64,000 nucleotides of DNA from Nocardiopsis listeri NBRC 13360 (lineage in GTDB: Bacteria; Actinomycetota; Actinomycetes; Streptosporangiales; Streptosporangiaceae). The stretch is from contig NZ_BCSH01000033.1 in NCBI RefSeq assembly GCF_001570765.1, forward strand, positions 1 to 64,000, written 5' to 3'. Within the stretch, counting starts at the first letter, position 1, and each line of letters starts with the position of its first letter. The position numbers and the translations under genes are program-made. Below the pieces are notes generated by a model. That model saw only the letters and a list, made by a program, of their open reading frames with translations, was not told the origin of the DNA and did no database searches. Positions 1 to 64,000 of the stretch are shown here, in pieces.

Positions 1-527
1 GAGGCGCCCCACCGCCCCACCGCCCGCCCCCACCCCGGGCAGCACAAAATCGGCGAAACCAGAGGCTCCCCCAAGATCAATAGGATCACGTAAGCGGAAC
101 GGTTCACCAGCCCGAACTCCTCGCCTGTAGGTAACCCACCACCATCACCCCCCTCCGACCGATGCTCCCAGCGAGTTTCCACCTGCAACAACCACGCCCC
201 TCCAGAGCACGAGGACCGGCGCTGCGGGCAAGAAGCGTCATCGTTGGAGGGGCCCGGAACCGCTGTCGGCGTGGGAGCAGAACTCCATCGGTGAGGAGAC
301 CGGTTTCCAGAGGCATCAGGCCGAGCGCGACTCGCCAGACGCAGTCCGCCGGGGATGAGGGTCAGCCCAGAGGAAGTGCGGGAGAACAGGCGGTCGTCGA
401 AGAGTTTGCGGAGCTTGCCGATGTGCAGGGACACTGCGGCCTCGGAGACGCACAGCTCTTGGGCGGCGCTCTTGACCGAACCGAGGCGGACCACCGTGGA
501 GAACGCTCTGAGCTGGGTCGGGGTCAT
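1..527 (-). pseudogene. LysR-type regulator N-terminus, truncated or decayed
   Basis: An ATG at 527 opens a frame whose first 68 residues read as a LysR-type helix-turn-helix: it begins MTPTQLRAFSTVVRLGSVKS, continues with SAAQELCVSEAAVSLHIGKL and ends near GGLRLASRA, around position 323. Beyond that the frame stays open to the window edge, but the translation is low-complexity and shows none of the effector-binding domain that should follow. The neighbouring frames do not restore it either. I read this as a LysR DNA-binding domain whose C-terminal part is lost by deletion or frameshift. A novel fusion running off the window is less likely but cannot be excluded. Confidence 0.5.
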
Positions 528-750
528 GGTGAACCCCTGCGACAAGGATGTTCTGGGGCCAGAGTCACCGGGGCGAGGACAGGGTAGGGCGTCCGGTGCC
601 CGGGGGTGGACATGGCGACCTTTCGGGCGGAGTCGAGGTCGAGCCAGGTGACACCGGGTTCCCGAACAAGGGACTTACGCCCCGAAAGAGGCATCCCGTA
701 TCAGGAAACCCCATGCCGGAGACTGCCGACCATCGACTCCGCCCGAGGGG

Positions 751-1800
751 TTACTCCTTGGACGCCGTGGCGCCCCACCAGATGTTGATGTCGGAGTCGA
801 CCGCCCACCGGTCGATGGCGCGCAGTTCCTCCTCGGTGAACTCGGTGGAGTCCACCGCTTTGAGGTTCTGCTCCAGCTGCTCGACGCTGGACGCACCGAC
901 GAGCGCGGTGGTCACGGTACGCGGACCCCGGTCGCGCAGCACCCAGGAGATCGCCATCTGCGCCAGGGTCTGTCCACGTTCGAGGGCGATCGCGTTCAAC
1001 CCCCGTACCCGTTCCAGGACCTCGTCGGTGAGCATGTTGGCCCGCCAACTGGGCCGGCCCACCCCGGCTCGGGAGTCCGAGGGCACCGATCCGTCCAGGT
1101 ACCGGTCGGTCAACAACCCCTGGGCCAGCGGGGAGAACGCCACCACGCCCATCTTCTCGTCCGCGGTGGCCTCCAGCAGACCGTCCTCCACCCAGCGGTT
1201 GAGCATGGAGTAGGAGGGTTGGTGCACGACCAACGGCGTGCCGAGGTCGCGCATGATCGCCGCCGCCCTGCGGGTCAGCGAAGGCCCGTAGGAGGAGATC
1301 CCCGCGTACATGGCCCGCCCGGACACCACCGCGTGGTGGAGGGCCAGCATGGTCTCCTCCAGCGGGGTGTCCGGGTCGGGTCGGTGGCTGTAGAAGACGT
1401 CGACGTAGTCGAGGCCCATCCGTGCCAGGGAGCGGTCCAGCGAGGACAGCAGGTACTTGCGGGAACCACCCTGTTGGTGCGGACCGGGACCCATGGTCCA
1501 ACCGGCCTTGGTGGTGATCACCAGCTCTTCCCGGTACGGGCCCAGGTCCCTGGCCAGGATCCGTCCGAGGTTCTCCTCGGCGGAACCCGGCGGTGGACCA
1601 TAGTTGTTGGCCAGGTCCAAGTGGAAGACGCCCAGGTCGAAGGCGCGACGCAGGATGCGACGCTGGTTCTCGAAACTCCGGTCGTTGCCGAAGTTCTGCC
1701 ATAGTCCCAGCGACAGCCGGGGCAGTCGCAGCCCGCTGTCACCGCAGGAGCGGTACTCCAGCCTCTCGTACCGATCCGTGTCCGCCACGTAGGTGTCCAA
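751..1800 (-). CDS. Aldo/keto reductase, YghZ/Kv-beta-like
   Basis: A 349-residue NADPH-dependent aldo/keto reductase of the L-glyceraldehyde-3-phosphate reductase (YghZ) type. The TIM-barrel signatures are visible: the Asp/Tyr pair in HLDLANNYG, the Lys in ITTKAGW and the His in FYSHRPD make up the family's catalytic tetrad. The C-terminal region TALVGASSVEQLEQNL is the usual cofactor phosphate-binding segment. The TTG start at 1800 is chosen because GAGGGGGAA lies just upstream; a GTG 12 bases inside lacks a ribosome site. The natural substrate is unknown, with small aldehydes or ketones likely. It stands alone, reading toward the broken LysR gene. Confidence 0.9.
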   Translation of the reverse strand: MDTYVADTDRYERLEYRSCGDSGLRLPRLSLGLWQNFGNDRSFENQRRILRRAFDLGVFHLDLANNYGPPPGSAEENLGRILARDLGPYREELVITTKAGWTMGPGPHQQGGSRKYLLSSLDRSLARMGLDYVDVFYSHRPDPDTPLEETMLALHHAVVSGRAMYAGISSYGPSLTRRAAAIMRDLGTPLVVHQPSYSMLNRWVEDGLLEATADEKMGVVAFSPLAQGLLTDRYLDGSVPSDSRAGVGRPSWRANMLTDEVLERVRGLNAIALERGQTLAQMAISWVLRDRGPRTVTTALVGASSVEQLEQNLKAVDSTEFTEEELRAIDRWAVDSDINIWWGATASKE

Positions 1801-1839
1801 CTCGCGTTCCCCCTCAGCCGTCTCTTCTCAGCACCGCCG

Positions 1840-2163
1840 TCACTCGTCGATGGTGAGTTCGCCCATCCGGTCCCAGCCCTCACCCTCCACGACACGGCTG
1901 ACGATCTGCGGGGTCTCCGCCAGCAGCGGCTTCATCGCGGCCAGGCCCGAGGCGAAGTGGTCACTCTTGACGTGGGCCTCACCCGCGTCGTCCTTGAACG
2001 CCTCGACGAGCACGAACTCGTCGTCGCGCTCGACGCTGCGGGACCACTCGAACCACAGGTTGCCGGGCTCGGCACGGGTGGCCGCGGTGAAGTCGGCGAC
2101 CGCGTCGAGGAACGTGTCCTTGGCCTCGGGCTTGACCCGGTACTTGACGACGATGAGGATCAT
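1840..2163 (-). CDS. Antibiotic biosynthesis monooxygenase (ABM) family protein
   Basis: A 107-residue protein of the ABM/YgiN dimeric alpha-beta barrel fold. It begins MILIVVKYRVKPEAKDTFLD and contains the typical core NLWFEWSRSVERDDEFVLVE followed by HFASGLAAMKPLLAETP. Members are cofactor-less monooxygenases or quinol oxidases, but many have no known substrate and the family has no strict catalytic motif, so the reaction cannot be assigned. An upstream in-frame start at 2190 would add nine residues not seen in the family. The gene lies 40 bases upstream of the aldo/keto reductase on the same strand, so co-transcription is likely. Confidence 0.85.
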   Translation of the reverse strand: MILIVVKYRVKPEAKDTFLDAVADFTAATRAEPGNLWFEWSRSVERDDEFVLVEAFKDDAGEAHVKSDHFASGLAAMKPLLAETPQIVSRVVEGEGWDRMGELTIDE

Positions 2164-2254
2164 CGCGCAACTCCTTACTCTGTGTGTCACGAGGCACGCG
2201 GTGATGCCGTGCCCCGTGACGTCATCCTTTCAGAAGTCACGCGGACGAGGCTCT

Positions 2255-2734
2255 TCAGGCTCCGCCGAGGGTGGTGCCAGGGATACGGGTGGCACGCCAC
2301 TCGCCGTCGTCGGACTCGCGCACCTCCAGGGCACCCGGGTCCTGGTCGGGGTGGTCGAGGGTGACGGTCACGATCTCGGTCTCACCGTCCAGGTCGGTGC
2401 CGACGGCGATCTCACCGATCTCGATGGACTCACTGTCGGGGAGTCCCTCCACGTAGTCAGGGAAGGCCGTGACACAGTCCTCGGCGCCTTCGCTCTGGGA
2501 GACGACCGCGGACCGGGCGGCCTCGTCGATGAGGGCGCAGGCTGCCTCGGCGTCGTCGGCGTTCAGCGCCGCGACGAACCCTTCGGCGACGATCTGGGCC
2601 GCGGCCTCCGCGTCCTCACCGGCGGCTTCGGCCGCCGTGTCGGTGCCGTCTGCGGGGGTCTCCTCCTCGCCGCCGCAGGCGGACAGCGCGAGGGCCAGGG
2701 TCAGGGGAAGGGAGCACAGGAGGAAACGTCGCAT
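2255..2734 (-). CDS. Putative lipoprotein, NTF2-like size
   Basis: A 159-residue exported protein. It begins MRRFLLCSLPLTLALALSAC, a classical lipoprotein signal with lipobox LSAC (Cys20), followed by an acidic linker rich in Glu, Ala and Thr. The rest contains a helix AAQIVAEGFVAALNADDAEA with a cysteine pair, CALIDEA and EDCVTAF, and then alternating beta strands ending EWRATRIPG. This layout resembles the small DUF4878/NTF2-like lipoproteins of actinomycetes. Such proteins sit on the outer face of the membrane. The function is unknown. The start is set by the signal peptide; an extended upstream frame would bury it. Confidence 0.75.
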   Translation of the reverse strand: MRRFLLCSLPLTLALALSACGGEEETPADGTDTAAEAAGEDAEAAAQIVAEGFVAALNADDAEAACALIDEAARSAVVSQSEGAEDCVTAFPDYVEGLPDSESIEIGEIAVGTDLDGETEIVTVTLDHPDQDPGALEVRESDDGEWRATRIPGTTLGGA

Positions 2735-2957
2735 GGGGGTGCCTTCCGGGAACGGGTTCGGTGGACCGGGGGTCGGCCCAGGCGCACTATTGTTACCGCA
2801 TTCTTCCGTTCTGTGACCACTCACATACGAGAACCAGGCAGAACACGGGTGGCGTCGTGGACCGGGTCGAGCACTGCGTGACGCCGAACATACCGAACGG
2901 TCGGGATGTTCCCGTCACACCGATGCGCGTGCGAGGACACCCCGACCGAGGTTCGGA

Positions 2958-3923
2958 TCAGCCCCTGGGCGCGAGCGCGCGGATGATGTCCACCGGCGCG
3001 TGGGAGGACGGCGCGAGGGACGCGATCACCGGGGTGCTCACCCCGGCCTCCACGTAGGCCTCGATCCGTTCACGGCAGTACTCCGCCGGCCCGTGCACGA
3101 TGAGGTCGTCGACCACGGGGTCGGGGATCGCCGCGAGCGCGCCCTTGCGGTCGCCCTCGTCCCAGGCCTTCCACATGGGTCCGAGTTCCTCACGGCCCAG
3201 CCACTCGTGGAACGCCCGGTAGACGGGCACGTTCAGGTAGGCGGCGATGGCCCGGCGGCCGATCTCCCGAGCGGTCTCCGGGTCGGTGTCGGGGATGGCG
3301 AAGATCCGGGCGACGATCTCCTTGTCCTCGCCGAACTCTCGAACGATCGGCGCGACGGTGCGCACGTCCTCGGACGAGAGCCAGTTGATGATGGCGCCGT
3401 CGCCCTCTCGGCCGGCCAGACGCAACATGCCCTGGCGAAGCGCGGCGACCAGGATCGGCGGCTGCTCCGGGGGCACGGCTCCCAGGGTGAAACCCTTGAC
3501 CTCGAAGGTGTCGTAGGCGGCCTTGACCTTCTGACCGGTGAGCGCCTCGCGCAGGAAACGGACGGTGTCGCGGACCTTCTTGTAGGGCTCCTCGAAGGGG
3601 ATGGAGTTCCAACGCTGCACGATCACGTTGGAGGAGGTGCCGATCCCCAGCGTGAACCGGCCCGGCGCGGCGGCGGCCAGGGTGGCGGCGCTCATCGCCA
3701 GGGTCGCGGGACCCCGGGTGTAGGCGGGCACGATCGCGGTGCCCAGCCGTAGCGTCGGCGCCCACACACTGGCCAGGGCCAGGGGCGTGAAACCGTCGGT
3801 TCCGTTGGCCTCGGCCGACCAGGCGTCGGTGTAGCCGAGGTCGGGCAGCTCCTCGACGAGGGCTCGTTGGTCATGCAGGGGGACTCCCTCGAAGGGGACG
3901 GTGATGCCCCAGCGGTAGGTCAT
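2958..3923 (-). CDS. LLM-class F420-dependent oxidoreductase
   Basis: A 321-residue luciferase-like monooxygenase (TIM-barrel) of the F420-dependent subgroup common in actinobacteria. Family hallmarks are the N-terminal strand WGITVPFEG, the segment DLGYTDAWSAEANG, the conserved LRLGTAIVPAYTRGP and the GRFTLGIGTSSNVIVQRWNS block that lines the cofactor site. These enzymes use reduced deazaflavin or flavin to oxidise or reduce diverse substrates, so no specific substrate is assigned. The ATG at 3923 matches the family N-terminus MTYRWGI; a longer frame to 3962 adds only low-complexity residues. It diverges from the PEBP gene at 4100. Confidence 0.9.
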   Translation of the reverse strand: MTYRWGITVPFEGVPLHDQRALVEELPDLGYTDAWSAEANGTDGFTPLALASVWAPTLRLGTAIVPAYTRGPATLAMSAATLAAAAPGRFTLGIGTSSNVIVQRWNSIPFEEPYKKVRDTVRFLREALTGQKVKAAYDTFEVKGFTLGAVPPEQPPILVAALRQGMLRLAGREGDGAIINWLSSEDVRTVAPIVREFGEDKEIVARIFAIPDTDPETAREIGRRAIAAYLNVPVYRAFHEWLGREELGPMWKAWDEGDRKGALAAIPDPVVDDLIVHGPAEYCRERIEAYVEAGVSTPVIASLAPSSHAPVDIIRALAPRG

Positions 3924-4099
3924 GACGGCTCCTGTTCGTTCGGATGTGGCACGACCGTACAACGCGCCCCCTACCCCGGAGTAGACCGCGTCCCACCGGC
4001 GCGCTCGACAGGGTGTACACCCCTCGCGGGGCGTATGTTCGGGGACGGGCCCGTCAGCGGGCCGGCACGAACAACCTCGACGACAAGGAGGCCATCACC

Positions 4100-4630
4100 G
4101 TGGCCACGCCACCCTCCCCCTACGACTTCCTGCCGCAGGTCGCCTCGTTCACCGTCACCAGCGACGACGTGGCGGACGGGCGGACACTGCCCAACGCCCA
4201 GGTCAGCGGGATCATGGGTGCCGGGGGCGAGGACGTCTCCCCGCACCTGTCCTGGAGCGGGTTCCCCGAAGGGACGCGGAGCTTCGCCGTCACCTGCTTC
4301 GACCCGGACGCCCCCACCGCGAGCGGTTTCTGGCACTGGTCGGTGTGCGACGTCCCGGTCGAGGTGACCGAATTGGCGGCGGACGCCGGCAATGGTTCCG
4401 GTCTGCCGGAAGGCGCCGTGACCCTGCGCAACGACGCCGGGAGCAACCGCTACATCGGCGCTGCCCCGCCGCCCGGGCACGGGCCGCACCGCTACTTCTT
4501 CGTGGTGCACGCCGTCGACGTTCCGAGCCTGGGCATCGACTCCTCCGGCAGCCCCGCCTTCCTCGGCTTCAACCTGTTCTCGCACTCGTTGGGACGCGCG
4601 ATGATCACCCCGGTCTACGAACAGAAGTGA
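4100..4630 (+). CDS. YbhB/YbcL family (PEBP, Raf kinase inhibitor-like) protein
   Basis: A 176-residue phosphatidylethanolamine-binding-protein fold member. It shows the bacterial YbhB signature: DVSPHLSWSGFPEGTRSFAV, then CFDPDAPTASGFWHWSVCDV and GYIG-like NRYIGAAPPPGHGPHRYFF. The two conserved ligand-pocket blocks DPDAP and GPHRY are intact. Bacterial members are cytoplasmic and their ligand is usually unknown. The GTG at 4100 has AAGGAG ten bases upstream. Residues translated before it look non-coding. An excellent terminator follows directly, so the gene is monocistronic. Confidence 0.92.
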   Translation: MATPPSPYDFLPQVASFTVTSDDVADGRTLPNAQVSGIMGAGGEDVSPHLSWSGFPEGTRSFAVTCFDPDAPTASGFWHWSVCDVPVEVTELAADAGNGSGLPEGAVTLRNDAGSNRYIGAAPPPGHGPHRYFFVVHAVDVPSLGIDSSGSPAFLGFNLFSHSLGRAMITPVYEQK

Positions 4631-4650
4631 CCCGAAGGACCCGGCACCGT

Positions 4651-4689
4651 CCGGAGGGCGGGGACGCGCGACGCGTCCCCGCCCTCCGG
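4651..4689 (+). terminator. Intrinsic terminator after PEBP gene
   Basis: Perfect 18-bp inverted repeat (4651-4668 and 4672-4689) with a three-base loop, starting 20 bases after the PEBP stop and followed by a short CCTTT run. Strong GC hairpins with weak U tracts are usual for actinobacterial terminators. Confidence 0.85.
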
Positions 4690-4703
4690 CCTTTCCTCCC
4701 GGG

Positions 4704-5071
4704 GTCTTGGAGCTCACGCGCGAAGGGGACCTCCGGTTCACGTACCGGCTGATCGACCCGATCGACGGCACCGCCGGCTACGTGCACGGGTTCGACGGCT
4801 ACGTCACCCGGGCGGCGCTGATGGTCGGTGAGACCCCGGGGGCGCGGCCGTGTTCGCCCCGCACCACCGGGTCCTGTACGCGGCCGGGCGTGGCCGGCGC
4901 GCCCATCGGGACGTGGCGGCGCCCGCGCTGCTCCTGTCCGAGGCGGGTGGTCACCTGACCCGGCTGGACGGCACTCCCCTCACCTATCGGGGCGCCCACG
5001 AGCGCACCGCCCTGGTGGGTACCGCCGGCCCCGCGACCTACCGCGCGGTGTCCTGCTGGTTACGGCCATGA
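4704..5071 (+). pseudogene. Inositol monophosphatase/CysQ-type phosphatase remnant
   Basis: Two frames together give part of an inositol-monophosphatase-like protein. The first (about 4704-4845) contains LIDPIDGTAGYVHGFDGYV, whose DPIDGT is the metal-binding motif B of the family. The second (about 4848-5071) continues with AVFAPHHRVLYAAGRG and LLLSEAGGHLTRLDGTPLTY, the usual region before the C-terminal metal Asp. A single-base frameshift near 4835-4848 separates them. The N-terminal third is missing because the PEBP terminator ends 15 bases upstream. No start codon with a ribosome site is visible. The gene is almost certainly dead. Confidence 0.7.
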
Positions 5072-5197
5072 CCTGCGACGACATCGCCCTCTGGGTGGTG
5101 CTGGAAAAGCGACTGGAATCGACCCCCTCGCGCCCTTTCGTGGCGGGGGCACGCAACGTAAAGTGTGGTCACCGACTCGCGCCTATGGGGGTGGGAA

Positions 5198-5668
5198 GTG
5201 GAGACCCAACGTCTGCCGCTGAACCGGATGCGCGCCTCTGACACCGAACGCGACCTCACCATCGACCGTCTGGCGGCCGCCTATTCCGAAGGCCGTCTGG
5301 ACGACGACGAGTACGAGCGCCGTGTGGGCACGGCACTGGTCGCGGTCCGGGTCGGGGAGCTGCGCTCCCTGACCTCTGACCTACCCGTGCCCGTGGTCCC
5401 GGTCCCTCCGCCCCGGTTCCACACCGGGCGCGTCCGCGATCCCCGGCCCGAACCCGCGCACCGGCCACGGCGGCTGCCGTGGGCGGAATGGGGCGAGGAA
5501 TGGCGCTGGTGGCTGGGCGCCGGAGGGGTGCTCACCGGCCTGTGGGGTGCGACCAGTCTGCTGGGCGGCGAACTGATGCTGTACTGGCCGCTGGTCCCCC
5601 TGGGTATCTGGGCGGCGGTCCTGCTGGCCTCCACGATCTGGCCGGACGACACCGAACCGCCCTACTGA
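5198..5668 (+). CDS. DUF1707 SHOCT-like membrane protein
   Basis: A 156-residue protein with an N-terminal DUF1707 domain: MRASDTERDLTIDRLAAAYS, then EGRLDDDEYERRVGTALVAV, then VGELRSLTSDLP. A proline/arginine-rich linker follows, then two hydrophobic segments near residues 110-150 (LGAGGVLTGLWGATSLLGG and PLVPLGIWAAVLLASTIW). DUF1707 is a short helical module common in actinobacterial membrane proteins, with no established biochemical role. The GTG at 5198 is preferred because GGGGGTGGGAA precedes it; a GTG at 5165 is also in frame. Confidence 0.85.
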   Translation: METQRLPLNRMRASDTERDLTIDRLAAAYSEGRLDDDEYERRVGTALVAVRVGELRSLTSDLPVPVVPVPPPRFHTGRVRDPRPEPAHRPRRLPWAEWGEEWRWWLGAGGVLTGLWGATSLLGGELMLYWPLVPLGIWAAVLLASTIWPDDTEPPY

Positions 5669-5683
5669 CCCTCGTTCGGAGGG

Positions 5684-6178
5684 TCAGCCGACGGCGTGCA
5701 GCCAGCGAACGGGCGCGCCGTCGCCGGCGTAACGGAAGGGTTCGAGTTCCTCGTCCCATGCCCGGCCGGTGAGTCGATCGAGTTCCGTGGCCAGGTCGCC
5801 GCCATCGACGGCGGCGGTCTCCATGGCCGCGCGCAGCCGGCCCTCGGGAACGAGGACCTCACCGGCGGCGCTGGTGACGGCGGTGAACACGCCGAGGGTG
5901 GGCGTGTAGCTGTAGCGGACGCCGTCACAACCCGGTGACGCGTCCTCGGTCACCTCGAAGCGCAGGCGCTGCCACGCGTTCAAGGCCGAGGCCACCGCCC
6001 CGGCGGTCCCCGGCCTTCCCTGCCAGTTCAGCTCGGCACGGTGGTTGCCGGGGGCTGCGGGTTGGGCGACCCAGTCGAGTTTCACGGGCACTCCAACGAC
6101 ACCCGCGACCGCCCACTCGACGTGTGGGCACAGCGCCGCGGGCGCGGAGTGGACGTACAAGACGCCACGTGCGGACAC
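5684..6178 (-). CDS. DUF3145 domain-containing protein
   Basis: A 164-residue protein matching DUF3145, a family almost universal in actinobacteria and of unknown function. It begins MSARGVLYVHSAPAALCPHV, then VEWAVAGVVGVPVKLDW, with the conserved RAELNWQG, LRFEVTEDAS, GVRYSYTPTLGVF and WDEELEPFRYAGD blocks. The GTG at 6178 has a perfect AGGAGG immediately upstream on the coding strand. It is divergent from the sigma factor at 6398 and shares a 219-bp relatively AT-rich intergenic region with it. No catalytic motif is evident. Confidence 0.93.
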   Translation of the reverse strand: MSARGVLYVHSAPAALCPHVEWAVAGVVGVPVKLDWVAQPAAPGNHRAELNWQGRPGTAGAVASALNAWQRLRFEVTEDASPGCDGVRYSYTPTLGVFTAVTSAAGEVLVPEGRLRAAMETAAVDGGDLATELDRLTGRAWDEELEPFRYAGDGAPVRWLHAVG

Positions 6179-6298
6179 CGAACCTCCTGATACGAACGAG
6201 TGCGCTTCCCCGACGCCCTCGTATCACGAGAAGGTTACATACCCGCTGCATGCCTTTTTCCCCATTGTGCCCTATCGGCACTCTGGAAACCATCTCGC

Positions 6299-6318
6299 AC
6301 ACTGGACTTTTCCAGTGT
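6299..6318. promoter_or_regulatory. 20-bp palindrome between DUF3145 and the sigma factor
   Basis: Perfect inverted repeat ACACTGGA-CTTT-TCCAGTGT lying 80 bases upstream of the sigma-factor start, in the most AT-rich part of the local intergenic region. It could be a repressor operator for the sigma/CHAT module or a short hairpin in a leader. No known regulator consensus is recognised. Confidence 0.45.
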
Positions 6319-6397
6319 TCCCCACGTGACCCGAAGACCCAGGGATTACCGTGTGCCACAGGCGACGACAGGGAGTCCGATCATAGTGGGAGCGGGT

Positions 6398-7072
6398 GTG
6401 CCAGACCAGCCGCGCGAGCAGATCCACCGCGGTGATCCCCGCCGCAATAGGGCATGTTCGAGCACTTCAGGGGATGTATCCCCCACTTTCGAGCCGGTTC
6501 CGGCCACTTCCGGCCCCTCCCCTCGACCCGATGCCGAACTCGTGCTCGCCGCCTGTGGCGGCGACCCCGGTGCCTGGGCGGAGATCGTGGACCGCCACCT
6601 GCCCACCGTGAACCGCGTCGCCCGTTCCTACGGGTTGCCCCGCCAGGACCGGGAGGACGCGGTGCAGACCGTCTGGCTCAACCTCAACCAGCACCTGCCT
6701 CGCTTGCACCACCCCCATCTGCTCAGGGCCTGGTTGATCCGGGTGACCGGCGACGTGTGCGGCCGCCAACGCGACCGGTTGCGGAAGCTGGTGCCGGTCG
6801 ATCCGCACCGGCTGGTCGCGGAGTCCGGATCCGCCCTCGTTCCCGACGTCGAAGACGTGTACCTGCGCAAGGAACGCCATGCCGAGCTGTACCAGGCCAT
6901 CGACGCGCTGGGCCCGACCGACCGGCGGGTCGCCCGGCACTACCTGGACGACTCCCCCGGCGCCGTGCCCCTCTCCCACCGCACCACCGCCAACGAGCGA
7001 CGGAACCTACTGCGTCGGTTGCGCCGTTCCCTCGACACCACAGAACCGACGAAAGGCGTGCGTGATCCGTGA
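6398..7072 (+). CDS. ECF-like RNA polymerase sigma factor of a CHAT module
   Basis: A 224-residue sigma-70-family protein. After a disordered N-terminus of about 42 residues comes region 2 (about 45-130): DAELVLAACGGDPGAWAEIV, then LPRQDREDAVQTVWLNLNQH, then HLLRAWLIRVTGDVCGRQRD. A weak region 4 occupies about 158-212 (YQAIDALGPTDRRVARHYLD to ERRNLLRRLRRSL); the recognition helix-turn-helix is poorly conserved. Sigma factors direct core RNA polymerase to specific promoters. The GTG at 6398 is chosen because GGGAGCGG precedes it. Its stop overlaps the next start in a GTGA, so translation is coupled. No transmembrane anti-sigma gene adjoins; the next two genes probably control its activity (inference). 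Confidence 0.85.
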   Translation: MPDQPREQIHRGDPRRNRACSSTSGDVSPTFEPVPATSGPSPRPDAELVLAACGGDPGAWAEIVDRHLPTVNRVARSYGLPRQDREDAVQTVWLNLNQHLPRLHHPHLLRAWLIRVTGDVCGRQRDRLRKLVPVDPHRLVAESGSALVPDVEDVYLRKERHAELYQAIDALGPTDRRVARHYLDDSPGAVPLSHRTTANERRNLLRRLRRSLDTTEPTKGVRDP

Positions 7073-7461
7073 AAGACACAGAACCCGGCCGGGTTGCGGC
7101 GCTGGCCGCCTTCGACCGTTCACTCGACCGGGCCCGCACGGCCCCCACCATCGTCGACTCCACTCCCTCACTCGTCCCGTCCCGTTCCGAGGCCACCACG
7201 ACAACGCTGTGCTTCCACCTCGGTGACCTGCGGGTCGACCTGCGGCTGCGCGCGCACGGGGACCTGAGTTCGCTGTCGGGCCTGGTGATCGGCGACTTCG
7301 ACCACGTGGAGGTGTGCCTGCGCCGACCCGAGGAACACCTGCGTTTGTTCGTGCGGGGCGATGGCGCGTTCCACGCCGAAGGGCTCCGTCGGGGCCCCTT
7401 GGCCCTGACCATGGAGCGTCCGGACCGCCTCCCCGTGGTCACCGACTGGTTCACCATCTGA
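7069..7461 (+). CDS. Small beta-rich protein of the sigma/CHAT module
   Basis: A 130-residue protein that I cannot assign to a named family. The N-terminal 50 residues are polar and probably helical (AALAAFDRSLDRARTA) or disordered. From residue 45 on, the sequence alternates like a beta sandwich: TTTLCFHLGDLRVDLRLRA, then VIGDFDHVEVCLRRPEEHLR, ending PVVTDWFTI. From memory, similar small proteins with a TPWVTV-like end sit between a sigma factor and a CHAT gene in other actinomycetes. It is translationally coupled to the sigma gene by a 4-bp overlap. By position it is a candidate anti-sigma factor, adaptor or CHAT substrate; that is inference only. Confidence 0.7.
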   Translation: MKDTEPGRVAALAAFDRSLDRARTAPTIVDSTPSLVPSRSEATTTTLCFHLGDLRVDLRLRAHGDLSSLSGLVIGDFDHVEVCLRRPEEHLRLFVRGDGAFHAEGLRRGPLALTMERPDRLPVVTDWFTI

Positions 7462-7646
7462 ATAGGGCCGAACCGAAACAGGGTGTGTTCCCGCATCGAC
7501 GGCTCGTACTCGGCCATCCTTTGTCGGCATAGGTCCGGTTCGGTCCCACCTCGTTCGTCCACAGGTTGGCCGAGGGCACTCCCGCACGGCCCGAACCGCT
7601 GCTATCACTGGAGACGACCGGCCCCACTGGCGAAAGGCAGCCGGAC

Positions 7647-9572
7647 GTGTTGTCCCCCAGCGCGACCTCCGACACCACCACGACGACCACCGCCCGCCCC
7701 CTCCTGGCCAGAGTCGCCGACGGGGTCCGGCTGGCCCGGGACGGACGTTTCGAGGACACCGTCACCCTGTTGGAGGACATCCGAAGCCGACTACGGGGAC
7801 ACCCCGCCGCGGACCTGGCCCCGGTGTTGCCGGGGGTGCTCACCGACCTGGGACTGGCCCAGGCCCTGTGCGGTCGCTTCGGGCCGGCCAGGGACCACCT
7901 CCACGCGGCGCGCGACCTGGCCGAGGCCCGCGGACTGCCGCTGCTCGGCACGGTCGCCCGACAGAACCAGGGCTGTCTGGCCCTGTATCGCGGTGACGCG
8001 CCGGGCGCCATCGGGACCTTCCTCGAACTCCTGCCGCTGATACCGGCCGACCGGCAGGAGGCGCTGCGCGTGGATCTGGCCGAAGCCCTGCTCTGCGAAG
8101 GCCAGGTGGAGGAGGCCGGTCGCATCCTGGCCGAGGCGCCCTGGCGGGAGGGGCCGACCGACACCGCCCGCACCCTGTTGGAGGCCAAGCTGCGCCTGTT
8201 GGAGGGCGATCACAAGGCGGCGTTGGCCCTGTCCCTGAGGGTCCGGCGACACATCGGGCGCGGGTCGCCCTGGTACGGTCTGACCCACCGATTGGAGCGG
8301 CTCGCCGAGCGCACCCACCACGCCCGGCCCATCGAACGCGCCCGTGGGGCGTTGGAGGTGCGCTCGCCCTCCACCGCGACCCCGGTCACGAGCCCGCACG
8401 CCACCCGCGCGCTCGCGGCCCTCGCCGAACGCCTGCCCGCACCAGACCTCCATGTCCGACCACGGCCCGCGCCGCTGCCCGGCGCGTGGTTGGAGGACGG
8501 CTTCGGCGACCCTCACGTGATCCAGGCCGGGTTGGAGGGCGCGTTGGCGGTGGGCGACCCGGCGACCGCGTTGGAATGGGCGGAGCTGACCCGCGCGGAG
8601 GTCACACGCGAGACCGTGGTCACGGCGGCCGACACCGAGACCGACCTGACGGTGTCTCGTCGACGCGCGCCGCGCGGCCCGGTGTCGGGAAGGTTGTTCG
8701 AAACCCTGGGCGATCGGGCGTTCGTGCACTTCACCAGGGCGGGAGACCAGGCCGTCGCGCTGGTGGCGGTGGAGGGGCGGGTGCGTACCGCGTTCCTGGG
8801 CCCGTTGCCGCCCCTGCGTCGCCTCCTGGCCCGAATGCGGCACGAATGCGAGGCCGTGCCCGTCGACGGATCGCCCCCGGCCCTGAACGCAGTGGACGAG
8901 GCCCTGGTGGGGCCGGTGCTGCCGTTGACCGGTGGGCGTCCGCTCGTGGTCACCGGCGCCCCCTACCTGGACGATCCGCCCTGGGGACTGTTGCCGAGCC
9001 TGCGGGGTCGACCGGTCACGGTGGTCGTCGGGGCGCGGTCCTGGGCGCGGCGACGTCCCCCGAGGGGCGAGCGTGTGCTGTTGGCGGCGGCCTCCGAACC
9101 GGCCGGAGCGGGCCTGGAGGTCCGCGCACTCGCCGGTATCCACCCGGGCGCCCGGGTACTGGAACAGGCCCGACGGGAGCAGGTCCTGGCGGCGCTCACC
9201 ACCACCGACCTGGCCCACCTGGCCGGGCACGGACACCCCGGCGAACGTTCGGCGCTGTCGTCCCGGGTGGAACTGTCCGACGGCCCGCTGTCGGCCCGGG
9301 ACCTGTTGCGGGTACCCACTCCGGCCGCGCTGGTCACCCTGGCCACCTGTTCGGGCGGCCGGGGATTCCTCACCCGCTCACCGGGTGGCTTCGCGGCCAC
9401 CCTGCTGGCGCTCGGGACGCGCACCGTGGTCGCGAGCCCGTTGCCGGTCTCCGACGAACACACGGGTGCGGCCATGCGGCTGTTCCACCGCGCGTTGGCC
9501 GGTGGCGAAGACGTGTCCGAGGCGGTCGCCGACCACCTCGGACACGTGGGCTTTTGCTGCTACGTCGGCTGA
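7647..9572 (+). CDS. CHAT-domain protease with helical-repeat N-terminus
   Basis: A 641-residue protein. Residues about 15-230 are TPR-like helical repeats (ADGVRLARDGRFEDTVTLLE, ALCGRFGPARDHLHAARDLA, LLEAKLRLLEGDHKAALALS). Residues about 340-641 form a CHAT domain, a caspase-like peptidase fold. The catalytic pair is intact: His528 in DLAHLAGHGHPGER and Cys568 in LVTLATCSGG, forty residues apart as in family members. The GTG at 7647 is preferred because AAAGG lies about nine bases upstream; a TTG at 7566 would add 27 residues. It follows the beta-rich gene by 185 bases and ends one base from the convergent metallo-hydrolase. Role inferred: sensor protease that regulates the linked sigma factor. 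Confidence 0.9.
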   Translation: MLSPSATSDTTTTTTARPLLARVADGVRLARDGRFEDTVTLLEDIRSRLRGHPAADLAPVLPGVLTDLGLAQALCGRFGPARDHLHAARDLAEARGLPLLGTVARQNQGCLALYRGDAPGAIGTFLELLPLIPADRQEALRVDLAEALLCEGQVEEAGRILAEAPWREGPTDTARTLLEAKLRLLEGDHKAALALSLRVRRHIGRGSPWYGLTHRLERLAERTHHARPIERARGALEVRSPSTATPVTSPHATRALAALAERLPAPDLHVRPRPAPLPGAWLEDGFGDPHVIQAGLEGALAVGDPATALEWAELTRAEVTRETVVTAADTETDLTVSRRRAPRGPVSGRLFETLGDRAFVHFTRAGDQAVALVAVEGRVRTAFLGPLPPLRRLLARMRHECEAVPVDGSPPALNAVDEALVGPVLPLTGGRPLVVTGAPYLDDPPWGLLPSLRGRPVTVVVGARSWARRRPPRGERVLLAAASEPAGAGLEVRALAGIHPGARVLEQARREQVLAALTTTDLAHLAGHGHPGERSALSSRVELSDGPLSARDLLRVPTPAALVTLATCSGGRGFLTRSPGGFAATLLALGTRTVVASPLPVSDEHTGAAMRLFHRALAGGEDVSEAVADHLGHVGFCCYVG

Positions 9573-9573
9573 G

Positions 9574-10227
9574 TCACCAGCCGCGCTCGCCCCACTGGGA
9601 CAGGTTCGGACGCTCGGCGCCCAACGTGGTGTCCTTGCCGTGTCCGGGGTAGACCCAGGTGTCGTCGGCCAGGGCTCCGAAAACACGCTCGGAGACGTCA
9701 CCGAAGAGGGTCCGGAAGTCCTCGTCGGACCAGGTCTTGCCGACCCCGCCCGGGAAGAGGCTGTCCCCGGTGAACAGGTGGGTGTGGCCTTCGGGGTCGT
9801 CGTAGCGCAGGGCGATCGAACCGGGTGTGTGCCCGCGCAGGTGGATGACGGTGAGCGCACAGTCCCCGACCCGGACCGTGCCACCGTGGGTGACGGGTTC
9901 GTCGACCGACATCGGGAGTTCGTCGGCGTCGTCGGGATGGGCGACCGTGCGGGCGCCGGTCTGGCCGACGATCTCGGCCAGCGCCTGCCAGTGGTCCTGG
10001 TGGCGGTGGGTGGTGACCACGCGGGCCAGCCCGTCCTCGCCGATCATCTCCAGGATGCGGTCGGCCTCGGCCGCCGCGTCGATGAGGACGGCCTCCCCCG
10101 TGGCGCGGCAGCGCAGGAGGTAGGCGTTGTTGTCCATCGGGCCCACGGCCAGTTTGGTGATCGTCAGTTGCGGTAGTTCGCGCAGGTCGGCCGGGCCGCC
10201 GACCCTGGTATCTCCGGAGTAGCTCAC
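9574..10227 (-). CDS. MBL-fold metallo-hydrolase, glyoxalase II-like
   Basis: A 217-residue metallo-beta-lactamase-fold enzyme. The metal motif is THRHQDHW, the HxHxDH signature with Gln at a variable position, followed by the conserved HLRGHTPGSIAL histidine, FTGDSLFPGGVG with the bridging Asp, and the C-terminal YPGHGKDTTL histidine. All zinc ligands of the glyoxalase II-type subfamily are present. It probably hydrolyses a thioester or related ester; the substrate is not identifiable. The GTG at 10227 follows GGACGG; an ATG at 10248 is possible. It is tail-to-tail with the CHAT gene and 41 bases downstream of the enoyl-CoA hydratase, probably in one transcript with it. Confidence 0.88.
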   Translation of the reverse strand: MSYSGDTRVGGPADLRELPQLTITKLAVGPMDNNAYLLRCRATGEAVLIDAAAEADRILEMIGEDGLARVVTTHRHQDHWQALAEIVGQTGARTVAHPDDADELPMSVDEPVTHGGTVRVGDCALTVIHLRGHTPGSIALRYDDPEGHTHLFTGDSLFPGGVGKTWSDEDFRTLFGDVSERVFGALADDTWVYPGHGKDTTLGAERPNLSQWGERGW

Positions 10228-10268
10228 CCGTCCATTGTGGCCTGTCATGGCGGGCGTGTGCACCCAGG

Positions 10269-11087
10269 TCACCGAGCCCAGTGCGGAGGTCGTTTCTCGA
10301 AGAAGGCGACGCGTCCCTCTGCCGCGTCCTCCCCGGCGAAGAACTCGGCGGACAGTTCGCCCATCCGGGCGAAGGCCTCGCCGCGCCGGCCGGGTACGGC
10401 CTGGGCGCCACCGCTCAGCTCACCGACGAGTTCCTTCGTGCGGCGCAGCGCGTGTGGCGCCGCCCCGCGCAGTCCCCGCAGGATCGAGTCGATGGTGTCC
10501 TGCATCTCCCGATCGGGCACGGCCTCGGTGATGAGTCCCGCCTGTGCGGCGGCCGCGGCGTCGAACACCTCACCGGTGAGGAAGTAACGGCTGAGTTGGC
10601 GCGAGTGCACGCGCGCGGACACGGGGACCGAGATGATCGCCGGCACCACACCGATGCGTACCTCGGTGAAGGCGAAGGTGGTGCTCTTGGGGGCCAGGGC
10701 GATGTCGGCGGCGGCGACCAGGCCGATGCCGCCGGCCCGGGCCGCTCCGTTGAGCACCGCGACGACGGGTTTGGGGCCGCCCATGATCTGTTCGAAGATC
10801 TCGGGCAGTTCCGGGGCCGGTTCGACGGGTTCGCCCGCCAGGGTCGCCGCGATCTCCTTGAGGTCGGCGCCGGCGCAGAACACCGGGCCCTCACCGGTGA
10901 GCACGATGGCGCGCACCTCGTCGTCGGCCATGGCGTCGGCGAGGGCCTTGGAGAGTTCGGCGCGCAACCGGGCGGAGAGCGCGTTGCGGTTGCGCGAGGA
11001 GTCGAGGGTGATCGTGGCGATGGCCCGGTCGACGCTCGACCTCACGAGCGGGGCGTCGGGGGTCTCGGAAGGCTGATGCTGCGTCAT
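10269..11087 (-). CDS. Enoyl-CoA hydratase/isomerase family protein
   Basis: A 272-residue crotonase-superfamily protein. The oxyanion-hole segment ILTGEGPVFCAGADLKEIAA and the second block VLNGAARAGGIGLVAAADIA are typical, as is FAFTEVRIGVVPAIISVPV. The first crotonase Glu position lies in TEVRIGVVP, where most hydratases have E-x-x-x-G, so hydratase or isomerase chemistry on an acyl-CoA is expected. The pathway is uncertain; fatty acid or branched-chain amino acid breakdown would fit. ATG at 11087 with AGAGAGG upstream. The metallo-hydrolase gene follows on the same strand. Confidence 0.9.
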   Translation of the reverse strand: MTQHQPSETPDAPLVRSSVDRAIATITLDSSRNRNALSARLRAELSKALADAMADDEVRAIVLTGEGPVFCAGADLKEIAATLAGEPVEPAPELPEIFEQIMGGPKPVVAVLNGAARAGGIGLVAAADIALAPKSTTFAFTEVRIGVVPAIISVPVSARVHSRQLSRYFLTGEVFDAAAAAQAGLITEAVPDREMQDTIDSILRGLRGAAPHALRRTKELVGELSGGAQAVPGRRGEAFARMGELSAEFFAGEDAAEGRVAFFEKRPPHWAR

Positions 11088-11336
11088 CGCGAGCTGACCT
11101 CTCTTGCGTCGGTGGGAGTGAATCCGGTCACCACGGTTGACCGGAACACACGCTAGCGGTCGGGGTTCGCCCGTTACGGAGCGGCGTTCAGGATGGTACG
11201 TCGCAAGGCGGCGGGAAGCCCTCATAGTGGTTCCTATGTGGGCTCTTCGCCAACGCGGCGAGGTGCCGTGCCGAACGCAGCGACGGGGTGGACCTCGGCT
11301 GACGCGGCACTGGGTCCACCATCGCTCGGACCGACA

Positions 11337-11368
11337 CCGGGTCGGGGGCCGAGCGGCCCCCGACCCGG
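11337..11368 (-). terminator. Terminator after DUF5998 gene
   Basis: Fourteen-bp perfect inverted repeat (11337-11350 and 11355-11368, loop GAGC) starting seven bases beyond the DUF5998 stop in its direction of transcription. Confidence 0.8.
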
Positions 11369-11374
11369 GCATGA

Positions 11375-11971
11375 TCAGCGTCCCCGGGACGCCACGGACA
11401 AGGCGTCGGAGAAGTGCATCATCGCCTGCACCGCTTCGGCGCCGTCGGCCGCCTCGCTGACCCTCAGGGTGAGCGGTTCGGCGGTGATGGCACCGGTGTA
11501 GCCGTGGTCGAGCTCGCAGCTCTCGTCGGCGCAGGAGGCCGGTTCCAGGTCGATGTGGGCGACCGCGCTCCAGTTCACCGACAGGTTGACGCTGAGCACC
11601 AGCTCGCTGGGGGTGCTCCCCGCCGTGTACTGGGCCGGGTTGGGCACCACCCGGGTCAGCGCCACCGACTGGACGTTGCCCAACTGGATGCTGTCGGTCG
11701 TGGTGGAGGCGTGCGAGGCACCACCCGGCTCGGTCGGTGGGTGCTCGTCGGTGTGGCAGACCACCAGTCGGGTCTCGGTCAGCAGCATCACGGTGATGTG
11801 CCGACGCATCTCCATGGCGGGGTCGAAGGTCGCCTCGTGGTGCACGATGAACGCCTTGGCGTCCTCGTCGCCCAGGACGTCGGCGACCGCGTCGATGACC
11901 AGGGCGGGGTAGTATCCGCTCCGTTCGATCTCCAGGCGCCAGTCCGTGGGCACGGCACGTGTTTTCCTCAT
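11375..11971 (-). CDS. DUF5998 family protein
   Basis: A 198-residue protein matching the actinobacterial DUF5998 family of unknown function. Characteristic stretches are WRLEIERSGYYPALVIDAVA, then VVCHTDEHP, TRVVPNPAQYT, LVLSVNLSVNWSAVAHIDLE, and the cysteine-bearing ASCADESCELDHGYTG. The paired cysteines and the His in this last segment might bind metal (inference). It is soluble, with no signal or membrane segment. ATG at 11971 with GGATAGGGG upstream. It lies downstream of the large GNAT/CoA-ligase fusion on the same strand and ends at its own strong terminator. Confidence 0.87.
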   Translation of the reverse strand: MRKTRAVPTDWRLEIERSGYYPALVIDAVADVLGDEDAKAFIVHHEATFDPAMEMRRHITVMLLTETRLVVCHTDEHPPTEPGGASHASTTTDSIQLGNVQSVALTRVVPNPAQYTAGSTPSELVLSVNLSVNWSAVAHIDLEPASCADESCELDHGYTGAITAEPLTLRVSEAADGAEAVQAMMHFSDALSVASRGR

Positions 11972-12039
11972 ACCCCTATCCTGCCCCCTTCCGGTGACAC
12001 TTCGCGACCGTCGCCCGAAGAGAGCCGACCACTGGCGGA

Positions 12040-14760
12040 TCAGAACGTCACCCCGCGCAACCTCCGAGGCCCGGAGTCCGGGCGCACGTCGGGCGCCTCC
12101 CGCAACCACATGCGCGCGCCCAGGACGTGGGCGCCGGTGGCGTTGACGAGCACCGGGTCCAGGTCCACGTAACCGATCTCGGGGAAGGCCTCCACCAGGC
12201 GCGAGACCCGGATGAGGAGTTCCTCCAAGGCCTCCACGTTGGGCTGTTCGGCCAGCGAGGTCGCCCCCGCGGGCAGCCCGAACAGCAGCGGTGCGGCGCG
12301 AACCGCGTGGATGAGGTCGGCCGCGTCCATGTCGGTCAGCGGCGCCAACCGGAAGGCACGGTCGTCGAGGAGCTCCGCGGTGACGTCGGCCAGGCCGAAG
12401 GAGACCACCGACCCGAAGGACTGGTTGTCCCCGGCCCGGATCACCGTGGGCACCCCGGGCGCGGCCAGACGTTGGACCACCAGGTCGGCCTCGTCGCCGA
12501 AGCGGTCGTACAGCGACAGGTAGGCGCTGCGCACGTCCTCGGGGGTGCGCAGGTCGGCGCGGACGAACGTGCCACCGGCGCGGACCCGCAGGTCGGGGGC
12601 GTCGGCCTTGACCACCGCCGGGTAGCCCAGCTCACCGGCGGCGACCACGGCCTCCTCCGCCGAGTCCACCTTGATGTCGGGATAGGCGGCGATGCCGTAG
12701 CAGGACAGCAGCTCGTGCGCGTCCTCGCTGGAGATCGCCGTCTCCTCGTCGTAGCGACGCTCCCCGCCGAACCAGGCGATGTCGCCCTTCTCCGATCCGA
12801 CCTTCGACAGGGCCCGGGCGATGACGGTGCGGGCCCGGGCGCCGTCGAGGTCGGGCAGCTCGGGGTGCCGGCCGGGTTTGCGGTCCCGCCACTGGGCGTA
12901 GCGGGTCGCGTGGGCGAGGGCGCGTACGGCGTCCTCGGGCGCGGGGTAGGAGGGGACCGAACCGTGCAGGGTCTGCCCCTGATCCCCGACGTGCCTGAGC
13001 TCCTCGGGGATGCCCTGTCTGGCCAGATAGGTGGTGACGATCGGCTTGTCCGACTCCAGGGAGCGGGCGCGCAGCACCCGGGCCACGTCGTCGCCGATGG
13101 GGTGCAGGGCCGGGACGAAGACCACCACGACCGAGTGCACGTCGTCGTCGGCCATGGCCGCACCGAGTGCGTTGTCGAAGCCCTCGGCGGTGGCCTGCGG
13201 GCCCAGGTTCACGGGTTCGTGCGGTTTGAGTCCTTGGCGGACGGCGGCGTCCTTGACCAACAACTCCAGGGAGTCGGAGTTGCCGATGATGCCCACGCGC
13301 GGCCCCGCGGGCAGCGGCTGGTAGGCGAACACCTGGGCGGCGTCGAACATCTGGGTGATGTCGTCCACGCGCACCACCCCGGCCTGCTCGAAGAGGGAGG
13401 TGACGGCGTAGTCGGGCAGGGCCAGCCCACCGGCGGCGTGGCCGGTGGGCGTGGTCCGCGCCGAACCGCCACTGCGCACCGCCACGATCGGTTTCCGCTT
13501 GGCCAGGCGCCGGGCCAGGCGGGTGAACTTACGCGGGTTGCCCAGGGACTCCAGGTACTGCAGGACCACCTGGGTGGCCGGGTCCTCCTGCCAGTACTGC
13601 ATGAGGTCGTTGCCGGACACGTCGGCGCGGTTGCCCGCGGACACGAACGTGGACAGCCCCATGCCCCGGTCGGCGACCCGTTGCAGGATGGCGCGACCCA
13701 GCGCGCCGGACTGGGAGAAGAAGCCGATGGGGCCGGCCGGTGGCAGGTCCGGGGAGAGGGTGGCGTTGAGGGAGACCGACGCGTCGGTGTTGGCGACGCC
13801 CAGGCAGTTGGGGCCCACCACGCGCATGCCGGCGGCGCGGGCGGTGCGCACCAGCTCGTCCTGGCGGACGCGACCCTCCGGGCCGATCTCACCGAACCCG
13901 GAGCTGACCACGACGAGTCCGTGCACGCCCTTCTCCGCGCACTGTTCGACCACGTCCACGACCGTTTCGGCGCGCACCGCCACCACGGCCAGGTCGACCT
14001 GGTCGGGGATGTCCAGCACCGACGGGTAGGCGCGCACGCCCACCACGGCCCTGGCCTCGGGGTGCACCGGGTAGACGGGGCCTTGGAACTCACCGCCCAG
14101 GAGGTTGCGCAGGGCGGTCTGACCGATGGTGTGCGCGGTCCGGCTGGCACCGATGACGGCGACCGATTCCGGGAAGAGCAGACGGGCGATGGAACGCGAC
14201 TCGGAGCGCTGCTCGCGGGCCCGCATGACCTCTTGGGAGTCGTCGGTGGGTTGCAGGTCCAGCGTGAGCCGGATGACCCCTTCGTCGAAGGTCTGCTGGG
14301 CGGTGTACCCGGCCTCACGGAAGACGTTGATCATCCGTCGGTTCTCGGGCAGCACGTCGGCGATGAAACGCCGCACCCCGCGTTCGCGGGCGGCCGCTCC
14401 GATGTGTTCGAGCATGACCGAGGCCAGGCCACGGCCCTGGTGACCGTCCTCGACCACGAAGGCGACCTCGGCCTCCTCCGGGGCGACCTTGTCGTAACGC
14501 ACCACGGAGACCAGGGAGTCCGAGATCGTGGCGACCAGGGCCACGCGCTCCTCGTAGTCGACCGTGGTGAAACGTTCGACGTCGCGGTTGGACAGCTTGG
14601 GGTAGGGCGCGAAGAACCGGTAGTAGATCGTCTCCGGCGAGAGCCGGGCGTGGAACTCGCGCAGCAGGTCGGCGTCGTCAGCGGTGATGGGGCGCAGGTG
14701 CGCGGTGCCGCCGTCGGTCAGAACGACGTCGGCTTCCCAGTGTTTCGGGTAGGACTGCAC
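12040..14760 (-). CDS. GNAT acetyltransferase fused to ADP-forming acyl-CoA synthetase domain (Pat-like)
   Basis: A 906-residue fusion. Residues about 10-170 are a GNAT domain with the acetyl-CoA loop VVEDGHQGRGLASVMLEHIG. Residues about 195-650 are the CoA-binding and ligase part of an ADP-forming acyl-CoA synthetase (ARLLFPESVAVIGASRTAHT, VVGPNCLGVANTDASVSLNA, IGFFSQSGALGRAILQRVAD). The C-terminal 220 residues are ATP-grasp (YPAVVKADAPDLRVRAGGTF). This resembles the Pat family of protein lysine acetyltransferases that inactivate acyl-CoA synthetases, with the domain order reversed relative to Salmonella Pat. Whether the synthetase half is active is unclear; a candidate His lies in TPTGHAAGG. 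The GTG at 14760 has no ribosome site and may be leaderless. Confidence 0.9.
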   Translation of the reverse strand: MQSYPKHWEADVVLTDGGTAHLRPITADDADLLREFHARLSPETIYYRFFAPYPKLSNRDVERFTTVDYEERVALVATISDSLVSVVRYDKVAPEEAEVAFVVEDGHQGRGLASVMLEHIGAAARERGVRRFIADVLPENRRMINVFREAGYTAQQTFDEGVIRLTLDLQPTDDSQEVMRAREQRSESRSIARLLFPESVAVIGASRTAHTIGQTALRNLLGGEFQGPVYPVHPEARAVVGVRAYPSVLDIPDQVDLAVVAVRAETVVDVVEQCAEKGVHGLVVVSSGFGEIGPEGRVRQDELVRTARAAGMRVVGPNCLGVANTDASVSLNATLSPDLPPAGPIGFFSQSGALGRAILQRVADRGMGLSTFVSAGNRADVSGNDLMQYWQEDPATQVVLQYLESLGNPRKFTRLARRLAKRKPIVAVRSGGSARTTPTGHAAGGLALPDYAVTSLFEQAGVVRVDDITQMFDAAQVFAYQPLPAGPRVGIIGNSDSLELLVKDAAVRQGLKPHEPVNLGPQATAEGFDNALGAAMADDDVHSVVVVFVPALHPIGDDVARVLRARSLESDKPIVTTYLARQGIPEELRHVGDQGQTLHGSVPSYPAPEDAVRALAHATRYAQWRDRKPGRHPELPDLDGARARTVIARALSKVGSEKGDIAWFGGERRYDEETAISSEDAHELLSCYGIAAYPDIKVDSAEEAVVAAGELGYPAVVKADAPDLRVRAGGTFVRADLRTPEDVRSAYLSLYDRFGDEADLVVQRLAAPGVPTVIRAGDNQSFGSVVSFGLADVTAELLDDRAFRLAPLTDMDAADLIHAVRAAPLLFGLPAGATSLAEQPNVEALEELLIRVSRLVEAFPEIGYVDLDPVLVNATGAHVLGARMWLREAPDVRPDSGPRRLRGVTF

Positions 14761-14767
14761 GACTGCG

Positions 14768-14773
14768 AGACTA
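14768..14773 (-). promoter_or_regulatory. Possible -10 element for leaderless GNAT/CoA-ligase transcript
   Basis: On the coding strand a TAGTCT hexamer (TAnnnT pattern) ends seven bases before the GTG at 14760, and no purine-rich ribosome site occurs between them. This is the geometry of actinobacterial leaderless genes. No convincing -35 is seen. Confidence 0.35.
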
Positions 14774-15027
14774 GACGACAATCGGTCGGATACGGGGAGA
14801 GTCCCCGCCGTCCGGCCGAAATCACCACCCGTTCCTCCCGTCGTGCAAGCGCTTTCGGGACGGTGCGCGTCCGGGTCCACGTACCCTGATGCGGTGGGGC
14901 GAAAGACCCCGGCATCGCCTTGGTGACCGTGTGTCCGGGGTGCTGTCAGTTCGTTACCCGACCCTGATCGTTAAACTGTTAACGTCGTGCGGGCACAGGT
15001 TCTCAACACTCGGTGGTGGCTGGCGAA

Positions 15028-15972
15028 ATGACTCGAGTGGTCGTGATCGGTGATTTGATGACCGACGCCGTCGCGCGCGCGTTCCACCCATTGGCCAGGG
15101 GTAGTGACACCCCCGCCTCGGTGGTCATGTACGGCGGCGGTTCCGGGGCCAACATCGCGTCCTGGTTGTCGGTCGAGGGCACCGAGACCACGTTCGTGGG
15201 TCGCCGGGGCTCCGACATAACCGGACGTACCCGCGAGATGGAACTCATGGGCTATGGCCTGGACTCGCGCATGGTGATGGATCCCGAGCGCGCCACCGGG
15301 CACTGCGTCGTCATGATCACCCATCGCGGTGACCGTACGATGCTCAGCGACCCGGGCGCCAACGCGCGTCTGCAACCCGAGGACCTTCCCCGCGACGTGT
15401 TCGGCCCCGACGGGCACCTGCACGTCTCCGGCTACACGCTGATCAACTCCGACTCGCGTCGCGCGGCCCGAGTGGCCCTGCGCATGGCCCGCGAGAGCGG
15501 CATGTCGATCTCGGTGGACGGCGGTTCGCACGCACCACTGGAACGCGCCGGCGCGGAGGACTTCCTGGAGTGGACCCAGGGCGCGCGACTGCTGTTCGTC
15601 AACGTCGACCAGGCCCGGGTGCTCACCGGCCGGGACGAGCCCGAGGCCGCCGCCAAGGTTCTGACCGCCTGGTTCCCCAACGTCGTGATCAAGCTCGGTG
15701 AGGACGGCGGCCTGTGGGCGTCCAAGACCCGTGATGACTGTGTGAGGGCCCCGGCCGAACCGGTGGATCCGTCCCCGGGTTCGGTGGGCGCCGGCGACGC
15801 GTTCATCGCGGGTTTCCTGCCCGCGTGGTTGGCCGGCCGGCACCCCAAGGAGGCGTTGGGTCGTGCCAGCCGCCTGGCCGCCCGCGCCCTGCACCAGCCG
15901 GGTGCCCGCCCCGACCTGGGCGAGGGCCGACCGGTCCGAAGAGGCGCCCCCAGAGGCCAGCGCATTCGCTAG
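15028..15972 (+). CDS. PfkB-family carbohydrate kinase
   Basis: A 314-residue ribokinase/PfkB kinase. The N-terminal strand MTRVVVIGDLMTDAVA, the substrate-binding glycine run YGGGSGANIASWLSVEG, and the C-terminal signature DPSPGSVGAGDAFIAGFLPA with the catalytic Asp of GAGDA are all present. The acceptor sugar or nucleoside is not predictable. The last 30 residues (after ARALHQPGARPDLGEG) become arginine/glycine-rich and overlap a degenerate duplicated segment, so the C-terminus may have been altered by a frameshift. ATG at 15028 gives the family-like N-terminus; a GTG 15 bases upstream is possible. The gene diverges from the GNAT/CoA-ligase gene. Confidence 0.88.
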   Translation: MTRVVVIGDLMTDAVARAFHPLARGSDTPASVVMYGGGSGANIASWLSVEGTETTFVGRRGSDITGRTREMELMGYGLDSRMVMDPERATGHCVVMITHRGDRTMLSDPGANARLQPEDLPRDVFGPDGHLHVSGYTLINSDSRRAARVALRMARESGMSISVDGGSHAPLERAGAEDFLEWTQGARLLFVNVDQARVLTGRDEPEAAAKVLTAWFPNVVIKLGEDGGLWASKTRDDCVRAPAEPVDPSPGSVGAGDAFIAGFLPAWLAGRHPKEALGRASRLAARALHQPGARPDLGEGRPVRRGAPRGQRIR

Positions 15973-15984
15973 CAGTGTCTCTGA

Positions 15985-16015
15985 GCGCCTCCGCTAGCGC
16001 TTTGGCGTGTTCAGG
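15985..16015. repeat. Degenerate direct repeat, copy 1
   Basis: A 31-base segment matching copy 2 at 16179-16209 with about five mismatches (shared cores GCGCCTCCGC and TTGGCGTGTTC). Read on the minus strand both copies encode a PEHAK-x-LAEA motif. The 238-bp gap between the PfkB and RecQ genes thus holds two vestiges of one small coding fragment; no intact gene is visible in it. Confidence 0.55.
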
Positions 16016-16178
16016 CGCCTGGAAGTCAGGAACCTTCGGCACCTTCGGTGCGATAGCGGAAAAGCGTGCTATCCCACCGCCGACACCTCCCCGGGTTTAC
16101 CAAAGAACAGGGCCTGACGGCGCCCGAACGGGCGACCCCCCGTGGTCACCACGACAACATCCGAACAGCGACCCCCAT

Positions 16179-16209
16179 GCGCCTCCGCCAACACCTTGGC
16201 GTGTTCGGG
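16179..16209. repeat. Degenerate direct repeat, copy 2
   Basis: Second copy of the 31-base element found at 15985-16015, directly downstream of the RecQ stop codon (minus strand). It encodes EHAKVLAEA on the minus strand. Confidence 0.55.
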
Positions 16210-16210
16210 C

Positions 16211-18364
16211 TCAGCCGCCGGTGGTGGCCAGGGTGAGCGGCAGGACCTCCGGGGCACCGGCGCGGCGCAGCAGGGCGGCGCCGACGGTCAGGCTCCAGCC
16301 GGTGTCGACCACGTCGTCCACCAGGAGAAGCGGGCCCGGGGTGCTCGCCTGGAGTTCGGTCACACGTTCCTGGAGTTCCGGGTCGGCGACCAGTGACGAG
16401 TAGACCTGTCCCAGACGCATGGCGCTGTTGTGCCGGCGTGGGCCCGGGCCGTCCTGTGTTCGGTAGGACAGTGATCCCAGGGGGACCAGTCTGCCGAGCG
16501 CGGACAGGCGGGCGGCCAGGTCCGCCACCAGGGTCGGGCGGGTCAGGGAGGGCATCGCGACCACACCGACGGGCCGGTTCCGCCAACCCCAGGTGGCCAG
16601 GACCCGGACCACGCCTTGGAGCATCCGTTCGTCCACTGGTGCGTCGGGAGCGTCCTCGGCCAGGACACGGCGCAGTTCGTTGCCCCAGCCGATGTCGGTG
16701 ATCCGGCCGAGCGCGCGGCCCTCACCGGCCCGCAGGTTCTCGGGGATCTTTCCGGACAGGTCCACCCCCAGCGCGGACATGCCGGTAGGCCACTGGCGGC
16801 GTGGCGCCACGGGTGTGCCCGGGCGGTCCAGGTGGTCTGCGGCGGCCTTGCGGCGACCGGAGTCCACCTCGGTCGGCCAGTACTGCCCGGTGCACACGTC
16901 GCAGCGGCCGCAGGCGGTGGCCTCGGGGTCGTCGAGCTGATGGCGGAGGAACTCCATCCGGCAGGTGTCGGTGGCGATGTAGTCGAGCATGGCGCGCTGT
17001 TCGCGCTCTCGGGCGGCGCTCACCTGGGCGTAGCGTTCGGTGTCGTAGGCCCACGGCCGACCGGTGCCGACCCAGCCGCCGCGCACCCGCCGCACCGCGC
17101 CGTCCACGTCCAGCACCTTGAGCATCTGCTCCAATCGGGTGCGGCGCAGGTCGACCCGGGTCTCCAGGTGGGCGACAGACAGGGGCTTGTCGGCCTCGGC
17201 GAGCACGGAGAGGGTCTCGCGGACGGTGTTCTCCGGGGGGAAGGACAGTCCGGCGAAGTACTCCCAGATCTGGACGTCCTCGCGGCCCGGCAGCAGCACC
17301 ACCTCGGCGCGGTCCACGCCACGGCCGGCACGACCGACCTGCTGGTAGTAGGAGATGGGCGACTGCGGGGCGCCCAGGTGCACCACGAACCCGAGATCGG
17401 GCTTGTCGAAGCCCATGCCCAGGGCGCTGGTGGCGACCAGTGCCTTCACCCGGTTCTCCAAAAGGGCGTCCTCGGCGGCACGACGTTCATCGGGGTCGGT
17501 GCGTCCGGTGTAGGCCAGCACCTCCAGGCCCTGTTCGGTGAGGAAGCGGGCGGTCTCCTCGGCGGCGCTGACGGTGAGGGTGTAGACGATGCCCGAACCC
17601 GGGATGGTGGGCAGGTGTTCGGCCAGCCAGCTGAGCCTGGCGGTGGGGTCGGGCAGCTCGGCCACGCCCAGGCGCAGGCTCTCGCGTTCCAGGGGACCGC
17701 GCAGTACCAGGGTGTCGGCCCGATCCGCACCGGCCTGGAGTTGTTCGGCCACGTCGTGGGTGACCCGTTCGTTGGCGGTGGCGGTGGTGGCCAGCACCGG
17801 CACTCCGTCGGGCAGGTCGTGCAGCAGGGAGCGGATGCGGCGGTAGTCGGGGCGGAAGTCGTGTCCCCAGTCGGAGACGCAGTGCGCCTCGTCGATGACG
17901 ACCAGGCCGGCCCCCGCGGCAAGTTCGGGCAACACCCGGTCGCGGAACTCGGGGTTGTTGAGCCGCTCCGGACTGACCAGGAGAACGTCGACCCGCCCCT
18001 GGGCGACCTCGGCGTAGGTCTGCTCCCACGCGGTGGTGTTGGTGCTGTTGATGGTGTGGGCGCGGATCCCGGCGCGTTCGGCGGCGGCGATCTGGTTGCG
18101 CATCAGCGCCAGCAGCGGGGAGACGATGACGGTCGGCCCGGCGCCCTCGGCCCGGCGCAGGGCGGTGGCCACGAAGTACACCGCGGACTTGCCCCATCCG
18201 GTGCGCTGCACCACCAGGGCACGGCGGTGTTCGGCGACCAGGGCGTGGATGGCGGTCCACTGGTCCTCGCGCAGTCGCGCGGAGTCGCCCGCCAGGGCGC
18301 GCAGGTGTTCCTCGGCGCGTTCGCGCAGGGCGGTGGTGTCGGTGAGGTCCGTGGGAGTGGCCAT
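16211..18364 (-). CDS. recQ: RecQ-family DNA helicase fused to a phosphoribosyltransferase-like domain
   Basis: A 717-residue protein. The helicase core (about 30-370) has motif I QRTGWGKSAVYF, the DEAH box VVIDEAHCVSDWGHDFRPDY and motif VI YYQQVGRAGRGVDRAEV. A four-cysteine zinc subdomain follows (CRMEFL, CGRCDVC). RecQ enzymes are ATP-dependent 3'-5' helicases of recombination and fork repair. In place of an HRDC domain, the C-terminal 200 residues end in a type I phosphoribosyltransferase signature, LLLVDDVVDTGWSLTVGAAL. ATG at 18364 with AAAGAGGG upstream. Longer starts add non-family residues. It is divergent from the GH81 gene. Confidence 0.92.
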   Translation of the reverse strand: MATPTDLTDTTALRERAEEHLRALAGDSARLREDQWTAIHALVAEHRRALVVQRTGWGKSAVYFVATALRRAEGAGPTVIVSPLLALMRNQIAAAERAGIRAHTINSTNTTAWEQTYAEVAQGRVDVLLVSPERLNNPEFRDRVLPELAAGAGLVVIDEAHCVSDWGHDFRPDYRRIRSLLHDLPDGVPVLATTATANERVTHDVAEQLQAGADRADTLVLRGPLERESLRLGVAELPDPTARLSWLAEHLPTIPGSGIVYTLTVSAAEETARFLTEQGLEVLAYTGRTDPDERRAAEDALLENRVKALVATSALGMGFDKPDLGFVVHLGAPQSPISYYQQVGRAGRGVDRAEVVLLPGREDVQIWEYFAGLSFPPENTVRETLSVLAEADKPLSVAHLETRVDLRRTRLEQMLKVLDVDGAVRRVRGGWVGTGRPWAYDTERYAQVSAAREREQRAMLDYIATDTCRMEFLRHQLDDPEATACGRCDVCTGQYWPTEVDSGRRKAAADHLDRPGTPVAPRRQWPTGMSALGVDLSGKIPENLRAGEGRALGRITDIGWGNELRRVLAEDAPDAPVDERMLQGVVRVLATWGWRNRPVGVVAMPSLTRPTLVADLAARLSALGRLVPLGSLSYRTQDGPGPRRHNSAMRLGQVYSSLVADPELQERVTELQASTPGPLLLVDDVVDTGWSLTVGAALLRRAGAPEVLPLTLATTGG

Positions 18365-18454
18365 GCCCTCTTTGGTACCAGAGCCGGAGGGGCCCCGAGC
18401 GGTCGTCCACAGGTCCGGCACGGGGAGCCATATCACAGGACCCCGATAACAGTA

Positions 18455-18467
18455 AGGAAACTTTCCA
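18455..18467. promoter_or_regulatory. GGAAACTTTCC palindrome, XlnR-like operator candidate
   Basis: An 11-bp palindrome GGAAA-C-TTTCC at 18456-18466 in the recQ/GH81 intergenic region. It resembles the CGAAA-N-TTTCG element known in streptomycete xylanase promoters, differing at the outermost bases. It may add a second sugar-responsive control to the glucanase gene. Confidence 0.4.
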
Positions 18468-18536
18468 GTCTGCCGGCATTGCGCTTCGGCCAAGCAGTCC
18501 GAACACTGTCCGTCAGGACTCATGTCCACCCCGCTG

Positions 18537-18550
18537 TGGGAGCGCTCCCG
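18537..18550. promoter_or_regulatory. CelR/CebR-type LacI-family operator
   Basis: TGGGAGCGCTCCCG, matching 13 of 14 bases of the cellulose/cellobiose-responsive operator TGGGAGCGCTCCCA described for CebR of Streptomyces and CelR of Thermobifida. It lies 41 bases upstream of the GH81 start codon, where bound repressor would block initiation. Confidence 0.8.
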
Positions 18551-18590
18551 CTACCTTCGCGCCCCACCAGAAGTACGAAAGGCACACGAG

Positions 18591-20909
18591 ATGGCACACC
18601 CCCGCCGCCCCGCTCACGGGCGCCCACGCGGCCGCAGGCTCGGCCTGCTCGCCGCCGCCTCGGCGCTCGTGGTCGGCGCTTCAGCCCTCGCGGTGACCGA
18701 TGCCGTGACCGGCGGCATCATCCCCGTCTCCGCCGAGGCCGCCGAGGTCCCCGTCGGCTCCGGTGGTTACACCGACACCATCCCCGAGGGTTACTCGGGC
18801 CCCTCCGACCTGGACGGCAACCCGGTCTCCCCCAAGGTCACCGATGACTTCGAGGGGCCCGCGCCCACCAACGAGTGGTGGTCCTCACTCATCTTCCAGC
18901 GCTACGCGGACAGCCCCCACGGCGAGAACCTCTTCGCCCACCCGCTGAGCTTCCTGCCGCACTCCGGCGGCCTGGAGATGGGCTACCCCGACTCCCACCA
19001 GCTCGTGGGCGACGACCTCAAGTACGAGTACACCGCGGTCTCCGACCTCAGCCTCGGTGTGGCCGGCCTGGACTCCCCCGACACCCGCACCGCCGACCAC
19101 GGCGACTGGACCGTGACCGCGCACTGGGAAGGCGGCGGCTCCACCCTGCGCGTCACCCTCGGCCAGGGCCTGCCCTTCGCCTACGCCGAGACCTCCGGCG
19201 GTGCCGCGGAGGTGACCTTCGAGGGCACCCCCGACGTCTGGCACGAGGACGGATCCACCGTCGGCGCGACCGTCAACGGCCGCCACTACGCCCTGTTCTC
19301 CCCCTCCGACGCCCCCTGGACCCTCTCGGGCGACACCCTCACCGCCGACACCGGGGACGACGGGTACTACTCCGTGGCCGTCCTTCCCGAACCCGAGGAC
19401 CTGGACGCCTTCGCCCCCTACGCTCACTCCGTCGTCACCGACTCACTCGTCGAGTACGACTACGACGAGGCCGCCGCCACCCTCACCAGCACCTACAGCC
19501 TGGCGACCGAGGCGCGCGAGGGCGAGGAGACCGGCACCCTCATGGCGCTCTACCCGCACCAGTGGGCGAACGTCACCGGCGACCTCACCGACCTGACCTA
19601 CGCCTCGCCCCGCGGTGAGATGCGTGTGTCGGAGGGGTCGTCCTTCACCACCGAGCTCACCACCCAGGGCATCATGCCCAGCCTGCCCACGGTGGACGGC
19701 GCCGACCACGACCGCATGGCCACCCTCATCGACGAGGTCCTGGCGGAGGAGGAACTCTTCCCCGAACCCGGCGACACCTACTGGGACGGCAAGGCCATGG
19801 GACGACTCGCCCAGCTCGTGCCCATCGCCGACTCCATCGGCGACACCGAGGCCCGCGACGAACTCCTCGGCCTGGTCAAGGAACGGCTGGAGGACTGGCT
19901 GACCGTCGGCGGCACCCGCCAGTTCCACCACGACGCCGAATGGGGCGCCATGCTCGGCTACCCCGACAGCTTCGGAGCCGCCACCGAACTCAACGACCAC
20001 GACTTCCACTACGGATACTTCGTCTCGGCGGCCGCCACGGTCGCCCGCTACGACTCCGACTGGGCGTCCGAGGACGCCTGGGGCGGCATGATCCGTCTCC
20101 TCATCCGCGACGTGGCCTCCACCGACACCGACGACGAGATGTTTCCACGTCTGCGGTCCTTCTCCCCCTACGCCGGACACGGTTGGGCCTCCGGTCACGC
20201 AGGATTCGCCGCCGGCAACAACCAGGAGTCCTCCTCCGAGGGCATGCACTTCGCCGCGGCCACCGCCCACTTCGGTGCGCTGACCGGCGACGAGGAACTC
20301 CGCGACCTGGGCGTGTACCTGCACACCACCCAGGCCTCCACCATCGCCCGCTACTGGCAGGACCAGGGCGGTGAGACCTTCCCCGAGGACTATCCCGAGG
20401 ACGTCGTCGGCATGGTCTGGGGAGACGGCGGCGACTACCGCATCTGGTGGGACGGCGGCCACGAGGAGCACTACGGCATCAACTACCTGCCCATCACCGC
20501 CGGTTCCCTGTACCTGGGTCACGACCCCGAGCACGCCGGGGCGATCTACGAGTCGCTCGTCGACAAGCTCGGCGGCGAACCCGAGATCTGGCGCGACATC
20601 CACTGGGCGCACCGGGCCCTGTCCGACGGGGACGACGCCCTGCGCATGTTCGAGGAGCAGTGGCAGACCTACGAGCCCGAGGAGGGCGGTTCCAAGCCGC
20701 ACACCTACCAGTGGGTGTCCACCCTCGCCGAGTTCGGCACCGTGGACGTCTCCGTGACCGCCGACACCGCGCACTACGCGGTCTTCGACGACTCCGGAAC
20801 CCGTACCTACACGGCCTTCAACCCGACCTCCGAGACCCTCACCGTCGGCTTCTCCGACGGGACCACCCTGGAGGTCCCCGCCGGCGAGACCGCCGTGACC
20901 AGCGGTTAG
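18591..20909 (+). CDS. Secreted GH81 endo-beta-1,3-glucanase
   Basis: A 772-residue glycoside hydrolase family 81 enzyme. It has a long twin-arginine-like or Sec signal (RRPAHGRPRGRRLGLLAAAS, then hydrophobic ALVVGASALAV) and then the mature domain with TNEWWSSLIFQRY near its start. The catalytic region shows LNDHDFHYGYFVSAAATVAR (acid region) and GWASGHAGFAAGNNQESSSE, whose two glutamates match the GH81 active site. It cleaves laminarin and other beta-1,3-glucans such as fungal walls. ATG at 18591 with GAAAGG upstream. The CelR/CebR-type operator directly upstream suggests induction with cellulolytic genes. No carbohydrate-binding module is fused; a small C-terminal beta domain ends the protein. 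Confidence 0.93.
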   Translation: MAHPRRPAHGRPRGRRLGLLAAASALVVGASALAVTDAVTGGIIPVSAEAAEVPVGSGGYTDTIPEGYSGPSDLDGNPVSPKVTDDFEGPAPTNEWWSSLIFQRYADSPHGENLFAHPLSFLPHSGGLEMGYPDSHQLVGDDLKYEYTAVSDLSLGVAGLDSPDTRTADHGDWTVTAHWEGGGSTLRVTLGQGLPFAYAETSGGAAEVTFEGTPDVWHEDGSTVGATVNGRHYALFSPSDAPWTLSGDTLTADTGDDGYYSVAVLPEPEDLDAFAPYAHSVVTDSLVEYDYDEAAATLTSTYSLATEAREGEETGTLMALYPHQWANVTGDLTDLTYASPRGEMRVSEGSSFTTELTTQGIMPSLPTVDGADHDRMATLIDEVLAEEELFPEPGDTYWDGKAMGRLAQLVPIADSIGDTEARDELLGLVKERLEDWLTVGGTRQFHHDAEWGAMLGYPDSFGAATELNDHDFHYGYFVSAAATVARYDSDWASEDAWGGMIRLLIRDVASTDTDDEMFPRLRSFSPYAGHGWASGHAGFAAGNNQESSSEGMHFAAATAHFGALTGDEELRDLGVYLHTTQASTIARYWQDQGGETFPEDYPEDVVGMVWGDGGDYRIWWDGGHEEHYGINYLPITAGSLYLGHDPEHAGAIYESLVDKLGGEPEIWRDIHWAHRALSDGDDALRMFEEQWQTYEPEEGGSKPHTYQWVSTLAEFGTVDVSVTADTAHYAVFDDSGTRTYTAFNPTSETLTVGFSDGTTLEVPAGETAVTSG

Positions 20910-20927
20910 GGGCCGCCACGCAGCGTT

Positions 20928-20972
20928 GAGGGTTTTCCGTCCCCGGCACGATGCCGGGGACGGAAAACCCTC
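20928..20972 (+). terminator. Terminator after GH81 gene
   Basis: Perfect 21-bp inverted repeat with three-base loop (arms 20928-20948 and 20952-20972), 18 bases after the stop codon; each arm carries a TTTT/AAAA block, so it may act on both strands. Confidence 0.88.
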
Positions 20973-21070
20973 TCCGGGCCGGCGCGAAACCCCGTTGCAG
21001 CGCGACTCACACACGCCCGACCACGCTCCCGTGTACGTTTCAGTCACCGGGGCAGGCCAGAATTACGGAC

Positions 21071-23560
21071 ATGGCCCGTACTACTTCCCGTCCCCCCGAG
21101 GATCTCGCCGAGAAGATCATCGACATCGACGTCTCCGAGGAGATGCGCGGCAGCTTCCTGGAATACGCGTACTCGGTGATCTACCAACGCGCCCTACCGG
21201 ACGCACGCGATGGCATGAAGCCGGTTCAACGGCGCATCCTCTACCAAATGAACGAGATGGGTCTGCGGCCCGACCGCGGACACGTCAAGTGCGCCCGCGT
21301 GGTCGGGGAGGTGATGGGCCGACTCCACCCCCATGGCGACTCCGCCATCTACGACGCCCTGGTGCGGCTCAGTCAGTCCTTCGCCATGCGCGTGCCCCTG
21401 GTCGACGGCCACGGCAACTTCGGTTCCCTGGGCGGCGACGACGCCCCGGCCGCCATGCGTTACACCGAGGCGCGCCTGGACCACCCCGCCGAACTGCTGG
21501 TGTCCTCCATCGACGAGGACGTCGTCGACTTCAAACCGAACTACGACGGCCAGGAGACCGAGCCCGAGGTCCTTCCCGCGGCCTTCCCCAACCTCCTGGT
21601 CAACGGCACCAGCGGCATCGCCGTCGGTATGGCCACCAACATGGCCCCGCACAACCTCGGCGAGGTCGTCGCGGCCGCCCGCCACCTCATCGCCAACCCC
21701 GACGCGGACCTGGACGAGCTCATGGAGTTCGTCCCCGGTCCCGACCTGCCCACCGGCGGCACCATCGTCGGTCTCGACGGCGTCCGCGACGCCTACCGCA
21801 AGGGCCGCGGCACCTTCAAGACGCGGGCGACCGTGTCCATCGAGAAGGTCTCGGCCCGCCGCACCGGCCTGGTCATCACCGAACTGCCCTACAGCGTCGG
21901 CCCCGAGAAGGTCATCGCTCGCATCAAGGAACTGGTGCAGTCCAAGAAGCTCCAGGGCATCTCGGACCTGAAGGACCTCACCGACCGCAACCAGGGCCTG
22001 CGTCTGGTCATCGAGCTCAAGAACGGTTTCAACCCCGAGGCCGTCCTGGAGGAGCTGTACCGGCTCACGCCGATGGAGGAGTCCTTCGGCATCAACAACG
22101 TGGCGCTGGTCGAGGGCCAGCCGCAGACCCTGGGCCTGCGCGAACTGCTTCAGGTCTACGTCGACCACCGTCTCGAAGTGGTGCGTCGGCGCAGCGAGTT
22201 CCGCCGCAAGAAGCGCCAGGAGCGCCTGCACCTGGTCGACGGCCTGGTCGTCGCCCTGCTCGACATCGACCGGGTGATCGGGCTCATCCGCGAGGCCGAC
22301 GACACCGCGTCCGCCCGTGAGGCCCTCATGGGCGCCTACGAGCTGTCCGAGGTCCAGGCCCGCTACATCCTCGACACCCCGCTGCGTCGTCTGACCCGCT
22401 TCGACCGGCTGGAGCTGGAGACCGAGCGGGAGAAGCTGAACAAGGAGATCGGCGAGCTCACCGCGATCCTGGAGTCGGACAACAAGCTCCGCCGCCTGGT
22501 GTCCAAGGAGCTCAACGAGGTCTCCAAGAAGTTCGGCACCCCCCGACGCACCCAGTTGCGCGAGAGCGACGGCGCCACCCGCTCCGCCGTGATCCCGTTG
22601 GAGATGGCCGACCAGCCCTGCCACGTACTGTTCGGAGTGGACGGCCGGATCGTCCGCACCAAGGGCGCCACGCTGCCCCGCCCGTACGATGGGCTGCGCG
22701 TGGCGCACGACACGGTCCATGTGTCGATCCCCACGTCCTCGCGTTCGGACGTCGGCCTGGTCACCAGTCTGGGCCGAATGATCCGGGTCCCGGTCGTGGA
22801 ACTGCCGGAGTTGCCGGCCCCGGTCGAGGGTGAGGAGGACCCGCCCCCGCCGCTGACGCACGGGCTCGACGTGGGCGAGTTCGTCGAACTCGACGGGGAC
22901 GAGACCGTGGTGAGCGTGGTGTCGATGCGCGTCGACGGACCCGGGTTCGTCGTGGGCACCCTGGGCGGTGTGGTCAAGCGGGTCGCCCCCGACTACCCGC
23001 CCAACAAGGACGACTTCGAGATCATCACGCTCAAGGACGACGACCGGATCGTCGGAGCCACCCAGCTGTCCACGGGCGAGGAGGATCTCGCCTTCGTCAC
23101 CTCTGAGGCACAGCTCCTGCGCTTCTCCGCCTCGACGGCGCGTCCCCAGGGGCGCCCCGCCAGTGGGGTGTCCGGTGTCAGGCTGGCCGAGGACGCCCGC
23201 GTATTGTGGTTCGGTGCGGTGCCGAGCCCCGAGGACTCGGTCGTGGTGACCGTGTCCGGTAGCGGTAACGCCCTCGCGGGTACACAGGCCGGATCGGCCA
23301 AGGTCACCCCGTTCGAGTCCTACCCGGCCAAGGGACGGGCCACCGGAGGCGTACGCTGCCACCGCTACCTCAAGGGAGAGGACACCCTGCTCTTCGCGTG
23401 GGTGGGACGTTCACCGGCCAGGGCTTCGCGTGCCGACGGCAAGCCGGTTCGACTGCCCGACCTCACCGAACGGCGGGACGGTTCCGGTGAAGCGCTTCCA
23501 CGCGCCATCACCACCGTGGGCAGCGGACAGACCGACTCCGGTATCTCAGCACCCGAGTAG
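21071..23560 (+). CDS. parC: DNA topoisomerase IV subunit A (GyrA/ParC family)
   Basis: An 829-residue type IIA topoisomerase cleavage subunit. The N-terminal winged-helix/tower domain shows [36 protein letters not shown] and the catalytic Tyr131 in [15 protein letters not shown]. Coiled-coil residues 370-500 and a degenerate beta-pinwheel C-terminal domain follow; the canonical GyrA box is not visible, favouring topoisomerase IV over gyrase. It decatenates replicated chromosomes with the ParE-type subunit encoded at 25966-28071 on the other strand. ATG at 21071 matches the family start. Terminators flank it on both sides. Confidence 0.92.
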
Positions 23561-23580
23561 GACGCCTGAGGTCCCGCGGG

Positions 23581-23621
23581 TGCGGGCCGTACACGGAATT
23601 CGACTCCGTGTACGGCCCGCA
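23581..23621 (+). terminator. Terminator after topoisomerase IV subunit A
   Basis: Perfect 17-bp inverted repeat (23581-23597 and 23605-23621) with a seven-base loop, 20 bases after the stop codon and 35 bases before the carbonic anhydrase start. Confidence 0.85.
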
Positions 23622-23655
23622 CTCCTGTGACCATGCACTTAGGGAGAAAGAACGC

Positions 23656-24183
23656 ATGAGCGTGAACGAGGACACCACTCCCCCGGGGCCCTTCGACGAC
23701 GTGTTCGGCGCCAATGCCGCCTACGCCGAGAACTATTCGCTGGCCGGTCTGAAGCCGCTGGCCGCACGTGGCCTGGCCCTGGTCACCTGTATGGACTCAC
23801 GTATCGAACCACTGGAGATGTTGGGTCTGGAGCCCGGCGACGCCAAGATCCTGCGCAACGCGGGCGCTCGGGTCACCGATGACACCCTGCGCACCCTGGT
23901 CCTGGCCGTGTACCTGCTGGGGGTGGACCGCGTGCTGATCCTGCCGCACACCCGCTGCAAGATGGCCTCCGTGACCGGCGACCAGATGGTCCACGACCAC
24001 ATCATGGACGAGTACGGGGTGGACACCCGCAGTCTGGAGTTCCACACCGACAACGACCAGTTGGGCACTCTGCGGCACGACCTGGAGCGGATCCGGCATC
24101 ACCCGCTGCTGCCCGAAGGGTTGCCGGTGACGGGCGCGATCTACGACGTGGACACGGGCAGGGTCTCCCCCACCGGCCTTTGA
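23656..24183 (+). CDS. Beta-class carbonic anhydrase
   Basis: A 175-residue beta-carbonic anhydrase, cytoplasmic, interconverting CO2 and bicarbonate. Zinc ligands are Cys45 (in LVTCMDSRIEP, with the Asp47-Arg49 dyad), His98 and Cys101 (in LPHTRCKM). The conserved RNAGARVTDDTLRTL block lies between. The usual HTDCGM is here HTRCKM, an unusual pair of basic residues by the active site. The short length and lack of an N-terminal extension resemble the mycobacterial Rv1284-like group. ATG at 23656 with AGGGAGAAAG upstream. Confidence 0.92.
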   Translation: MSVNEDTTPPGPFDDVFGANAAYAENYSLAGLKPLAARGLALVTCMDSRIEPLEMLGLEPGDAKILRNAGARVTDDTLRTLVLAVYLLGVDRVLILPHTRCKMASVTGDQMVHDHIMDEYGVDTRSLEFHTDNDQLGTLRHDLERIRHHPLLPEGLPVTGAIYDVDTGRVSPTGL

Positions 24184-24339
24184 TGTGTCGGGGCCGCCGA
24201 GACCGGGGATCACTCCAGTGGGCGCGGGACCTCGGCCGCCTCCCGGCACCGGGCCCCGCCCGCCCGTCCACCCCGGCGGGAATGCGGTCCCTTCCGCGAA
24301 CCGTTGTGCCCTGTCCGGTGTGGCGTCGAGAGGAGCACC

Positions 24340-24666
24340 GTGGCAGAGAGCACCTACGACACCTTCAACCAGGCCCGCATCTTCCTGGACCTGGGCGATC
24401 CCATCTACGCCGCCCGCATCCTGGAACCCGTGGTGGAGAACGAACCCGGCAGCCTCTCCCTCCTGGAGTTGCTGGGTCGCGCCTACTTCTACTCCGCGCA
24501 GCTCAACAGAGCGGAGGCGACCTTTCGCAAGCTCATCGAGCTGGATCCCGTGGACAACTGGGCCCACATCGCGCTGGCTCGCACCCTGGAACGGCAGAAC
24601 CGTCATGAGGAGGCGGCCACCTACAGGCGGATGTACGCGGTGATGTCCGGGGGGTCCCTGGACTGA
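24340..24666 (+). CDS. Small tetratricopeptide-repeat protein
   Basis: A 108-residue protein made almost wholly of TPR-like helix pairs: NQARIFLDLGDPIYAARILE, then LLELLGRAYFYSAQLNRAEA, then HIALARTLERQNRHEEAATY. Such proteins act as protein-interaction scaffolds; the partner is unknown. The GTG at 24340 has GAGAGGAGC directly upstream; residues upstream of it are non-coding in character. It follows the carbonic anhydrase gene by 156 bases and ends at its own hairpin. Confidence 0.85.
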   Translation: MAESTYDTFNQARIFLDLGDPIYAARILEPVVENEPGSLSLLELLGRAYFYSAQLNRAEATFRKLIELDPVDNWAHIALARTLERQNRHEEAATYRRMYAVMSGGSLD

Positions 24667-24680
24667 TCGGAGCGCTCGCG

Positions 24681-24706
24681 GGGCCGGACCCGTCCTCGTC
24701 CGGCCC
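24681..24706 (+). terminator. Terminator after TPR gene
   Basis: Nine-bp GC hairpin GGGCCGGAC/GTCCGGCCC with an eight-base loop, followed by TTCGTCGT, 15 bases after the TPR stop codon. Confidence 0.7.
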
Positions 24707-24745
24707 TTCGTCGTGGCGGTCACCGGTCGGGGCTAGGCTGCGGAC

Positions 24746-25885
24746 ATGGCTCCCGAACGACCCGAACAGACCCCGGACGACGTCCCATGGGTCGATCGAT
24801 GTTCCGACAGCGTCCGTTCCTGGGCGGACGAGGCGGTGCGCAAGGTGATCGCCGACGACACCCGTTCGGCCGACACCCACCTGCACGTGTTCCCACTGCC
24901 CTCGGAGTGGGGCATCGACCTGTACCTGAAGGACGAGTCGGTGCACCCCACCGGCAGTCTGAAGCACCGGCTGGCACGATCGCTGTTCCTGTACGGCCTG
25001 GCCAACGGGTGGATCACCGAGGGCACCACGATCGTGGAGGCCAGCTCCGGGTCGACCGCGGTCTCGGAGGCCTACTTCGCGCAGCTGCTGGGCCTGGACT
25101 TCGTGACGGTGGTTCCGCGCAAGACCAGCCCGGAGAAGATCGCGCTCATCGAGCGCTACGGGGGTCGCTGCCACTTCGTGGACGATCCGCCGGCGATGTA
25201 CACCGAAGCGGAACGGCTTGTCGCCGAGAGCGGCGGCCACTACATGGACCAGTTCACCTACGCCGAGCGCGCCACGGACTGGCGGGGCAACAACAACATC
25301 GCCGTGTCGATCTTCGAACAGCTGGCGATGGAGCGTCATCCCCACCCGGACTGGATCGTGGTGGGCGCGGGCACCGGCGGCACCTCGGCGACCATCGGTC
25401 GCTACGTTCGCTACCGGCGGCTGCCCACCCGGCTGGCGGTGGTGGACCCGGAGAACTCGGCGTTCTTCCCCGGTTGGGTGACCGGGGCCGACGACTACGC
25501 CACCGGCATGCCGTCGCGAATCGAGGGCATCGGGCGGCCCCGCATGGAGCCCAGCTTCGTCCCGTCGGTGATCGACCTGATGATGCCGGTGCCCGACGCC
25601 GCGAGCATCGCCGCGATGCGCCACCTCAACGACCTCACGGGACGTAGCGCCGGCGGCTCCACCGGCACCAACCTGTGGGGCGTGTGGCACCTGATCGCCA
25701 GGATGCGTCGCGAGGGGCGCAAGGGCAGCGTGGTCACGCTGATCTGCGACGGTGGCGAACGCTACCAGCACAGCTACTACAACGACGATTGGGTGTCGGA
25801 GAGGGGTCTGGACCCCACCCCGTACCGGGCGGCCATCGACCGGTTCCTCGCCGAGGGCGTGTGGGAGCCGCCCAAGGCGCCCTGA
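24746..25885 (+). CDS. cds1: PLP-dependent L-cysteine desulfhydrase Cds1-like
   Basis: A 379-residue fold-type II PLP enzyme of the cysteine-synthase superfamily, closest in layout to mycobacterial Cds1, which degrades cysteine to pyruvate, ammonia and H2S. The PLP lysine is Lys73 in [13 protein letters not shown]; the substrate loop is [20 protein letters not shown]; the phosphate-binding glycines are [14 protein letters not shown]. The C-terminal [13 protein letters not shown] segment matches the Cds1 group rather than CysK. ATG at 24746. It stands convergent with topoisomerase IV subunit B. Other cysteine-synthase-like activities cannot be excluded. Confidence 0.85.
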
Positions 25886-25902
25886 GCCGGTGGTCGAACG
25901 CC

Positions 25903-25948
25903 ACGGGGCCCGCGCCGGAGGTCCTCTTCCCCACGGCACGGGCCCCGT
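25903..25948. terminator. Possible bidirectional terminator between cds1 and parE
   Basis: Ten-bp arms ACGGGGCCCG (25903-25912) and CGGGCCCCGT (25939-25948) with a 26-base loop, in the 80-bp convergent intergenic region. The loop is long, so function is less certain. Confidence 0.45.
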
Positions 25949-25965
25949 TCACGTTCACGGGCCCG

Positions 25966-28071
25966 TCAGGCGTCGATGCGCTCCAGGTCCAGTTCCTGAG
26001 CACCCGCCTGGATGAACCGGCGGCGCGGGGCCACCTCGTTGCCCATCAGCAGGTTGAACACGGACGCGGCCTCCTCGGCCTGCTCGACCTGGATCCGGCG
26101 CAGGGTGCGGTGGCGCGGGTCCATGGTGGTCTCGGCGAGCTGATCGGCGTCCATCTCACCCAGACCCTTGTACCGCTGCACCGGCTCCTTCCAGGTGATC
26201 TTGCGCTTCTCCAGGTCCAGCAGGGTGCGCTGAAGCTCGGCGTCGGAGTAGGTGTAGATGTAGCGGTCCTCGGGCTTGGCCCCGCGCTTGCGCCGCACGT
26301 TGGTCAGCTCGATGCGGTGCAGAGGCGGCACGGCGGCGAACACCCGCCCGGCCTCCAGCATGGGACGCATGTACCGGTAGATCAGGGTGAGCAGCAGGCA
26401 GCGGATGTGGGCGCCGTCGACGTCGGCGTCGGCCATGATGATGATGCGGCCGTAACGCGCGGCGTCGATGTCGAAGGTCCGGCCCGAACCGGCCCCCACC
26501 ACCTGCAGGATCGCGGCGCACTCCGCGTTCTTGAGCATGTCCGCGACCGAGGACTTCTGCACGTTCAGGATCTTGCCGCGGATGGGCAGCAGCGCCTGGA
26601 ACTCCGAGTCGCGGGCCAGCTTGGCCGTACCCAGCGCCGAGTCACCCTCGACGATGAACAGTTCGCTGTGCTCCAGGCCCTCGCTGCGACAGTCCACCAG
26701 TTTGGCGGGCAGCGCCGAGCTCTCCAGGGCGTTCTTGCGCCGCTGGGTCTCGCGCTGCTGACGGGCGGCCAGGCGTGCCTTGGCGGCACCGACCACCTTC
26801 TCCATGACGGTGCGGGCCTTGGCCTTCTCCGTCTTCTTCGCGGAGGTGAGGAACTCGCGCACCCCCTGACCGACCACCTGGGAGACGATCCGGGAGGCCG
26901 CGGAGGTACCCAGGATCTCCTTGGTCTGCCCCTCGAACTGGGGTTCGGGCAGCCGTACGGTGACGACCGCGGTGAGCCCCTCCTGGGTGTCGTCCTTGGT
27001 GACCGGGTCGTCGCTGTTCTTCAGCAGCTTGGTGGCGCGCAACTGGTCGTTGATCACCCGGACCAGGGCGCGCTCGAAACCGTTGACGTGAGTGCCGCCC
27101 TTGGGCGTGGAGATCACGTTGACGAAGGAGCGGACGTTGGTGTCGTAGCCGGTCCCCCAGCGCAGGGCCACGTCCACGTCCAGTCGGCGTTGGACGTCGG
27201 CGGGCACCATGTGGCCGGACTCGTCCAGCACCGGGACGGTCTCGTTGAAGTTGCCGCTGCCCTGGATGCGCAGGACGTCGCTGACGGCGTCATCGGGTGC
27301 CAGGAAGGTACAGAACTCGCTGATCCCACCGTCGAAACGGAACTCCTCGGTGTAGACGGGGTCGCCCTCGGTCCGCTCGTCGCGCACGGCGATGGTCAGT
27401 CCCGGTACGAGGAAGGCGGTCTGGCGGGCCCGGTCCAGCAGGTTCTGCCGAACGATCTCGGCTTCCTTGAGGAAGATCTGGGAGTCCGGCCAAAAGCGGG
27501 TGCGGGTACCGGTGATCTTCTTGGCGACCTTGCGGACCTGCTCCAGACCGGAGACCGGGGTGAACTCGGCGTCGGGTCCGTCACCGGCGAACCGTCCGGC
27601 GATGCCGCGGTGGAAGCTGATGGCGTGGGTGTGACCCTGCCTGTCGACCTCGACGTCCACCCGGGCGGACAGGGCGTTGACGACGGAGGCGCCGACGCCG
27701 TGCAGACCACCGGAGGCGGTGTAGGAACCGGATCCGAACTTGCCGCCCGCGTGGAGCTTGGTCATGATCAGCTCGACACCGGGTATTCCCGACCGGGGCT
27801 CGATGTCCACCGGGATACCGCGACCGTCGTCGCTGACGGAGACGGAACCGTCCGCGTGCAGCGTCACGTCGATGCGTCCGCAGTAGCCGCCCAGCGCCTC
27901 GTCGACGGAGTTGTCGATGATCTCCCACATGCAGTGGGTGAGGCCACGGCTGTCGGTGGACCCGATGTACATGCCCGGCCGTTTGCGAACCGCTTCGAGG
28001 CCCTCGAGGACCGACAGATGCCGGGCGGAGTAATCCTCGGGGTCGTGGACGGCTGCGGTCAAGGCGGTCAC
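25966..28071 (-). CDS. parE: DNA topoisomerase IV subunit B (GyrB/ParE family)
   Basis: A 701-residue ATPase subunit of type IIA topoisomerase. The GHKL ATP site shows MWEIIDNSVDEALGGYCG, VSDDGRGIPVDI and GGLHGVGASVVNALSA. The transducer contains VRSFVNVISTPKGGTHVNGF, and the TOPRIM domain has IVEGDSALG and MADADVDGAHIRCLLLTL. Length and lack of insertions fit ParE. It pairs with the subunit A encoded at 21071. The GTG at 28071 is chosen because AGGAG lies eight bases upstream and the next residues match family N-termini; longer frames extend into non-coding sequence. Confidence 0.92.
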   Translation of the reverse strand: MTALTAAVHDPEDYSARHLSVLEGLEAVRKRPGMYIGSTDSRGLTHCMWEIIDNSVDEALGGYCGRIDVTLHADGSVSVSDDGRGIPVDIEPRSGIPGVELIMTKLHAGGKFGSGSYTASGGLHGVGASVVNALSARVDVEVDRQGHTHAISFHRGIAGRFAGDGPDAEFTPVSGLEQVRKVAKKITGTRTRFWPDSQIFLKEAEIVRQNLLDRARQTAFLVPGLTIAVRDERTEGDPVYTEEFRFDGGISEFCTFLAPDDAVSDVLRIQGSGNFNETVPVLDESGHMVPADVQRRLDVDVALRWGTGYDTNVRSFVNVISTPKGGTHVNGFERALVRVINDQLRATKLLKNSDDPVTKDDTQEGLTAVVTVRLPEPQFEGQTKEILGTSAASRIVSQVVGQGVREFLTSAKKTEKAKARTVMEKVVGAAKARLAARQQRETQRRKNALESSALPAKLVDCRSEGLEHSELFIVEGDSALGTAKLARDSEFQALLPIRGKILNVQKSSVADMLKNAECAAILQVVGAGSGRTFDIDAARYGRIIIMADADVDGAHIRCLLLTLIYRYMRPMLEAGRVFAAVPPLHRIELTNVRRKRGAKPEDRYIYTYSDAELQRTLLDLEKRKITWKEPVQRYKGLGEMDADQLAETTMDPRHRTLRRIQVEQAEEAASVFNLLMGNEVAPRRRFIQAGAQELDLERIDA

Positions 28072-28581
28072 TCGGACATCTCCTGCGTCTTGTGGGCCAT
28101 CGGGGGCGCTGATGCGGCGTGTGCCCTTTGTACCGCGCCGCACCGACGGTTGAAGGGGCCAGGTTACGACGGGCCGAAGGCTGTGTCGTGACGCGGGCCG
28201 TATGGGTGGGGTCGTGTCTTCCCCTAGGAGTCCTCCCCTGGAGGTCTTCCCCGAGAAAGGGCGCCTCCCCGACGTCACCGCCGGGAGCGCTGCGACCGGC
28301 TCCACCGACGGAGTCGGGAATCGGTCGGGCCTGCCCCGCGCGAGACTACCACCTCTGACGGTTGCGACCTGGATACGCCCGATTTCCGGGGATAGCCAAG
28401 GCCTACCGATGGGTACAACGAGGAGGAGACAAGACGTCGGAACAGAAAGGCCCCACTCTGCATCTTCCAGACACGAACCGGGCGGATTCCGCTGTCGGCG
28501 TACACGGGATCAGGTTGGGAACGTCTGGGTCGGGTTAGATGTTGTCAGAGGTGACTAACGCCGAGTATTGAGGATGGCGAA
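28072..28581. other. Intergenic region between parE and the DUF7455 gene
   Basis: 510 bases without a convincing gene. Short frames on both strands lack ribosome sites and family resemblance. It must carry the divergent promoters of parE and the DUF7455 gene. A TTGTCA hexamer near 28543 could be a -35, but no clear TAnnnT follows at the right distance. No riboswitch or tRNA fold is seen. Confidence 0.6.
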
Positions 28582-28809
28582 GTGACTGGAACCCTTGCCC
28601 CCACTCAGCCGCTGACGGCTGCCGACCGTTGCGACCGCTGTGGTGCACAGGCCTACGTCCGGGTACTGCTGAATTCCGGCGGTGAGCTTCTGTTCTGTGC
28701 GCACCACATGCGCAAACACGACGACTCGATCCGCAAGATCGCCTCGGACATCCAGGACGAGACGAGCAAGCTCACCGAGAGCGAGAACAGCGGCGGGGAT
28801 GAGCGTTAG
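28582..28809 (+). CDS. DUF7455 small zinc-ribbon-like protein
   Basis: A 75-residue protein typical of a small actinobacterial family found near hrdB. It contains ADRCDRCGAQAYVRVLLNSG, then LLFCAHHMRKHDDSIRKIAS. The CxxC and the CAHH group probably bind one zinc ion (inference). The acidic, polar C-terminus follows. The role is unknown. GTG at 28582 with GAGGATGGCGAA upstream. A hairpin terminator follows 23 bases after the stop. Confidence 0.87.
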   Translation: MTGTLAPTQPLTAADRCDRCGAQAYVRVLLNSGGELLFCAHHMRKHDDSIRKIASDIQDETSKLTESENSGGDER

Positions 28810-28831
28810 CCACAACGAGCACGATTGCGAT

Positions 28832-28859
28832 GACGGCGGCTCCCGAGGGGGCCGCCGTC
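28832..28859 (+). terminator. Terminator after DUF7455 gene
   Basis: GACGGCGGC (28832-28840) pairs with GCCGCCGTC (28851-28859); the ten-base loop can extend the stem by CCC/GGG. It is followed by GTCGTTTCC. Confidence 0.75.
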
Positions 28860-28899
28860 GTCGTTTCCGGGTCGGTCGTGCGATGGGGTGCGTCCGGCC

Positions 28900-29586
28900 T
28901 CATCTCGTGAGCACCCGGTTGTGGTACCGGCAGACCTCGGCGAACCCGGCGCCCCGGTACAGGCCCAGTGCCGGCCCGTTGCCGGCCACCACGCACAGGT
29001 AGGCGTTCCGCGCCCCCTCCTCGTGCGCCCGGGCGAGCAGGTCCCACAGGACCGTCTTGGCCACTCCCCGCCCGCGTGCCTCCGACGCGGTGACCATCGC
29101 ACAGATCGCCACCGAATCCCCGTTCAGCACCGCACAGCCACGGCCGTCCCCACTCTCGTGGACGCCGTACGCCGCGGTCACCCCTCCCAGGATGCGCACC
29201 ACGCCTTCGGCCCGCGACGGGTCGGCACCCGCGAACGGTTCGACCCATTCCCTCGTGGGATGGTCCGTGATCCGTGTGCTCCCGGGACCGTCGGGACGCT
29301 CCCCCAGGTCACGGGACAGGACCAGGCTGGGTTCCACGGTCTCGTAACCGTGTTCGGCCAGCCGCCCGTCCACGCTCTCCTGCCCCGGCCACACCTGCGC
29401 GCAGGGAGTCAGACCTCGTTCCCGATAGAACGCGGTGACCTCCGCGACGTCCGCGTCGAGGTCCTCCACCAACGCGGAGTTGGCCCTTTTGGTGACACCG
29501 TCGGCCACCCCGAACCGCCACCCCCCGCGTCTCTCGACCTGGAACGGGGGCCAATCCCTGGACACTCTCGCCGCCCAAGCGTGCAT
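28900..29586 (-). CDS. GNAT-family N-acetyltransferase
   Basis: A 228-residue protein whose C-terminal half is a GNAT domain: CAMVTASEARGRGVAKTVLW with the acetyl-CoA loop RGRGVA, then LLARAHEEGARNAYLCVVAG and the terminal LGLYRGAGFAEVCRYHNRVL. The N-terminal 100 residues resemble the degenerate first half of tandem-GNAT proteins. The acceptor is unknown. The ATG at 29586 is chosen because GAGGGAA lies upstream; the frame extending to 29712 overlaps the yaaA promoter region and is unlikely. It is divergent from yaaA. Confidence 0.87.
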   Translation of the reverse strand: MHAWAARVSRDWPPFQVERRGGWRFGVADGVTKRANSALVEDLDADVAEVTAFYRERGLTPCAQVWPGQESVDGRLAEHGYETVEPSLVLSRDLGERPDGPGSTRITDHPTREWVEPFAGADPSRAEGVVRILGGVTAAYGVHESGDGRGCAVLNGDSVAICAMVTASEARGRGVAKTVLWDLLARAHEEGARNAYLCVVAGNGPALGLYRGAGFAEVCRYHNRVLTR

Positions 29587-29714
29587 GTTCGTTCCCTCAC
29601 CTGTCGCTGAGTGCCGGATCCTATCCACCGGCCCCGGAGCACGACCTAGCATGGGTCCGGGTCCCCCAACCCCCGAACCCCAGGCGTCGACGATCCAGAA
29701 GAAGAGAACCATCC

Positions 29715-30509
29715 ATGCTCATCCTGCTCCCGCCCTCCGAGGGCAAGGCCACCTCCGGTGACGGCCCACGCCTGGACGTCGGCGCGCTCACCCTGCCCGG
29801 GCTGGCGGCGGATCGAGAACGGGTCATGGCGGCGCTCAACGGTCTGTGTTCCGGCCCCGAGGACACCGCCCGCGATGTTCTGGGGCTGTCCGTCTCACAG
29901 ACCGAAGCGCTCAAGCGCAACCTGGACCTGACCACCGCACCCACCCTGCGCGCCGCGGACCTGTACACGGGTGTGCTCTACGACCGTCTGGGGTTGCCAG
30001 GGTTGCTCACCGAACACGACGACCGCGTACGTGAGCGGATCCTGGTGTTCTCCGGGTTGTGGGGAGTGGTGGGCCCGGCCGACCACCTGCCGCCCTACCG
30101 TCTGTCCATGGGCGTGAAGTTGCCGCCCCTGGGCGGTCTGGGCGCCTACTGGCGCAAGGCGCTCACCGACCCGCTGGGCGAACTCGCCGAGGGACGTCTG
30201 CTCGTGGACTGCCGGTCGGCGTCCTACGCCGCGGCGTTCAAGCCGACCGGCGAAGCCGCCGAACGAACCGTTGCCGTGCGGGTCCTGCGCGAACGCGAGG
30301 TGGAAGGTCGGATGAAGCGTTCCGTGGTCAGCCACATGGCCAAGGCCACCCGCGGGGACGTCGCCCGGATCCTGGTCACCGAGAACGTCGAGGCCCGCAC
30401 CCCCGAGGATCTGATGACGGCGCTGCGCGACCTCGGTCACACCGTCGAGCTCCAGCCGACCGCCAAGCCGGGCACCGCACGCACGATGGACGTGGTGGTC
30501 CGGGATTAG
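29715..30509 (+). CDS. yaaA: Peroxide stress protein YaaA family
   Basis: A 264-residue YaaA/DUF328 protein. It begins MLILLPPSEGKATSGDGPRL, the invariant N-terminus of the family, and carries LYTGVLYDRLGL, FSGLWGVVGPADHLPPYRLS, YWRKALTDPL and VDCRSASYAAAFKP. In E. coli, YaaA limits free iron and DNA damage during hydrogen peroxide stress and binds DNA; the actinobacterial role is inferred from that. ATG at 29715 with the AAGAAGAGAA purine stretch upstream. A strong convergent terminator lies between it and the principal sigma factor. Confidence 0.92.
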   Translation: MLILLPPSEGKATSGDGPRLDVGALTLPGLAADRERVMAALNGLCSGPEDTARDVLGLSVSQTEALKRNLDLTTAPTLRAADLYTGVLYDRLGLPGLLTEHDDRVRERILVFSGLWGVVGPADHLPPYRLSMGVKLPPLGGLGAYWRKALTDPLGELAEGRLLVDCRSASYAAAFKPTGEAAERTVAVRVLREREVEGRMKRSVVSHMAKATRGDVARILVTENVEARTPEDLMTALRDLGHTVELQPTAKPGTARTMDVVVRD

Positions 30510-30708
30510 CGGTACGCACTCCGGTCGACGGAGGCGTGCACGAAACCGGACCAGGTGGATTTTATGCCGCACCTACAGCGCGTGGGGCAGCATGGAACCC
30601 ATCGGATGGAGATCGGACTCCGTGCGGGGGATTGAACAGCCCGGCGCTACGCGAGGGACACGCGGGGGTCGCCACACGCCCGTGAGCGGGTCGGGCACGA
30701 GGAAAGGA

Positions 30709-30740
30709 AAGGCGCGCCTTCCCAAGGGAGGGCGCGCCTT
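30709..30740. terminator. Bidirectional terminator between yaaA and the principal sigma gene
   Basis: AAGGCGCGCC at 30709-30718 pairs with GGCGCGCCTT at 30731-30740, and the stem extends inward through TTCC/GGAG with one wobble pair. The symmetrical AA/TT ends and its place in a convergent 275-bp gap suggest it serves both genes. Confidence 0.8.
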
Positions 30741-30784
30741 CGCCGTCTCAGTCCACGGCTGTGGTCCGTTCCTGGGCCGACTGA

Positions 30785-32422
30785 TCAGTCCAGGTAATCG
30801 CGGAGCACCTGCGAACGCGAGGGGTGACGGAGCTTCGACATCGTCTTGCTCTCGATCTGCCGGATGCGCTCACGGGTGACCCCGTAGACCTTGCCGATCT
30901 CGTCTAAAGTCTTGGGCTGGCCGTCGGTGAGCCCGAAGCGCATGGAGACCACACCGGCCTCGCGCTCGGACAGGGTGTCCAGTACCGAGTGCAGCTGCTC
31001 CTGGAGCAGGGTGAAGCTGACGGCCTCACCCGGCTGGATCGCCTCGGAGTCCTCGATGAGGTCACCGAACTCGCTGTCGCCGTCCTCGCCCAGCGGGGTG
31101 TGCAGGGAGATCGGCTCGCGACCGTACTTCTGCACCTCGACGACCTTCTCCGGGGTCATGTCGAGTTCCTTGGCCAGCTCCTCCGGGGTGGGCTCACGGC
31201 CCAGGTCCTGGAGCATCTGACGCTGTACGCGGGCCAGCTTGTTGATGACCTCGACCATGTGCACCGGGATACGGATGGTGCGGGCCTGGTCGGCCATCGC
31301 GCGGGTGATCGCCTGACGGATCCACCAGGTGGCGTACGTGGAGAACTTGAAACCCTTGGTGTAGTCGAACTTCTCCACCGCGCGGATCAGACCGAGGTTG
31401 CCCTCCTGGATCAGGTCAAGGAACAGCATGCCGCGACCCGTGTAGCGCTTGGCCAGGGAGACCACCAGACGCAGGTTCGCCTCGAGCAGGTGCTTCTTGG
31501 CGCGGCCTCCGTCCTCGGAGATCCACTCGAGCTCGTCGCGAAGCTCGAAGGTGAGGACGTCGTCCTCCTCGGAGAGCTTCTCCTCGGCGAACAGGCCGGC
31601 CTCGATGCGCTTGGCGAGCTCGACCTCCTGCTCTGCGTTGAGCAGCGGCACCTTACCGATCTGCTTCAGGTAGTCCTTGACCGGGTCCGCGGTGGCACCG
31701 GCCGCGACCACCTGGGCGGCGGGGGCGTCGTCGTCATCGTCGTACAGGACGAAGGAATCGTCGTCCTTACCGGACTTGACCGGGGCGCCGACCGTCTCCG
31801 GCTTGGCCGGCTTGACGGATTCGGTGTCGGGGGTGTCCTCGACCAGCTCCAGCTCGGCGCCGGTGTGCTCGAGGTCGTCGTCCAGACCATCGTCGGCCGT
31901 GTCGCCGGCGTCGGGCGCCAGCTCCAGGTCCTTCTTGGTGGACTTCTTGGTCGCCGCCTTCTTGGCCGGGGCCTTGGCCGCCGCGGGCTTCTTGGCGGCC
32001 GCCTTCTTGGGGGTGGCCGCCTTCTTCGCGGGGGCCTTCTTGGCCGCGGGCTTCTTCTCGGCGGTCTCCTCGGAGTCGACGACGGCGGTGACCGTCTCCG
32101 GCTGCTTTTGGGCGGCCGCCGCGGCGCGCGCGGGCTTGGTGGTCGAGCGGGTGGTGCTGGACCGAGACGTGGTGGTCTTACGCCGCGTGGTCTTGCGCCG
32201 GGAGGAGGCCGACTCCGGGACCAGTACGGTCACGCCCTCCTTCGCGAGGCTGCGGAGCACCGACTGCGCCTGCGACATCGGGATTTCGGCCTCTTCGAAG
32301 GCACGGCGCACGTCCTCGGGCTCAAGAAAGCCCTGGGACCGCCCACGCTCGATCAGCTGCTGAATGACGGGCTCTTGCAGTGACTCGGACTGCTTCGAGC
32401 GAGTCGAACTGGCAGATGACAC
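30785..32422 (-). CDS. hrdB: Principal RNA polymerase sigma factor (HrdB/SigA)
   Basis: A 545-residue group 1 sigma factor. Residues about 90-180 are a lysine/alanine-rich low-complexity stretch (repeated KKAAAKK-type units), as in actinobacterial HrdB. Then follow region 1.2 ([20 protein letters not shown]), region 2 with [20 protein letters not shown], region 3, and region 4 with [15 protein letters not shown] and the helix-turn-helix [20 protein letters not shown]. It directs housekeeping transcription. The GTG at 32422 follows GAGAGGTG. It lies 193 bases downstream of the PP2C gene on the same strand, and that gap should hold its own promoter. Confidence 0.96.
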
Positions 32423-32615
32423 AAACACCTCTCGAACGGACGTGTGGCGAGATTCGTCGGACCCGGTGGTCCGGATGGCCGGGACCGGGCACTGCACCCT
32501 CTCCCACCTGCGGCCAGGGATCTTCCCCACTGGGCGGGAAGCCGGGGTCACCCCCGCTTCATGGGGCGCGGCGGCTTCTTCACTGTAAGCAAGGCAATGG
32601 ACTTGTTCGTACGGT

Positions 32616-34670
32616 CTACCGCTCTGACACCGAATCGATCACCGGAAGCTGAACGGCGAGCAGAGTGACATCATCGTCCTGCTCATACCCTTCGAGCATG
32701 CTCTCAACAAGGTACTCCAGCATCTGCTGTGGATCGCCCACCACATCGGGCCGGGCGTCAGCCGCCTTCTGGACCAGCTCGTCGAGTCCCGCGTCGACCG
32801 ATCGTTTGCGGTTCTCAACCAGTCCATCGGAGTAGAGGGCGACGGTGTTACCGGGTTGGACGAAGAATTTGTGGTGACCTCTCGTGGAGCTGACCCCGAG
32901 CGGTGTGTCCGGCTCGGTCTCGAGCAGCGAGGGCCCGGCGTTACCGGCGACGACCAGCGGCGGAAGATGCCCCGCGTTGCTGAGGTCGAGTTGTCCGGTC
33001 ACCGGATCCAAGACGAAGTAGACCAGGGTCGTTACCTGGTCCATTCCCTCCGTGGCCGAGAACATGCGGTCGAGTCCGGTCAGGACGTCGGCCGGTTCCG
33101 GCATGGAGAACGCCAGAGCACGCAACGCGTTGCGGATCCGGCTCATTCCCGCGGCGGCCGGGATGCCCTTGCCCATGACGTCGCCGAGGACCCCGGCGAC
33201 CCGGCCGTCCGGCAGGGGGAAGGCGTCGTACCAGTCGCCGCCCACCTGCACGTGTTGGGAGCCCGACCGGTAGTAGGCGGCCAAGCGCACACCACGGACC
33301 TCGGGAAGTTCCTCCGGAAGCAGGCTGCGCTGGAGTTCCTCGGCGGTGCCGTGTTCGCGTTCGTAGACGATGGCCCGGCCGATGGCCAGGGCGCACTGCC
33401 CGGCGAGCGCCTCCAGGAAGACGCGTTCCTCGTCGGTGACCTCGCGTGGGGACGTGAAGGAGAAACGCAGGGCACCGATGGGGCGCCCCGCCGCCATCAT
33501 CGGCAACGCCACCCAGGCACGCTCGTCGGTGCGTTCCAGGATTTCCTCGACCTCGGGTACGCCGTCGAGGAGTTCGCGTAGTTCGGCGGGGCCGGCGGCC
33601 AGTCGGGGCACGCGATCGGCCACGGCCAGCGCCGCGATATCCGGGTAGTCCAGCGAGAACCCGTTGCGCGGCAGCCCCTGGGAGTCGTCGGCGGAGAGCA
33701 TGCGCAGGCGCAGCCGGTCCCGGTCGAACAGGGCCAGGGAGGTGTGGTCCGCTCCCACTCCGGAGCGGCCGATCTCGGACATGGCCTGGACGACCTCCTC
33801 GGCGGTAAGGGCCTCGGCCAGGTCGGAGGTGGCCTTCTGCAGGCGAGCGGTGCGCATGGCCGCCTCGCTGAGCTGCTGGTTGAGCCGTTGACGCAGCTCC
33901 TCGGCCTCGCGTTCGGTGGTGACGTCGACCAGGGTGCCGACCCACTCGGCGGTCTCGGCGCCGTCCATGACCGGGTTGGCCCGGGCACGGTAGTGGTCGT
34001 AGCCGCCCGAGCGCGTACGGACGCGGAACATGGCGTCGAAGGGGGTCACGTCCAGGACGGCGTCGTCCCAGGCGCGTGCGACGCGGGACCGGTCGTCGGG
34101 ATGGACGGCGTCCAGCCAACCATGGCCCAGGTAGGACTCCAGGTCCTGTCCGGTGAGGGTGCGCCACTGGGGGCAGTCCTCGTGCACCTCGCCACCGGGG
34201 CCGGCCGCCCAGATGATCTGGTTGCCGGCCTGGAGCAGGGCGCGCAGGCGCCGCTCGCCTCGGTGCGCGACGTCCTCGTGGTCGCGGGCGCCGATGAGCG
34301 CGATGTGTTCGTCACCTCCGGCCGGGTCGTTGACCGGGAACCAGGTCAGGTCCCAGTTCTGGCCCTCGGTGGTGCGGTGGTGGCCGCGCACGGCCCGACC
34401 GGTCTCTCGCACCGACGCCACGGACTCGGTCTGGGCGACGGCGCCGGAGGCGTCACCACCCTCCCTCAGGACCTGGCCCGGGGTACGTCCCAGACAGCGC
34501 TCGGGGGTACTGCCGAAGACGGCGGCCATGCGGGGGTTGATCGAACCGAAGACGTCGTCGGGTCCGAGCAGGGCGAACCCGATGGGAGCGTCGGTGAGCA
34601 GGGTCTGCACAGCGTCCGGTAGTTCCGCCACATTGATTCGGGGAGGGGGAATGGACGTCTCGGCGCTCAA
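32616..34670 (-). CDS. PAS-GAF-PP2C (SpoIIE-type) serine/threonine phosphatase
   Basis: A 684-residue sensor phosphatase. Two PAS-like domains occupy about 15-125 and 135-265 ([40 protein letters not shown]), a GAF domain about 275-440 and a SpoIIE-type PP2C domain about 450-675. Metal-binding acids are visible in [30 protein letters not shown] and the terminal [12 protein letters not shown]. Such proteins dephosphorylate anti-anti-sigma factors to release alternative sigma factors; no partner lies nearby. The TTG start at 34670 is supported by GGAGGT nine bases upstream. Cytoplasmic, with no membrane segment. Confidence 0.92.
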
Positions 34671-35227
34671 CTGCTCGACACCTCCGGAGCCGTTGGAATC
34701 CCCATCGGGGCTGTTCTCGGACCGTGTGGTCCCTTGCGCACCGTGCCCGCCGTCCGTGTTCGATGACGCTTATGGCGCGGGGTGCGCGGCGCCGATTCCG
34801 TTCGGGGGCTCCGCGGCTCCCAGGAGTCACGCTCGATGACTCCTCTCGGCCGCTGTCACGGCTCAAGCATAAGACACGGCTCTGCGCACGCAACGTCCGT
34901 GGCTTCGGGGGCACGGTTGCGCACGGAAGGTAAATAGTAGGCCACCGGACGCCGTGCACACAGTCGACCGGGGGTTTCAGCGGCGTGTTCTCCCATAATT
35001 CCAGACGATGGCCGACTGGCGGCGAACTCTCTGGAACAGGACTGTTATATGTCCAAAACGCCCATTTCGTGGTGATGGCCCATGGGGGTGACACCGCTCG
35101 GGTAAACGGTACCTCCCCCAGGTTTTATCAACAGCGTGCCGCGCGAGAGGTTGACAGTTGCTTCAGAACAAGTGGAATAGGTGGAGGTCACCGTCCAGAC
35201 CATCTTCAGCTAGGGGTGTGAGCAAGA
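34671..35227. other. Intergenic region upstream of the PP2C phosphatase
   Basis: 557 bases without a credible gene. The stretch 34975-35165 is clearly AT-richer than its surroundings and probably holds divergent promoters. A consensus -35 TTGACA is at 35151-35156 on the plus strand. Short frames here have no ribosome site or family resemblance. Confidence 0.6.
35151..35180 (+). promoter_or_regulatory. Putative promoter of the three-helix protein gene
   Basis: TTGACA (35151-35156), an 18-base spacer, then GAATAG (35175-35180), 48 bases before the ATG at 35228. The -35 is perfect; the -10 is only partial. Confidence 0.45.
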
Positions 35228-35506
35228 ATGCTCCAGACCTTCCCGGTCCAGGATCTCAGTCGGATCTCGGCAAGGCTTCATGACGAGTTCAGCGCGCTGT
35301 CCCACCGATGCGTGGAACGTTGCGTCAGCGACACCTGGAACTGTGCCGAACACCTGGGCATCACGGTCACACCGCATCTCGTCGAGAGGGTCGCCCGCGA
35401 GCACCTCGCGGCGATGGTGAAGTCCGTGCCGCCCTCCCCACATACCGCCCCGCGTACGGGAACCGCACTGTTCACCGGTCGCCGCGCGATCCCCGAACCG
35501 CGGTGA
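35228..35506 (+). CDS. Three-helix-bundle dimerization domain protein
   Basis: A 92-residue protein. Residues about 8-68 match, from memory, the actinobacterial three-helix-bundle dimerization domain: LSRISARLHDEFSALSHRCV, then SDTWNCAEHLGITVTPHLVE, then RVAREHLAAMVKS. The domain also occurs at the N-terminus of phosphatase and regulatory proteins. The C-terminal 25 residues are Pro/Arg-rich. ATG at 35228 with AGGGGTGTGAG upstream. It is followed 45 bases on by a large unknown gene on the same strand. The function is unknown. Confidence 0.75.
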   Translation: MLQTFPVQDLSRISARLHDEFSALSHRCVERCVSDTWNCAEHLGITVTPHLVERVAREHLAAMVKSVPPSPHTAPRTGTALFTGRRAIPEPR

Positions 35507-35551
35507 TCCGACGAGGGCACCTCCGGCCGCCGGCCGGCATACGCTCGGAGC

Positions 35552-37165
35552 GTGCCCTCCGCTACGCCCCCACCCACAGGACCCGACGTTCCCGTCGCAG
35601 CGTTCGAGGAAATGCTGCGCGCGGCCAGAGCGCTGCTCGCCATGCGCCACCCGCTGGACGCCGAGCTGTCCTTCAGCGAGCTGCTGGGCTCCTGGTGGGG
35701 ACAACGAGTCCCCGGGGTGGACGTGGAACGGCTGCTCGGCGAGGGCCTCATCACCCACGCCACGGCCTCCGGGAAACCCGCGGGTCTGGGGGTGCTCGCC
35801 GCGATCACCGCGCTGGGCACCTCGGCCTCCCAACGCGACCTCGCGGAACAGGGCATGATCGCGCTGCGCGAGCGGGGTCTGCACGCACCGGCCTGGGCCT
35901 CCCAGCTGGGCGAGGTCACCCCCGTCGCCGCCTACGTCAACGGCGACCGCTTCGGCGACACCGACGACGTGGTGTGCGTGTACGCCCGTGACTCCGGCGA
36001 ACCCGAGCACGCCCTCATCCTCGTGCTGGACCACAACAGCGGCGGCCTGCTGCGCGACGCGTGGGTGACCACCAAGGTGGACCGGCTCCTGGCGCAGTGC
36101 CGTGAACGCGCGCGCACCGACGACTTCGCCCGATTCGAGGAAACGCCCCTGCCCCAGGCGCGGGCGCTCCTGCTCCGCGCGCTGGAACGCACCGAGAGCG
36201 TGGTGACCGGGGAGGTCGACAACCCCGTCGGGGTCTCACGGTCCGACCTCACCGGTGGTTCGCTGGCCGCCCACTTCGCCTTGGCCGCCTCCCGTATCAA
36301 GCGGCTGCCCGAGGGCAGGGCGCACCAGCCGATGTGGCGGCGCGACCGCCGCGCGGTCCTGGCGGCCCGCTTCCTCGCCTCGGACCAGGCCGCCGAGCTG
36401 TCCGACTCCTACGCCGCCAGCCGGTGCGCGGACCACATCATCACCTACGGCTGCGACGTCGACTCCGGGCGCCCGCTGCGAGTCAGCCCGCGCAAGGTCG
36501 AGTCGTTCCTGCTGCACTGGCTGCCCGGTCGGGTGGTGCTGCTGTCCGAGGAACAGGAGGCGATGCCGCACGTGCTCGCCGCGTGGGTGCGCTGGGCCGG
36601 GGCACAGAACGACCTGCCCGAAGTCGCGGTCGGGGCCACCTTGGACACCGTGTGGGAGACCACCGCGGAGTTCGCCCGCACCTACCGCGATCCCGCCCGC
36701 CCCCTCGGGCTACGGCAGGAGGCGGTGCGCCGGTTGTTGCCCGACGGCGACTTCGGGTCCCTGGCCCGCCGGATGTTCGCGTTCCCCCTGTTGGCCAGCG
36801 AACTGATCACCGACGCCCCCGACGAGTTCGACCCGTCGACCTCACGTGGCCGTCGCGCCCTGCTTCGTCTGGACCACTTCGCCGAGTACGAGGAGGCCCC
36901 GCACAGCGGCCGCCACCACTCCACCGGACAGGACCACTGGTACCGACCCGTACGGGGCACCGACCCCGAGCGCGAGAAGGAGCTGGACCGCCACGAGCGC
37001 CTGGCCAAGCGCCTGTGGGACGGACGCCCCGCCAACCTGTGGGCGGCGGCCCGACGGATGCTGGATCGCGGCCTGGACCGCCCCACCGTGCTCACCCATC
37101 TGACCGAGGCGCTGTTCGGCGCCACCGGCGAGAACGACCTGCGCCGCCGCCTCGACGCCCTGTGA
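35552..37165 (+). CDS. Conserved actinobacterial protein of unknown function
   Basis: A 537-residue soluble protein with no signal peptide or membrane segment. Near the N-terminus it has LDAELSFSELLGSWWGQRVP, then an acidic block FGDTDDVVCVYARDSGEPEH followed by ALILVLDHNSGGLLRDAWVT. The middle has SRCADHIITYGCDVDSGRPL and VSPRKVESFLLHWLPGRVVL. Similar proteins of this size occur across streptomycete-like actinobacteria near hrdB by recollection, but no function is established. The second half is helical and Arg/Asp-rich. GTG at 35552 with CGGAGC upstream. It overlaps nothing and ends 21 bases before the convergent tyrosine phosphatase. Confidence 0.82.
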   Translation: MPSATPPPTGPDVPVAAFEEMLRAARALLAMRHPLDAELSFSELLGSWWGQRVPGVDVERLLGEGLITHATASGKPAGLGVLAAITALGTSASQRDLAEQGMIALRERGLHAPAWASQLGEVTPVAAYVNGDRFGDTDDVVCVYARDSGEPEHALILVLDHNSGGLLRDAWVTTKVDRLLAQCRERARTDDFARFEETPLPQARALLLRALERTESVVTGEVDNPVGVSRSDLTGGSLAAHFALAASRIKRLPEGRAHQPMWRRDRRAVLAARFLASDQAAELSDSYAASRCADHIITYGCDVDSGRPLRVSPRKVESFLLHWLPGRVVLLSEEQEAMPHVLAAWVRWAGAQNDLPEVAVGATLDTVWETTAEFARTYRDPARPLGLRQEAVRRLLPDGDFGSLARRMFAFPLLASELITDAPDEFDPSTSRGRRALLRLDHFAEYEEAPHSGRHHSTGQDHWYRPVRGTDPEREKELDRHERLAKRLWDGRPANLWAAARRMLDRGLDRPTVLTHLTEALFGATGENDLRRRLDAL

Positions 37166-37186
37166 CCGAGGCGCGGCGCGCGTCGA

Positions 37187-37966
37187 TCAAGCGAGCATCC
37201 GACCCTTGAGGCCGTCGATGGTGGCGCCGGTGAGCTTGAGTCCCCGCTCGACGTAGCCGTCGAAGGACCCGTACTCCTGGTCGACGATGTCGAACGCGCT
37301 GTCCAGGTAGCCGGGCTTGACCCGGGTCATCGGCTCGATGTCCTCCCACGGCAGACCGCTCTCCTGGGACAGCAGTCGCATCCAGTGGTCGGTGGCGGCC
37401 TGACGATCGTTGCTGGCGACGTAGTCCGTCGTCACGACCTCCCGCTCCACCCCCAAGAGGGTGAGCAGCAGTGCCGCGCCCCAACCGGTGCGGTCCTTGC
37501 CGGCGCTGCAGTGGAAGACCAGAGCGGTCGGTCCCTTGGCGGCGCGTTCGACCAGGTCGCGGTAGCCGTCCAGGGCCTCGGTGTCGGTGACCAGTCCGCG
37601 GTAGACGTCGTACATGTAGCGCTCGGCCGCACCGCCGCCGAACGCGACGCGGGCCTGCTCGGGATCGGCGAACAGGTCGATGAAGTTGGCGCCGGCCGAG
37701 TCGGTCCTCTGCACGCCGATCGCCGCGTACTCGGCGCCGTCCGGGATCAGGTCGGGGAGCCGGTCGCGTTCGTGGGAACTGCGCAGGTCGATGAGCTGGC
37801 GGATGCCGAAACCGTCGTAGGTGGTCCGCTCCTGCTCGGTGAGGGTGTGCAGCGCGTCCGAGCGGTAGAGCAGCCCGGAACGCACGGTGCGACCTTCCTT
37901 CGTGCGGTGGCCGCCGAGGTCACGGAAGTTGGGGGCACTGGGGAGGAGGAAACCGTCGTTCGTCAC
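37187..37966 (-). CDS. Tyrosine-protein phosphatase, IphP/DSP-like
   Basis: A 259-residue protein-tyrosine phosphatase of the IphP type common in actinobacteria. The N-terminus NFRDLGGHRTKEGRTVRSGL is diagnostic, and the P-loop is FHCSAGKDRTGWG with catalytic Cys153 and Arg159. It hydrolyses phosphotyrosine or possibly phosphoinositides; the substrate is unknown. The GTG at 37966 gives the family N-terminus but has no good ribosome site. A GTG 18 bases upstream (37984) has GAGGG about ten bases ahead and may be the true start. The nucleotidyltransferase gene lies upstream on the same strand. Confidence 0.9.
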   Translation of the reverse strand: MTNDGFLLPSAPNFRDLGGHRTKEGRTVRSGLLYRSDALHTLTEQERTTYDGFGIRQLIDLRSSHERDRLPDLIPDGAEYAAIGVQRTDSAGANFIDLFADPEQARVAFGGGAAERYMYDVYRGLVTDTEALDGYRDLVERAAKGPTALVFHCSAGKDRTGWGAALLLTLLGVEREVVTTDYVASNDRQAATDHWMRLLSQESGLPWEDIEPMTRVKPGYLDSAFDIVDQEYGSFDGYVERGLKLTGATIDGLKGRMLA

Positions 37967-38048
37967 GATCGAGACGATACCCACCTCCCCGATGCCCTCG
38001 CGGCACGGGGTCCGACGGCCGGATGGATTCCTGCCGCTCGCGCAGGGT

Positions 38049-38774
38049 TCAGGCGCGCAGGGCCTCGATCTCGACCCCGGCCTCCTTGACGTCCTTGGCG
38101 GTGTCCACACCGCGCCAGAACCCTTCGATGCGGTAGGCCGTGAGCCTGCCGGCCGCCGCCAGTTCGGGGAAGGTCGAGGACTCGTGGTCGCCCTTGGTCG
38201 GCAGCAGCGGGGTGATGCCGGGCTCGAACAGGTAGACGCCCGCGTTGATCCAGACCGGCAACAGCGGGCTCTGGGTGAACCCCTCGACACGATCCTCCTC
38301 GTCGACGTCGACGATGCCCCAGGTGGTGCGGAACTGCGACAGCGCCAGTGTGGCGAGGCCGCCCTTGGCCCGGTGCCGGCGGGTCAGTTCGTCCAGTGGG
38401 AACCAGGTGAGGACATCGCCGTTGAGGGCGAAGTAGGGGGCCTCCGGGTCGCGCAACCCGCCGGCGGCGTAGCGCAGGGCACCACCGCGGCCGAGCGGTT
38501 CGTCCTCCACCAGGAGGGTGATCTCGGGGCCCTCGGTACGTGCTTCCAGGTGCTCGCGCAGGACCTCGGCCTTGTAGCCGCAGGACACCACGACCTGCTC
38601 GACGCCGTGCGAGGACAACCATTCGAGTTGGTAGTCGATGATGGGCCGTCCGGCCACCTCCACCATCGCCTTGGGGCGGGTGTCGGTGTAGGGCCGCAAC
38701 CGGGTGGCCTGTCCGCCGGCAAGGATCAGTGCCTGCGTGACGGGGGTTTCGCTGGATGAGGGTGAGGCGGTCAT
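38049..38774 (-). CDS. Sugar-1-phosphate nucleotidyltransferase family protein
   Basis: A 241-residue NTP transferase. The nucleotide-binding signature ALILAGGQATRLRPYTDTRP with Lys in RPKAMVEVAGRPII is complete; LGRGGALRYAAGGL and ALNGDVLTWFPLDELT carry the metal Asp, and FWRGVDTAKDVKEA ends the domain. It most resembles mannose-1-phosphate guanylyltransferase or glucose-1-phosphate thymidylyltransferase-like enzymes without the C-terminal beta-helix, so the base and sugar are undecided. ATG at 38774. It lies 82 bases upstream of the tyrosine phosphatase on the same strand. Confidence 0.9.
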   Translation of the reverse strand: MTASPSSSETPVTQALILAGGQATRLRPYTDTRPKAMVEVAGRPIIDYQLEWLSSHGVEQVVVSCGYKAEVLREHLEARTEGPEITLLVEDEPLGRGGALRYAAGGLRDPEAPYFALNGDVLTWFPLDELTRRHRAKGGLATLALSQFRTTWGIVDVDEEDRVEGFTQSPLLPVWINAGVYLFEPGITPLLPTKGDHESSTFPELAAAGRLTAYRIEGFWRGVDTAKDVKEAGVEIEALRA

Positions 38775-38810
38775 ATACCGGACAGTAGCAGCCGCCGGGT
38801 CTACGGGCCG

Positions 38811-41267
38811 CTAGCTCTGTTGGGTGGCGTCGGAGTAGGCCCGGCGTACGTCGTCGCTGGTGATCACGGTCAGCTCGGTGGCGGTGGCCGACTCCCCCAG
38901 TTCCCGGGACACCCGCAGGTCACGATGGGAACAGGCGCCCTCGTAGAGGGAACGGGCGAAACGACCGTTGCCCAGTTCGTCGATCCACCCGGCCTCGCAC
39001 ACATGCGTGAAGATGCTGTGCAGATCCTCCCGGGCGACGTCGTCGAAGACGTCGCCGGTACCCGCCGCAACGGTGTCGGCGATCTCGGAGAGCTCGTCAG
39101 CTGAGTAGGAGGGGAACCGCACCCGCACGTTGAAGCGGGAGGCCAACCCGGCGTTGGATGCCAGGAAGCGATCCATCTCGGCGGTGTAGCCCGCCAACAC
39201 CACCACGAGCCGATCGCGGTCGTCCTCGGCGCGCTTGAGCAGGGTCTGGATGGCCTTGGCACCGAACGCGTCGCCGCCGCTGTAGCCGGGGTTGACCAGC
39301 GAATAGGCCTCGTCGACGAAAAGCACGCCGCCCAGGGCCCGATCGATGAGCCGGTTGGTCTTGACCGCCGTGGCGCCCAGGTGTTCCCCCACCAGGTCGG
39401 CGCGTTGGGCCTCCACGACCTCGGCCCGCCCGAGCATCCCGAGCGCGGCGAAGACCCGACCCAGGACGCGCGCCACGGTGGTCTTGCCCGTACCGGGGGG
39501 GCCGGTGAAGACCAGGTGACGCAGTGGCGGCTGGTGCGGCAGTCCCTGTTCCTCACGCAGTCGGGCCACACGGAGCTGGGCGACCAGGGAACGCACCTGT
39601 TCCTTGACCGGTTCCAGACCGATCATGTCGTCGAGTTCGGCCATGGCCTCCTCCAACCCGGGCGCCTCACCGAAGCCGGGCAGGCGCGAGGTCAGTTCGG
39701 TGTAGGCGGCCTCGACATCGACCGAGCGCACGGTGACCAGGTCGTCGGCGCTGGGCCGGGGCGCCGGTTCGTCGCCGCCCACCCCGGCGGTGACCACCCG
39801 CACGTCCCGTGCCTGGCAGCTCTTCTCCACCATGGAGCGGGCGAAGCGGCCGTTGCCGAGCTCGTCCACGGCCTGGCGTTGGACGGTCTGGTCGTAGCGG
39901 CGACGCAGGGTGCGGGATGCCTCGGTGTCCAGGGAGTCCCCACGTGCGGTGACCAGGCGCTCGGAGATGCGGAACAGCTCGTCGGCGCTGTAGCCGGGGA
40001 AGGTGATGCGCGTGGCGAAACGCGAGGCCAGACCCGGGTTGGAGGCCAAGAACGCGTCCATCTCCTTGTCATAGCCGGCGAGCACGATGACCAGACCGTC
40101 CCGGTCGTCCTCAGCACGTTTGAGGAGCGTTTGGACCGCCTCGTTGCCGAACCGGTCGGACTGGCCGTCTCCCTCGTTGACCAGCGAATACGCCTCGTCG
40201 ATGAAGAGAACGCCGCCCATGGCGCCATCGATGAGCTCGTTGGTCTTGATCGCGGTCGCGCCGAGGTACTCACCGACCAGGTCGGCGCGTTGGGCCTCCA
40301 CCACGCGGGAGGTGGGCAACAGTCCGAAGGAGTGGAAGATCGTGGCGAGGGTGCGGGCGACACTGGTCTTGCCGGTGCCGGGTGGCCCTGAGAAGACCAG
40401 GTGGCGCAGAGGACGTTCGACGTTCAGTCCGGCGTCGGCGCGCAGGCGGGCGGCCTCGATGGAGGCGGCCAGACCCCGCACCTGCTGTTTGACGGGGTCC
40501 AGACCGATCATGTCCTCGAGTTCGGCCAGCGCCTGGTCGACCGGCACGGGTTCGTCGTCCTCCCCGGTGTCGCCCTTGGCCGCACGGCCTCCGGGGCTGT
40601 CGGCCGCACGGCCGCGCAGCGACGGCCCCCGGGTGTTCGTTCCACCGGATCCGGTGGCCTTCCCGGACCGGGTTCCGTCCTCGGCGCGTTTGCGGTCGTT
40701 CTCGCGGCTCTCCTTGATGACCTGGTTGGAGGCCAGCAGTCGCCACAGCAGGCAGGCACCCGCCGCGACGTAGAGCGCGGCGATCCCGGCCTCACCGGGG
40801 AAGGGTTCGACGACCATGCCGAACAGGGCCACGGAGAACCCGATGATGAGTCCCGCGGTCATCGACAGCAGACAGGTGTGCCAGACGGGGAACTCGCGGG
40901 CGCGGCCCGCGACCAGGGTCACCAGCAGGGGCAGTGGTAGGACGAAGAGGACGACGGGTCTGGCCGGCAAGGGGATCTGGAACAGGGGCACGGCGATGGC
41001 CAGCCACACCACTCCCACCAGCACGGTGAGGAACGCGTCGAGCGACCTCATCAACGCGCTGAAGGCGATGAGGGCCAAGACCGTGCCGGCCAGGACCGGG
41101 AACACCGGCGCGCCCAGCACGAAGGCGACGACCACCGCCACCGTGACCAGGACCAGTGCCGCCACCAGACGGCGGCCCGGCGGTACACGGTGGTAGGCCG
41201 CGCGTAGGCGGTCCAACCCCGAGGGTGGCGCCGCCCGCGTCGCGGCGGGGCTCGTCTCGCGCGTCAT
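38811..41267 (-). CDS. Membrane-anchored tandem AAA ATPase (CbbX/EccA-like)
   Basis: An 818-residue protein. Residues about 33-180 hold five or six hydrophobic segments (LVAALVLVTVAVVVAFVLGA, VLAGTVLALIAFSALM, VLLFVLPLPLLVTLVAG). A charged linker leads to two AAA modules, each preceded by the CbbX-type LxxMIGLxPVKxQVR motif. Walker A occurs twice (FSGPPGTGKTSVA near 293, FTGPPGTGKTTVA near 590), as does Walker B (GVLFIDEAYSLV, GVLFVDEAYSLV). Soluble relatives remodel protein complexes such as Rubisco or type VII secretion machinery. The membrane anchor here suggests work on membrane partners, which are unknown. RNase HII is encoded upstream on the same strand. Confidence 0.88.
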   Translation of the reverse strand: MTRETSPAATRAAPPSGLDRLRAAYHRVPPGRRLVAALVLVTVAVVVAFVLGAPVFPVLAGTVLALIAFSALMRSLDAFLTVLVGVVWLAIAVPLFQIPLPARPVVLFVLPLPLLVTLVAGRAREFPVWHTCLLSMTAGLIIGFSVALFGMVVEPFPGEAGIAALYVAAGACLLWRLLASNQVIKESRENDRKRAEDGTRSGKATGSGGTNTRGPSLRGRAADSPGGRAAKGDTGEDDEPVPVDQALAELEDMIGLDPVKQQVRGLAASIEAARLRADAGLNVERPLRHLVFSGPPGTGKTSVARTLATIFHSFGLLPTSRVVEAQRADLVGEYLGATAIKTNELIDGAMGGVLFIDEAYSLVNEGDGQSDRFGNEAVQTLLKRAEDDRDGLVIVLAGYDKEMDAFLASNPGLASRFATRITFPGYSADELFRISERLVTARGDSLDTEASRTLRRRYDQTVQRQAVDELGNGRFARSMVEKSCQARDVRVVTAGVGGDEPAPRPSADDLVTVRSVDVEAAYTELTSRLPGFGEAPGLEEAMAELDDMIGLEPVKEQVRSLVAQLRVARLREEQGLPHQPPLRHLVFTGPPGTGKTTVARVLGRVFAALGMLGRAEVVEAQRADLVGEHLGATAVKTNRLIDRALGGVLFVDEAYSLVNPGYSGGDAFGAKAIQTLLKRAEDDRDRLVVVLAGYTAEMDRFLASNAGLASRFNVRVRFPSYSADELSEIADTVAAGTGDVFDDVAREDLHSIFTHVCEAGWIDELGNGRFARSLYEGACSHRDLRVSRELGESATATELTVITSDDVRRAYSDATQQS

Positions 41268-41403
41268 CCGTGCCCCTTCCTGCGTGGGGGTCGCCTGGAC
41301 GGCCCGGGGGTGGGCCGGAGGGTGTGGGCAAAGAACAGCCTTGCCCCATCGGGGGTCGGATGTCCAGTGCGGGACCGCGTGTCGTGGGCCGGTCGGTCGA
41401 GGT

Positions 41404-42102
41404 TCAGAACAGAGGCAGGGCGCCGTCCGACACCGGTCGGATCACCCGCAGGTGACGCCAGCGGGGCAGGGCGTCCAGGTAGGACCAGCTCATCCGGTGC
41501 TGGGGGGTGGGCCCGGCTTCGGCGAGGGTGGCGCGGTGGACGGGCGAGGGGTAACCGGCGGCCTTCTCGAACCCGTAACCGGGGTGGTCCGCGGCCAGTT
41601 CGGCCATGAGCGCGTCCCGGTGGACCTTGGCGAGGATGGCGGCGGCGGCCACGCTCACGCAGGTCAGGTCGCCCTTGACCTGGGTTCGCACCCGCCAGGG
41701 CCGACCGATGAAGTCGTGTCTGCCGTCGAGGAGGACGGCGTCGGGTCGGGGGTCGAGTGCGTCCAGGGCCCGACGGCCCGCCCGATGCAGGGCCGCGGTC
41801 ATTCCGACCTGGTCGATCTCGGCGGGGGAGGACCAACCGAAGGCGTGGTCGGCGACCCAGGGTTCGATCTCGGCGGCCAGTTCCCGGCGGCGCTTGGGGG
41901 TGAGTCGCTTGGAGTCGGTGAGTCCGGCGGGCGGCTCGCCCTCTCCGGGGACGGCGGCGCACACCAGGAGTGGTCCGGCCCAGGCCCCACGTCCCACCTC
42001 GTCCATTCCGGCCACCACACGGGCACCCGCGGCGTGGAGTTCGTTCTCCACGTCCAGGGTGGGGGCGGGCGGGGGGCTGGGCTTTGGGGAAGTCGTCGGC
42101 AC
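41404..42102 (-). CDS. rnhB: Ribonuclease HII
   Basis: A 232-residue RNase HII, which nicks RNA in RNA-DNA hybrids and single ribonucleotides in DNA. The catalytic signature is [20 protein letters not shown] (Asp-Glu), then [45 protein letters not shown] with the third and fourth acids, and [10 protein letters not shown] near the end. The Asp-Glu-Asp-Asp set is intact. The GTG at 42102 has AGGGTGGAA upstream; a GTG nine bases earlier is possible. An Arg-rich in-frame extension to 42228 is not family-like. Confidence 0.93.
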
Positions 42103-42302
42103 GCGTTCCACCCTAGATCGACCGGCCCACCTCCCGGTCCGTTTTCCACGCCTCCGGAAGGGGCCCGAGCCCCTCCGTCGGGGGGTCGTCCGGGTTTTCC
42201 GGCGGGTTTTGCGCGACCCACCGGCCATGACAGTCGGTCATTGGTGGTCACCTTGGGTAGTTTCCGCTTGTCGTCACCGCCGGTCGCCCGGAAGGAATGG
42301 AC

Positions 42303-42878
42303 ATGCAACAGGGCAGTCCCCGCCCCTCTCCCCCGCTTCGGGCCCGCGGACGTCTCTACGACGTCGCCGCCGCGGCGACCCGCGTGGGCGTGGGCTGGTT
42401 CTTCGCCGAGTTCGGATTGTCGCTGCGCGGTCGGGAACACCTGGTCGCCGAACGCCTCTCCGACTCCGGACTCACCCCACTCGCCTTTTTCGTCCCACTC
42501 TTGCCCGCCCTGCTCGTGGCGTTCTCGGTCTCCTTCGCAGTGGGTCTGCTCACATGGCTGACCGGCCCCACGCTCGCCCTCGCGGCCGTCGTCGGTACCC
42601 TCGGCGCGGGCACGGAGCACCTGTCCCCCTTCGACTCCTGGGGTATGACCGCGCTGGTCACGGCGGTATGCGTGCTCATGGCCATGTCCGGAGGACGTTG
42701 GTCCTGGGACCACCTGGTCCTGGGTCTCGGAACGCCCGCGCTCCGGCGGGGCGAAGGACGTACGACCTCGACGGCGTGTGGGAAAGCTCCCGCGATTTCT
42801 CACCGACGCCCCGAACACGCACCTCCACTGCTCTATCCTGTGGAGCAGGCCGAGCTACGTCGGCCGTATCGAATGTGA
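42303..42878 (+). CDS. Small membrane protein, DoxX-like
   Basis: A 191-residue protein with about four hydrophobic segments (VAAAATRVGVGWFFAEFGLS, LAFFVPLLPALLVAFSVSFA, TLALAAVVGTLGAGTE, WGMTALVTAVCVLMAMSG). The first and third resemble DoxX-family helices, which are small quinone-linked or unknown membrane proteins; the match is partial. The last 45 residues are charged and proline-rich, probably cytoplasmic. ATG at 42303 with GGAAGG seven bases upstream; an in-frame ATG at 42297 is too close to it. It is divergent from rnhB. Confidence 0.7.
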   Translation: MQQGSPRPSPPLRARGRLYDVAAAATRVGVGWFFAEFGLSLRGREHLVAERLSDSGLTPLAFFVPLLPALLVAFSVSFAVGLLTWLTGPTLALAAVVGTLGAGTEHLSPFDSWGMTALVTAVCVLMAMSGGRWSWDHLVLGLGTPALRRGEGRTTSTACGKAPAISHRRPEHAPPLLYPVEQAELRRPYRM

Positions 42879-42951
42879 CGCGGCCCGTTCACGCCCCCGT
42901 GCCGTTACGCCCGCCGCGTCGCCATGACCAGGATTCGGTGGGGGGAACGCC

Positions 42952-43608
42952 ATGTCCGCCTCAGCCTCCGGTCCGAACCCTGACGGGTCCGTGGCCAAGC
43001 TGATCGAGATCGCGGAGCAACAGACGCTGGGGCAACGCCTGATCGGTTGGGCCTCCCGGCCGCCCGGTCGTCTCTACATCCCGGCCTGTGCCCTGGTCGG
43101 GCTCGTCCTGCTCTTCGAGGACAGTGTGCCCGCCGGACACCTGCCCACGTTCATCGTCGGCCTCGTCGGTGGTCTGCTACTGGCCGGTATGGGCGCGCTG
43201 CGACTCGGCATCGCGCTCGCCGTCGCCCGGCCGATGATCCGTCGTTATTGGTTGCGTTGGGTGAGCGCCCCACTGATCGCGTTCGTGGCCATCGGCCTGG
43301 CCGTGGCCGACGTCCCGTTGCAGACCCGGGTGAGCGCCTCGACCGACCAGCTCCTGGAGCTGCGCGAGGACACCGGGGTGGCCACCGCGGTCTCCCGCAA
43401 CGGCGAGTGGACCGGCCTGTACCCACTGCGCAGCGTGTCCCAGGACGGCGACGTCACCCACTACGCCATCGAGGGCGCCGGGCTCTTCCAGCCCGCCGGC
43501 CTGGCCCACAGCACAGAAGAGCTCCCCGTCGGGGTGTTCGTCCCCGGTCAGGGCTCCCGGATCTACGAGCGTGTTTCCGATGACTGGTACGTGTGGGTCG
43601 ACCACTGA
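42952..43608 (+). CDS. Membrane protein of unknown function
   Basis: A 218-residue protein. Three hydrophobic segments lie at about 40-135 (LYIPACALVGLVLLFEDSV, FIVGLVGGLLLAGMGALRLG, LIAFVAIGLAVADVP), followed by an 85-residue, probably extracytoplasmic, beta-rich domain: VATAVSRNGEWTGLYPLRSV, THYAIEGAGLFQPAGLA, and the end RIYERVSDDWYVWVDH. No family was recognised. ATG at 42952 with GGGGGGAA upstream. Its stop codon lies in the first unit of a heptanucleotide tandem repeat. Confidence 0.75.
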   Translation: MSASASGPNPDGSVAKLIEIAEQQTLGQRLIGWASRPPGRLYIPACALVGLVLLFEDSVPAGHLPTFIVGLVGGLLLAGMGALRLGIALAVARPMIRRYWLRWVSAPLIAFVAIGLAVADVPLQTRVSASTDQLLELREDTGVATAVSRNGEWTGLYPLRSVSQDGDVTHYAIEGAGLFQPAGLAHSTEELPVGVFVPGQGSRIYERVSDDWYVWVDH

Positions 43609-43640
43609 CCACTGACCACTGACCACTGACCACTGACCAC
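43601..43640 (+). repeat. Heptanucleotide tandem repeat (ACCACTG), 5.7 copies
   Basis: Forty bases of perfectly repeated ACCACTG, including the last codons and stop of the preceding membrane-protein gene. Because the in-frame TGA lies in the first unit, copy-number change would leave the protein unaltered. Confidence 0.95.
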
Positions 43641-43653
43641 GATCATCGCCGTG

Positions 43654-43682
43654 ACGGCCTCGGGGTTCACCCCCGGGGCCGT
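43654..43682 (+). terminator. Terminator after the membrane-protein gene
   Basis: ACGGCC-T-CGGGG with loop TTCA pairs with CCCCCGGGGCCGT apart from one internal mismatch; it is followed by TCTCTTACC, 46 bases after the stop codon. Confidence 0.65.
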
Positions 43683-43814
43683 TCTCTTACCCTCCTCTTT
43701 GCCGGTTCCTGCCCGCGTCCAACCGGACTCTCACCCAAGGCCTGTAGGGATGGTGGTGCCCCCTGGAGGACCCCCTTCGGTCCTCCCTCGCCACGCTCAC
43801 CCGAGGAGATGTCC

Positions 43815-44003
43815 ATGCGCGAGTTCGTCCTCACCCTGCACCTACGGCTCCACGACTCCATCACCGCGTTGCGACGCGCCCACGCCATCGGGGACGACGA
43901 CCTGGCGACGTCACAGGCCGGTGAGATCGAAGACCTGGTGGAGATCGCCGCCCGACACGGAATCGACATCGCCGGCTACGCGGCCCTGTCCCCCGCGTCC
44001 TGA
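43815..44003 (+). CDS. Small helical protein of unknown function
   Basis: A 62-residue predicted soluble protein, MREFVLTLHLRLHDSITALR, then RAHAIGDDDLATSQAGEIED, then LVEIAARHGIDIAGYA. It reads as two or three helices with an acidic middle. Strong G/C at third positions and GAGGAG six bases upstream of the ATG at 43815 support it as a real gene; an overlapping ATG at 43809 directly abuts the ribosome site. No family was recognised. It is convergent with the SPFH operon. Confidence 0.65.
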   Translation: MREFVLTLHLRLHDSITALRRAHAIGDDDLATSQAGEIEDLVEIAARHGIDIAGYAALSPAS

Positions 44004-44107
44004 GCCGGAACCGTCCTCGGGCGGGGCGACACCCTAACGGTGAAGGACCCCACGGACGTGGCACTCGACCACGACCGCGGGGCCCTCACCTCTTCGACGG
44101 GGACCGA

Positions 44108-45562
44108 TCAGCGGCGACGCCCCTGCTTGCCGTACCCCTCACCGCTCTCGAACTGCTGACGCATCGCGGTGTCCTGCTGGCGCTGGTATTCCTCGGACAT
44201 CTGCTGCTGGCGGGCGGCCGCCGCGGCCACCGCGCCCTGAGCCGAGTCCAACGCGTCCTGGGCACCGCCCGAGACCGCCGGCCGCCGGCCCTGACCGTCA
44301 CCCATCATCTGCGGCAACAGCTGGGCGGTGAGCAGCGTCGACAGCGTCGAGGAATCCCCCGATCCGGCCTCGGTCTGCACCACGACCGGGCGCGGAGCCC
44401 GCTCGGCCAGGACCGCGCCCACGTCCAGGCGACGACGGGCCAGCTCGTACTCCAGGACCGCCCGGTTGTCCCGGTAGGCGGTGGCCAGACGCTCCTGCGC
44501 CTTGGCCTCGTTCTCGGCCGCCACCAGATCCGCACGACCACGCGTCTCGATCTCGTACCGCACCCGCTGGGCCTCGGTCTCCTGCTCCTCCAACATCTGC
44601 GCCACGTCCTTGCGCGCCTTGTTGAGGGAGGCGTTGACCTCGACGATCTTGGCGTCACGGGTCTTCTTGGACCGCTCGATGTCCATGAGCAGGGTGTCGA
44701 TCCGACGCTTGCGCGTGAGCTCCCACTCCTGCTCGTAGGCGACCAGCTCCTTGGCGACCCGCTCCCGGGTGGCCAGGTGCTGCTGGTACTGACTGGGCAG
44801 CTGCACGTCCGGGATGTTGCAACCGGTGATGACCACGCCGTACTTGCGCAGCTGCTCGTTGAGCAGACGACGCATGTCCTCCACGTTGGAACCGCGCAGG
44901 TCGTAGGCGGACTCGGTGTTGACCAGCCGGCTGCGCTGACGGATGGCGTCCTGCACCGCGCTGGACAGCACCAGGTCGAAGTTGCTCGCGCCGATGGTGG
45001 TGACGAACGCGTACGGCTCGTCGATGCGGAACTTCAGGAAGAACTCGATCGACTTCAGCGGCACGTTCTCCCTGGTGGGGCAGGCCAGGACCGGAGCCGT
45101 GTAGGGAATCTCGGTCCGGGTGTCCACCACGAAGTCCACCCGCGCCCACGGGTGCCACAGGTAGTGGCGGCCCGGGCCGATGTTCTTCGCGAAGGCGCCG
45201 TACTTGGTGAGGATGCCGGTGGTGCCCTCCTCGATCTCGACGATCGAACCGCGCCACCACCACAGGATCGCGGCCGCGATGCTGAGCACACCGACCAGGA
45301 GGGTGGGCACGGCCAGCGCGCCGTAGACGGTACCGCCGATACCACCCGACACCGCGTGGATGGTCATGACCAGCGCCGACAGCAGCGCGAACAGACCGAA
45401 CCACACCAGGATCATCCAGCGCAGACCGCGGTTGTCGCGGGGGATGACGACCGGGACGATCGCGCCCTGGTCGCCACCGCGCAGCAGGCCGGCGAGGTCG
45501 CTCCACGAGGCGAGGGACTCCTTGATGTTGGAGCCGCCACCGGGGTTGAAGGACTCACTCAT
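44108..45562 (-). CDS. SPFH/band-7 domain membrane protein, second gene of pair
   Basis: A 484-residue stomatin/flotillin-like protein. Two hydrophobic segments lie at about 48-105 (WMILVWFGLFALLSALVMTI; ALAVPTLLVGVLSIAAAILW). The SPFH domain follows (about 108-270: GSIVEIEEGTTGILTKYGAF, VPLKSIEFFLKFRIDEPYAF). A long Glu/Arg/Ala-rich coiled coil at about 275-400 contains EEQETEAQRVRYEIETRGRA. The tail is Gln/Gly-rich. Such proteins form ring-like membrane scaffolds. The ATG at 45562 abuts the stop codon of the upstream SPFH gene (TAGATG), so the two are translationally coupled and probably form a heteromeric complex (inference). Confidence 0.88.
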   Translation of the reverse strand: MSESFNPGGGSNIKESLASWSDLAGLLRGGDQGAIVPVVIPRDNRGLRWMILVWFGLFALLSALVMTIHAVSGGIGGTVYGALAVPTLLVGVLSIAAAILWWWRGSIVEIEEGTTGILTKYGAFAKNIGPGRHYLWHPWARVDFVVDTRTEIPYTAPVLACPTRENVPLKSIEFFLKFRIDEPYAFVTTIGASNFDLVLSSAVQDAIRQRSRLVNTESAYDLRGSNVEDMRRLLNEQLRKYGVVITGCNIPDVQLPSQYQQHLATRERVAKELVAYEQEWELTRKRRIDTLLMDIERSKKTRDAKIVEVNASLNKARKDVAQMLEEQETEAQRVRYEIETRGRADLVAAENEAKAQERLATAYRDNRAVLEYELARRRLDVGAVLAERAPRPVVVQTEAGSGDSSTLSTLLTAQLLPQMMGDGQGRRPAVSGGAQDALDSAQGAVAAAAARQQQMSEEYQRQQDTAMRQQFESGEGYGKQGRRR

Positions 45563-47392
45563 CTACTGACCTCCCGGGTTCTGACCGCCCTGCGACCACG
45601 GGGGCAACGGCGGGTCCTGCGGATGCCGCGTCTGCTGGGGCGGCGGGGGCTGGCGGTAGGGCGTACCGGAGGGCGGCGGAGCGTCGACCGGGGTCTGGGG
45701 CTCCGCGGTCTCGGGCGCGGCCTCCTCGGTGTTCGTCTCGGACAGACGATCACCGATCGCGTCCTCGCTCACCGACTGACGGATCTCCTCGACCAGGTCC
45801 TCACCCGGGTCCTCGGCGCCGTGTCCCCGACGATCATCGGACTCGTCCTCGACGATCTCGTTGATCTCCTGCTCACGCTGGGCGATACGCCCGCGGATCT
45901 CACCCAGACGCTCGCGGATCTGCGCCATGTCCTCGGCGGAGAACAGGGCCGTGTCGGCCTGACCGATGATCTCCTGGGCGATGCGCAGGTAGTCGACGCT
46001 CGCGGCGTCCCCGGAACCGATGCGCAGGACCTGGGGCAGGCTGTCGGCGACCGACTCCAGCTTGTCCAGCAGGTTCTCCCGGAAACGATAGTTGAGGATC
46101 TCCGGAGCCTCGGACGCCGACACCGCGCGGATGTCCAAGGCCTGGGCCTGTAGGAGGGCGGCGTTGGCGTTGGCCTCGGACTCGGCCTCCACGAAGCGCT
46201 GGTGGGCCAGGGAACGGGCCCTGTTGGTCTCGCGCTCCAGGGCGGTGTCCATCTGCGCCTGGTACTGGGCGATGTCGGCCTGGATCGCCGACAGCGTCTC
46301 GTTGAGGGTGGCGAGCTCCTTGTTCAGGTCGCCCTCGTTCTGTTCCTTGCGCAGTTGCAGCTCGTACTCGAAGGTGTAGGCGTCCTTGGCCACCCGCACC
46401 ATCTCCGGTGCCGCCAGGTCCATCCGGTACTCCTGGTTGGAGGGCTCGGCGTGGGTGATGTTGGCGCTGGTGAGAACGACGATGCCGCTGAACTGACGGT
46501 TCAGGGAGTCGAGGAGTGCCTGGGTGCTCTCGCCGACCATGTCGTAGATCGCCGAGGCCTCCTGCTCGTAGATGAGGCTTCGAGTGGTCTCGGAGATGGC
46601 GTTGTTGAGCTTCTCCTGGAAACCCGGAACCCCGCCCAGGGTGTAGACGAAGTCGACCGCGTTCTCGATCTTGAACTGCACGAACAGGTCGACGGACGCC
46701 TGGACGCCGCTCTTAGTGGGTGCGGAGCGGATGGGCGCGTTGAACGGGTACTCACGCCGGGTGTTGACGATGTAGGAGACGCGCTTCCACGGGTTGAGCA
46801 GGGTGACCCGACCCGGCTGGAAGAGGTTCTCCATCTTCCCGAAGCGGGTGACGATGGCCTGGCACCCCTCGGGCACCATCACCATGCCCTGACGCCACCA
46901 CATGAACGCGCTGATCGCGATGGTGACCAGCCAGTAGTGGATGCCGAAGAACGGGTGCAGGAGCGGGTTGGCGTCGCTCATCACCGCGCCGGGCACCACG
47001 AACACGACCGCGCCGGCCACACCGAGGATCACCAGGATGATGGCGGGCAGCATCGTGACGAAGGTGCGTCCGCGAGGGATCACCATGGGGCAGATGACGT
47101 GGACGGGACCGCTGCGGCCCCGCTCGTAGTAGCTGCGGTTGAGGGCCTCGCCCGCCGTGTTCAGCGAGGTGGTCTTCTGCTCGATGCGGGTGTCGACGGA
47201 AGCGCCCTGCTCGCGCGCGGCCACGAAGTCACGGGGGTCGAGCCCGTCCTCCGAACCCTGCCCGGAACCCCGGTCGCCCTGACCTGACCCCTGGCCCATC
47301 GCTTGTTGGGCCGCGTCGGAGACGGCCTGACGCGGATCCGCCCCTTGGGCCACCGCACCGGCCGCACCGCGCACCGTCTGCGCGAACGACAT
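45563..47392 (-). CDS. SPFH/band-7 domain membrane protein, first gene of pair
   Basis: A 609-residue protein. A Gly/Gln-rich soluble N-terminus (to about 100) precedes two hydrophobic segments (FVTMLPAIILVILGVAGAVV; YWLVTIAISAFMWW) and an SPFH domain at about 170-340 (GMVMVPEGCQAIVTRFGKME, VQASVDLFVQFKIENAVDFV). A coiled coil at about 345-420 contains LATLNETLSAIQADIAQYQA. The tail is acidic, then proline-rich. The ATG at 47392 is supported by GGAG nine bases upstream; a second in-frame ATG at 47407 has no such site. It heads the two-gene SPFH operon; the next gene starts immediately after its TAG. Confidence 0.88.
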   Translation of the reverse strand: MSFAQTVRGAAGAVAQGADPRQAVSDAAQQAMGQGSGQGDRGSGQGSEDGLDPRDFVAAREQGASVDTRIEQKTTSLNTAGEALNRSYYERGRSGPVHVICPMVIPRGRTFVTMLPAIILVILGVAGAVVFVVPGAVMSDANPLLHPFFGIHYWLVTIAISAFMWWRQGMVMVPEGCQAIVTRFGKMENLFQPGRVTLLNPWKRVSYIVNTRREYPFNAPIRSAPTKSGVQASVDLFVQFKIENAVDFVYTLGGVPGFQEKLNNAISETTRSLIYEQEASAIYDMVGESTQALLDSLNRQFSGIVVLTSANITHAEPSNQEYRMDLAAPEMVRVAKDAYTFEYELQLRKEQNEGDLNKELATLNETLSAIQADIAQYQAQMDTALERETNRARSLAHQRFVEAESEANANAALLQAQALDIRAVSASEAPEILNYRFRENLLDKLESVADSLPQVLRIGSGDAASVDYLRIAQEIIGQADTALFSAEDMAQIRERLGEIRGRIAQREQEINEIVEDESDDRRGHGAEDPGEDLVEEIRQSVSEDAIGDRLSETNTEEAAPETAEPQTPVDAPPPSGTPYRQPPPPQQTRHPQDPPLPPWSQGGQNPGGQ

Positions 47393-47713
47393 AGGCAAGT
47401 ACTCCATTCTGGAACTTGAGGGAACTAACGCCTTCGACGCGGCGTACGCCGCCTTGGTTCCAGTTGGGAGCGGGTTTCGCGCGCTGGGAAGGGATAGTGG
47501 ACAGAACACAAGGGTGCCACGAGCCACAGCCGAAACACAGTGCCCGTGGCCAGAGCGTGATGAGCCCTCCACCTGGTCATTACGGGCGTGCCGCCGAACG
47601 GCCACCTCCGGACGAAGGCTGACGTCGGAGAGTAACGGACCACTCGACGAAGGAAGGCCGAGGATCCGCCGCGACGACCACGGGCCCGGACCGATCCCGC
47701 CCGACCCACGTCA

Positions 47714-48139
47714 CTACTGACCTGTCCAGTACCGCTGCATCAGGGCGACGGCTTCCTCCTTGGTCATCCCGACGATCTCGGACTCGTCCACCCCTGCCTT
47801 GGTGACCAGGAGGTGGACGAGATCAGCGGGCAGAGCGTCCGGACGAGCCCGGGGCCCTCCACGATCCGGCGGAACCCTGTCGCGGACGCATTCCCAGAAC
47901 GTGTGCTCATCCACTTCGAGCTGGTCTCGAAGGATGTGGGACCACATACTTCTTCCATAGCCGGTCCTGTCCACAGGACGGGAGGCCCGGGTCCTCAATA
48001 TCCGGCCATCGGGGAGGCCGAGTTCGTACGTGACGTGATGGGTGCCGGTTCTTCCACGGGAATCACGAACCCGGCTCCACCCTTCGACATGGCAGAAACG
48101 CTCGTGGTCATCCCTCGTGGGGTGAGGATGATGGATCAT
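47714..48139 (-). CDS. Toxin of a type II toxin-antitoxin pair (cytotoxic translational repressor-like)
   Basis: A 141-residue protein resembling, from memory, actinobacterial proteins annotated as cytotoxic translational repressor of a toxin-antitoxin system. Conserved features are DDHERFCHVEGWSRVRDSRG, then HHVTYELGLPDGRILRTRAS, then YGRSMWSHILRDQLEVDEHT, ending MTKEEAVALMQRYWTGQ. The first 60 residues suggest a HicA/RelE-like small ribonuclease fold, though catalytic residues cannot be assigned. Its ATG overlaps the antitoxin stop in an ATGA, so it is translated after the antitoxin. The activity is untested. Confidence 0.75.
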   Translation of the reverse strand: MIHHPHPTRDDHERFCHVEGWSRVRDSRGRTGTHHVTYELGLPDGRILRTRASRPVDRTGYGRSMWSHILRDQLEVDEHTFWECVRDRVPPDRGGPRARPDALPADLVHLLVTKAGVDESEIVGMTKEEAVALMQRYWTGQ

Positions 48140-48552
48140 CCGCGTTCCCCCACGATCCAGGATCGCAACTGCTCATCGTCGCTGAGGCCGATCAACTGCA
48201 CGAGCCCCCAGTTGTTCTCGTGGTTGGGGCTGTCCGCCAACCGGTCCTGCCAGTCTTCGGCGTACTCACGCAGGGAGTCGACCATCTCCATGACGGCCTC
48301 ATCGAAGGTCGCCGCGTCCGCGGCGACCGGGACACCGGGGACGAAGAGGGAGAAGCCGTCTGCTTCGGCCACGACCTGAACCTGCCAAGGAGCCACAGCG
48401 GACAAGTACCCGCGCAGACGTTCCACATCGACCACCGCCGTTCTGGCCGAATGTCTACGAACGGTGGCGACTCGACCGCGCTCCGCCGCGTCCAACAGAT
48501 CCTTCAAGTGTCCCCTGGCCTCGGAGTAGCTGTCGAAGTGAACCGCGCCCAT
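48136..48552 (-). CDS. Phd/YefM-like antitoxin
   Basis: A 138-residue protein. The N-terminal 55 residues fit a Phd/YefM DNA-binding antitoxin fold: MGAVHFDSYSEARGHLKDLL, then DAAERGRVATVRRHSARTAV. The C-terminal part VAEADGFSLFVPGVPVAADA and AVMEMVDSLREYAEDWQDRL resembles a HicB-like segment and probably clasps the toxin. It precedes the toxin with a 4-bp overlap. Upstream lie overlapping palindromes suited to antitoxin autoregulation. ATG at 48552 with GGGGGTG upstream. Confidence 0.8.
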   Translation of the reverse strand: MGAVHFDSYSEARGHLKDLLDAAERGRVATVRRHSARTAVVDVERLRGYLSAVAPWQVQVVAEADGFSLFVPGVPVAADAATFDEAVMEMVDSLREYAEDWQDRLADSPNHENNWGLVQLIGLSDDEQLRSWIVGERG

Positions 48553-48590
48553 GTGGCACCCCCATCGGAATCGCTTGACTCTCTCATCAT

Positions 48591-48615
48591 ACGTACTCCG
48601 AGTACGTCACGTACT
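48591..48615. promoter_or_regulatory. Toxin-antitoxin operator with three alternating half-sites
   Basis: Two overlapping perfect palindromes: ACGTACTC-C-GAGTACGT (48591-48607) and AGTACGT-C-ACGTACT (48601-48615). They share the central AGTACGT, giving half-sites in alternating orientation about 40-65 bases upstream of the antitoxin start. This is the expected place for a Phd/YefM-type autorepressor. Confidence 0.65.
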
Positions 48616-48666
48616 TCTTTTTGGTTTCCTCGTGTCTGAGCGCTACCGGGACACCGGGAACGCGAA

Positions 48667-48695
48667 AGGGGGAGACGGTCGGGCCGTCTCCCCCT
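48667..48695 (-). terminator. Terminator after nrdJ
   Basis: AGGGGGAGACGG and CCGTCTCCCCCT (48667-48678, 48684-48695) form a perfect 12-bp stem with a five-base loop, 15 bases beyond the nrdJ stop in its direction of transcription. The AAA at 48665-48667 gives a short U run in the transcript. Confidence 0.8.
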
Positions 48696-48709
48696 CAAGG
48701 CGCTGTGGA

Positions 48710-51700
48710 TCAGCTGCAACCGCTGGTGGCGCCGCAGCCCTCACAGGCGTAGCAGCTACCCGAGGGCCGCATCTTCGTCCCACAGATGATGCACAGCGGA
48801 GCGTCGGCCATGAAGCCTCCCGAGTCCGGGCGCGGGGCCGCCGACGTCTCGGCGGGCTCCTCGGTCCGGTTGGACGGCGCGGCGGACTGGGCGTAGGACT
48901 CCACCTGGGTGGCGACCTGGGTCGGGTCCTCCCCGTTCAGCTGTGCCTCGCGCTCGGAGGCCGACAGCACGCCCAAGGCGGCCCGCTCCTCGTAGGGCAG
49001 GTGGTCCAGTGCCAGGCGACGGAAGATGTAGTCCACCACCGACTGCGCCATGCGGATGTCCGGGTCGTCGGTCATGCCGGCCGGGTCGAAGCGCATGTTG
49101 GTGAACTTCTCCACGTAGGTCTCCAACGGGACCCCGTACTGCAGGGCGATGGAGATCGCGATGGAGAAGGCGTCCATCACCCCGGCCAGGGTCGACCCCT
49201 GTTTTCCGAGCTTCAGGAAGACCTCACCGAGTCCGTCGTCCGGGTAGGAACCGGCGGTGATGTAGCCCTCGGCGCCGCCCACGGAGAACGAGGTGGTCTC
49301 GCTGGGCCGCTTCTTGGGCAGTCGACGGCGCACCGGTCGGGGCGTCTGGGCCACCTCGACCTTCTCCGGTGCGGCCTTCTCCTCGCTCTTGCCGGTGGAC
49401 AGCGGCTGGCCGACCTTGCAGTTGTCGCGGTACACCGCGAGGGCCTTGAGGCCCAGACGCCAGCCCTCGTAGTAGATGTGCTCGAAGTCGGCGACCGTGG
49501 CCCCCTCGGGCACGTTCACCGTCTTGGAGATGGCGCCGGACAGGAACGGCTGCACCGAGGCCATCATGCGCACGTGACCCATGGGCTCGATGTAACGGTG
49601 GCCCATCGCGCAGTCGAACACCTCGTAGTGCTCGGAGCGCAGCGAGGGCGCGTCCACGACGTGGCCGTTCTCGGCGACGAACTCGACGATCGCCTCGCTC
49701 TGCTCGGCCTGGTAGCCCAGGTTCCCCAGCGCCCTCGGGATCGCCTGGTTGACGATCCGCATGGAACCGCCGCCGACCAGCTTCTTGTACTTGACCAGCG
49801 AGAAGTCCGGCTCGACCCCGGTCGTGTCACTATCCATCATGAAGCTGATGGTTCCGGTGGGCGCGAGCAGCGAGGCCTGCGCGTTGCGCCAGCCGTTACG
49901 CTCGCCGACCTTGAGGCAGTCGGCCCACTCGGCGGTGGCCGCCGCGTGGATGGGCTCTTCCAGGGTGCCCACGGTGCGCAGGTCGTCGTTGGCGGCGGCG
50001 TGCTTGCGCATGACCCTCTTGTGGGCCCGCTCGTTGCGCTTGTAGCCGTCGTACGCGCCCACCACACCGGCCATCTCGGCGCTGCGGCGGTAGGCGGTTC
50101 CGGTCATCAACGAGGTGACGGCGGCGGCCACCGCGCGACCGCCGTCGGAGTCGTAGGCGTGCCCGGTCGCCATGAGCAGGGCGCCCAGATTGGTGTAGCC
50201 GATGCCCAACTGGCGATAGGCGCGGGTGGTCTCACCGATCTTCTCGGTGGGGAAGTCGGCGAAGGTGATGGAGATGTCCATCGCCGTGATGACCAGCTCG
50301 GTGAGCCGGGTGAAGTTCTCCACGTCGAAGGAGTCGTCCTCGCGCAGGAACTTCAGCAGGTTGATCGACGCGAGATTACACGAAGAATCATCCAATGAGA
50401 GGTATTCACTACATGGGTTACTCGCGCTGATTCGTCCGGTTTCGGGGTTGGTGTGCCAGTCCTGGATGGTGCCGTCGTACTGGATGCCGGGGTCGGCGCA
50501 CTCCCAGGCCGCACGGGCCATGCGGTGGAACAGGTCCTTGGCGTCGACCGTGGCGACGACCTCGCCGGTGGTGCGGGAGGTCAGACCGAACTCGGACCCG
50601 GACTCCACCGCACGCATGAAGGCGTCGGAGACACGCACGGAGTTGTTCGCGTTCTGGTACTGGACGCTGAACATGTCGTCGCCGCCCAGGTCCACGTCGA
50701 ACCCGGCGTCGCGCAGGGCACGGATCTTGTGCTCCTCGCGCGCCTTGGTCTCGACGAACTCCTCGATGTCGGGGTGGTCGACGTCCAGCACGACCATCTT
50801 GGCGGCCCGACGGGTCGCGCCGCCGGACTTGATGGTTCCGGCGGAGGCGTCGGCGCCGCGCATGAAGGAGACCGGCCCGGAGGCGGTGCCACCGGAGGAG
50901 AGCAGCTCCTTGCTGGAGCGGATGCGGGACAGGTTCACACCCGCGCCGGAGCCGCCCTTGAAGATGATCCCCTCCTCCTTGTACCAGTCGAGGATCGACT
51001 CCATCGTGTCGTCGACCGACAGGATGAAGCAATTGTGGACACGTAGGCTCCCAGAGAGGTACTCACCACTCTCGGTCTGAATGTCGTAGACCTCCATCGG
51101 GCCAAGGTCCTCGATGTGGGCGATCTGAAGCGTCTTGTGTTCCTTGGCCGCCCTTCCTTCCCGCTCCAGGCTGCGTTCCAGCTTGTTGCTCTTCATCTCG
51201 TCGATGAAACCGATCTCGGCATGGAACAGGTCGCGTTCGCCCAGGGGCTGGATGTTCAGAGAGTAGAGGTCGTGGCGGTCGGGACGGGAGTCACGCTTCA
51301 CACGCACCCTGGAGAAGATCCCGAAACGGGTCAGAAGCTGCTGTGCGCCCCTGACCAACTCCTCCGAGATCATGTCGAGACCGATCAGGGTGGATCGCCG
51401 CCGGTCCGAGACGTAGCCCTCGGCCTGAAATAGGCTACGGAGGTAGGCCCGCACCACGGGTAGCGGAGCGGTGAAGAGTTCAGGAGGCGTGACCATGTCC
51501 ACACCACGGGTTCGCAGCCCCCAGCGACCAACGAACTCCTTCAGACAGTTCCCATAAAGACGAGTACGGCGGCAATCCAGGCTCGTGTCCTGGGTCTGCA
51601 CCTTCGTCTCCTTGCGGTGGACGTCGGGGAAAACCCGGTCCAAGGCGGAAGTGACCCACTCCAACTCATCCTGGGTGACGGTGATCGCTTCGATGGTGAG

Positions 51701-52576
51701 CGATTTATTGGTCCCCTGGTACTGCCCGACGAACCCGTCGGCTTGAAGCCATCCCGCGAGTGCGGCTTCGGCTATGTTGCTGGTACGGATCTCCGACTCG
51801 CCATGGCTCTCCTGGCGATGCCATTGCAGACTGTCCCCGGGACGGAGTTCTCCCGCTGGGAGGAAACGCCCATCGGACAGCGCCGCTCCCTCGCTCTTCC
51901 ACACCCAATGATCCGCTGTGACGTCGAGACGGTGGCCTGCCTTGGTGTGCAGGCGCAGCACGTTCTTCACACCGTTGGCCTTGGTGGCCACGATTCGGGT
52001 GACGCCGTGCGCGTCGAGAACCTTGGTTCCCACGGCGTCCTGTTCCACCAGGGAACCGATGGGAACAAGGCCGGCCGGGGTGCTGACCAGGGAGTCATAG
52101 GGCTGGCACGCTGAAACCTGCTTCGAAGAGGTGGTCCCGACGTTGAACCACACCGGGGAGTTGAAGCTGAAGTACTGGTTGGCGAGGGCGTGCTTGAGCT
52201 CGTGGTCGAAGATCTCGGCGTCCTCCTCCGAGGCGAAGTAGCCGCTCTCGAGTCCGGTCTCGGTGTAGACGCCGACGACGCGGTCGATGAGCTGCTTGAG
52301 GCTCCACTCGCGTTCGGGAGCGCCGAGCGCGCCACGGAAGTACTTGCTCGCCACGATCTGGGTGGCGTTCATCGACCAGGTGGTGGGGAACTCCACGCCG
52401 CGCTGCTCGAAGTTGACGCTGCCGTCACGCCAGTTGGTCATGACGACGTCGCGACGCTCCCAGTCGAGGGTGTCGTAGGGGTGGACGCCCTCGGTGGTGA
52501 AGACGCGCTCGATCTTCAGCCCCTTGGGCCCCTTCTTTCCCTTGCGACTCGTCGAACCGCTGCTGGTCTCCGTCAT
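48710..52576 (-). CDS. nrdJ: Vitamin B12-dependent (class II) ribonucleotide reductase with intein
   Basis: A 1288-codon precursor of the adenosylcobalamin-dependent reductase that makes dNTPs with or without oxygen. Host residues 1-156 (WERRDVVMTNWRDGSVNFEQ, FSFNSPVWFNVGTTSSKQVS) are followed by a 359-residue intein, then the rest of the catalytic barrel: CFILSVDDTMESILDWYKEE, FKGGSGAGVNLSRIRSSKEL, SASNPCSEYLSLDDSSCNLA, and the finger loop LLAPTGTISFMMDSDTTGVE. The C-terminal CxxC groups (LCIICGTKMR, CYACEGCG) fit the redox/zinc tail of the family. The spliced enzyme would be about 929 residues. ATG at 52576 with GGGGAG upstream. NrdR, encoded 100 bases upstream, probably represses it. Confidence 0.96.
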   Translation of the reverse strand: MTETSSGSTSRKGKKGPKGLKIERVFTTEGVHPYDTLDWERRDVVMTNWRDGSVNFEQRGVEFPTTWSMNATQIVASKYFRGALGAPEREWSLKQLIDRVVGVYTETGLESGYFASEEDAEIFDHELKHALANQYFSFNSPVWFNVGTTSSKQVSACQPYDSLVSTPAGLVPIGSLVEQDAVGTKVLDAHGVTRIVATKANGVKNVLRLHTKAGHRLDVTADHWVWKSEGAALSDGRFLPAGELRPGDSLQWHRQESHGESEIRTSNIAEAALAGWLQADGFVGQYQGTNKSLTIEAITVTQDELEWVTSALDRVFPDVHRKETKVQTQDTSLDCRRTRLYGNCLKEFVGRWGLRTRGVDMVTPPELFTAPLPVVRAYLRSLFQAEGYVSDRRRSTLIGLDMISEELVRGAQQLLTRFGIFSRVRVKRDSRPDRHDLYSLNIQPLGERDLFHAEIGFIDEMKSNKLERSLEREGRAAKEHKTLQIAHIEDLGPMEVYDIQTESGEYLSGSLRVHNCFILSVDDTMESILDWYKEEGIIFKGGSGAGVNLSRIRSSKELLSSGGTASGPVSFMRGADASAGTIKSGGATRRAAKMVVLDVDHPDIEEFVETKAREEHKIRALRDAGFDVDLGGDDMFSVQYQNANNSVRVSDAFMRAVESGSEFGLTSRTTGEVVATVDAKDLFHRMARAAWECADPGIQYDGTIQDWHTNPETGRISASNPCSEYLSLDDSSCNLASINLLKFLREDDSFDVENFTRLTELVITAMDISITFADFPTEKIGETTRAYRQLGIGYTNLGALLMATGHAYDSDGGRAVAAAVTSLMTGTAYRRSAEMAGVVGAYDGYKRNERAHKRVMRKHAAANDDLRTVGTLEEPIHAAATAEWADCLKVGERNGWRNAQASLLAPTGTISFMMDSDTTGVEPDFSLVKYKKLVGGGSMRIVNQAIPRALGNLGYQAEQSEAIVEFVAENGHVVDAPSLRSEHYEVFDCAMGHRYIEPMGHVRMMASVQPFLSGAISKTVNVPEGATVADFEHIYYEGWRLGLKALAVYRDNCKVGQPLSTGKSEEKAAPEKVEVAQTPRPVRRRLPKKRPSETTSFSVGGAEGYITAGSYPDDGLGEVFLKLGKQGSTLAGVMDAFSIAISIALQYGVPLETYVEKFTNMRFDPAGMTDDPDIRMAQSVVDYIFRRLALDHLPYEERAALGVLSASEREAQLNGEDPTQVATQVESYAQSAAPSNRTEEPAETSAAPRPDSGGFMADAPLCIICGTKMRPSGSCYACEGCGATSGCS
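51032..52108 (-). other. Intein within nrdJ, with LAGLIDADG-type endonuclease motifs
   Basis: Codons for 359 residues inserted in frame between SKQVSA and CFILSV of NrdJ. The intein begins Cys (CQPYDSLVSTPAGLVPIGSL, block A), has block B GHRLDVTADHWVW with its TxxH, two dodecapeptide-like endonuclease motifs (AALAGWLQADGFVG and AYLRSLFQAEGYVS), block F MEVYDIQTESGEYLSGSL and block G LRVHN followed by Cys+1. All splicing residues (Cys1, block-B His, penultimate His, terminal Asn, Cys+1) are present, so it should splice. One endonuclease motif has Asp and the other Glu at the catalytic position; homing activity is uncertain. Confidence 0.95.
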
Positions 52577-52676
52577 GACGCTCCCCGAAGTGTCTGCTGT
52601 GCGCGGACCGGCCATGACCGCGCGGGTTCTCGCCGTCGCTGCGGTCTCGGGCGGTTTCGGTGAACGCCCGGGCCCG

Positions 52677-53186
52677 CTATGAGGCGGTGTCGGCCGTGGG
52701 CATGGCCGGATCGGAGCCCTCGTCCTCCTCGGACCCGTCCGCACGGTCGGTCCGCAGGCTGGCGATCTCCGCTTCGAAGTCCGCCAGGCTCTCGAAGCCC
52801 CGGTAGACGCTGGCGAAGTGCAGGTAGGCGACTTCGTCGAGGTCGCGCATCGGGACGAGGATGGCCAGTCCGATCTCGTGGGCGGGCACCTCGGCCACCC
52901 CACGGCCGCGGATCTCCTCCTCGACCTGCTGGCCGAGTTTGGCGAGGGCGTCCTCGGAGACGGGCCGTCCCTGACAGGCCCGGCGTACCCCGGCGATGAT
53001 CTTGCTCCGGCTGAAGGGTTCGGTGACCCCGGAGCGCTTGGCGACCATGAGCAGGACGGTCTCCTGTGTGGTGAAGCGTCGCTCGCAGACCGGGCAGGAG
53101 CGGCGTCGTCTGATCGCGGAACCGTCGTCGGTGGACCTGCTGTCGATCACCCTGGTGTCCGGATGACGACAGAACGGACAATACAT
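52677..53186 (-). CDS. nrdR: Transcriptional repressor NrdR
   Basis: A 169-residue NrdR. The zinc ribbon uses Cys3, Cys6, Cys31 and Cys34 ([32 protein letters not shown]). The ATP-cone follows (about 48-138: [60 protein letters not shown]). NrdR senses adenine nucleotides and represses ribonucleotide reductase genes when dATP is plentiful. The last 25 residues are a disordered acidic tail. ATG at 53186 with AGGTG upstream. nrdJ follows 100 bases downstream, so both are probably controlled from the region above nrdR. Confidence 0.96.
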
Positions 53187-53237
53187 CCTGGTTCACCTGC
53201 TTCCCTATACCCGAACCACAACCCTTGAGTCTACCTA

Positions 53238-53253
53238 ACCACAACTTCTAGGC
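53238..53253 (-). promoter_or_regulatory. Candidate NrdR box, nrdR-proximal
   Basis: ACCACAACTTCTAGGC, a 16-bp imperfect palindrome-like element 52 bases upstream of nrdR, centred 33 bases from a second element at 53271-53286. NrdR boxes usually occur in pairs spaced about three helical turns. The match to the general consensus is partial. Confidence 0.45.
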
Positions 53254-53270
53254 ACATACCCCATTGGTAA

Positions 53271-53286
53271 CACCAGATGTTGTGGT
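53271..53286 (-). promoter_or_regulatory. Candidate NrdR box, nrdR-distal
   Basis: CACCAGATGTTGTGGT, with inverted ACCA/TGGT ends around a central ATGTTG. It is the better of two paired elements. A third AACCACAAC copy at 53214-53222 lacks the second arm. Confidence 0.5.
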
Positions 53287-53653
53287 CGAACCTAGACCCC
53301 GGGGGCACGGGCCGCAACCCGCCCCTAGGCGTGTTCCTCAAGTGGGGGCTCAGGACCCGCCTCCACCGGGGAGGAGGTCTCGAATACGTCGGGGGTCGCC
53401 CCCAAGGATAAGGGGACCACGCCCGGGGGAACCCCGTTCGGCGCGCGTTCCACAGGTGAGGAATCCCTTGCCCTACGGGCTTTCCGGCATCCACCGCGGC
53501 CTCCGAGGACACACGCCGGGGCCACCTCGGGCCAACCCCCGGGAAAGCCGTTTTCGGCATTCGGCGGACAGCGATGAGGGAACGCGTGTACATACTTGAC
53601 CGAGGGTCCTCGGAAAGGCCCGCCGAAAAGGCGAAGGCACCGACCTCCGTCGC

Positions 53654-53669
53654 TCGAACGCTTGTTTGA
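53654..53669. promoter_or_regulatory. lexA: LexA (SOS) box upstream of lexA
   Basis: TCGAACGCTTGTTTGA, matching the actinobacterial/Bacillus-type SOS box TCGAAC-N4-GTTCGA at all but one of the twelve specific bases. It overlaps the -35 of the predicted lexA promoter, as needed for autorepression. Confidence 0.88.
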
Positions 53670-53694
53670 TATCACCGTGTGCAACGACTAATCT
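53666..53694 (+). promoter_or_regulatory. Predicted lexA promoter
   Basis: TTGATA (53666-53671), a 17-base spacer, then TAATCT (53689-53694), a good housekeeping promoter 112 bases upstream of the lexA start codon. The -35 is embedded in the SOS box. Confidence 0.7.
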
Positions 53695-53805
53695 TGGCCT
53701 TGATTTACCGCCGGTTTCGCCGTCTCGTCCACTCTCGGGACGTCGGGCCCGGCACCGGGCACCCGTACAGGCCCTGACCGAACCGAACGCCGAGGAGGCC
53801 CGGCC

Positions 53806-54537
53806 GTGCCGGAGGACAACACCGAGGTCGTCGACCCCGGAAACACCACCGTTCTTCCGCCCGTGGGTGACACGGGCGATGCCGTGCCCCAAGCCCCCAA
53901 ACTGACCGCGCGCCAGCAAAGCGTTCTCAACTGCATCCAGCGCTATGTGCGTGAGCGCGGTTTTCCGCCGTCCATCCGAGAGATCGGTGACGCCGTCGGT
54001 CTTTCCAGCCCCTCCAGCGTCGCGCACCAACTCAAGGTGCTCCAGCACAAGGGCTACCTGCACCGGGACCAGAACCGGCCGCGCGCTGTCGAACTGCGCG
54101 CCCCCGGCCGCGACACCGCGCAGAGCATCACGCCCGAGGAGCTCACCGCGGACGCGACCCGGGCCGCCTCGGTGCCGCTGATCGGTCGGATCGCCGCCGG
54201 TGGCCCGATCCTGGCCGAGGAATCGGTCGAGGACGTCCTGGCGCTACCGCGTCAGCTGGTCGGCGAGGGTCGGCTGTTCATGCTGACGGTGGTCGGCGAC
54301 TCGATGACCGACGCCGCCATCACCGACGGCGACCTCGTGGTGATCCGTCAGCAGCCCACCGCCGAGAACGGCGACATCGTCGCGGCCATGTTGGACGACG
54401 AGGCCACCGTCAAGGTGCTGCGTCGCGGGGACGACGGCCACGTGTGGCTGATGCCCCGCAACGACGCCTACGAGCCCATCAACGGCGACGCCGCGACCAT
54501 CCTCGGCAAGGTCGTCACGGTCATGCGCCGCGTCTGA
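53806..54537 (+). CDS. lexA: SOS repressor LexA
   Basis: A 243-residue LexA. The N-terminal winged helix (about 32-97) reads [56 protein letters not shown]. The self-cleavage site is Ala131-Gly132 ([14 protein letters not shown]), with catalytic Ser166 ([11 protein letters not shown]) and Lys203 ([10 protein letters not shown]). When RecA filaments form on damaged DNA, LexA cleaves itself and the SOS regulon is induced. GTG at 53806 with GAGGAGG seven bases upstream. The first 30 residues are a disordered extension typical of actinobacterial LexA. The promoter carries a LexA box. Confidence 0.97.
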
Positions 54538-54595
54538 CCCCTGTCGGGGACGGCGACCGTACCGCCCCGGCCACGCCCATCAGGGCACGGCCGGG

Positions 54596-55729
54596 ATGGT
54601 GCGGGAGGGCATGGCCGATACGCTGAGGGGCGTGTCCATTCCTGCCCACACCCCCGTCGCCCGTGGCCGCGTACGACGCCGTGGCCGCTCGGTCGCGGTG
54701 ATCGCCGCCCTCACCCTGCTCGTCTCGGCCTGTGGCCCCACCGAGGAAGAGGGCCCCGAGCCGCCGGGGGTGAGCGGCGCCGAGCGCGAGCTCAGTTTCG
54801 AGGGTGGCGGGTTCACCGTCGACGGCACGTTCACCGCGCCGGAGGAGAGCGCCTCCGAGAACACGGTTCCGGGTGCGCTCATCATCTCCGGTAGCGGCCC
54901 CACCGACCGGGACGGCAACAGCGCCGGCCGCCCCGAGGCCGAGACCAACCTCAACCTGTCCCGGGTCCTCGGCGAGGCCGGAGTGGCCTCCCTTCGCTAC
55001 GACAAGCTGGGCAGCGGTGACCCCGCCACCTTCGACGACGAGGTGAAGGAGGCCCTGGAGGAACCGGTCGACCCCGAGGTCTTCGACGCCCAGATGGCCG
55101 CCGCGTACGCGGAGCTGATCGAACAGCCCGAGGTGGACCCCGAGCGCACGATCGTCGTGGGCCACAGCGAGGGCGCACTGTACGCGCTACGCGCGCACGA
55201 GGTGCTCGATGGCGCCGAACCCGCCCTGGTGCTGGCCGCCCCGCCGGGGACACGCATGCTCGACGTCATCGACCGTCAGCTCTCCGAGCAGGTGCGGACC
55301 GCCGAGGCGCAGGGTGCGCTCGGTGAGGCCGAGGCCGTGCGGATGCTCTCCCACGCCCGGACGTCGCGCGCCGCCGTACGGGGCGGCCAGGAGTTGCCCG
55401 AGGGCGACACCACGGGTCTGTTCTCCCCACAGAACCGGGACTTCCTCGCCTGGATCGACGCCTTCGACCCGCCCGAACTCGCCGCCGCGTTGCCCGAACG
55501 GACCCCCGTACTGGTGCTGTGGGGCGATGAGGACGCCCAGATCACCCGAGCCGAGGTCGATCGGCTGATGGGAGGCCTGGAGGGCGCCGAGCGGGTGGAC
55601 CTGGCCGGGGTCGACCATGTGCTGCGCGAGTACGACGACTCCCCCGGTGCCGCCGCGTTGGACGCCGACCGGGCGTTCTCGCCCGAGGTGGCCCCGGCGG
55701 TGCAGGAGTTCGTCGAGGGTCTGTGGTGA
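54596..55729 (+). CDS. Alpha/beta-hydrolase lipoprotein
   Basis: A protein of up to 377 residues with an alpha/beta-hydrolase fold. A lipoprotein signal (VAVIAALTLLVSACGPTEEE, lipobox LVSAC) places it outside the membrane. The core shows GALIISGSGPTDRDGNSAGR (oxyanion region), the nucleophile elbow TIVVGHSEGALYAL with Ser in GHSEG, VLVLWGDEDAQI with the acid Asp, and GVDHVLREY with the His. The fold resembles peptidase S9/Aes-type esterases; the substrate is unknown. The start is uncertain: ATG 54596, ATG 54611 and GTG 54632 are in frame, and the first has the best-spaced purine run. Confidence 0.83.
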   Translation: MVREGMADTLRGVSIPAHTPVARGRVRRRGRSVAVIAALTLLVSACGPTEEEGPEPPGVSGAERELSFEGGGFTVDGTFTAPEESASENTVPGALIISGSGPTDRDGNSAGRPEAETNLNLSRVLGEAGVASLRYDKLGSGDPATFDDEVKEALEEPVDPEVFDAQMAAAYAELIEQPEVDPERTIVVGHSEGALYALRAHEVLDGAEPALVLAAPPGTRMLDVIDRQLSEQVRTAEAQGALGEAEAVRMLSHARTSRAAVRGGQELPEGDTTGLFSPQNRDFLAWIDAFDPPELAAALPERTPVLVLWGDEDAQITRAEVDRLMGGLEGAERVDLAGVDHVLREYDDSPGAAALDADRAFSPEVAPAVQEFVEGLW

Positions 55730-55735
55730 GACCGC

Positions 55736-56392
55736 TCAGTCGGTCTCGTCCGCCTCGATCTCCTCGGGGAGTTCCGCCACGATCGACCTGACCAGCCGCT
55801 CGGATTCGGCTGCGGCGGCCTCCCCGTCGACCGACCCGACGGCGTCGTAGTCGGTGGAGGCGGTGTAGCAGGATTCGAGGTAGAGGTTGGAGACTCGCAC
55901 GCCGGTGCAGCCGACCTCGAAGGCGCCGATCTCCACCCAGGTCAGGGCCTCGTCCCCGAGATCGTCGACCGGTCGTGGCTCGTTGCCCGCCGCGGTGGAC
56001 TCCAGGGTGTCGGCGGTGGTCTCGTCGCCGCCCTCGACCGGGGCGGCGACCAGCATGAGCGTGGCCGCGGCCGGGACGGCGGTTCCGCCTTCCCGAGGGG
56101 TGGCCCAACGGCACTGCGATCCGGTACCGAAGGTGTCCTGGGTGCTGCCGACGCTCTCCTCGATCTCCAGGTCGTGGTCGGGAACGAGCTCGGTCAGGAC
56201 CTCGGTCTCGCCGATGGCGCATTCGGGGGCGGCCTCATAGGCACCGTGTTCGGCCCCGCCCCGGAGCAGGTACCAGATCAGCCATCCGGTGAGCGCGGTC
56301 GCCACCAGTACGAGCGCGACGAGGAGGACGACCGCGAAGGTCCTGCTCTGCGGCGGCGGCGCTCCGGGGTCGGTCTCGTAGGTACCGCTCAC
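55736..56392 (-). CDS. Membrane-anchored extracytoplasmic protein, unknown
   Basis: A 218-residue protein. A short cytoplasmic, proline-containing N-terminus and one membrane segment (TFAVVLLVALVLVATALTGW) lead to an extracytoplasmic domain of about 175 residues. That domain has four cysteines: CAIGE, QCRWATP, VGCTGV and ESCYT, likely two disulphides. The CRW block followed by an Arg/Leu-rich variable part recalls DUF3558-like exported proteins. GTG at 56392 overlaps the stop of the preceding gene in a GTGA, so the pair is coupled. It is convergent with the hydrolase lipoprotein gene, six bases away. Confidence 0.75.
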   Translation of the reverse strand: MSGTYETDPGAPPPQSRTFAVVLLVALVLVATALTGWLIWYLLRGGAEHGAYEAAPECAIGETEVLTELVPDHDLEIEESVGSTQDTFGTGSQCRWATPREGGTAVPAAATLMLVAAPVEGGDETTADTLESTAAGNEPRPVDDLGDEALTWVEIGAFEVGCTGVRVSNLYLESCYTASTDYDAVGSVDGEAAAAESERLVRSIVAELPEEIEADETD

Positions 56393-57012
56393 AGCGCCTC
56401 ACCGATTCGACCGGCCACGTCCACGGCGGTGTCTCGGGCGTCCTCGAAGGAGACGGGGTCTCCGTCGGACTCCCCGGTGTAGGTGACCCGCACGAACAGG
56501 TTGGTGGTGTGGAAGGCGAGTTCGGCGGTGCCGGGGAGCTGTCCGCGCCAGACCTCGGCGCCGGCGGCGCCGGGGAGTTCGACGGGTTCGCCCCGGGCCG
56601 GGACCATGGCCTGGTGTGCCAGGGCCGCCGCCTCGTCGCCACTGACGGCGGGTTCGGCCGAGGCGTCGGTGAAGCGGGCCGCCAGGTCCACTCGCAGGAT
56701 CGTCCGGTCACCATCGGTCGCCCCTGCGGTGCTCCACACGCAGACGGTGTTCTCCCCACCGCTCAGGGGACCTTGTTCGTCGGTCTCCAGGACGGCCTCG
56801 GGCAGTACCTCGGCGAGTGTGTCCTCGGGGACCGCGGCACACGTGGGGGCCGCCGTGTGGGTGTCTTCGCCGCCGGGCAGGTCGGGGTCGTCGGTCGCCG
56901 CCCACATGCCGCCGCCGATGGCCGTTCCTGCCACCACCACCGCGCCCACGGCGATGATCGACGCCCTCACCCACGGTCGGTGCAGGGCTCGACCATCCTT
57001 CGAAGCGCCCAC
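56389..57012 (-). CDS. Membrane-anchored extracytoplasmic protein, DUF3558-like
   Basis: A 207-residue protein. Residues 15-40 form one membrane segment (VRASIIAVGAVVVAGTAIGG), followed by a disordered acidic linker and an extracytoplasmic domain of about 155 residues. The pattern TCAAVPEDTLAEVLP ... NTVCVWST ... LRVDLAARF, with two cysteines, resembles the DUF3558 layout of actinobacterial exported proteins. It shares its layout with the overlapping downstream gene, suggesting an old duplication with divergence (inference). GTG or ATG at 57012 with GGCGGTGG upstream. Confidence 0.75.
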   Translation of the reverse strand: MGASKDGRALHRPWVRASIIAVGAVVVAGTAIGGGMWAATDDPDLPGGEDTHTAAPTCAAVPEDTLAEVLPEAVLETDEQGPLSGGENTVCVWSTAGATDGDRTILRVDLAARFTDASAEPAVSGDEAAALAHQAMVPARGEPVELPGAAGAEVWRGQLPGTAELAFHTTNLFVRVTYTGESDGDPVSFEDARDTAVDVAGRIGEAL

Positions 57013-57051
57013 CGGGCCACCGCCTCCCTATGTGTGTTGCGCCCAACGGTA

Positions 57052-57085
57052 GGGGGCGGTGGCCGCGGTCGCGACCACCGCCCCC
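57052..57085 (-). terminator. Terminator after leuS
   Basis: Perfect 11-bp stem GGGGGCGGTGG/CCACCGCCCCC (57052-57062 and 57075-57085), loop 12 bases, 10 bases beyond the leuS stop in its direction of transcription and upstream of the anchored-protein pair. Confidence 0.8.
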
Positions 57086-57095
57086 GTCGGGTGTG

Positions 57096-59591
<2,496 letters not shown>

Positions 59592-59857
59592 CGCTCAGTG
59601 TTCCCTTGGCCGTTTCCTGGTGTGTCGAATTCAGGTTAGCGGCTGGCGGGCCCCTTCGCGGACCGGTTTTCGGGCGACCGCGGTCCGGTTCGTCACGGAG
59701 CGTCGAAGGGGTATCGGTGGTTTTACGGACCCCATGCCCCTCCACACCGACCGCCCGGTTTGTTACTCTGCCGTTCAAGTGGCGCAGAACACACGTCGCA
59801 GGTCATGCCTGCCGTTCGTCGCACCTGTTCCTCAATGACATGCCGCGGGAGGCCCCC

Positions 59858-61435
59858 ATGTTCAACCTGTCCACTCTCTTGGAGGACGGTGCTCGTTCCG
59901 TTCCGGAGAAGGAGTGTCTGGTCTTCGGCGACACGCGTCTGAACTATGCGATCACCGACATGATCGCGAACCAGGTCGCGAACCTGCTCGTGTCCCGTGG
60001 GATCGGGCCGGGGGACCGGGTGGCCCTGGCCAGCCCGAACCTGCCCTACTTCCCCTTCGTGTACTTCGGCGCGCTCAAGGCGGGCGCCGTGGTCGTCCCG
60101 TTGAACGTGCTGCTCACCCCGCGTGAGATCGCCTATCACCTGGAGGACTCCGGCGCCAAGGCCCTGTTCTCCTTCACCGGCTCGCCCGAACTCCCGCTGG
60201 GCGAGCGGTCCTTCGAAGCCTTCGGCCGGGTGGACACCTGTGAGGTCTTCATCGACATGCCTGCCGCGGCGGGCGCCACCGAGTCCGACATCGAGGGCGC
60301 CGAAACGATCTGGGCGGCCCTGAACGGTCAGCCGGGCACCTTCGAGACCGTCCAGCGCAACGGCGACGACACGGCCGTCATCATCTACACCAGCGGCACC
60401 ACCGGACGCCCCAAGGGTGCCGAGCTGAGCCACACCAACCTGATGATGAACGCCGTGGTCTCCGCCGGACTGGTCAACCCCCACCCGGACGGGCGTGACG
60501 TGTCCCTGGTGGTGCTGCCACTGTTCCACATCTTCGGTCAGACGGTCATGCTCAACGCCGTCCTGTACCGGCACGGAACGATGGTGTTGCTGCCCCGTTT
60601 CGACGGCGCACAGGCCCTGGAGCTCATGCAGAAGGAGGGCGTCACCGGTTTCGCGGGCGTGCCCACCATGTACTGGGGTCTGCTCAACGCCGCCCGGTCC
60701 GCCGAGGCCGAGTACGACCTGGAGCGGATCGCGGACGACGTCGTCGACGCCGTCTCGGGTGGTTCCGCGTTGCCGGCCCAGCTCGCGGAGGACTTCACCA
60801 AGCTCTTCGGGGTGGGCATCAAGGAAGGTTACGGCTTGTCCGAGACCTCCCCCGTGGCCTCGTTCAACAACCCCGCCACCGGCGCCAAGACCGGCTCCAT
60901 CGGCCGCCCGGTGTGGGGCGTGGAGATGAAGCTGATCGACCCCGAGTGGAACGAGGTCGTCAAGGAGGGCGAGGAGGACCCGGTGGGTGAGATCGCCGTC
61001 CGCGGCCATCTGATCATGAAGGGCTACCACGACCGCCCCGAGGTCAACGCCGAGGTGATCAAGGACGGCTGGTTCCGCACCGGTGACGTCGCCCGCCGTG
61101 ACGACGACGGCTTCTACTTCATCATCGACCGGTCCAAGGACATGATCATCCGCGGTGGTTACAACGTGTACCCGAGGGAGGTCGAGGAGGTCCTGATGAC
61201 CCACGAGGCGATCAGTCTGGCCGCCGTGGTGGGCGTCCCCCACCAGACCCACGGCGAGGAGATCAAGGCGTTCGTGATCCTCAAGGACGGTGCCGAGGCC
61301 ACCGCCGAGGACCTGACCGCCTTCGCCCAGGAGAGACTGGCCGCCTACAAGTACCCGCGTCAGATCGAGTTCCGCGACGAGCTGCCGATGACCTCCACCG
61401 GCAAGATCCTCAAGCGTGAGCTGCGCGAGGGCTGA
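59858..61435 (+). CDS. Long-chain acyl-CoA ligase (AMP-forming)
   Basis: A 525-residue ANL-superfamily enzyme that activates a carboxylic acid to acyl-CoA through an acyl-adenylate. The P-loop is VIIYTSGTTGRPKGAELSHT; the A5 motif is GYGLSETSPVASFNN; then GWFRTGDVARRDDDGFYFII (A7), DRSKDMIIRGGYNVYPREVE (A8) and the catalytic C-terminal Lys in PMTSTGKILKREL. It is typical of the FadD family with medium- or long-chain fatty acids, but the exact acid is undefined. ATG at 59858 with GGGAGG six bases upstream. It is divergent from leuS and ends at a strong terminator. Confidence 0.93.
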   Translation: MFNLSTLLEDGARSVPEKECLVFGDTRLNYAITDMIANQVANLLVSRGIGPGDRVALASPNLPYFPFVYFGALKAGAVVVPLNVLLTPREIAYHLEDSGAKALFSFTGSPELPLGERSFEAFGRVDTCEVFIDMPAAAGATESDIEGAETIWAALNGQPGTFETVQRNGDDTAVIIYTSGTTGRPKGAELSHTNLMMNAVVSAGLVNPHPDGRDVSLVVLPLFHIFGQTVMLNAVLYRHGTMVLLPRFDGAQALELMQKEGVTGFAGVPTMYWGLLNAARSAEAEYDLERIADDVVDAVSGGSALPAQLAEDFTKLFGVGIKEGYGLSETSPVASFNNPATGAKTGSIGRPVWGVEMKLIDPEWNEVVKEGEEDPVGEIAVRGHLIMKGYHDRPEVNAEVIKDGWFRTGDVARRDDDGFYFIIDRSKDMIIRGGYNVYPREVEEVLMTHEAISLAAVVGVPHQTHGEEIKAFVILKDGAEATAEDLTAFAQERLAAYKYPRQIEFRDELPMTSTGKILKRELREG

Positions 61436-61448
61436 TCCCGCCACGGGT

Positions 61449-61487
61449 TCGAGGGCCGCTCCCCTTTTCGGGGGGGGCGGCCCTCGA
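61449..61487. terminator. Terminator between acyl-CoA ligase and sugar permease genes
   Basis: TCGAGGGCCGC (61449-61459) pairs perfectly with GCGGCCCTCGA (61477-61487), with an inner CCCC/GGGG extension around TTTTC. It lies between convergent genes, so it probably serves both. Confidence 0.82.
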
Positions 61488-61505
61488 CGCGAGCCTCCCC
61501 GGCTC

Positions 61506-62414
61506 TCAGCCCTTGACGGCGCCTTGGACCAACCCGGCCACCAGCCAGCGCTGGACCAGGATGAAGAACACCATCACCGGGATGGTGATGATCGTGGAGG
61601 CCGCCATGACGTGCCCCCAGTCGTTGGCGTACTGACCGAAGAACTGACGCAGCCCGACCGCGACCGTGTAGTTCTCGCTCTGGGTCATGAAGGTCATCGC
61701 CAGGACGAACTCGTTCCAGGCCACGATGAAGGAGAAGATGGCGGTGGCCACCAGGCCGGGCGCCACCAACGGGAACAGCACCTTCCAGAACATCTGCGGC
61801 CAGGAGGCGCCATCGATGTAGGCGGCCTCCTCCACTTCCTTGGGCACCGCCGCCACGAATCCGCGCATCATCCAGATCGCCAGGGGCAGTGACAGCGCCA
61901 CGTAGGCGACCGCCAGACCCAGCACCGTGTTGAGCATCTGTAGGTCCCGCACCTGGATGAACAGCGGGATGACCAGGGCCTCCAGCGGCACCATCTGCAC
62001 GACGAGTACCAGGACCAGCACGGCCGTGCGGAACCGGAATCGGAAGCGGCCCACGGCGACCGCCGCCAGCATCGCGAGGACGCAGGCGATGGCCACGGTG
62101 ATCGCGGCGACCGTCAACGAGTTGCGCAGGTACAGGAGGAAGTTGGCCTCCACCAGGACGTACCTGAAGTTCTCGAAGGTGAAGGAGGTCGGCAGCAGCG
62201 CGCCCCCACCGGAGGTGGCGCTTTCGGAGAACGCGCTGACCAGCATGAAGTAGACCGGGAACAGGGTGAAGAACAGCAGGAGGGAGACCCCTGCCGCCTT
62301 GGCGACGACACGGCCCAGGCGCAGGGAGTTCCCCCGTTTGCGGGCGGCCCGCACCTGTGCGTCCCAGTCGGTCTCGTCCCGTCCTTCGACGGTCCGGGAG
62401 CTAGAGGTGACCAA
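61506..62414 (-). CDS. Carbohydrate ABC transporter permease, MalG type
   Basis: A 302-residue inner-membrane permease of the CUT1 family. The first segment is GVSLLLFFTLFPVYFMLVSA; further segments include SLTVAAITVAIACVLAMLAA, AVLVLVLVVQMVPLEALVIP and ATAIFSFIVAWNEFVLAMTF. The EAA loop that contacts the ATPase is VEEAAYIDGASWPQMFWKVL. The TTG start at 62414 is chosen because an AAAGGAGGT lies just upstream; no ATG or GTG gives a better fit. Its partner MalF-type permease is encoded at 63078-63977 on the same strand, but a small opposite-strand gene intervenes. The sugar is unknown. Confidence 0.9.
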   Translation of the reverse strand: MVTSSSRTVEGRDETDWDAQVRAARKRGNSLRLGRVVAKAAGVSLLLFFTLFPVYFMLVSAFSESATSGGGALLPTSFTFENFRYVLVEANFLLYLRNSLTVAAITVAIACVLAMLAAVAVGRFRFRFRTAVLVLVLVVQMVPLEALVIPLFIQVRDLQMLNTVLGLAVAYVALSLPLAIWMMRGFVAAVPKEVEEAAYIDGASWPQMFWKVLFPLVAPGLVATAIFSFIVAWNEFVLAMTFMTQSENYTVAVGLRQFFGQYANDWGHVMAASTIITIPVMVFFILVQRWLVAGLVQGAVKG

Positions 62415-62463
62415 CGGACCTCCTTTGACGGCGATGGTCCCGAAGCACCCCGGTCTCGGCCGG

Positions 62464-62489
62464 GTAGGTACTCGCGGGACATGGCCCAG
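62464..62489. repeat. 26-bp direct repeat, copy 1
   Basis: Shares the core TCGCGGGACATGGCC and flanking GTA-GTA pattern with copy 2 at 62680-62705, with three or four mismatches over 26 bases; the copies are 216 bases apart. It may be a regulator site or a remnant of duplication. Confidence 0.7.
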
Positions 62490-62679
62490 GGCGTGTTCCG
62501 TGGATGCTGCCCGTCGCGAGCGGCGCATCCAGTGGTGCCGGCACAAGGCCGAAGAATGGAGTGCCCCTACTGTGCACACCTCGCAAGCTCGGCACTGTCG
62601 CACAGCGGGGGCCCGCCTGGGTTTGGCTGTCGACTGATGAGAACGCGGTGACGGTGCCACTGGGGCGTCGCGCAGCAGG

Positions 62680-62705
62680 GTATGTATTCGCGGGACATGG
62701 CCTAG
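62680..62705. repeat. 26-bp direct repeat, copy 2
   Basis: Second copy of the element at 62464-62489, lying 44 bases upstream of the small gene at 62749. Confidence 0.7.
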
Positions 62706-62748
62706 AATCCCCCTCGTTCCCGAGGGCGAAGACGGTGAGGAGAGGTGT

Positions 62749-63036
62749 ATGAGCGGTTTCGCCGAGCTCTCCCCCACCGAGGTGATCGCCGCGTGGATCC
62801 CGCACGACGCCAGGTTCCGCGCGAGCGCCGTCCGGCACGCCCGACGCGACCCCGGAGGTCGTCGACTGCACACGTACGTGGACGGGCTGGTCAACCGGGG
62901 CAACGACGCCGGCAGTCCACTCGACGAGGACGCCCTGCGGACCATGGCCGCCGTCCGTGAGGACCTGGAACGGCGTTCCCTGGCCTCGGTGGACTGGCGG
63001 GTGGTGCGCGAACGCCTGATCGAGGGTCTGGGCTGA
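62749..63036 (+). CDS. Small protein of unknown function
   Basis: A 95-residue soluble protein: MSGFAELSPTEVIAAWIPHD, then ARFRASAVRHARRDPGGRRL, and the end VDWRVVRERLIEGLG. It is mostly helical, rich in Arg and Asp. No family was recognised. Third-position GC is high and GAGGAGAGG precedes the ATG, so it is probably a real gene. It sits on the opposite strand between the two permease genes of one transporter, an unusual place; it reads tail-to-tail into the MalF-type gene. Confidence 0.68.
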   Translation: MSGFAELSPTEVIAAWIPHDARFRASAVRHARRDPGGRRLHTYVDGLVNRGNDAGSPLDEDALRTMAAVREDLERRSLASVDWRVVRERLIEGLG

Positions 63037-63077
63037 GGGCGGGGCCGGGCGAGGCGTTCCCCGATTCGATCGAGATC

Positions 63078-63977
63078 TCATCTCAGCTCGTCCTCCCGGA
63101 ACAGCGCGCGCAGGTAGACGATGGTCACGCCCAGGAGCAGCAGGGTGAGCATGACGGCGATGGCCGAGCCCATCCCGAAGTCGTTCTGGCCGAAGGACTT
63201 CACGTAGGACCACACGCCCAGGTTGAGCATCTCGGAACCGCCGACGTCACCGCCGGGCATCAGGTAGATCTGCGCGAACACCTTGAAGTCCCAGATGGTG
63301 GACAGCACCGTCACCACCGCGAACACCGGGCGCAGCGTCGGGAACGTGACGTGCCAGAAGCGCTTCCACGCGCCGGCGCCGTCGATGCGGGCCGCCTCGT
63401 ACAGCTCCTTGGGCACGGTGAGCAGCCCCGCCAGCAGGGTCACCGCCACGAACGGGAACCCGCTGTGCACGATGTTGAGGGTGACGATGGCGTAGAACCA
63501 GAACCGGTCGGCGAACCAGTTGTAGCCGCCGGGGTCTACGACGCCCATCCCCATGAGCGCTTGGGCGATCACGCCCTGGTCGACGTCGAAGATCCAGATC
63601 CACACGTAGGTGCCGCTGACCGCGGGCATGGCCCAGGCCACCATGATGCAGGAGACCACGATGATCCGTGGGAGGGGCCTCAGCGTGGACAGCAAGAGGG
63701 CGACCAGCGTACCCAGCACGACAGTGGTCACCACCGCGACCACGGCGAACGTCAGTGTGTTGACCAGTACGGTCTGCCACAGGTACGGGTCGGTCAGCAG
63801 CGTGACGTAGTTGGAGAGCCCGATGAAGTCGGACTCCCCCGAGACCAGGTTGCGCAGCTTGAAGTCCCGGAAGGACAGCCACACGATCCGTCCGATGGGC
63901 AGGAGCAGCAGGACTCCGATGACACCCAGCGGCGGTACCAGTAGGGCCCACGGCAGGAGGGCGCGCCGCCCCCTCAT
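63078..63977 (-). CDS. Sugar ABC transporter permease, MalF type
   Basis: A 299-residue CUT1 permease, partner of the MalG-type protein at 61506. The first segment is ALLVPPLGVIGVLLLLPIGR; others include LVNTLTFAVVAVVTTVVLGT and IIVVSCIMVAWAMPAVSGTY. The EAA loop is YEAARIDGAGAWKRFWHVTF. The ATG at 63977 is a plausible start, but the frame stays open to the window edge (seven more codons), so the true start may lie outside. The solute-binding protein gene is probably beyond the edge. Confidence 0.9.
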   Translation of the reverse strand: MRGRRALLPWALLVPPLGVIGVLLLLPIGRIVWLSFRDFKLRNLVSGESDFIGLSNYVTLLTDPYLWQTVLVNTLTFAVVAVVTTVVLGTLVALLLSTLRPLPRIIVVSCIMVAWAMPAVSGTYVWIWIFDVDQGVIAQALMGMGVVDPGGYNWFADRFWFYAIVTLNIVHSGFPFVAVTLLAGLLTVPKELYEAARIDGAGAWKRFWHVTFPTLRPVFAVVTVLSTIWDFKVFAQIYLMPGGDVGGSEMLNLGVWSYVKSFGQNDFGMGSAIAVMLTLLLLGVTIVYLRALFREDELR

Positions 63978-64000
63978 GCTCAGGAGCGGCGCGTGCTTGG

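Follow-up and report, generated by a model that had tools for sequence, protein, structure and literature searches.

A conserved actinobacterial gene set encoding an ECF-like σ factor, a small beta-rich protein and a CHAT protease, and its variant form in Nocardiopsis

Three consecutive genes of Nocardiopsis listeri NBRC 13360, which encode an ECF-like σ factor, a small beta-rich protein and a TPR-like CHAT cysteine protease, constitute a single conserved gene unit in Nocardiopsis, and there is very little doubt that the locus belongs to a real, conserved actinobacterial system. The gene set extends beyond Nocardiopsis and is not entirely new. A protease-σ system is likely, because the genes are linked, co-occur across genomes and are in part coupled, and because the catalytic pair of the protease is intact. 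The best explanation overall, to which we give somewhat less than an even chance, is that a TPR-gated CHAT protease acts on a complex of the σ factor and the small protein, as part of a switch that has been reduced in Nocardiopsis. CHAT proteins were found in 211 of 393 sampled actinobacterial genomes and, to our knowledge, neither the trigger nor the substrate is known for most CHAT proteases of these bacteria.

Organisation of the locus

The DNA analysed is a stretch of 64,000 nt, hereafter the window. As the original prediction had it, three consecutive genes occupy positions 6398..9572, all of them on the + strand (Table 1). The 4-bp overlap claimed for the σ gene and the small gene is present as GTGA at 7069-7072. 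The gap between the small gene and the CHAT gene, counted from the likelier CHAT start, measures 185 bases, so that the CHAT gene is not tightly coupled to the σ/small pair. In the annotation of some relatives, the σ gene begins at the position equivalent to GTG 6386.

Table 1. Coordinates of the three genes and of their main features (positions in the window)
Feature	Positions	Strand	Description and basis
σ factor gene	6398..7072	+	224 aa; GTG start; Sigma70_r2 match (33.6 bits) and homologues
σ region 2, intact	6527..6790	+	Residues 44-131
Remnant of σ region 4	6848..7039	+	Residues 151-214; AF2 model, alignment with relatives and dN/dS
σ loop replacing the first helix of the region-4 helix-turn-helix	6947..6988	+	Residues 184-197; alignment and model
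Small beta-rich partner protein gene	7069..7461	+	130 aa; 4-bp overlap with the σ gene
Conserved N-terminal helix of the small protein, GRxAALAAFDRSxD	7084..7122	+	Alignment and AF2
Beta-sandwich domain of the small protein	7198..7458	+	AF2; Ig-like folds among structural matches
TPR-like CHAT cysteine protease gene	7647..9572	+	641 aa from GTG 7647
Catalytic His codon of CHAT	9228..9230	+	His528 in 641-aa numbering, His555 in 668-aa numbering
Catalytic Cys codon of CHAT	9348..9350	+	Cys568 in 641-aa numbering, Cys595 in 668-aa numbering

The longest reading frame of the CHAT gene opens at TTG 7566 and would give a product of 668 aa. GTG 7647 is nevertheless the likelier start, since a database entry of 641 aa is identical to the protein from end to end. 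Some short strings located between these two starts are shared by 11-19 of 37 entries, which represent 36 distinct loci, a recurrence that is only suggestive; in this count and in one other, the window had been entered twice (as L011 and as itself), and the numbers of distinct loci are used.

Conservation in Nocardiopsis and its sister genera

The genes encoding the σ factor, the small protein and CHAT keep an identical order and strand in 35/35 other Nocardiopsis loci, which, together with the wider spread over Actinomycetota, upholds the original view that the set is conserved in related actinomycetes. The small protein is present in 36 of 37 Nocardiopsis genomes, the exception being an assembly that is 85% complete. 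In comparisons with three related strains, whole-gene dN/dS is below 1 for all three genes (σ factor, 0.33-0.45; small protein, 0.07-0.51; CHAT, 0.22-0.32). Nocardiopsis and its sister genera form one clade, with a diverged σ region 4 and no adjoining subtilase. The stem branches of this Nocardiopsis-type clade are long in the tree, from which the program omitted L203 and where L032 and L181 sit on long branches.

The σ factor

The protein described as an ECF-like σ factor has a region 2, with a Sigma70_r2 match of 33.6 bits against a Pfam cut-off of 24, and no normal region 4: the Pfam scan matched no region-4 family, and the canonical region-4 motif occurs in 0/53 σ sequences of the Nocardiopsis type. 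As the NCBIfam superfamily model TIGR02937 passes its cut-off on residues 59-183 (45.4 vs 42.9 bits), the general kinship of the protein with the superfamily is not in doubt. According to both the AF2 model and the alignment with relatives, the first helix of the helix-turn-helix is absent; the remnant of region 4 comprises helices at residues 151-169, 173-183 and 198-214, in a part of the model that is less confident (block means 67-91; pTM of the whole model 0.47). Region 2 retains the -10-binding fold and is under tighter constraint (dN/dS 0.17-0.28) than residues 132-224 (0.37-0.47) with respect to the same three strains. In terms of the domains expected of an ECF σ factor, region 2 is thus found and a region 4 with a helix-turn-helix is not. 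The loss of the motif and of one helix makes it doubtful that the locus encodes an ordinary σ factor; some of the DNA-binding apparatus of the protein seems to be gone, and the chances that the protein still drives transcription are about even.

The small beta-rich protein

AlphaFold2 predicts one helix followed by an eight-stranded beta domain for the 130-residue protein, in keeping with its original description as beta-rich, and 10-residue block means of 80-93 are obtained for the beta domain. Structurally, the protein matches Ig-like sandwiches of a generic kind, none of them at E 0.001 in Foldseek, and it has no match at E 1 among PDB sequences. Searches of Pfam, NCBIfam and PADLOC at E values up to 1 gave no match, and no known anti-σ family was matched in Pfam or NCBIfam, an outcome that is compatible with an anti-σ fold of a new kind. 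Its nearest named relatives are from Nocardiopsis, where several homologues bear the database name 'carboxypeptidase regulatory-like domain-containing protein'. When the small proteins of fetched loci were compared with PF13620, two of five matched, at E values of 0.013 and 0.017 that fall short of the cut-off; two Nocardiopsis small proteins and that of the window gave no match. The 'carboxypeptidase' of ECF54-type neighbourhoods is probably a non-enzymatic beta-sandwich coupled to the σ factor, which makes the small protein a candidate anti-σ factor or adaptor. Binding between the σ factor and the small protein is moderately likely.

The CHAT protease

A protease activity is predicted for the third protein from its PF12770 match (67.2 bits vs a Pfam cut-off of 24) and its His/Cys catalytic pair. 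The intact His528/Cys568 of the original description is right for the 641-aa product, and the pair is found in 121/121 aligned CHAT rows, a count that includes the query and its copy in the database. The TPR-like half has weak Pfam matches in the protein of the window (E 0.38 and 0.56) and draws its support from relatives: the CHAT protein of the sister-genus strain L211 exceeds three Pfam TPR cut-offs, and a profile of nine CHAT relatives matches solved TPR structures. In the comparison with the closest strain, the CHAT domain (dN/dS 0.49) is under looser constraint than the rest of the protein (0.12 and 0.22). That this protease cleaves either the σ factor or the small protein is possible, at odds of roughly one in three.

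Distribution across Actinomycetota

A broader profile built for the small protein finds matches in at least 124 of the 393 genomes in the class sample and in at least 16 of 198 in a phylum sample that partly covers the same genomes, both counts being lower bounds because the search scores about ten to twenty candidates per genome. Long stretches, hand-picked for their spread over families, yielded 108 small-protein matches, which do not stand for 108 genomes, since some genomes give two or three. A σ gene lies upstream on the same strand within 1.5 kb at 103 of these matches, and CHAT and subtilase genes are found in the stretch at 87/108 and 64/108, respectively. Nineteen of the 108 matches sit in stretches that were picked via σ similarity; in those picked without the σ factor, the σ gene is found less than 1.5 kb upstream in 84/89 cases and CHAT in the fetched stretch in 70/89. 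Conversely, among the 20 stretches picked by σ similarity, the small protein lies beside the σ factor in 19 and CHAT is present in 17. The long-stretch count excludes L034, a copy of the locus of L072, and L037 and L099 have no small-protein match. At three weak short loci (L061, L062 and L064; E 5e-4 to 3e-3), no σ gene was found within 1.5 kb. The nearest start forms a 4-bp overlap at 60 of the 104 measurable σ/small junctions, a recurrence that supports translational coupling.

The linkage of the three genes is conserved, as the original prediction had proposed to check, and the small protein and CHAT also co-occur at the level of whole genomes: CHAT is present in 123 of the 124 genomes with the small protein and in 88 of the 269 without it, a co-occurrence whose Fisher value, like the counts themselves, ignores shared ancestry. 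The exception, G124, is the sole genome with the σ/small pair and no CHAT match. For 15 of the 21 small-protein matches without a local CHAT gene the genome was searched, and CHAT was found in 15/15; in G187 it lies ~7 kb from the σ/small pair, just beyond the fetched stretch. When one CHAT gene each was retrieved from nine of these 15 genomes, in which the pair is separate, eight stood next to a module-type subtilase in divergent orientation (one of them truncated where its contig stops); the ninth belonged to a second, tandem σ-small-CHAT-subtilase set. Given that CHAT adjoins the subtilase divergently in these split genomes, the system looks like four parts able to travel as two pairs, one of the σ factor and the small protein and the other of CHAT and the subtilase.

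The subtilase belongs to the set in many relatives and could not be seen from the locus of the window, as it is missing there: the Pfam scan of the neighbours between 2958 and 11372 gave none. The genome of the window has four S8 genes, two of which match the module subtilase profile at 81.5 and 67.1 bits, compared with 110-549 bits for 64 subtilases of module loci, some of which were training sequences of the profile. The subtilase looks intracellular when sequences are judged by eye. Since the second protease is missing alongside and part of the DNA-binding apparatus of the σ factor appears to be lost, the switch in Nocardiopsis probably works differently from that of its relatives.

Comparison with known systems

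According to the review PMC8999054, which cites Huang 2015 and Casas-Pastor 2021, control of ECF54 by proteolysis without an anti-σ factor was proposed earlier from conserved neighbours, namely carboxypeptidase, subtilase and CHAT proteins. The module is therefore not wholly undescribed, contrary to what the original prediction had assumed; an account working out the mechanism of the system was not found in the open-licence literature. The canonical relatives, with an actinobacterial ECF-type σ factor near carboxypeptidase-type, subtilase and CHAT proteins, fit the ECF54 neighbourhood, a likeness that refers to the published description in PMC8999054 and not to a group profile. In contrast to ECF54 as described there, the Nocardiopsis form has neither an adjoining subtilase nor a canonical region 4, and its protein corresponding to the 'carboxypeptidase' resembles a beta-sandwich without enzymatic function that is coupled to the σ factor.

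In type III-E CRISPR systems, the TPR-CHAT protease Csx29 cuts Csx30, an inhibitor of a σ factor, as set out in the relevant part of PMC10028731. The likeness of CASP/Craspase (Csx29, Csx30 and CASP-σ) to the present locus lies in a TPR-CHAT protease with a His/Cys pair, a σ factor and a third protein (PMC10028731), which here is the small protein of 130 aa. The two differ in that the Nocardiopsis locus has no RNA-guided trigger in sight: as the original prediction had noted, CRISPR components are not nearby, with no CRISPR-like repeat array in the 64,000-nt window and no Cas family among the nine proteins between 2958 and 11372 (Pfam). Csx29 and Csx30 serve as a mechanism for comparison and not as evidence of kinship.

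A σ factor without a working region 4 has, by analogy, precedents in principle. In the SigO-RsoA pair of Bacillus subtilis, regions 2 and 4 are split over two proteins, so that one polypeptide has region 2 and no working region 4, although region 4 is there supplied by a separate protein (PMC8103513); the domain assignment given in the corresponding statement of PMC10141391 is the opposite. PhyR is the case of a σ-like fold in a non-σ protein (PMC8103513, as far as its account of PhyR goes), from which the Nocardiopsis σ factor differs in having another partner and no response-regulator domain detected by Pfam.

Proposed mechanism and alternatives

In the reading that we prefer, the σ factor and the small protein would be produced together by translational coupling and would then bind to form a complex, in which the small protein would be a soluble anti-σ factor or an adaptor. 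CHAT, gated by its helical repeats, would sense a signal and cut or free the complex, thereby changing the output of the RNA polymerase, while the ancestral subtilase may provide a second proteolytic step or act as an effector. In Nocardiopsis, whose set no longer includes the subtilase and whose σ region 4 is left without its helix-turn-helix, the surviving switch would act through region 2, that is, through core binding and -10 recognition, and promoter choice would depend on an extended -10 element or on some further factor. CHAT-triggered release of the σ factor is plausible. That the CHAT gene has its own intergenic gap and is found elsewhere or on the opposite strand in some clades counts against joint action, and CHAT need not, for these reasons, act on the σ/small pair. 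Further points against the preferred reading are the genome G124, which has the pair and no CHAT match, the looser constraint on the CHAT domain against the closest strain, the reduced region 4, and the small protein's generic structural matches and want of a known anti-σ family. A switch that is both TPR-gated and CRISPR-independent, with a region-2-only σ factor and a new type of beta-sandwich anti-σ factor as its target, is improbable as a whole.

Three other explanations share the same rank, and each of them is unlikely. Caspase-like proteases, as a matter of general knowledge, usually cut specifically and seldom degrade, which speaks against a negative control in which CHAT, together with the subtilase where there is one, would degrade the σ factor, with the small protein delivering it and a signal stopping the degradation. 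The closest worked-out case of a TPR-CHAT protease and a σ factor argues in the same direction, as Csx29 cuts the inhibitor Csx30 and not the σ factor (PMC10028731, in the part concerned), although the ECF54 proposal as told in PMC8999054, the coupling of the σ factor with the small protein and the co-occurrence of the small protein with CHAT would all be accommodated by degradation. For Nocardiopsis in particular, the σ gene product may no longer be a transcription factor, its region 2 serving as a mimic or scaffold that would bind the small protein or the core polymerase, with the σ-like domain of PhyR as a parallel in principle; the lost region-4 motif and helix, the long stem branches of the clade and the stronger constraint on region 2 than on the C-terminal part are consistent with such a role. 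Against it, region 2 retains its -10-binding fold, and there is no obvious second σ factor to imitate, because the only match of the σ factor (P0003) at E 1e-5 in its own genome is itself.

Alternatively, the proteases may be the output of the system: the σ/anti-σ pair would turn on the CHAT and subtilase genes, with no proteolytic release of the σ factor, and the two proteases would hit unrelated targets, for example in a suicide or defence response. In several clades CHAT is placed separately from the pair or is encoded on the other strand, as members of a regulon may be. The PADLOC 'subtilase' model matches 3/3 module subtilases of relatives (E 3e-6 to 9e-17) and, of two CHAT proteins of relatives, one matches BovA (E 3e-8), likenesses that may be those of the general family. 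However, the three proteins of the window have no PADLOC match better than E 0.12, and a shared promoter motif is not established. CHAT action on the σ/small complex remains the preferred reading.

Significance

The ECF54-like neighbourhood is already in print, in the terms given by PMC8999054, and the Nocardiopsis form is a new variant of it. What is new here is that the 'carboxypeptidase' is probably a beta-sandwich, together with the clade of Nocardiopsis and its sister genera in which region 4 has diverged and the subtilase is absent. The ECF54 factors, which the entry in PMC8999054 lists without an anti-σ factor, may have one under a misleading 'carboxypeptidase' name. As the four-gene set keeps company across the phylum even when it is divided into two loci, it singles out both likely substrates of CHAT and what is likely to be a second protease. 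Nocardiopsis offers a natural experiment, in which the switch lacks the subtilase and has a reduced σ factor, and this may reveal the irreducible core. If the CRISPR-independent switch is true, protease-released σ factors would be a long-standing and general design of actinobacteria, and an ECF σ factor would be able to lose region 4 and yet stay under selection.

Genomic context of the locus

The sigma/small locus, in which the genes for the sigma factor and the small beta-rich protein are translationally coupled, occupies an old genomic position, because the neighbouring genes recur in relatives. The genes encoding DUF3145, a roughly 200-aa protein and a large GNAT/CoA-ligase-like protein again adjoin the sigma/small/CHAT set there, and the latter two are present also at sigma/small pairs that lack an adjacent CHAT gene.

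Features in and around the locus and elsewhere in the window
Feature	Position (nt)	Strand	Remark
DUF3145 gene	5684-6178	-	Gene neighbour of the sigma/small/CHAT locus
DUF3145 leader region	6164-6300	-	Upstream of the DUF3145 gene
Neighbours recurring in relatives	5684-6178 and 11375-14880		DUF3145, ~200 aa protein, large GNAT/CoA-ligase-like protein
62-nt direct repeat	31934-32073		Six overlapping copies

The DUF3145 leader is almost unchanged in 34 of the 35 distinct Nocardiopsis loci examined. Immediately 5' of the ribosome-binding site it contains a hairpin, kept in other genera too, for which an alignment of 33 sequences gives 12 consensus pairs, one of them with changes on both sides. Folding of the leader strand beats all 200 of 200 shuffles (z -4.1), and an Rfam search at E 1 returned zero overlapping matches. 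The leader is possibly a new cis-regulatory RNA, with covariation too thin for a claim.

Elsewhere in the window, the copies of the direct repeat are spaced by 15-18 nt, and this is apparently a low-complexity stretch within an open frame.

Gene order and copy number

Including a subtilase gene, the same set is found in variant orders: sigma-small-CHAT-subtilase in locus L238 (genome G632), sigma-small-subtilase-CHAT in L226 and subtilase-small-CHAT in the Dactylosporangium loci L224 and L225, within whose fetched stretches no sigma gene was recognised. In six genomes (G376, G430, G217, G474, G522 and G572) the small protein was matched three or four times each, several of these matches having CHAT and subtilase neighbours of their own, which gives the appearance of a system that has diversified within genomes.
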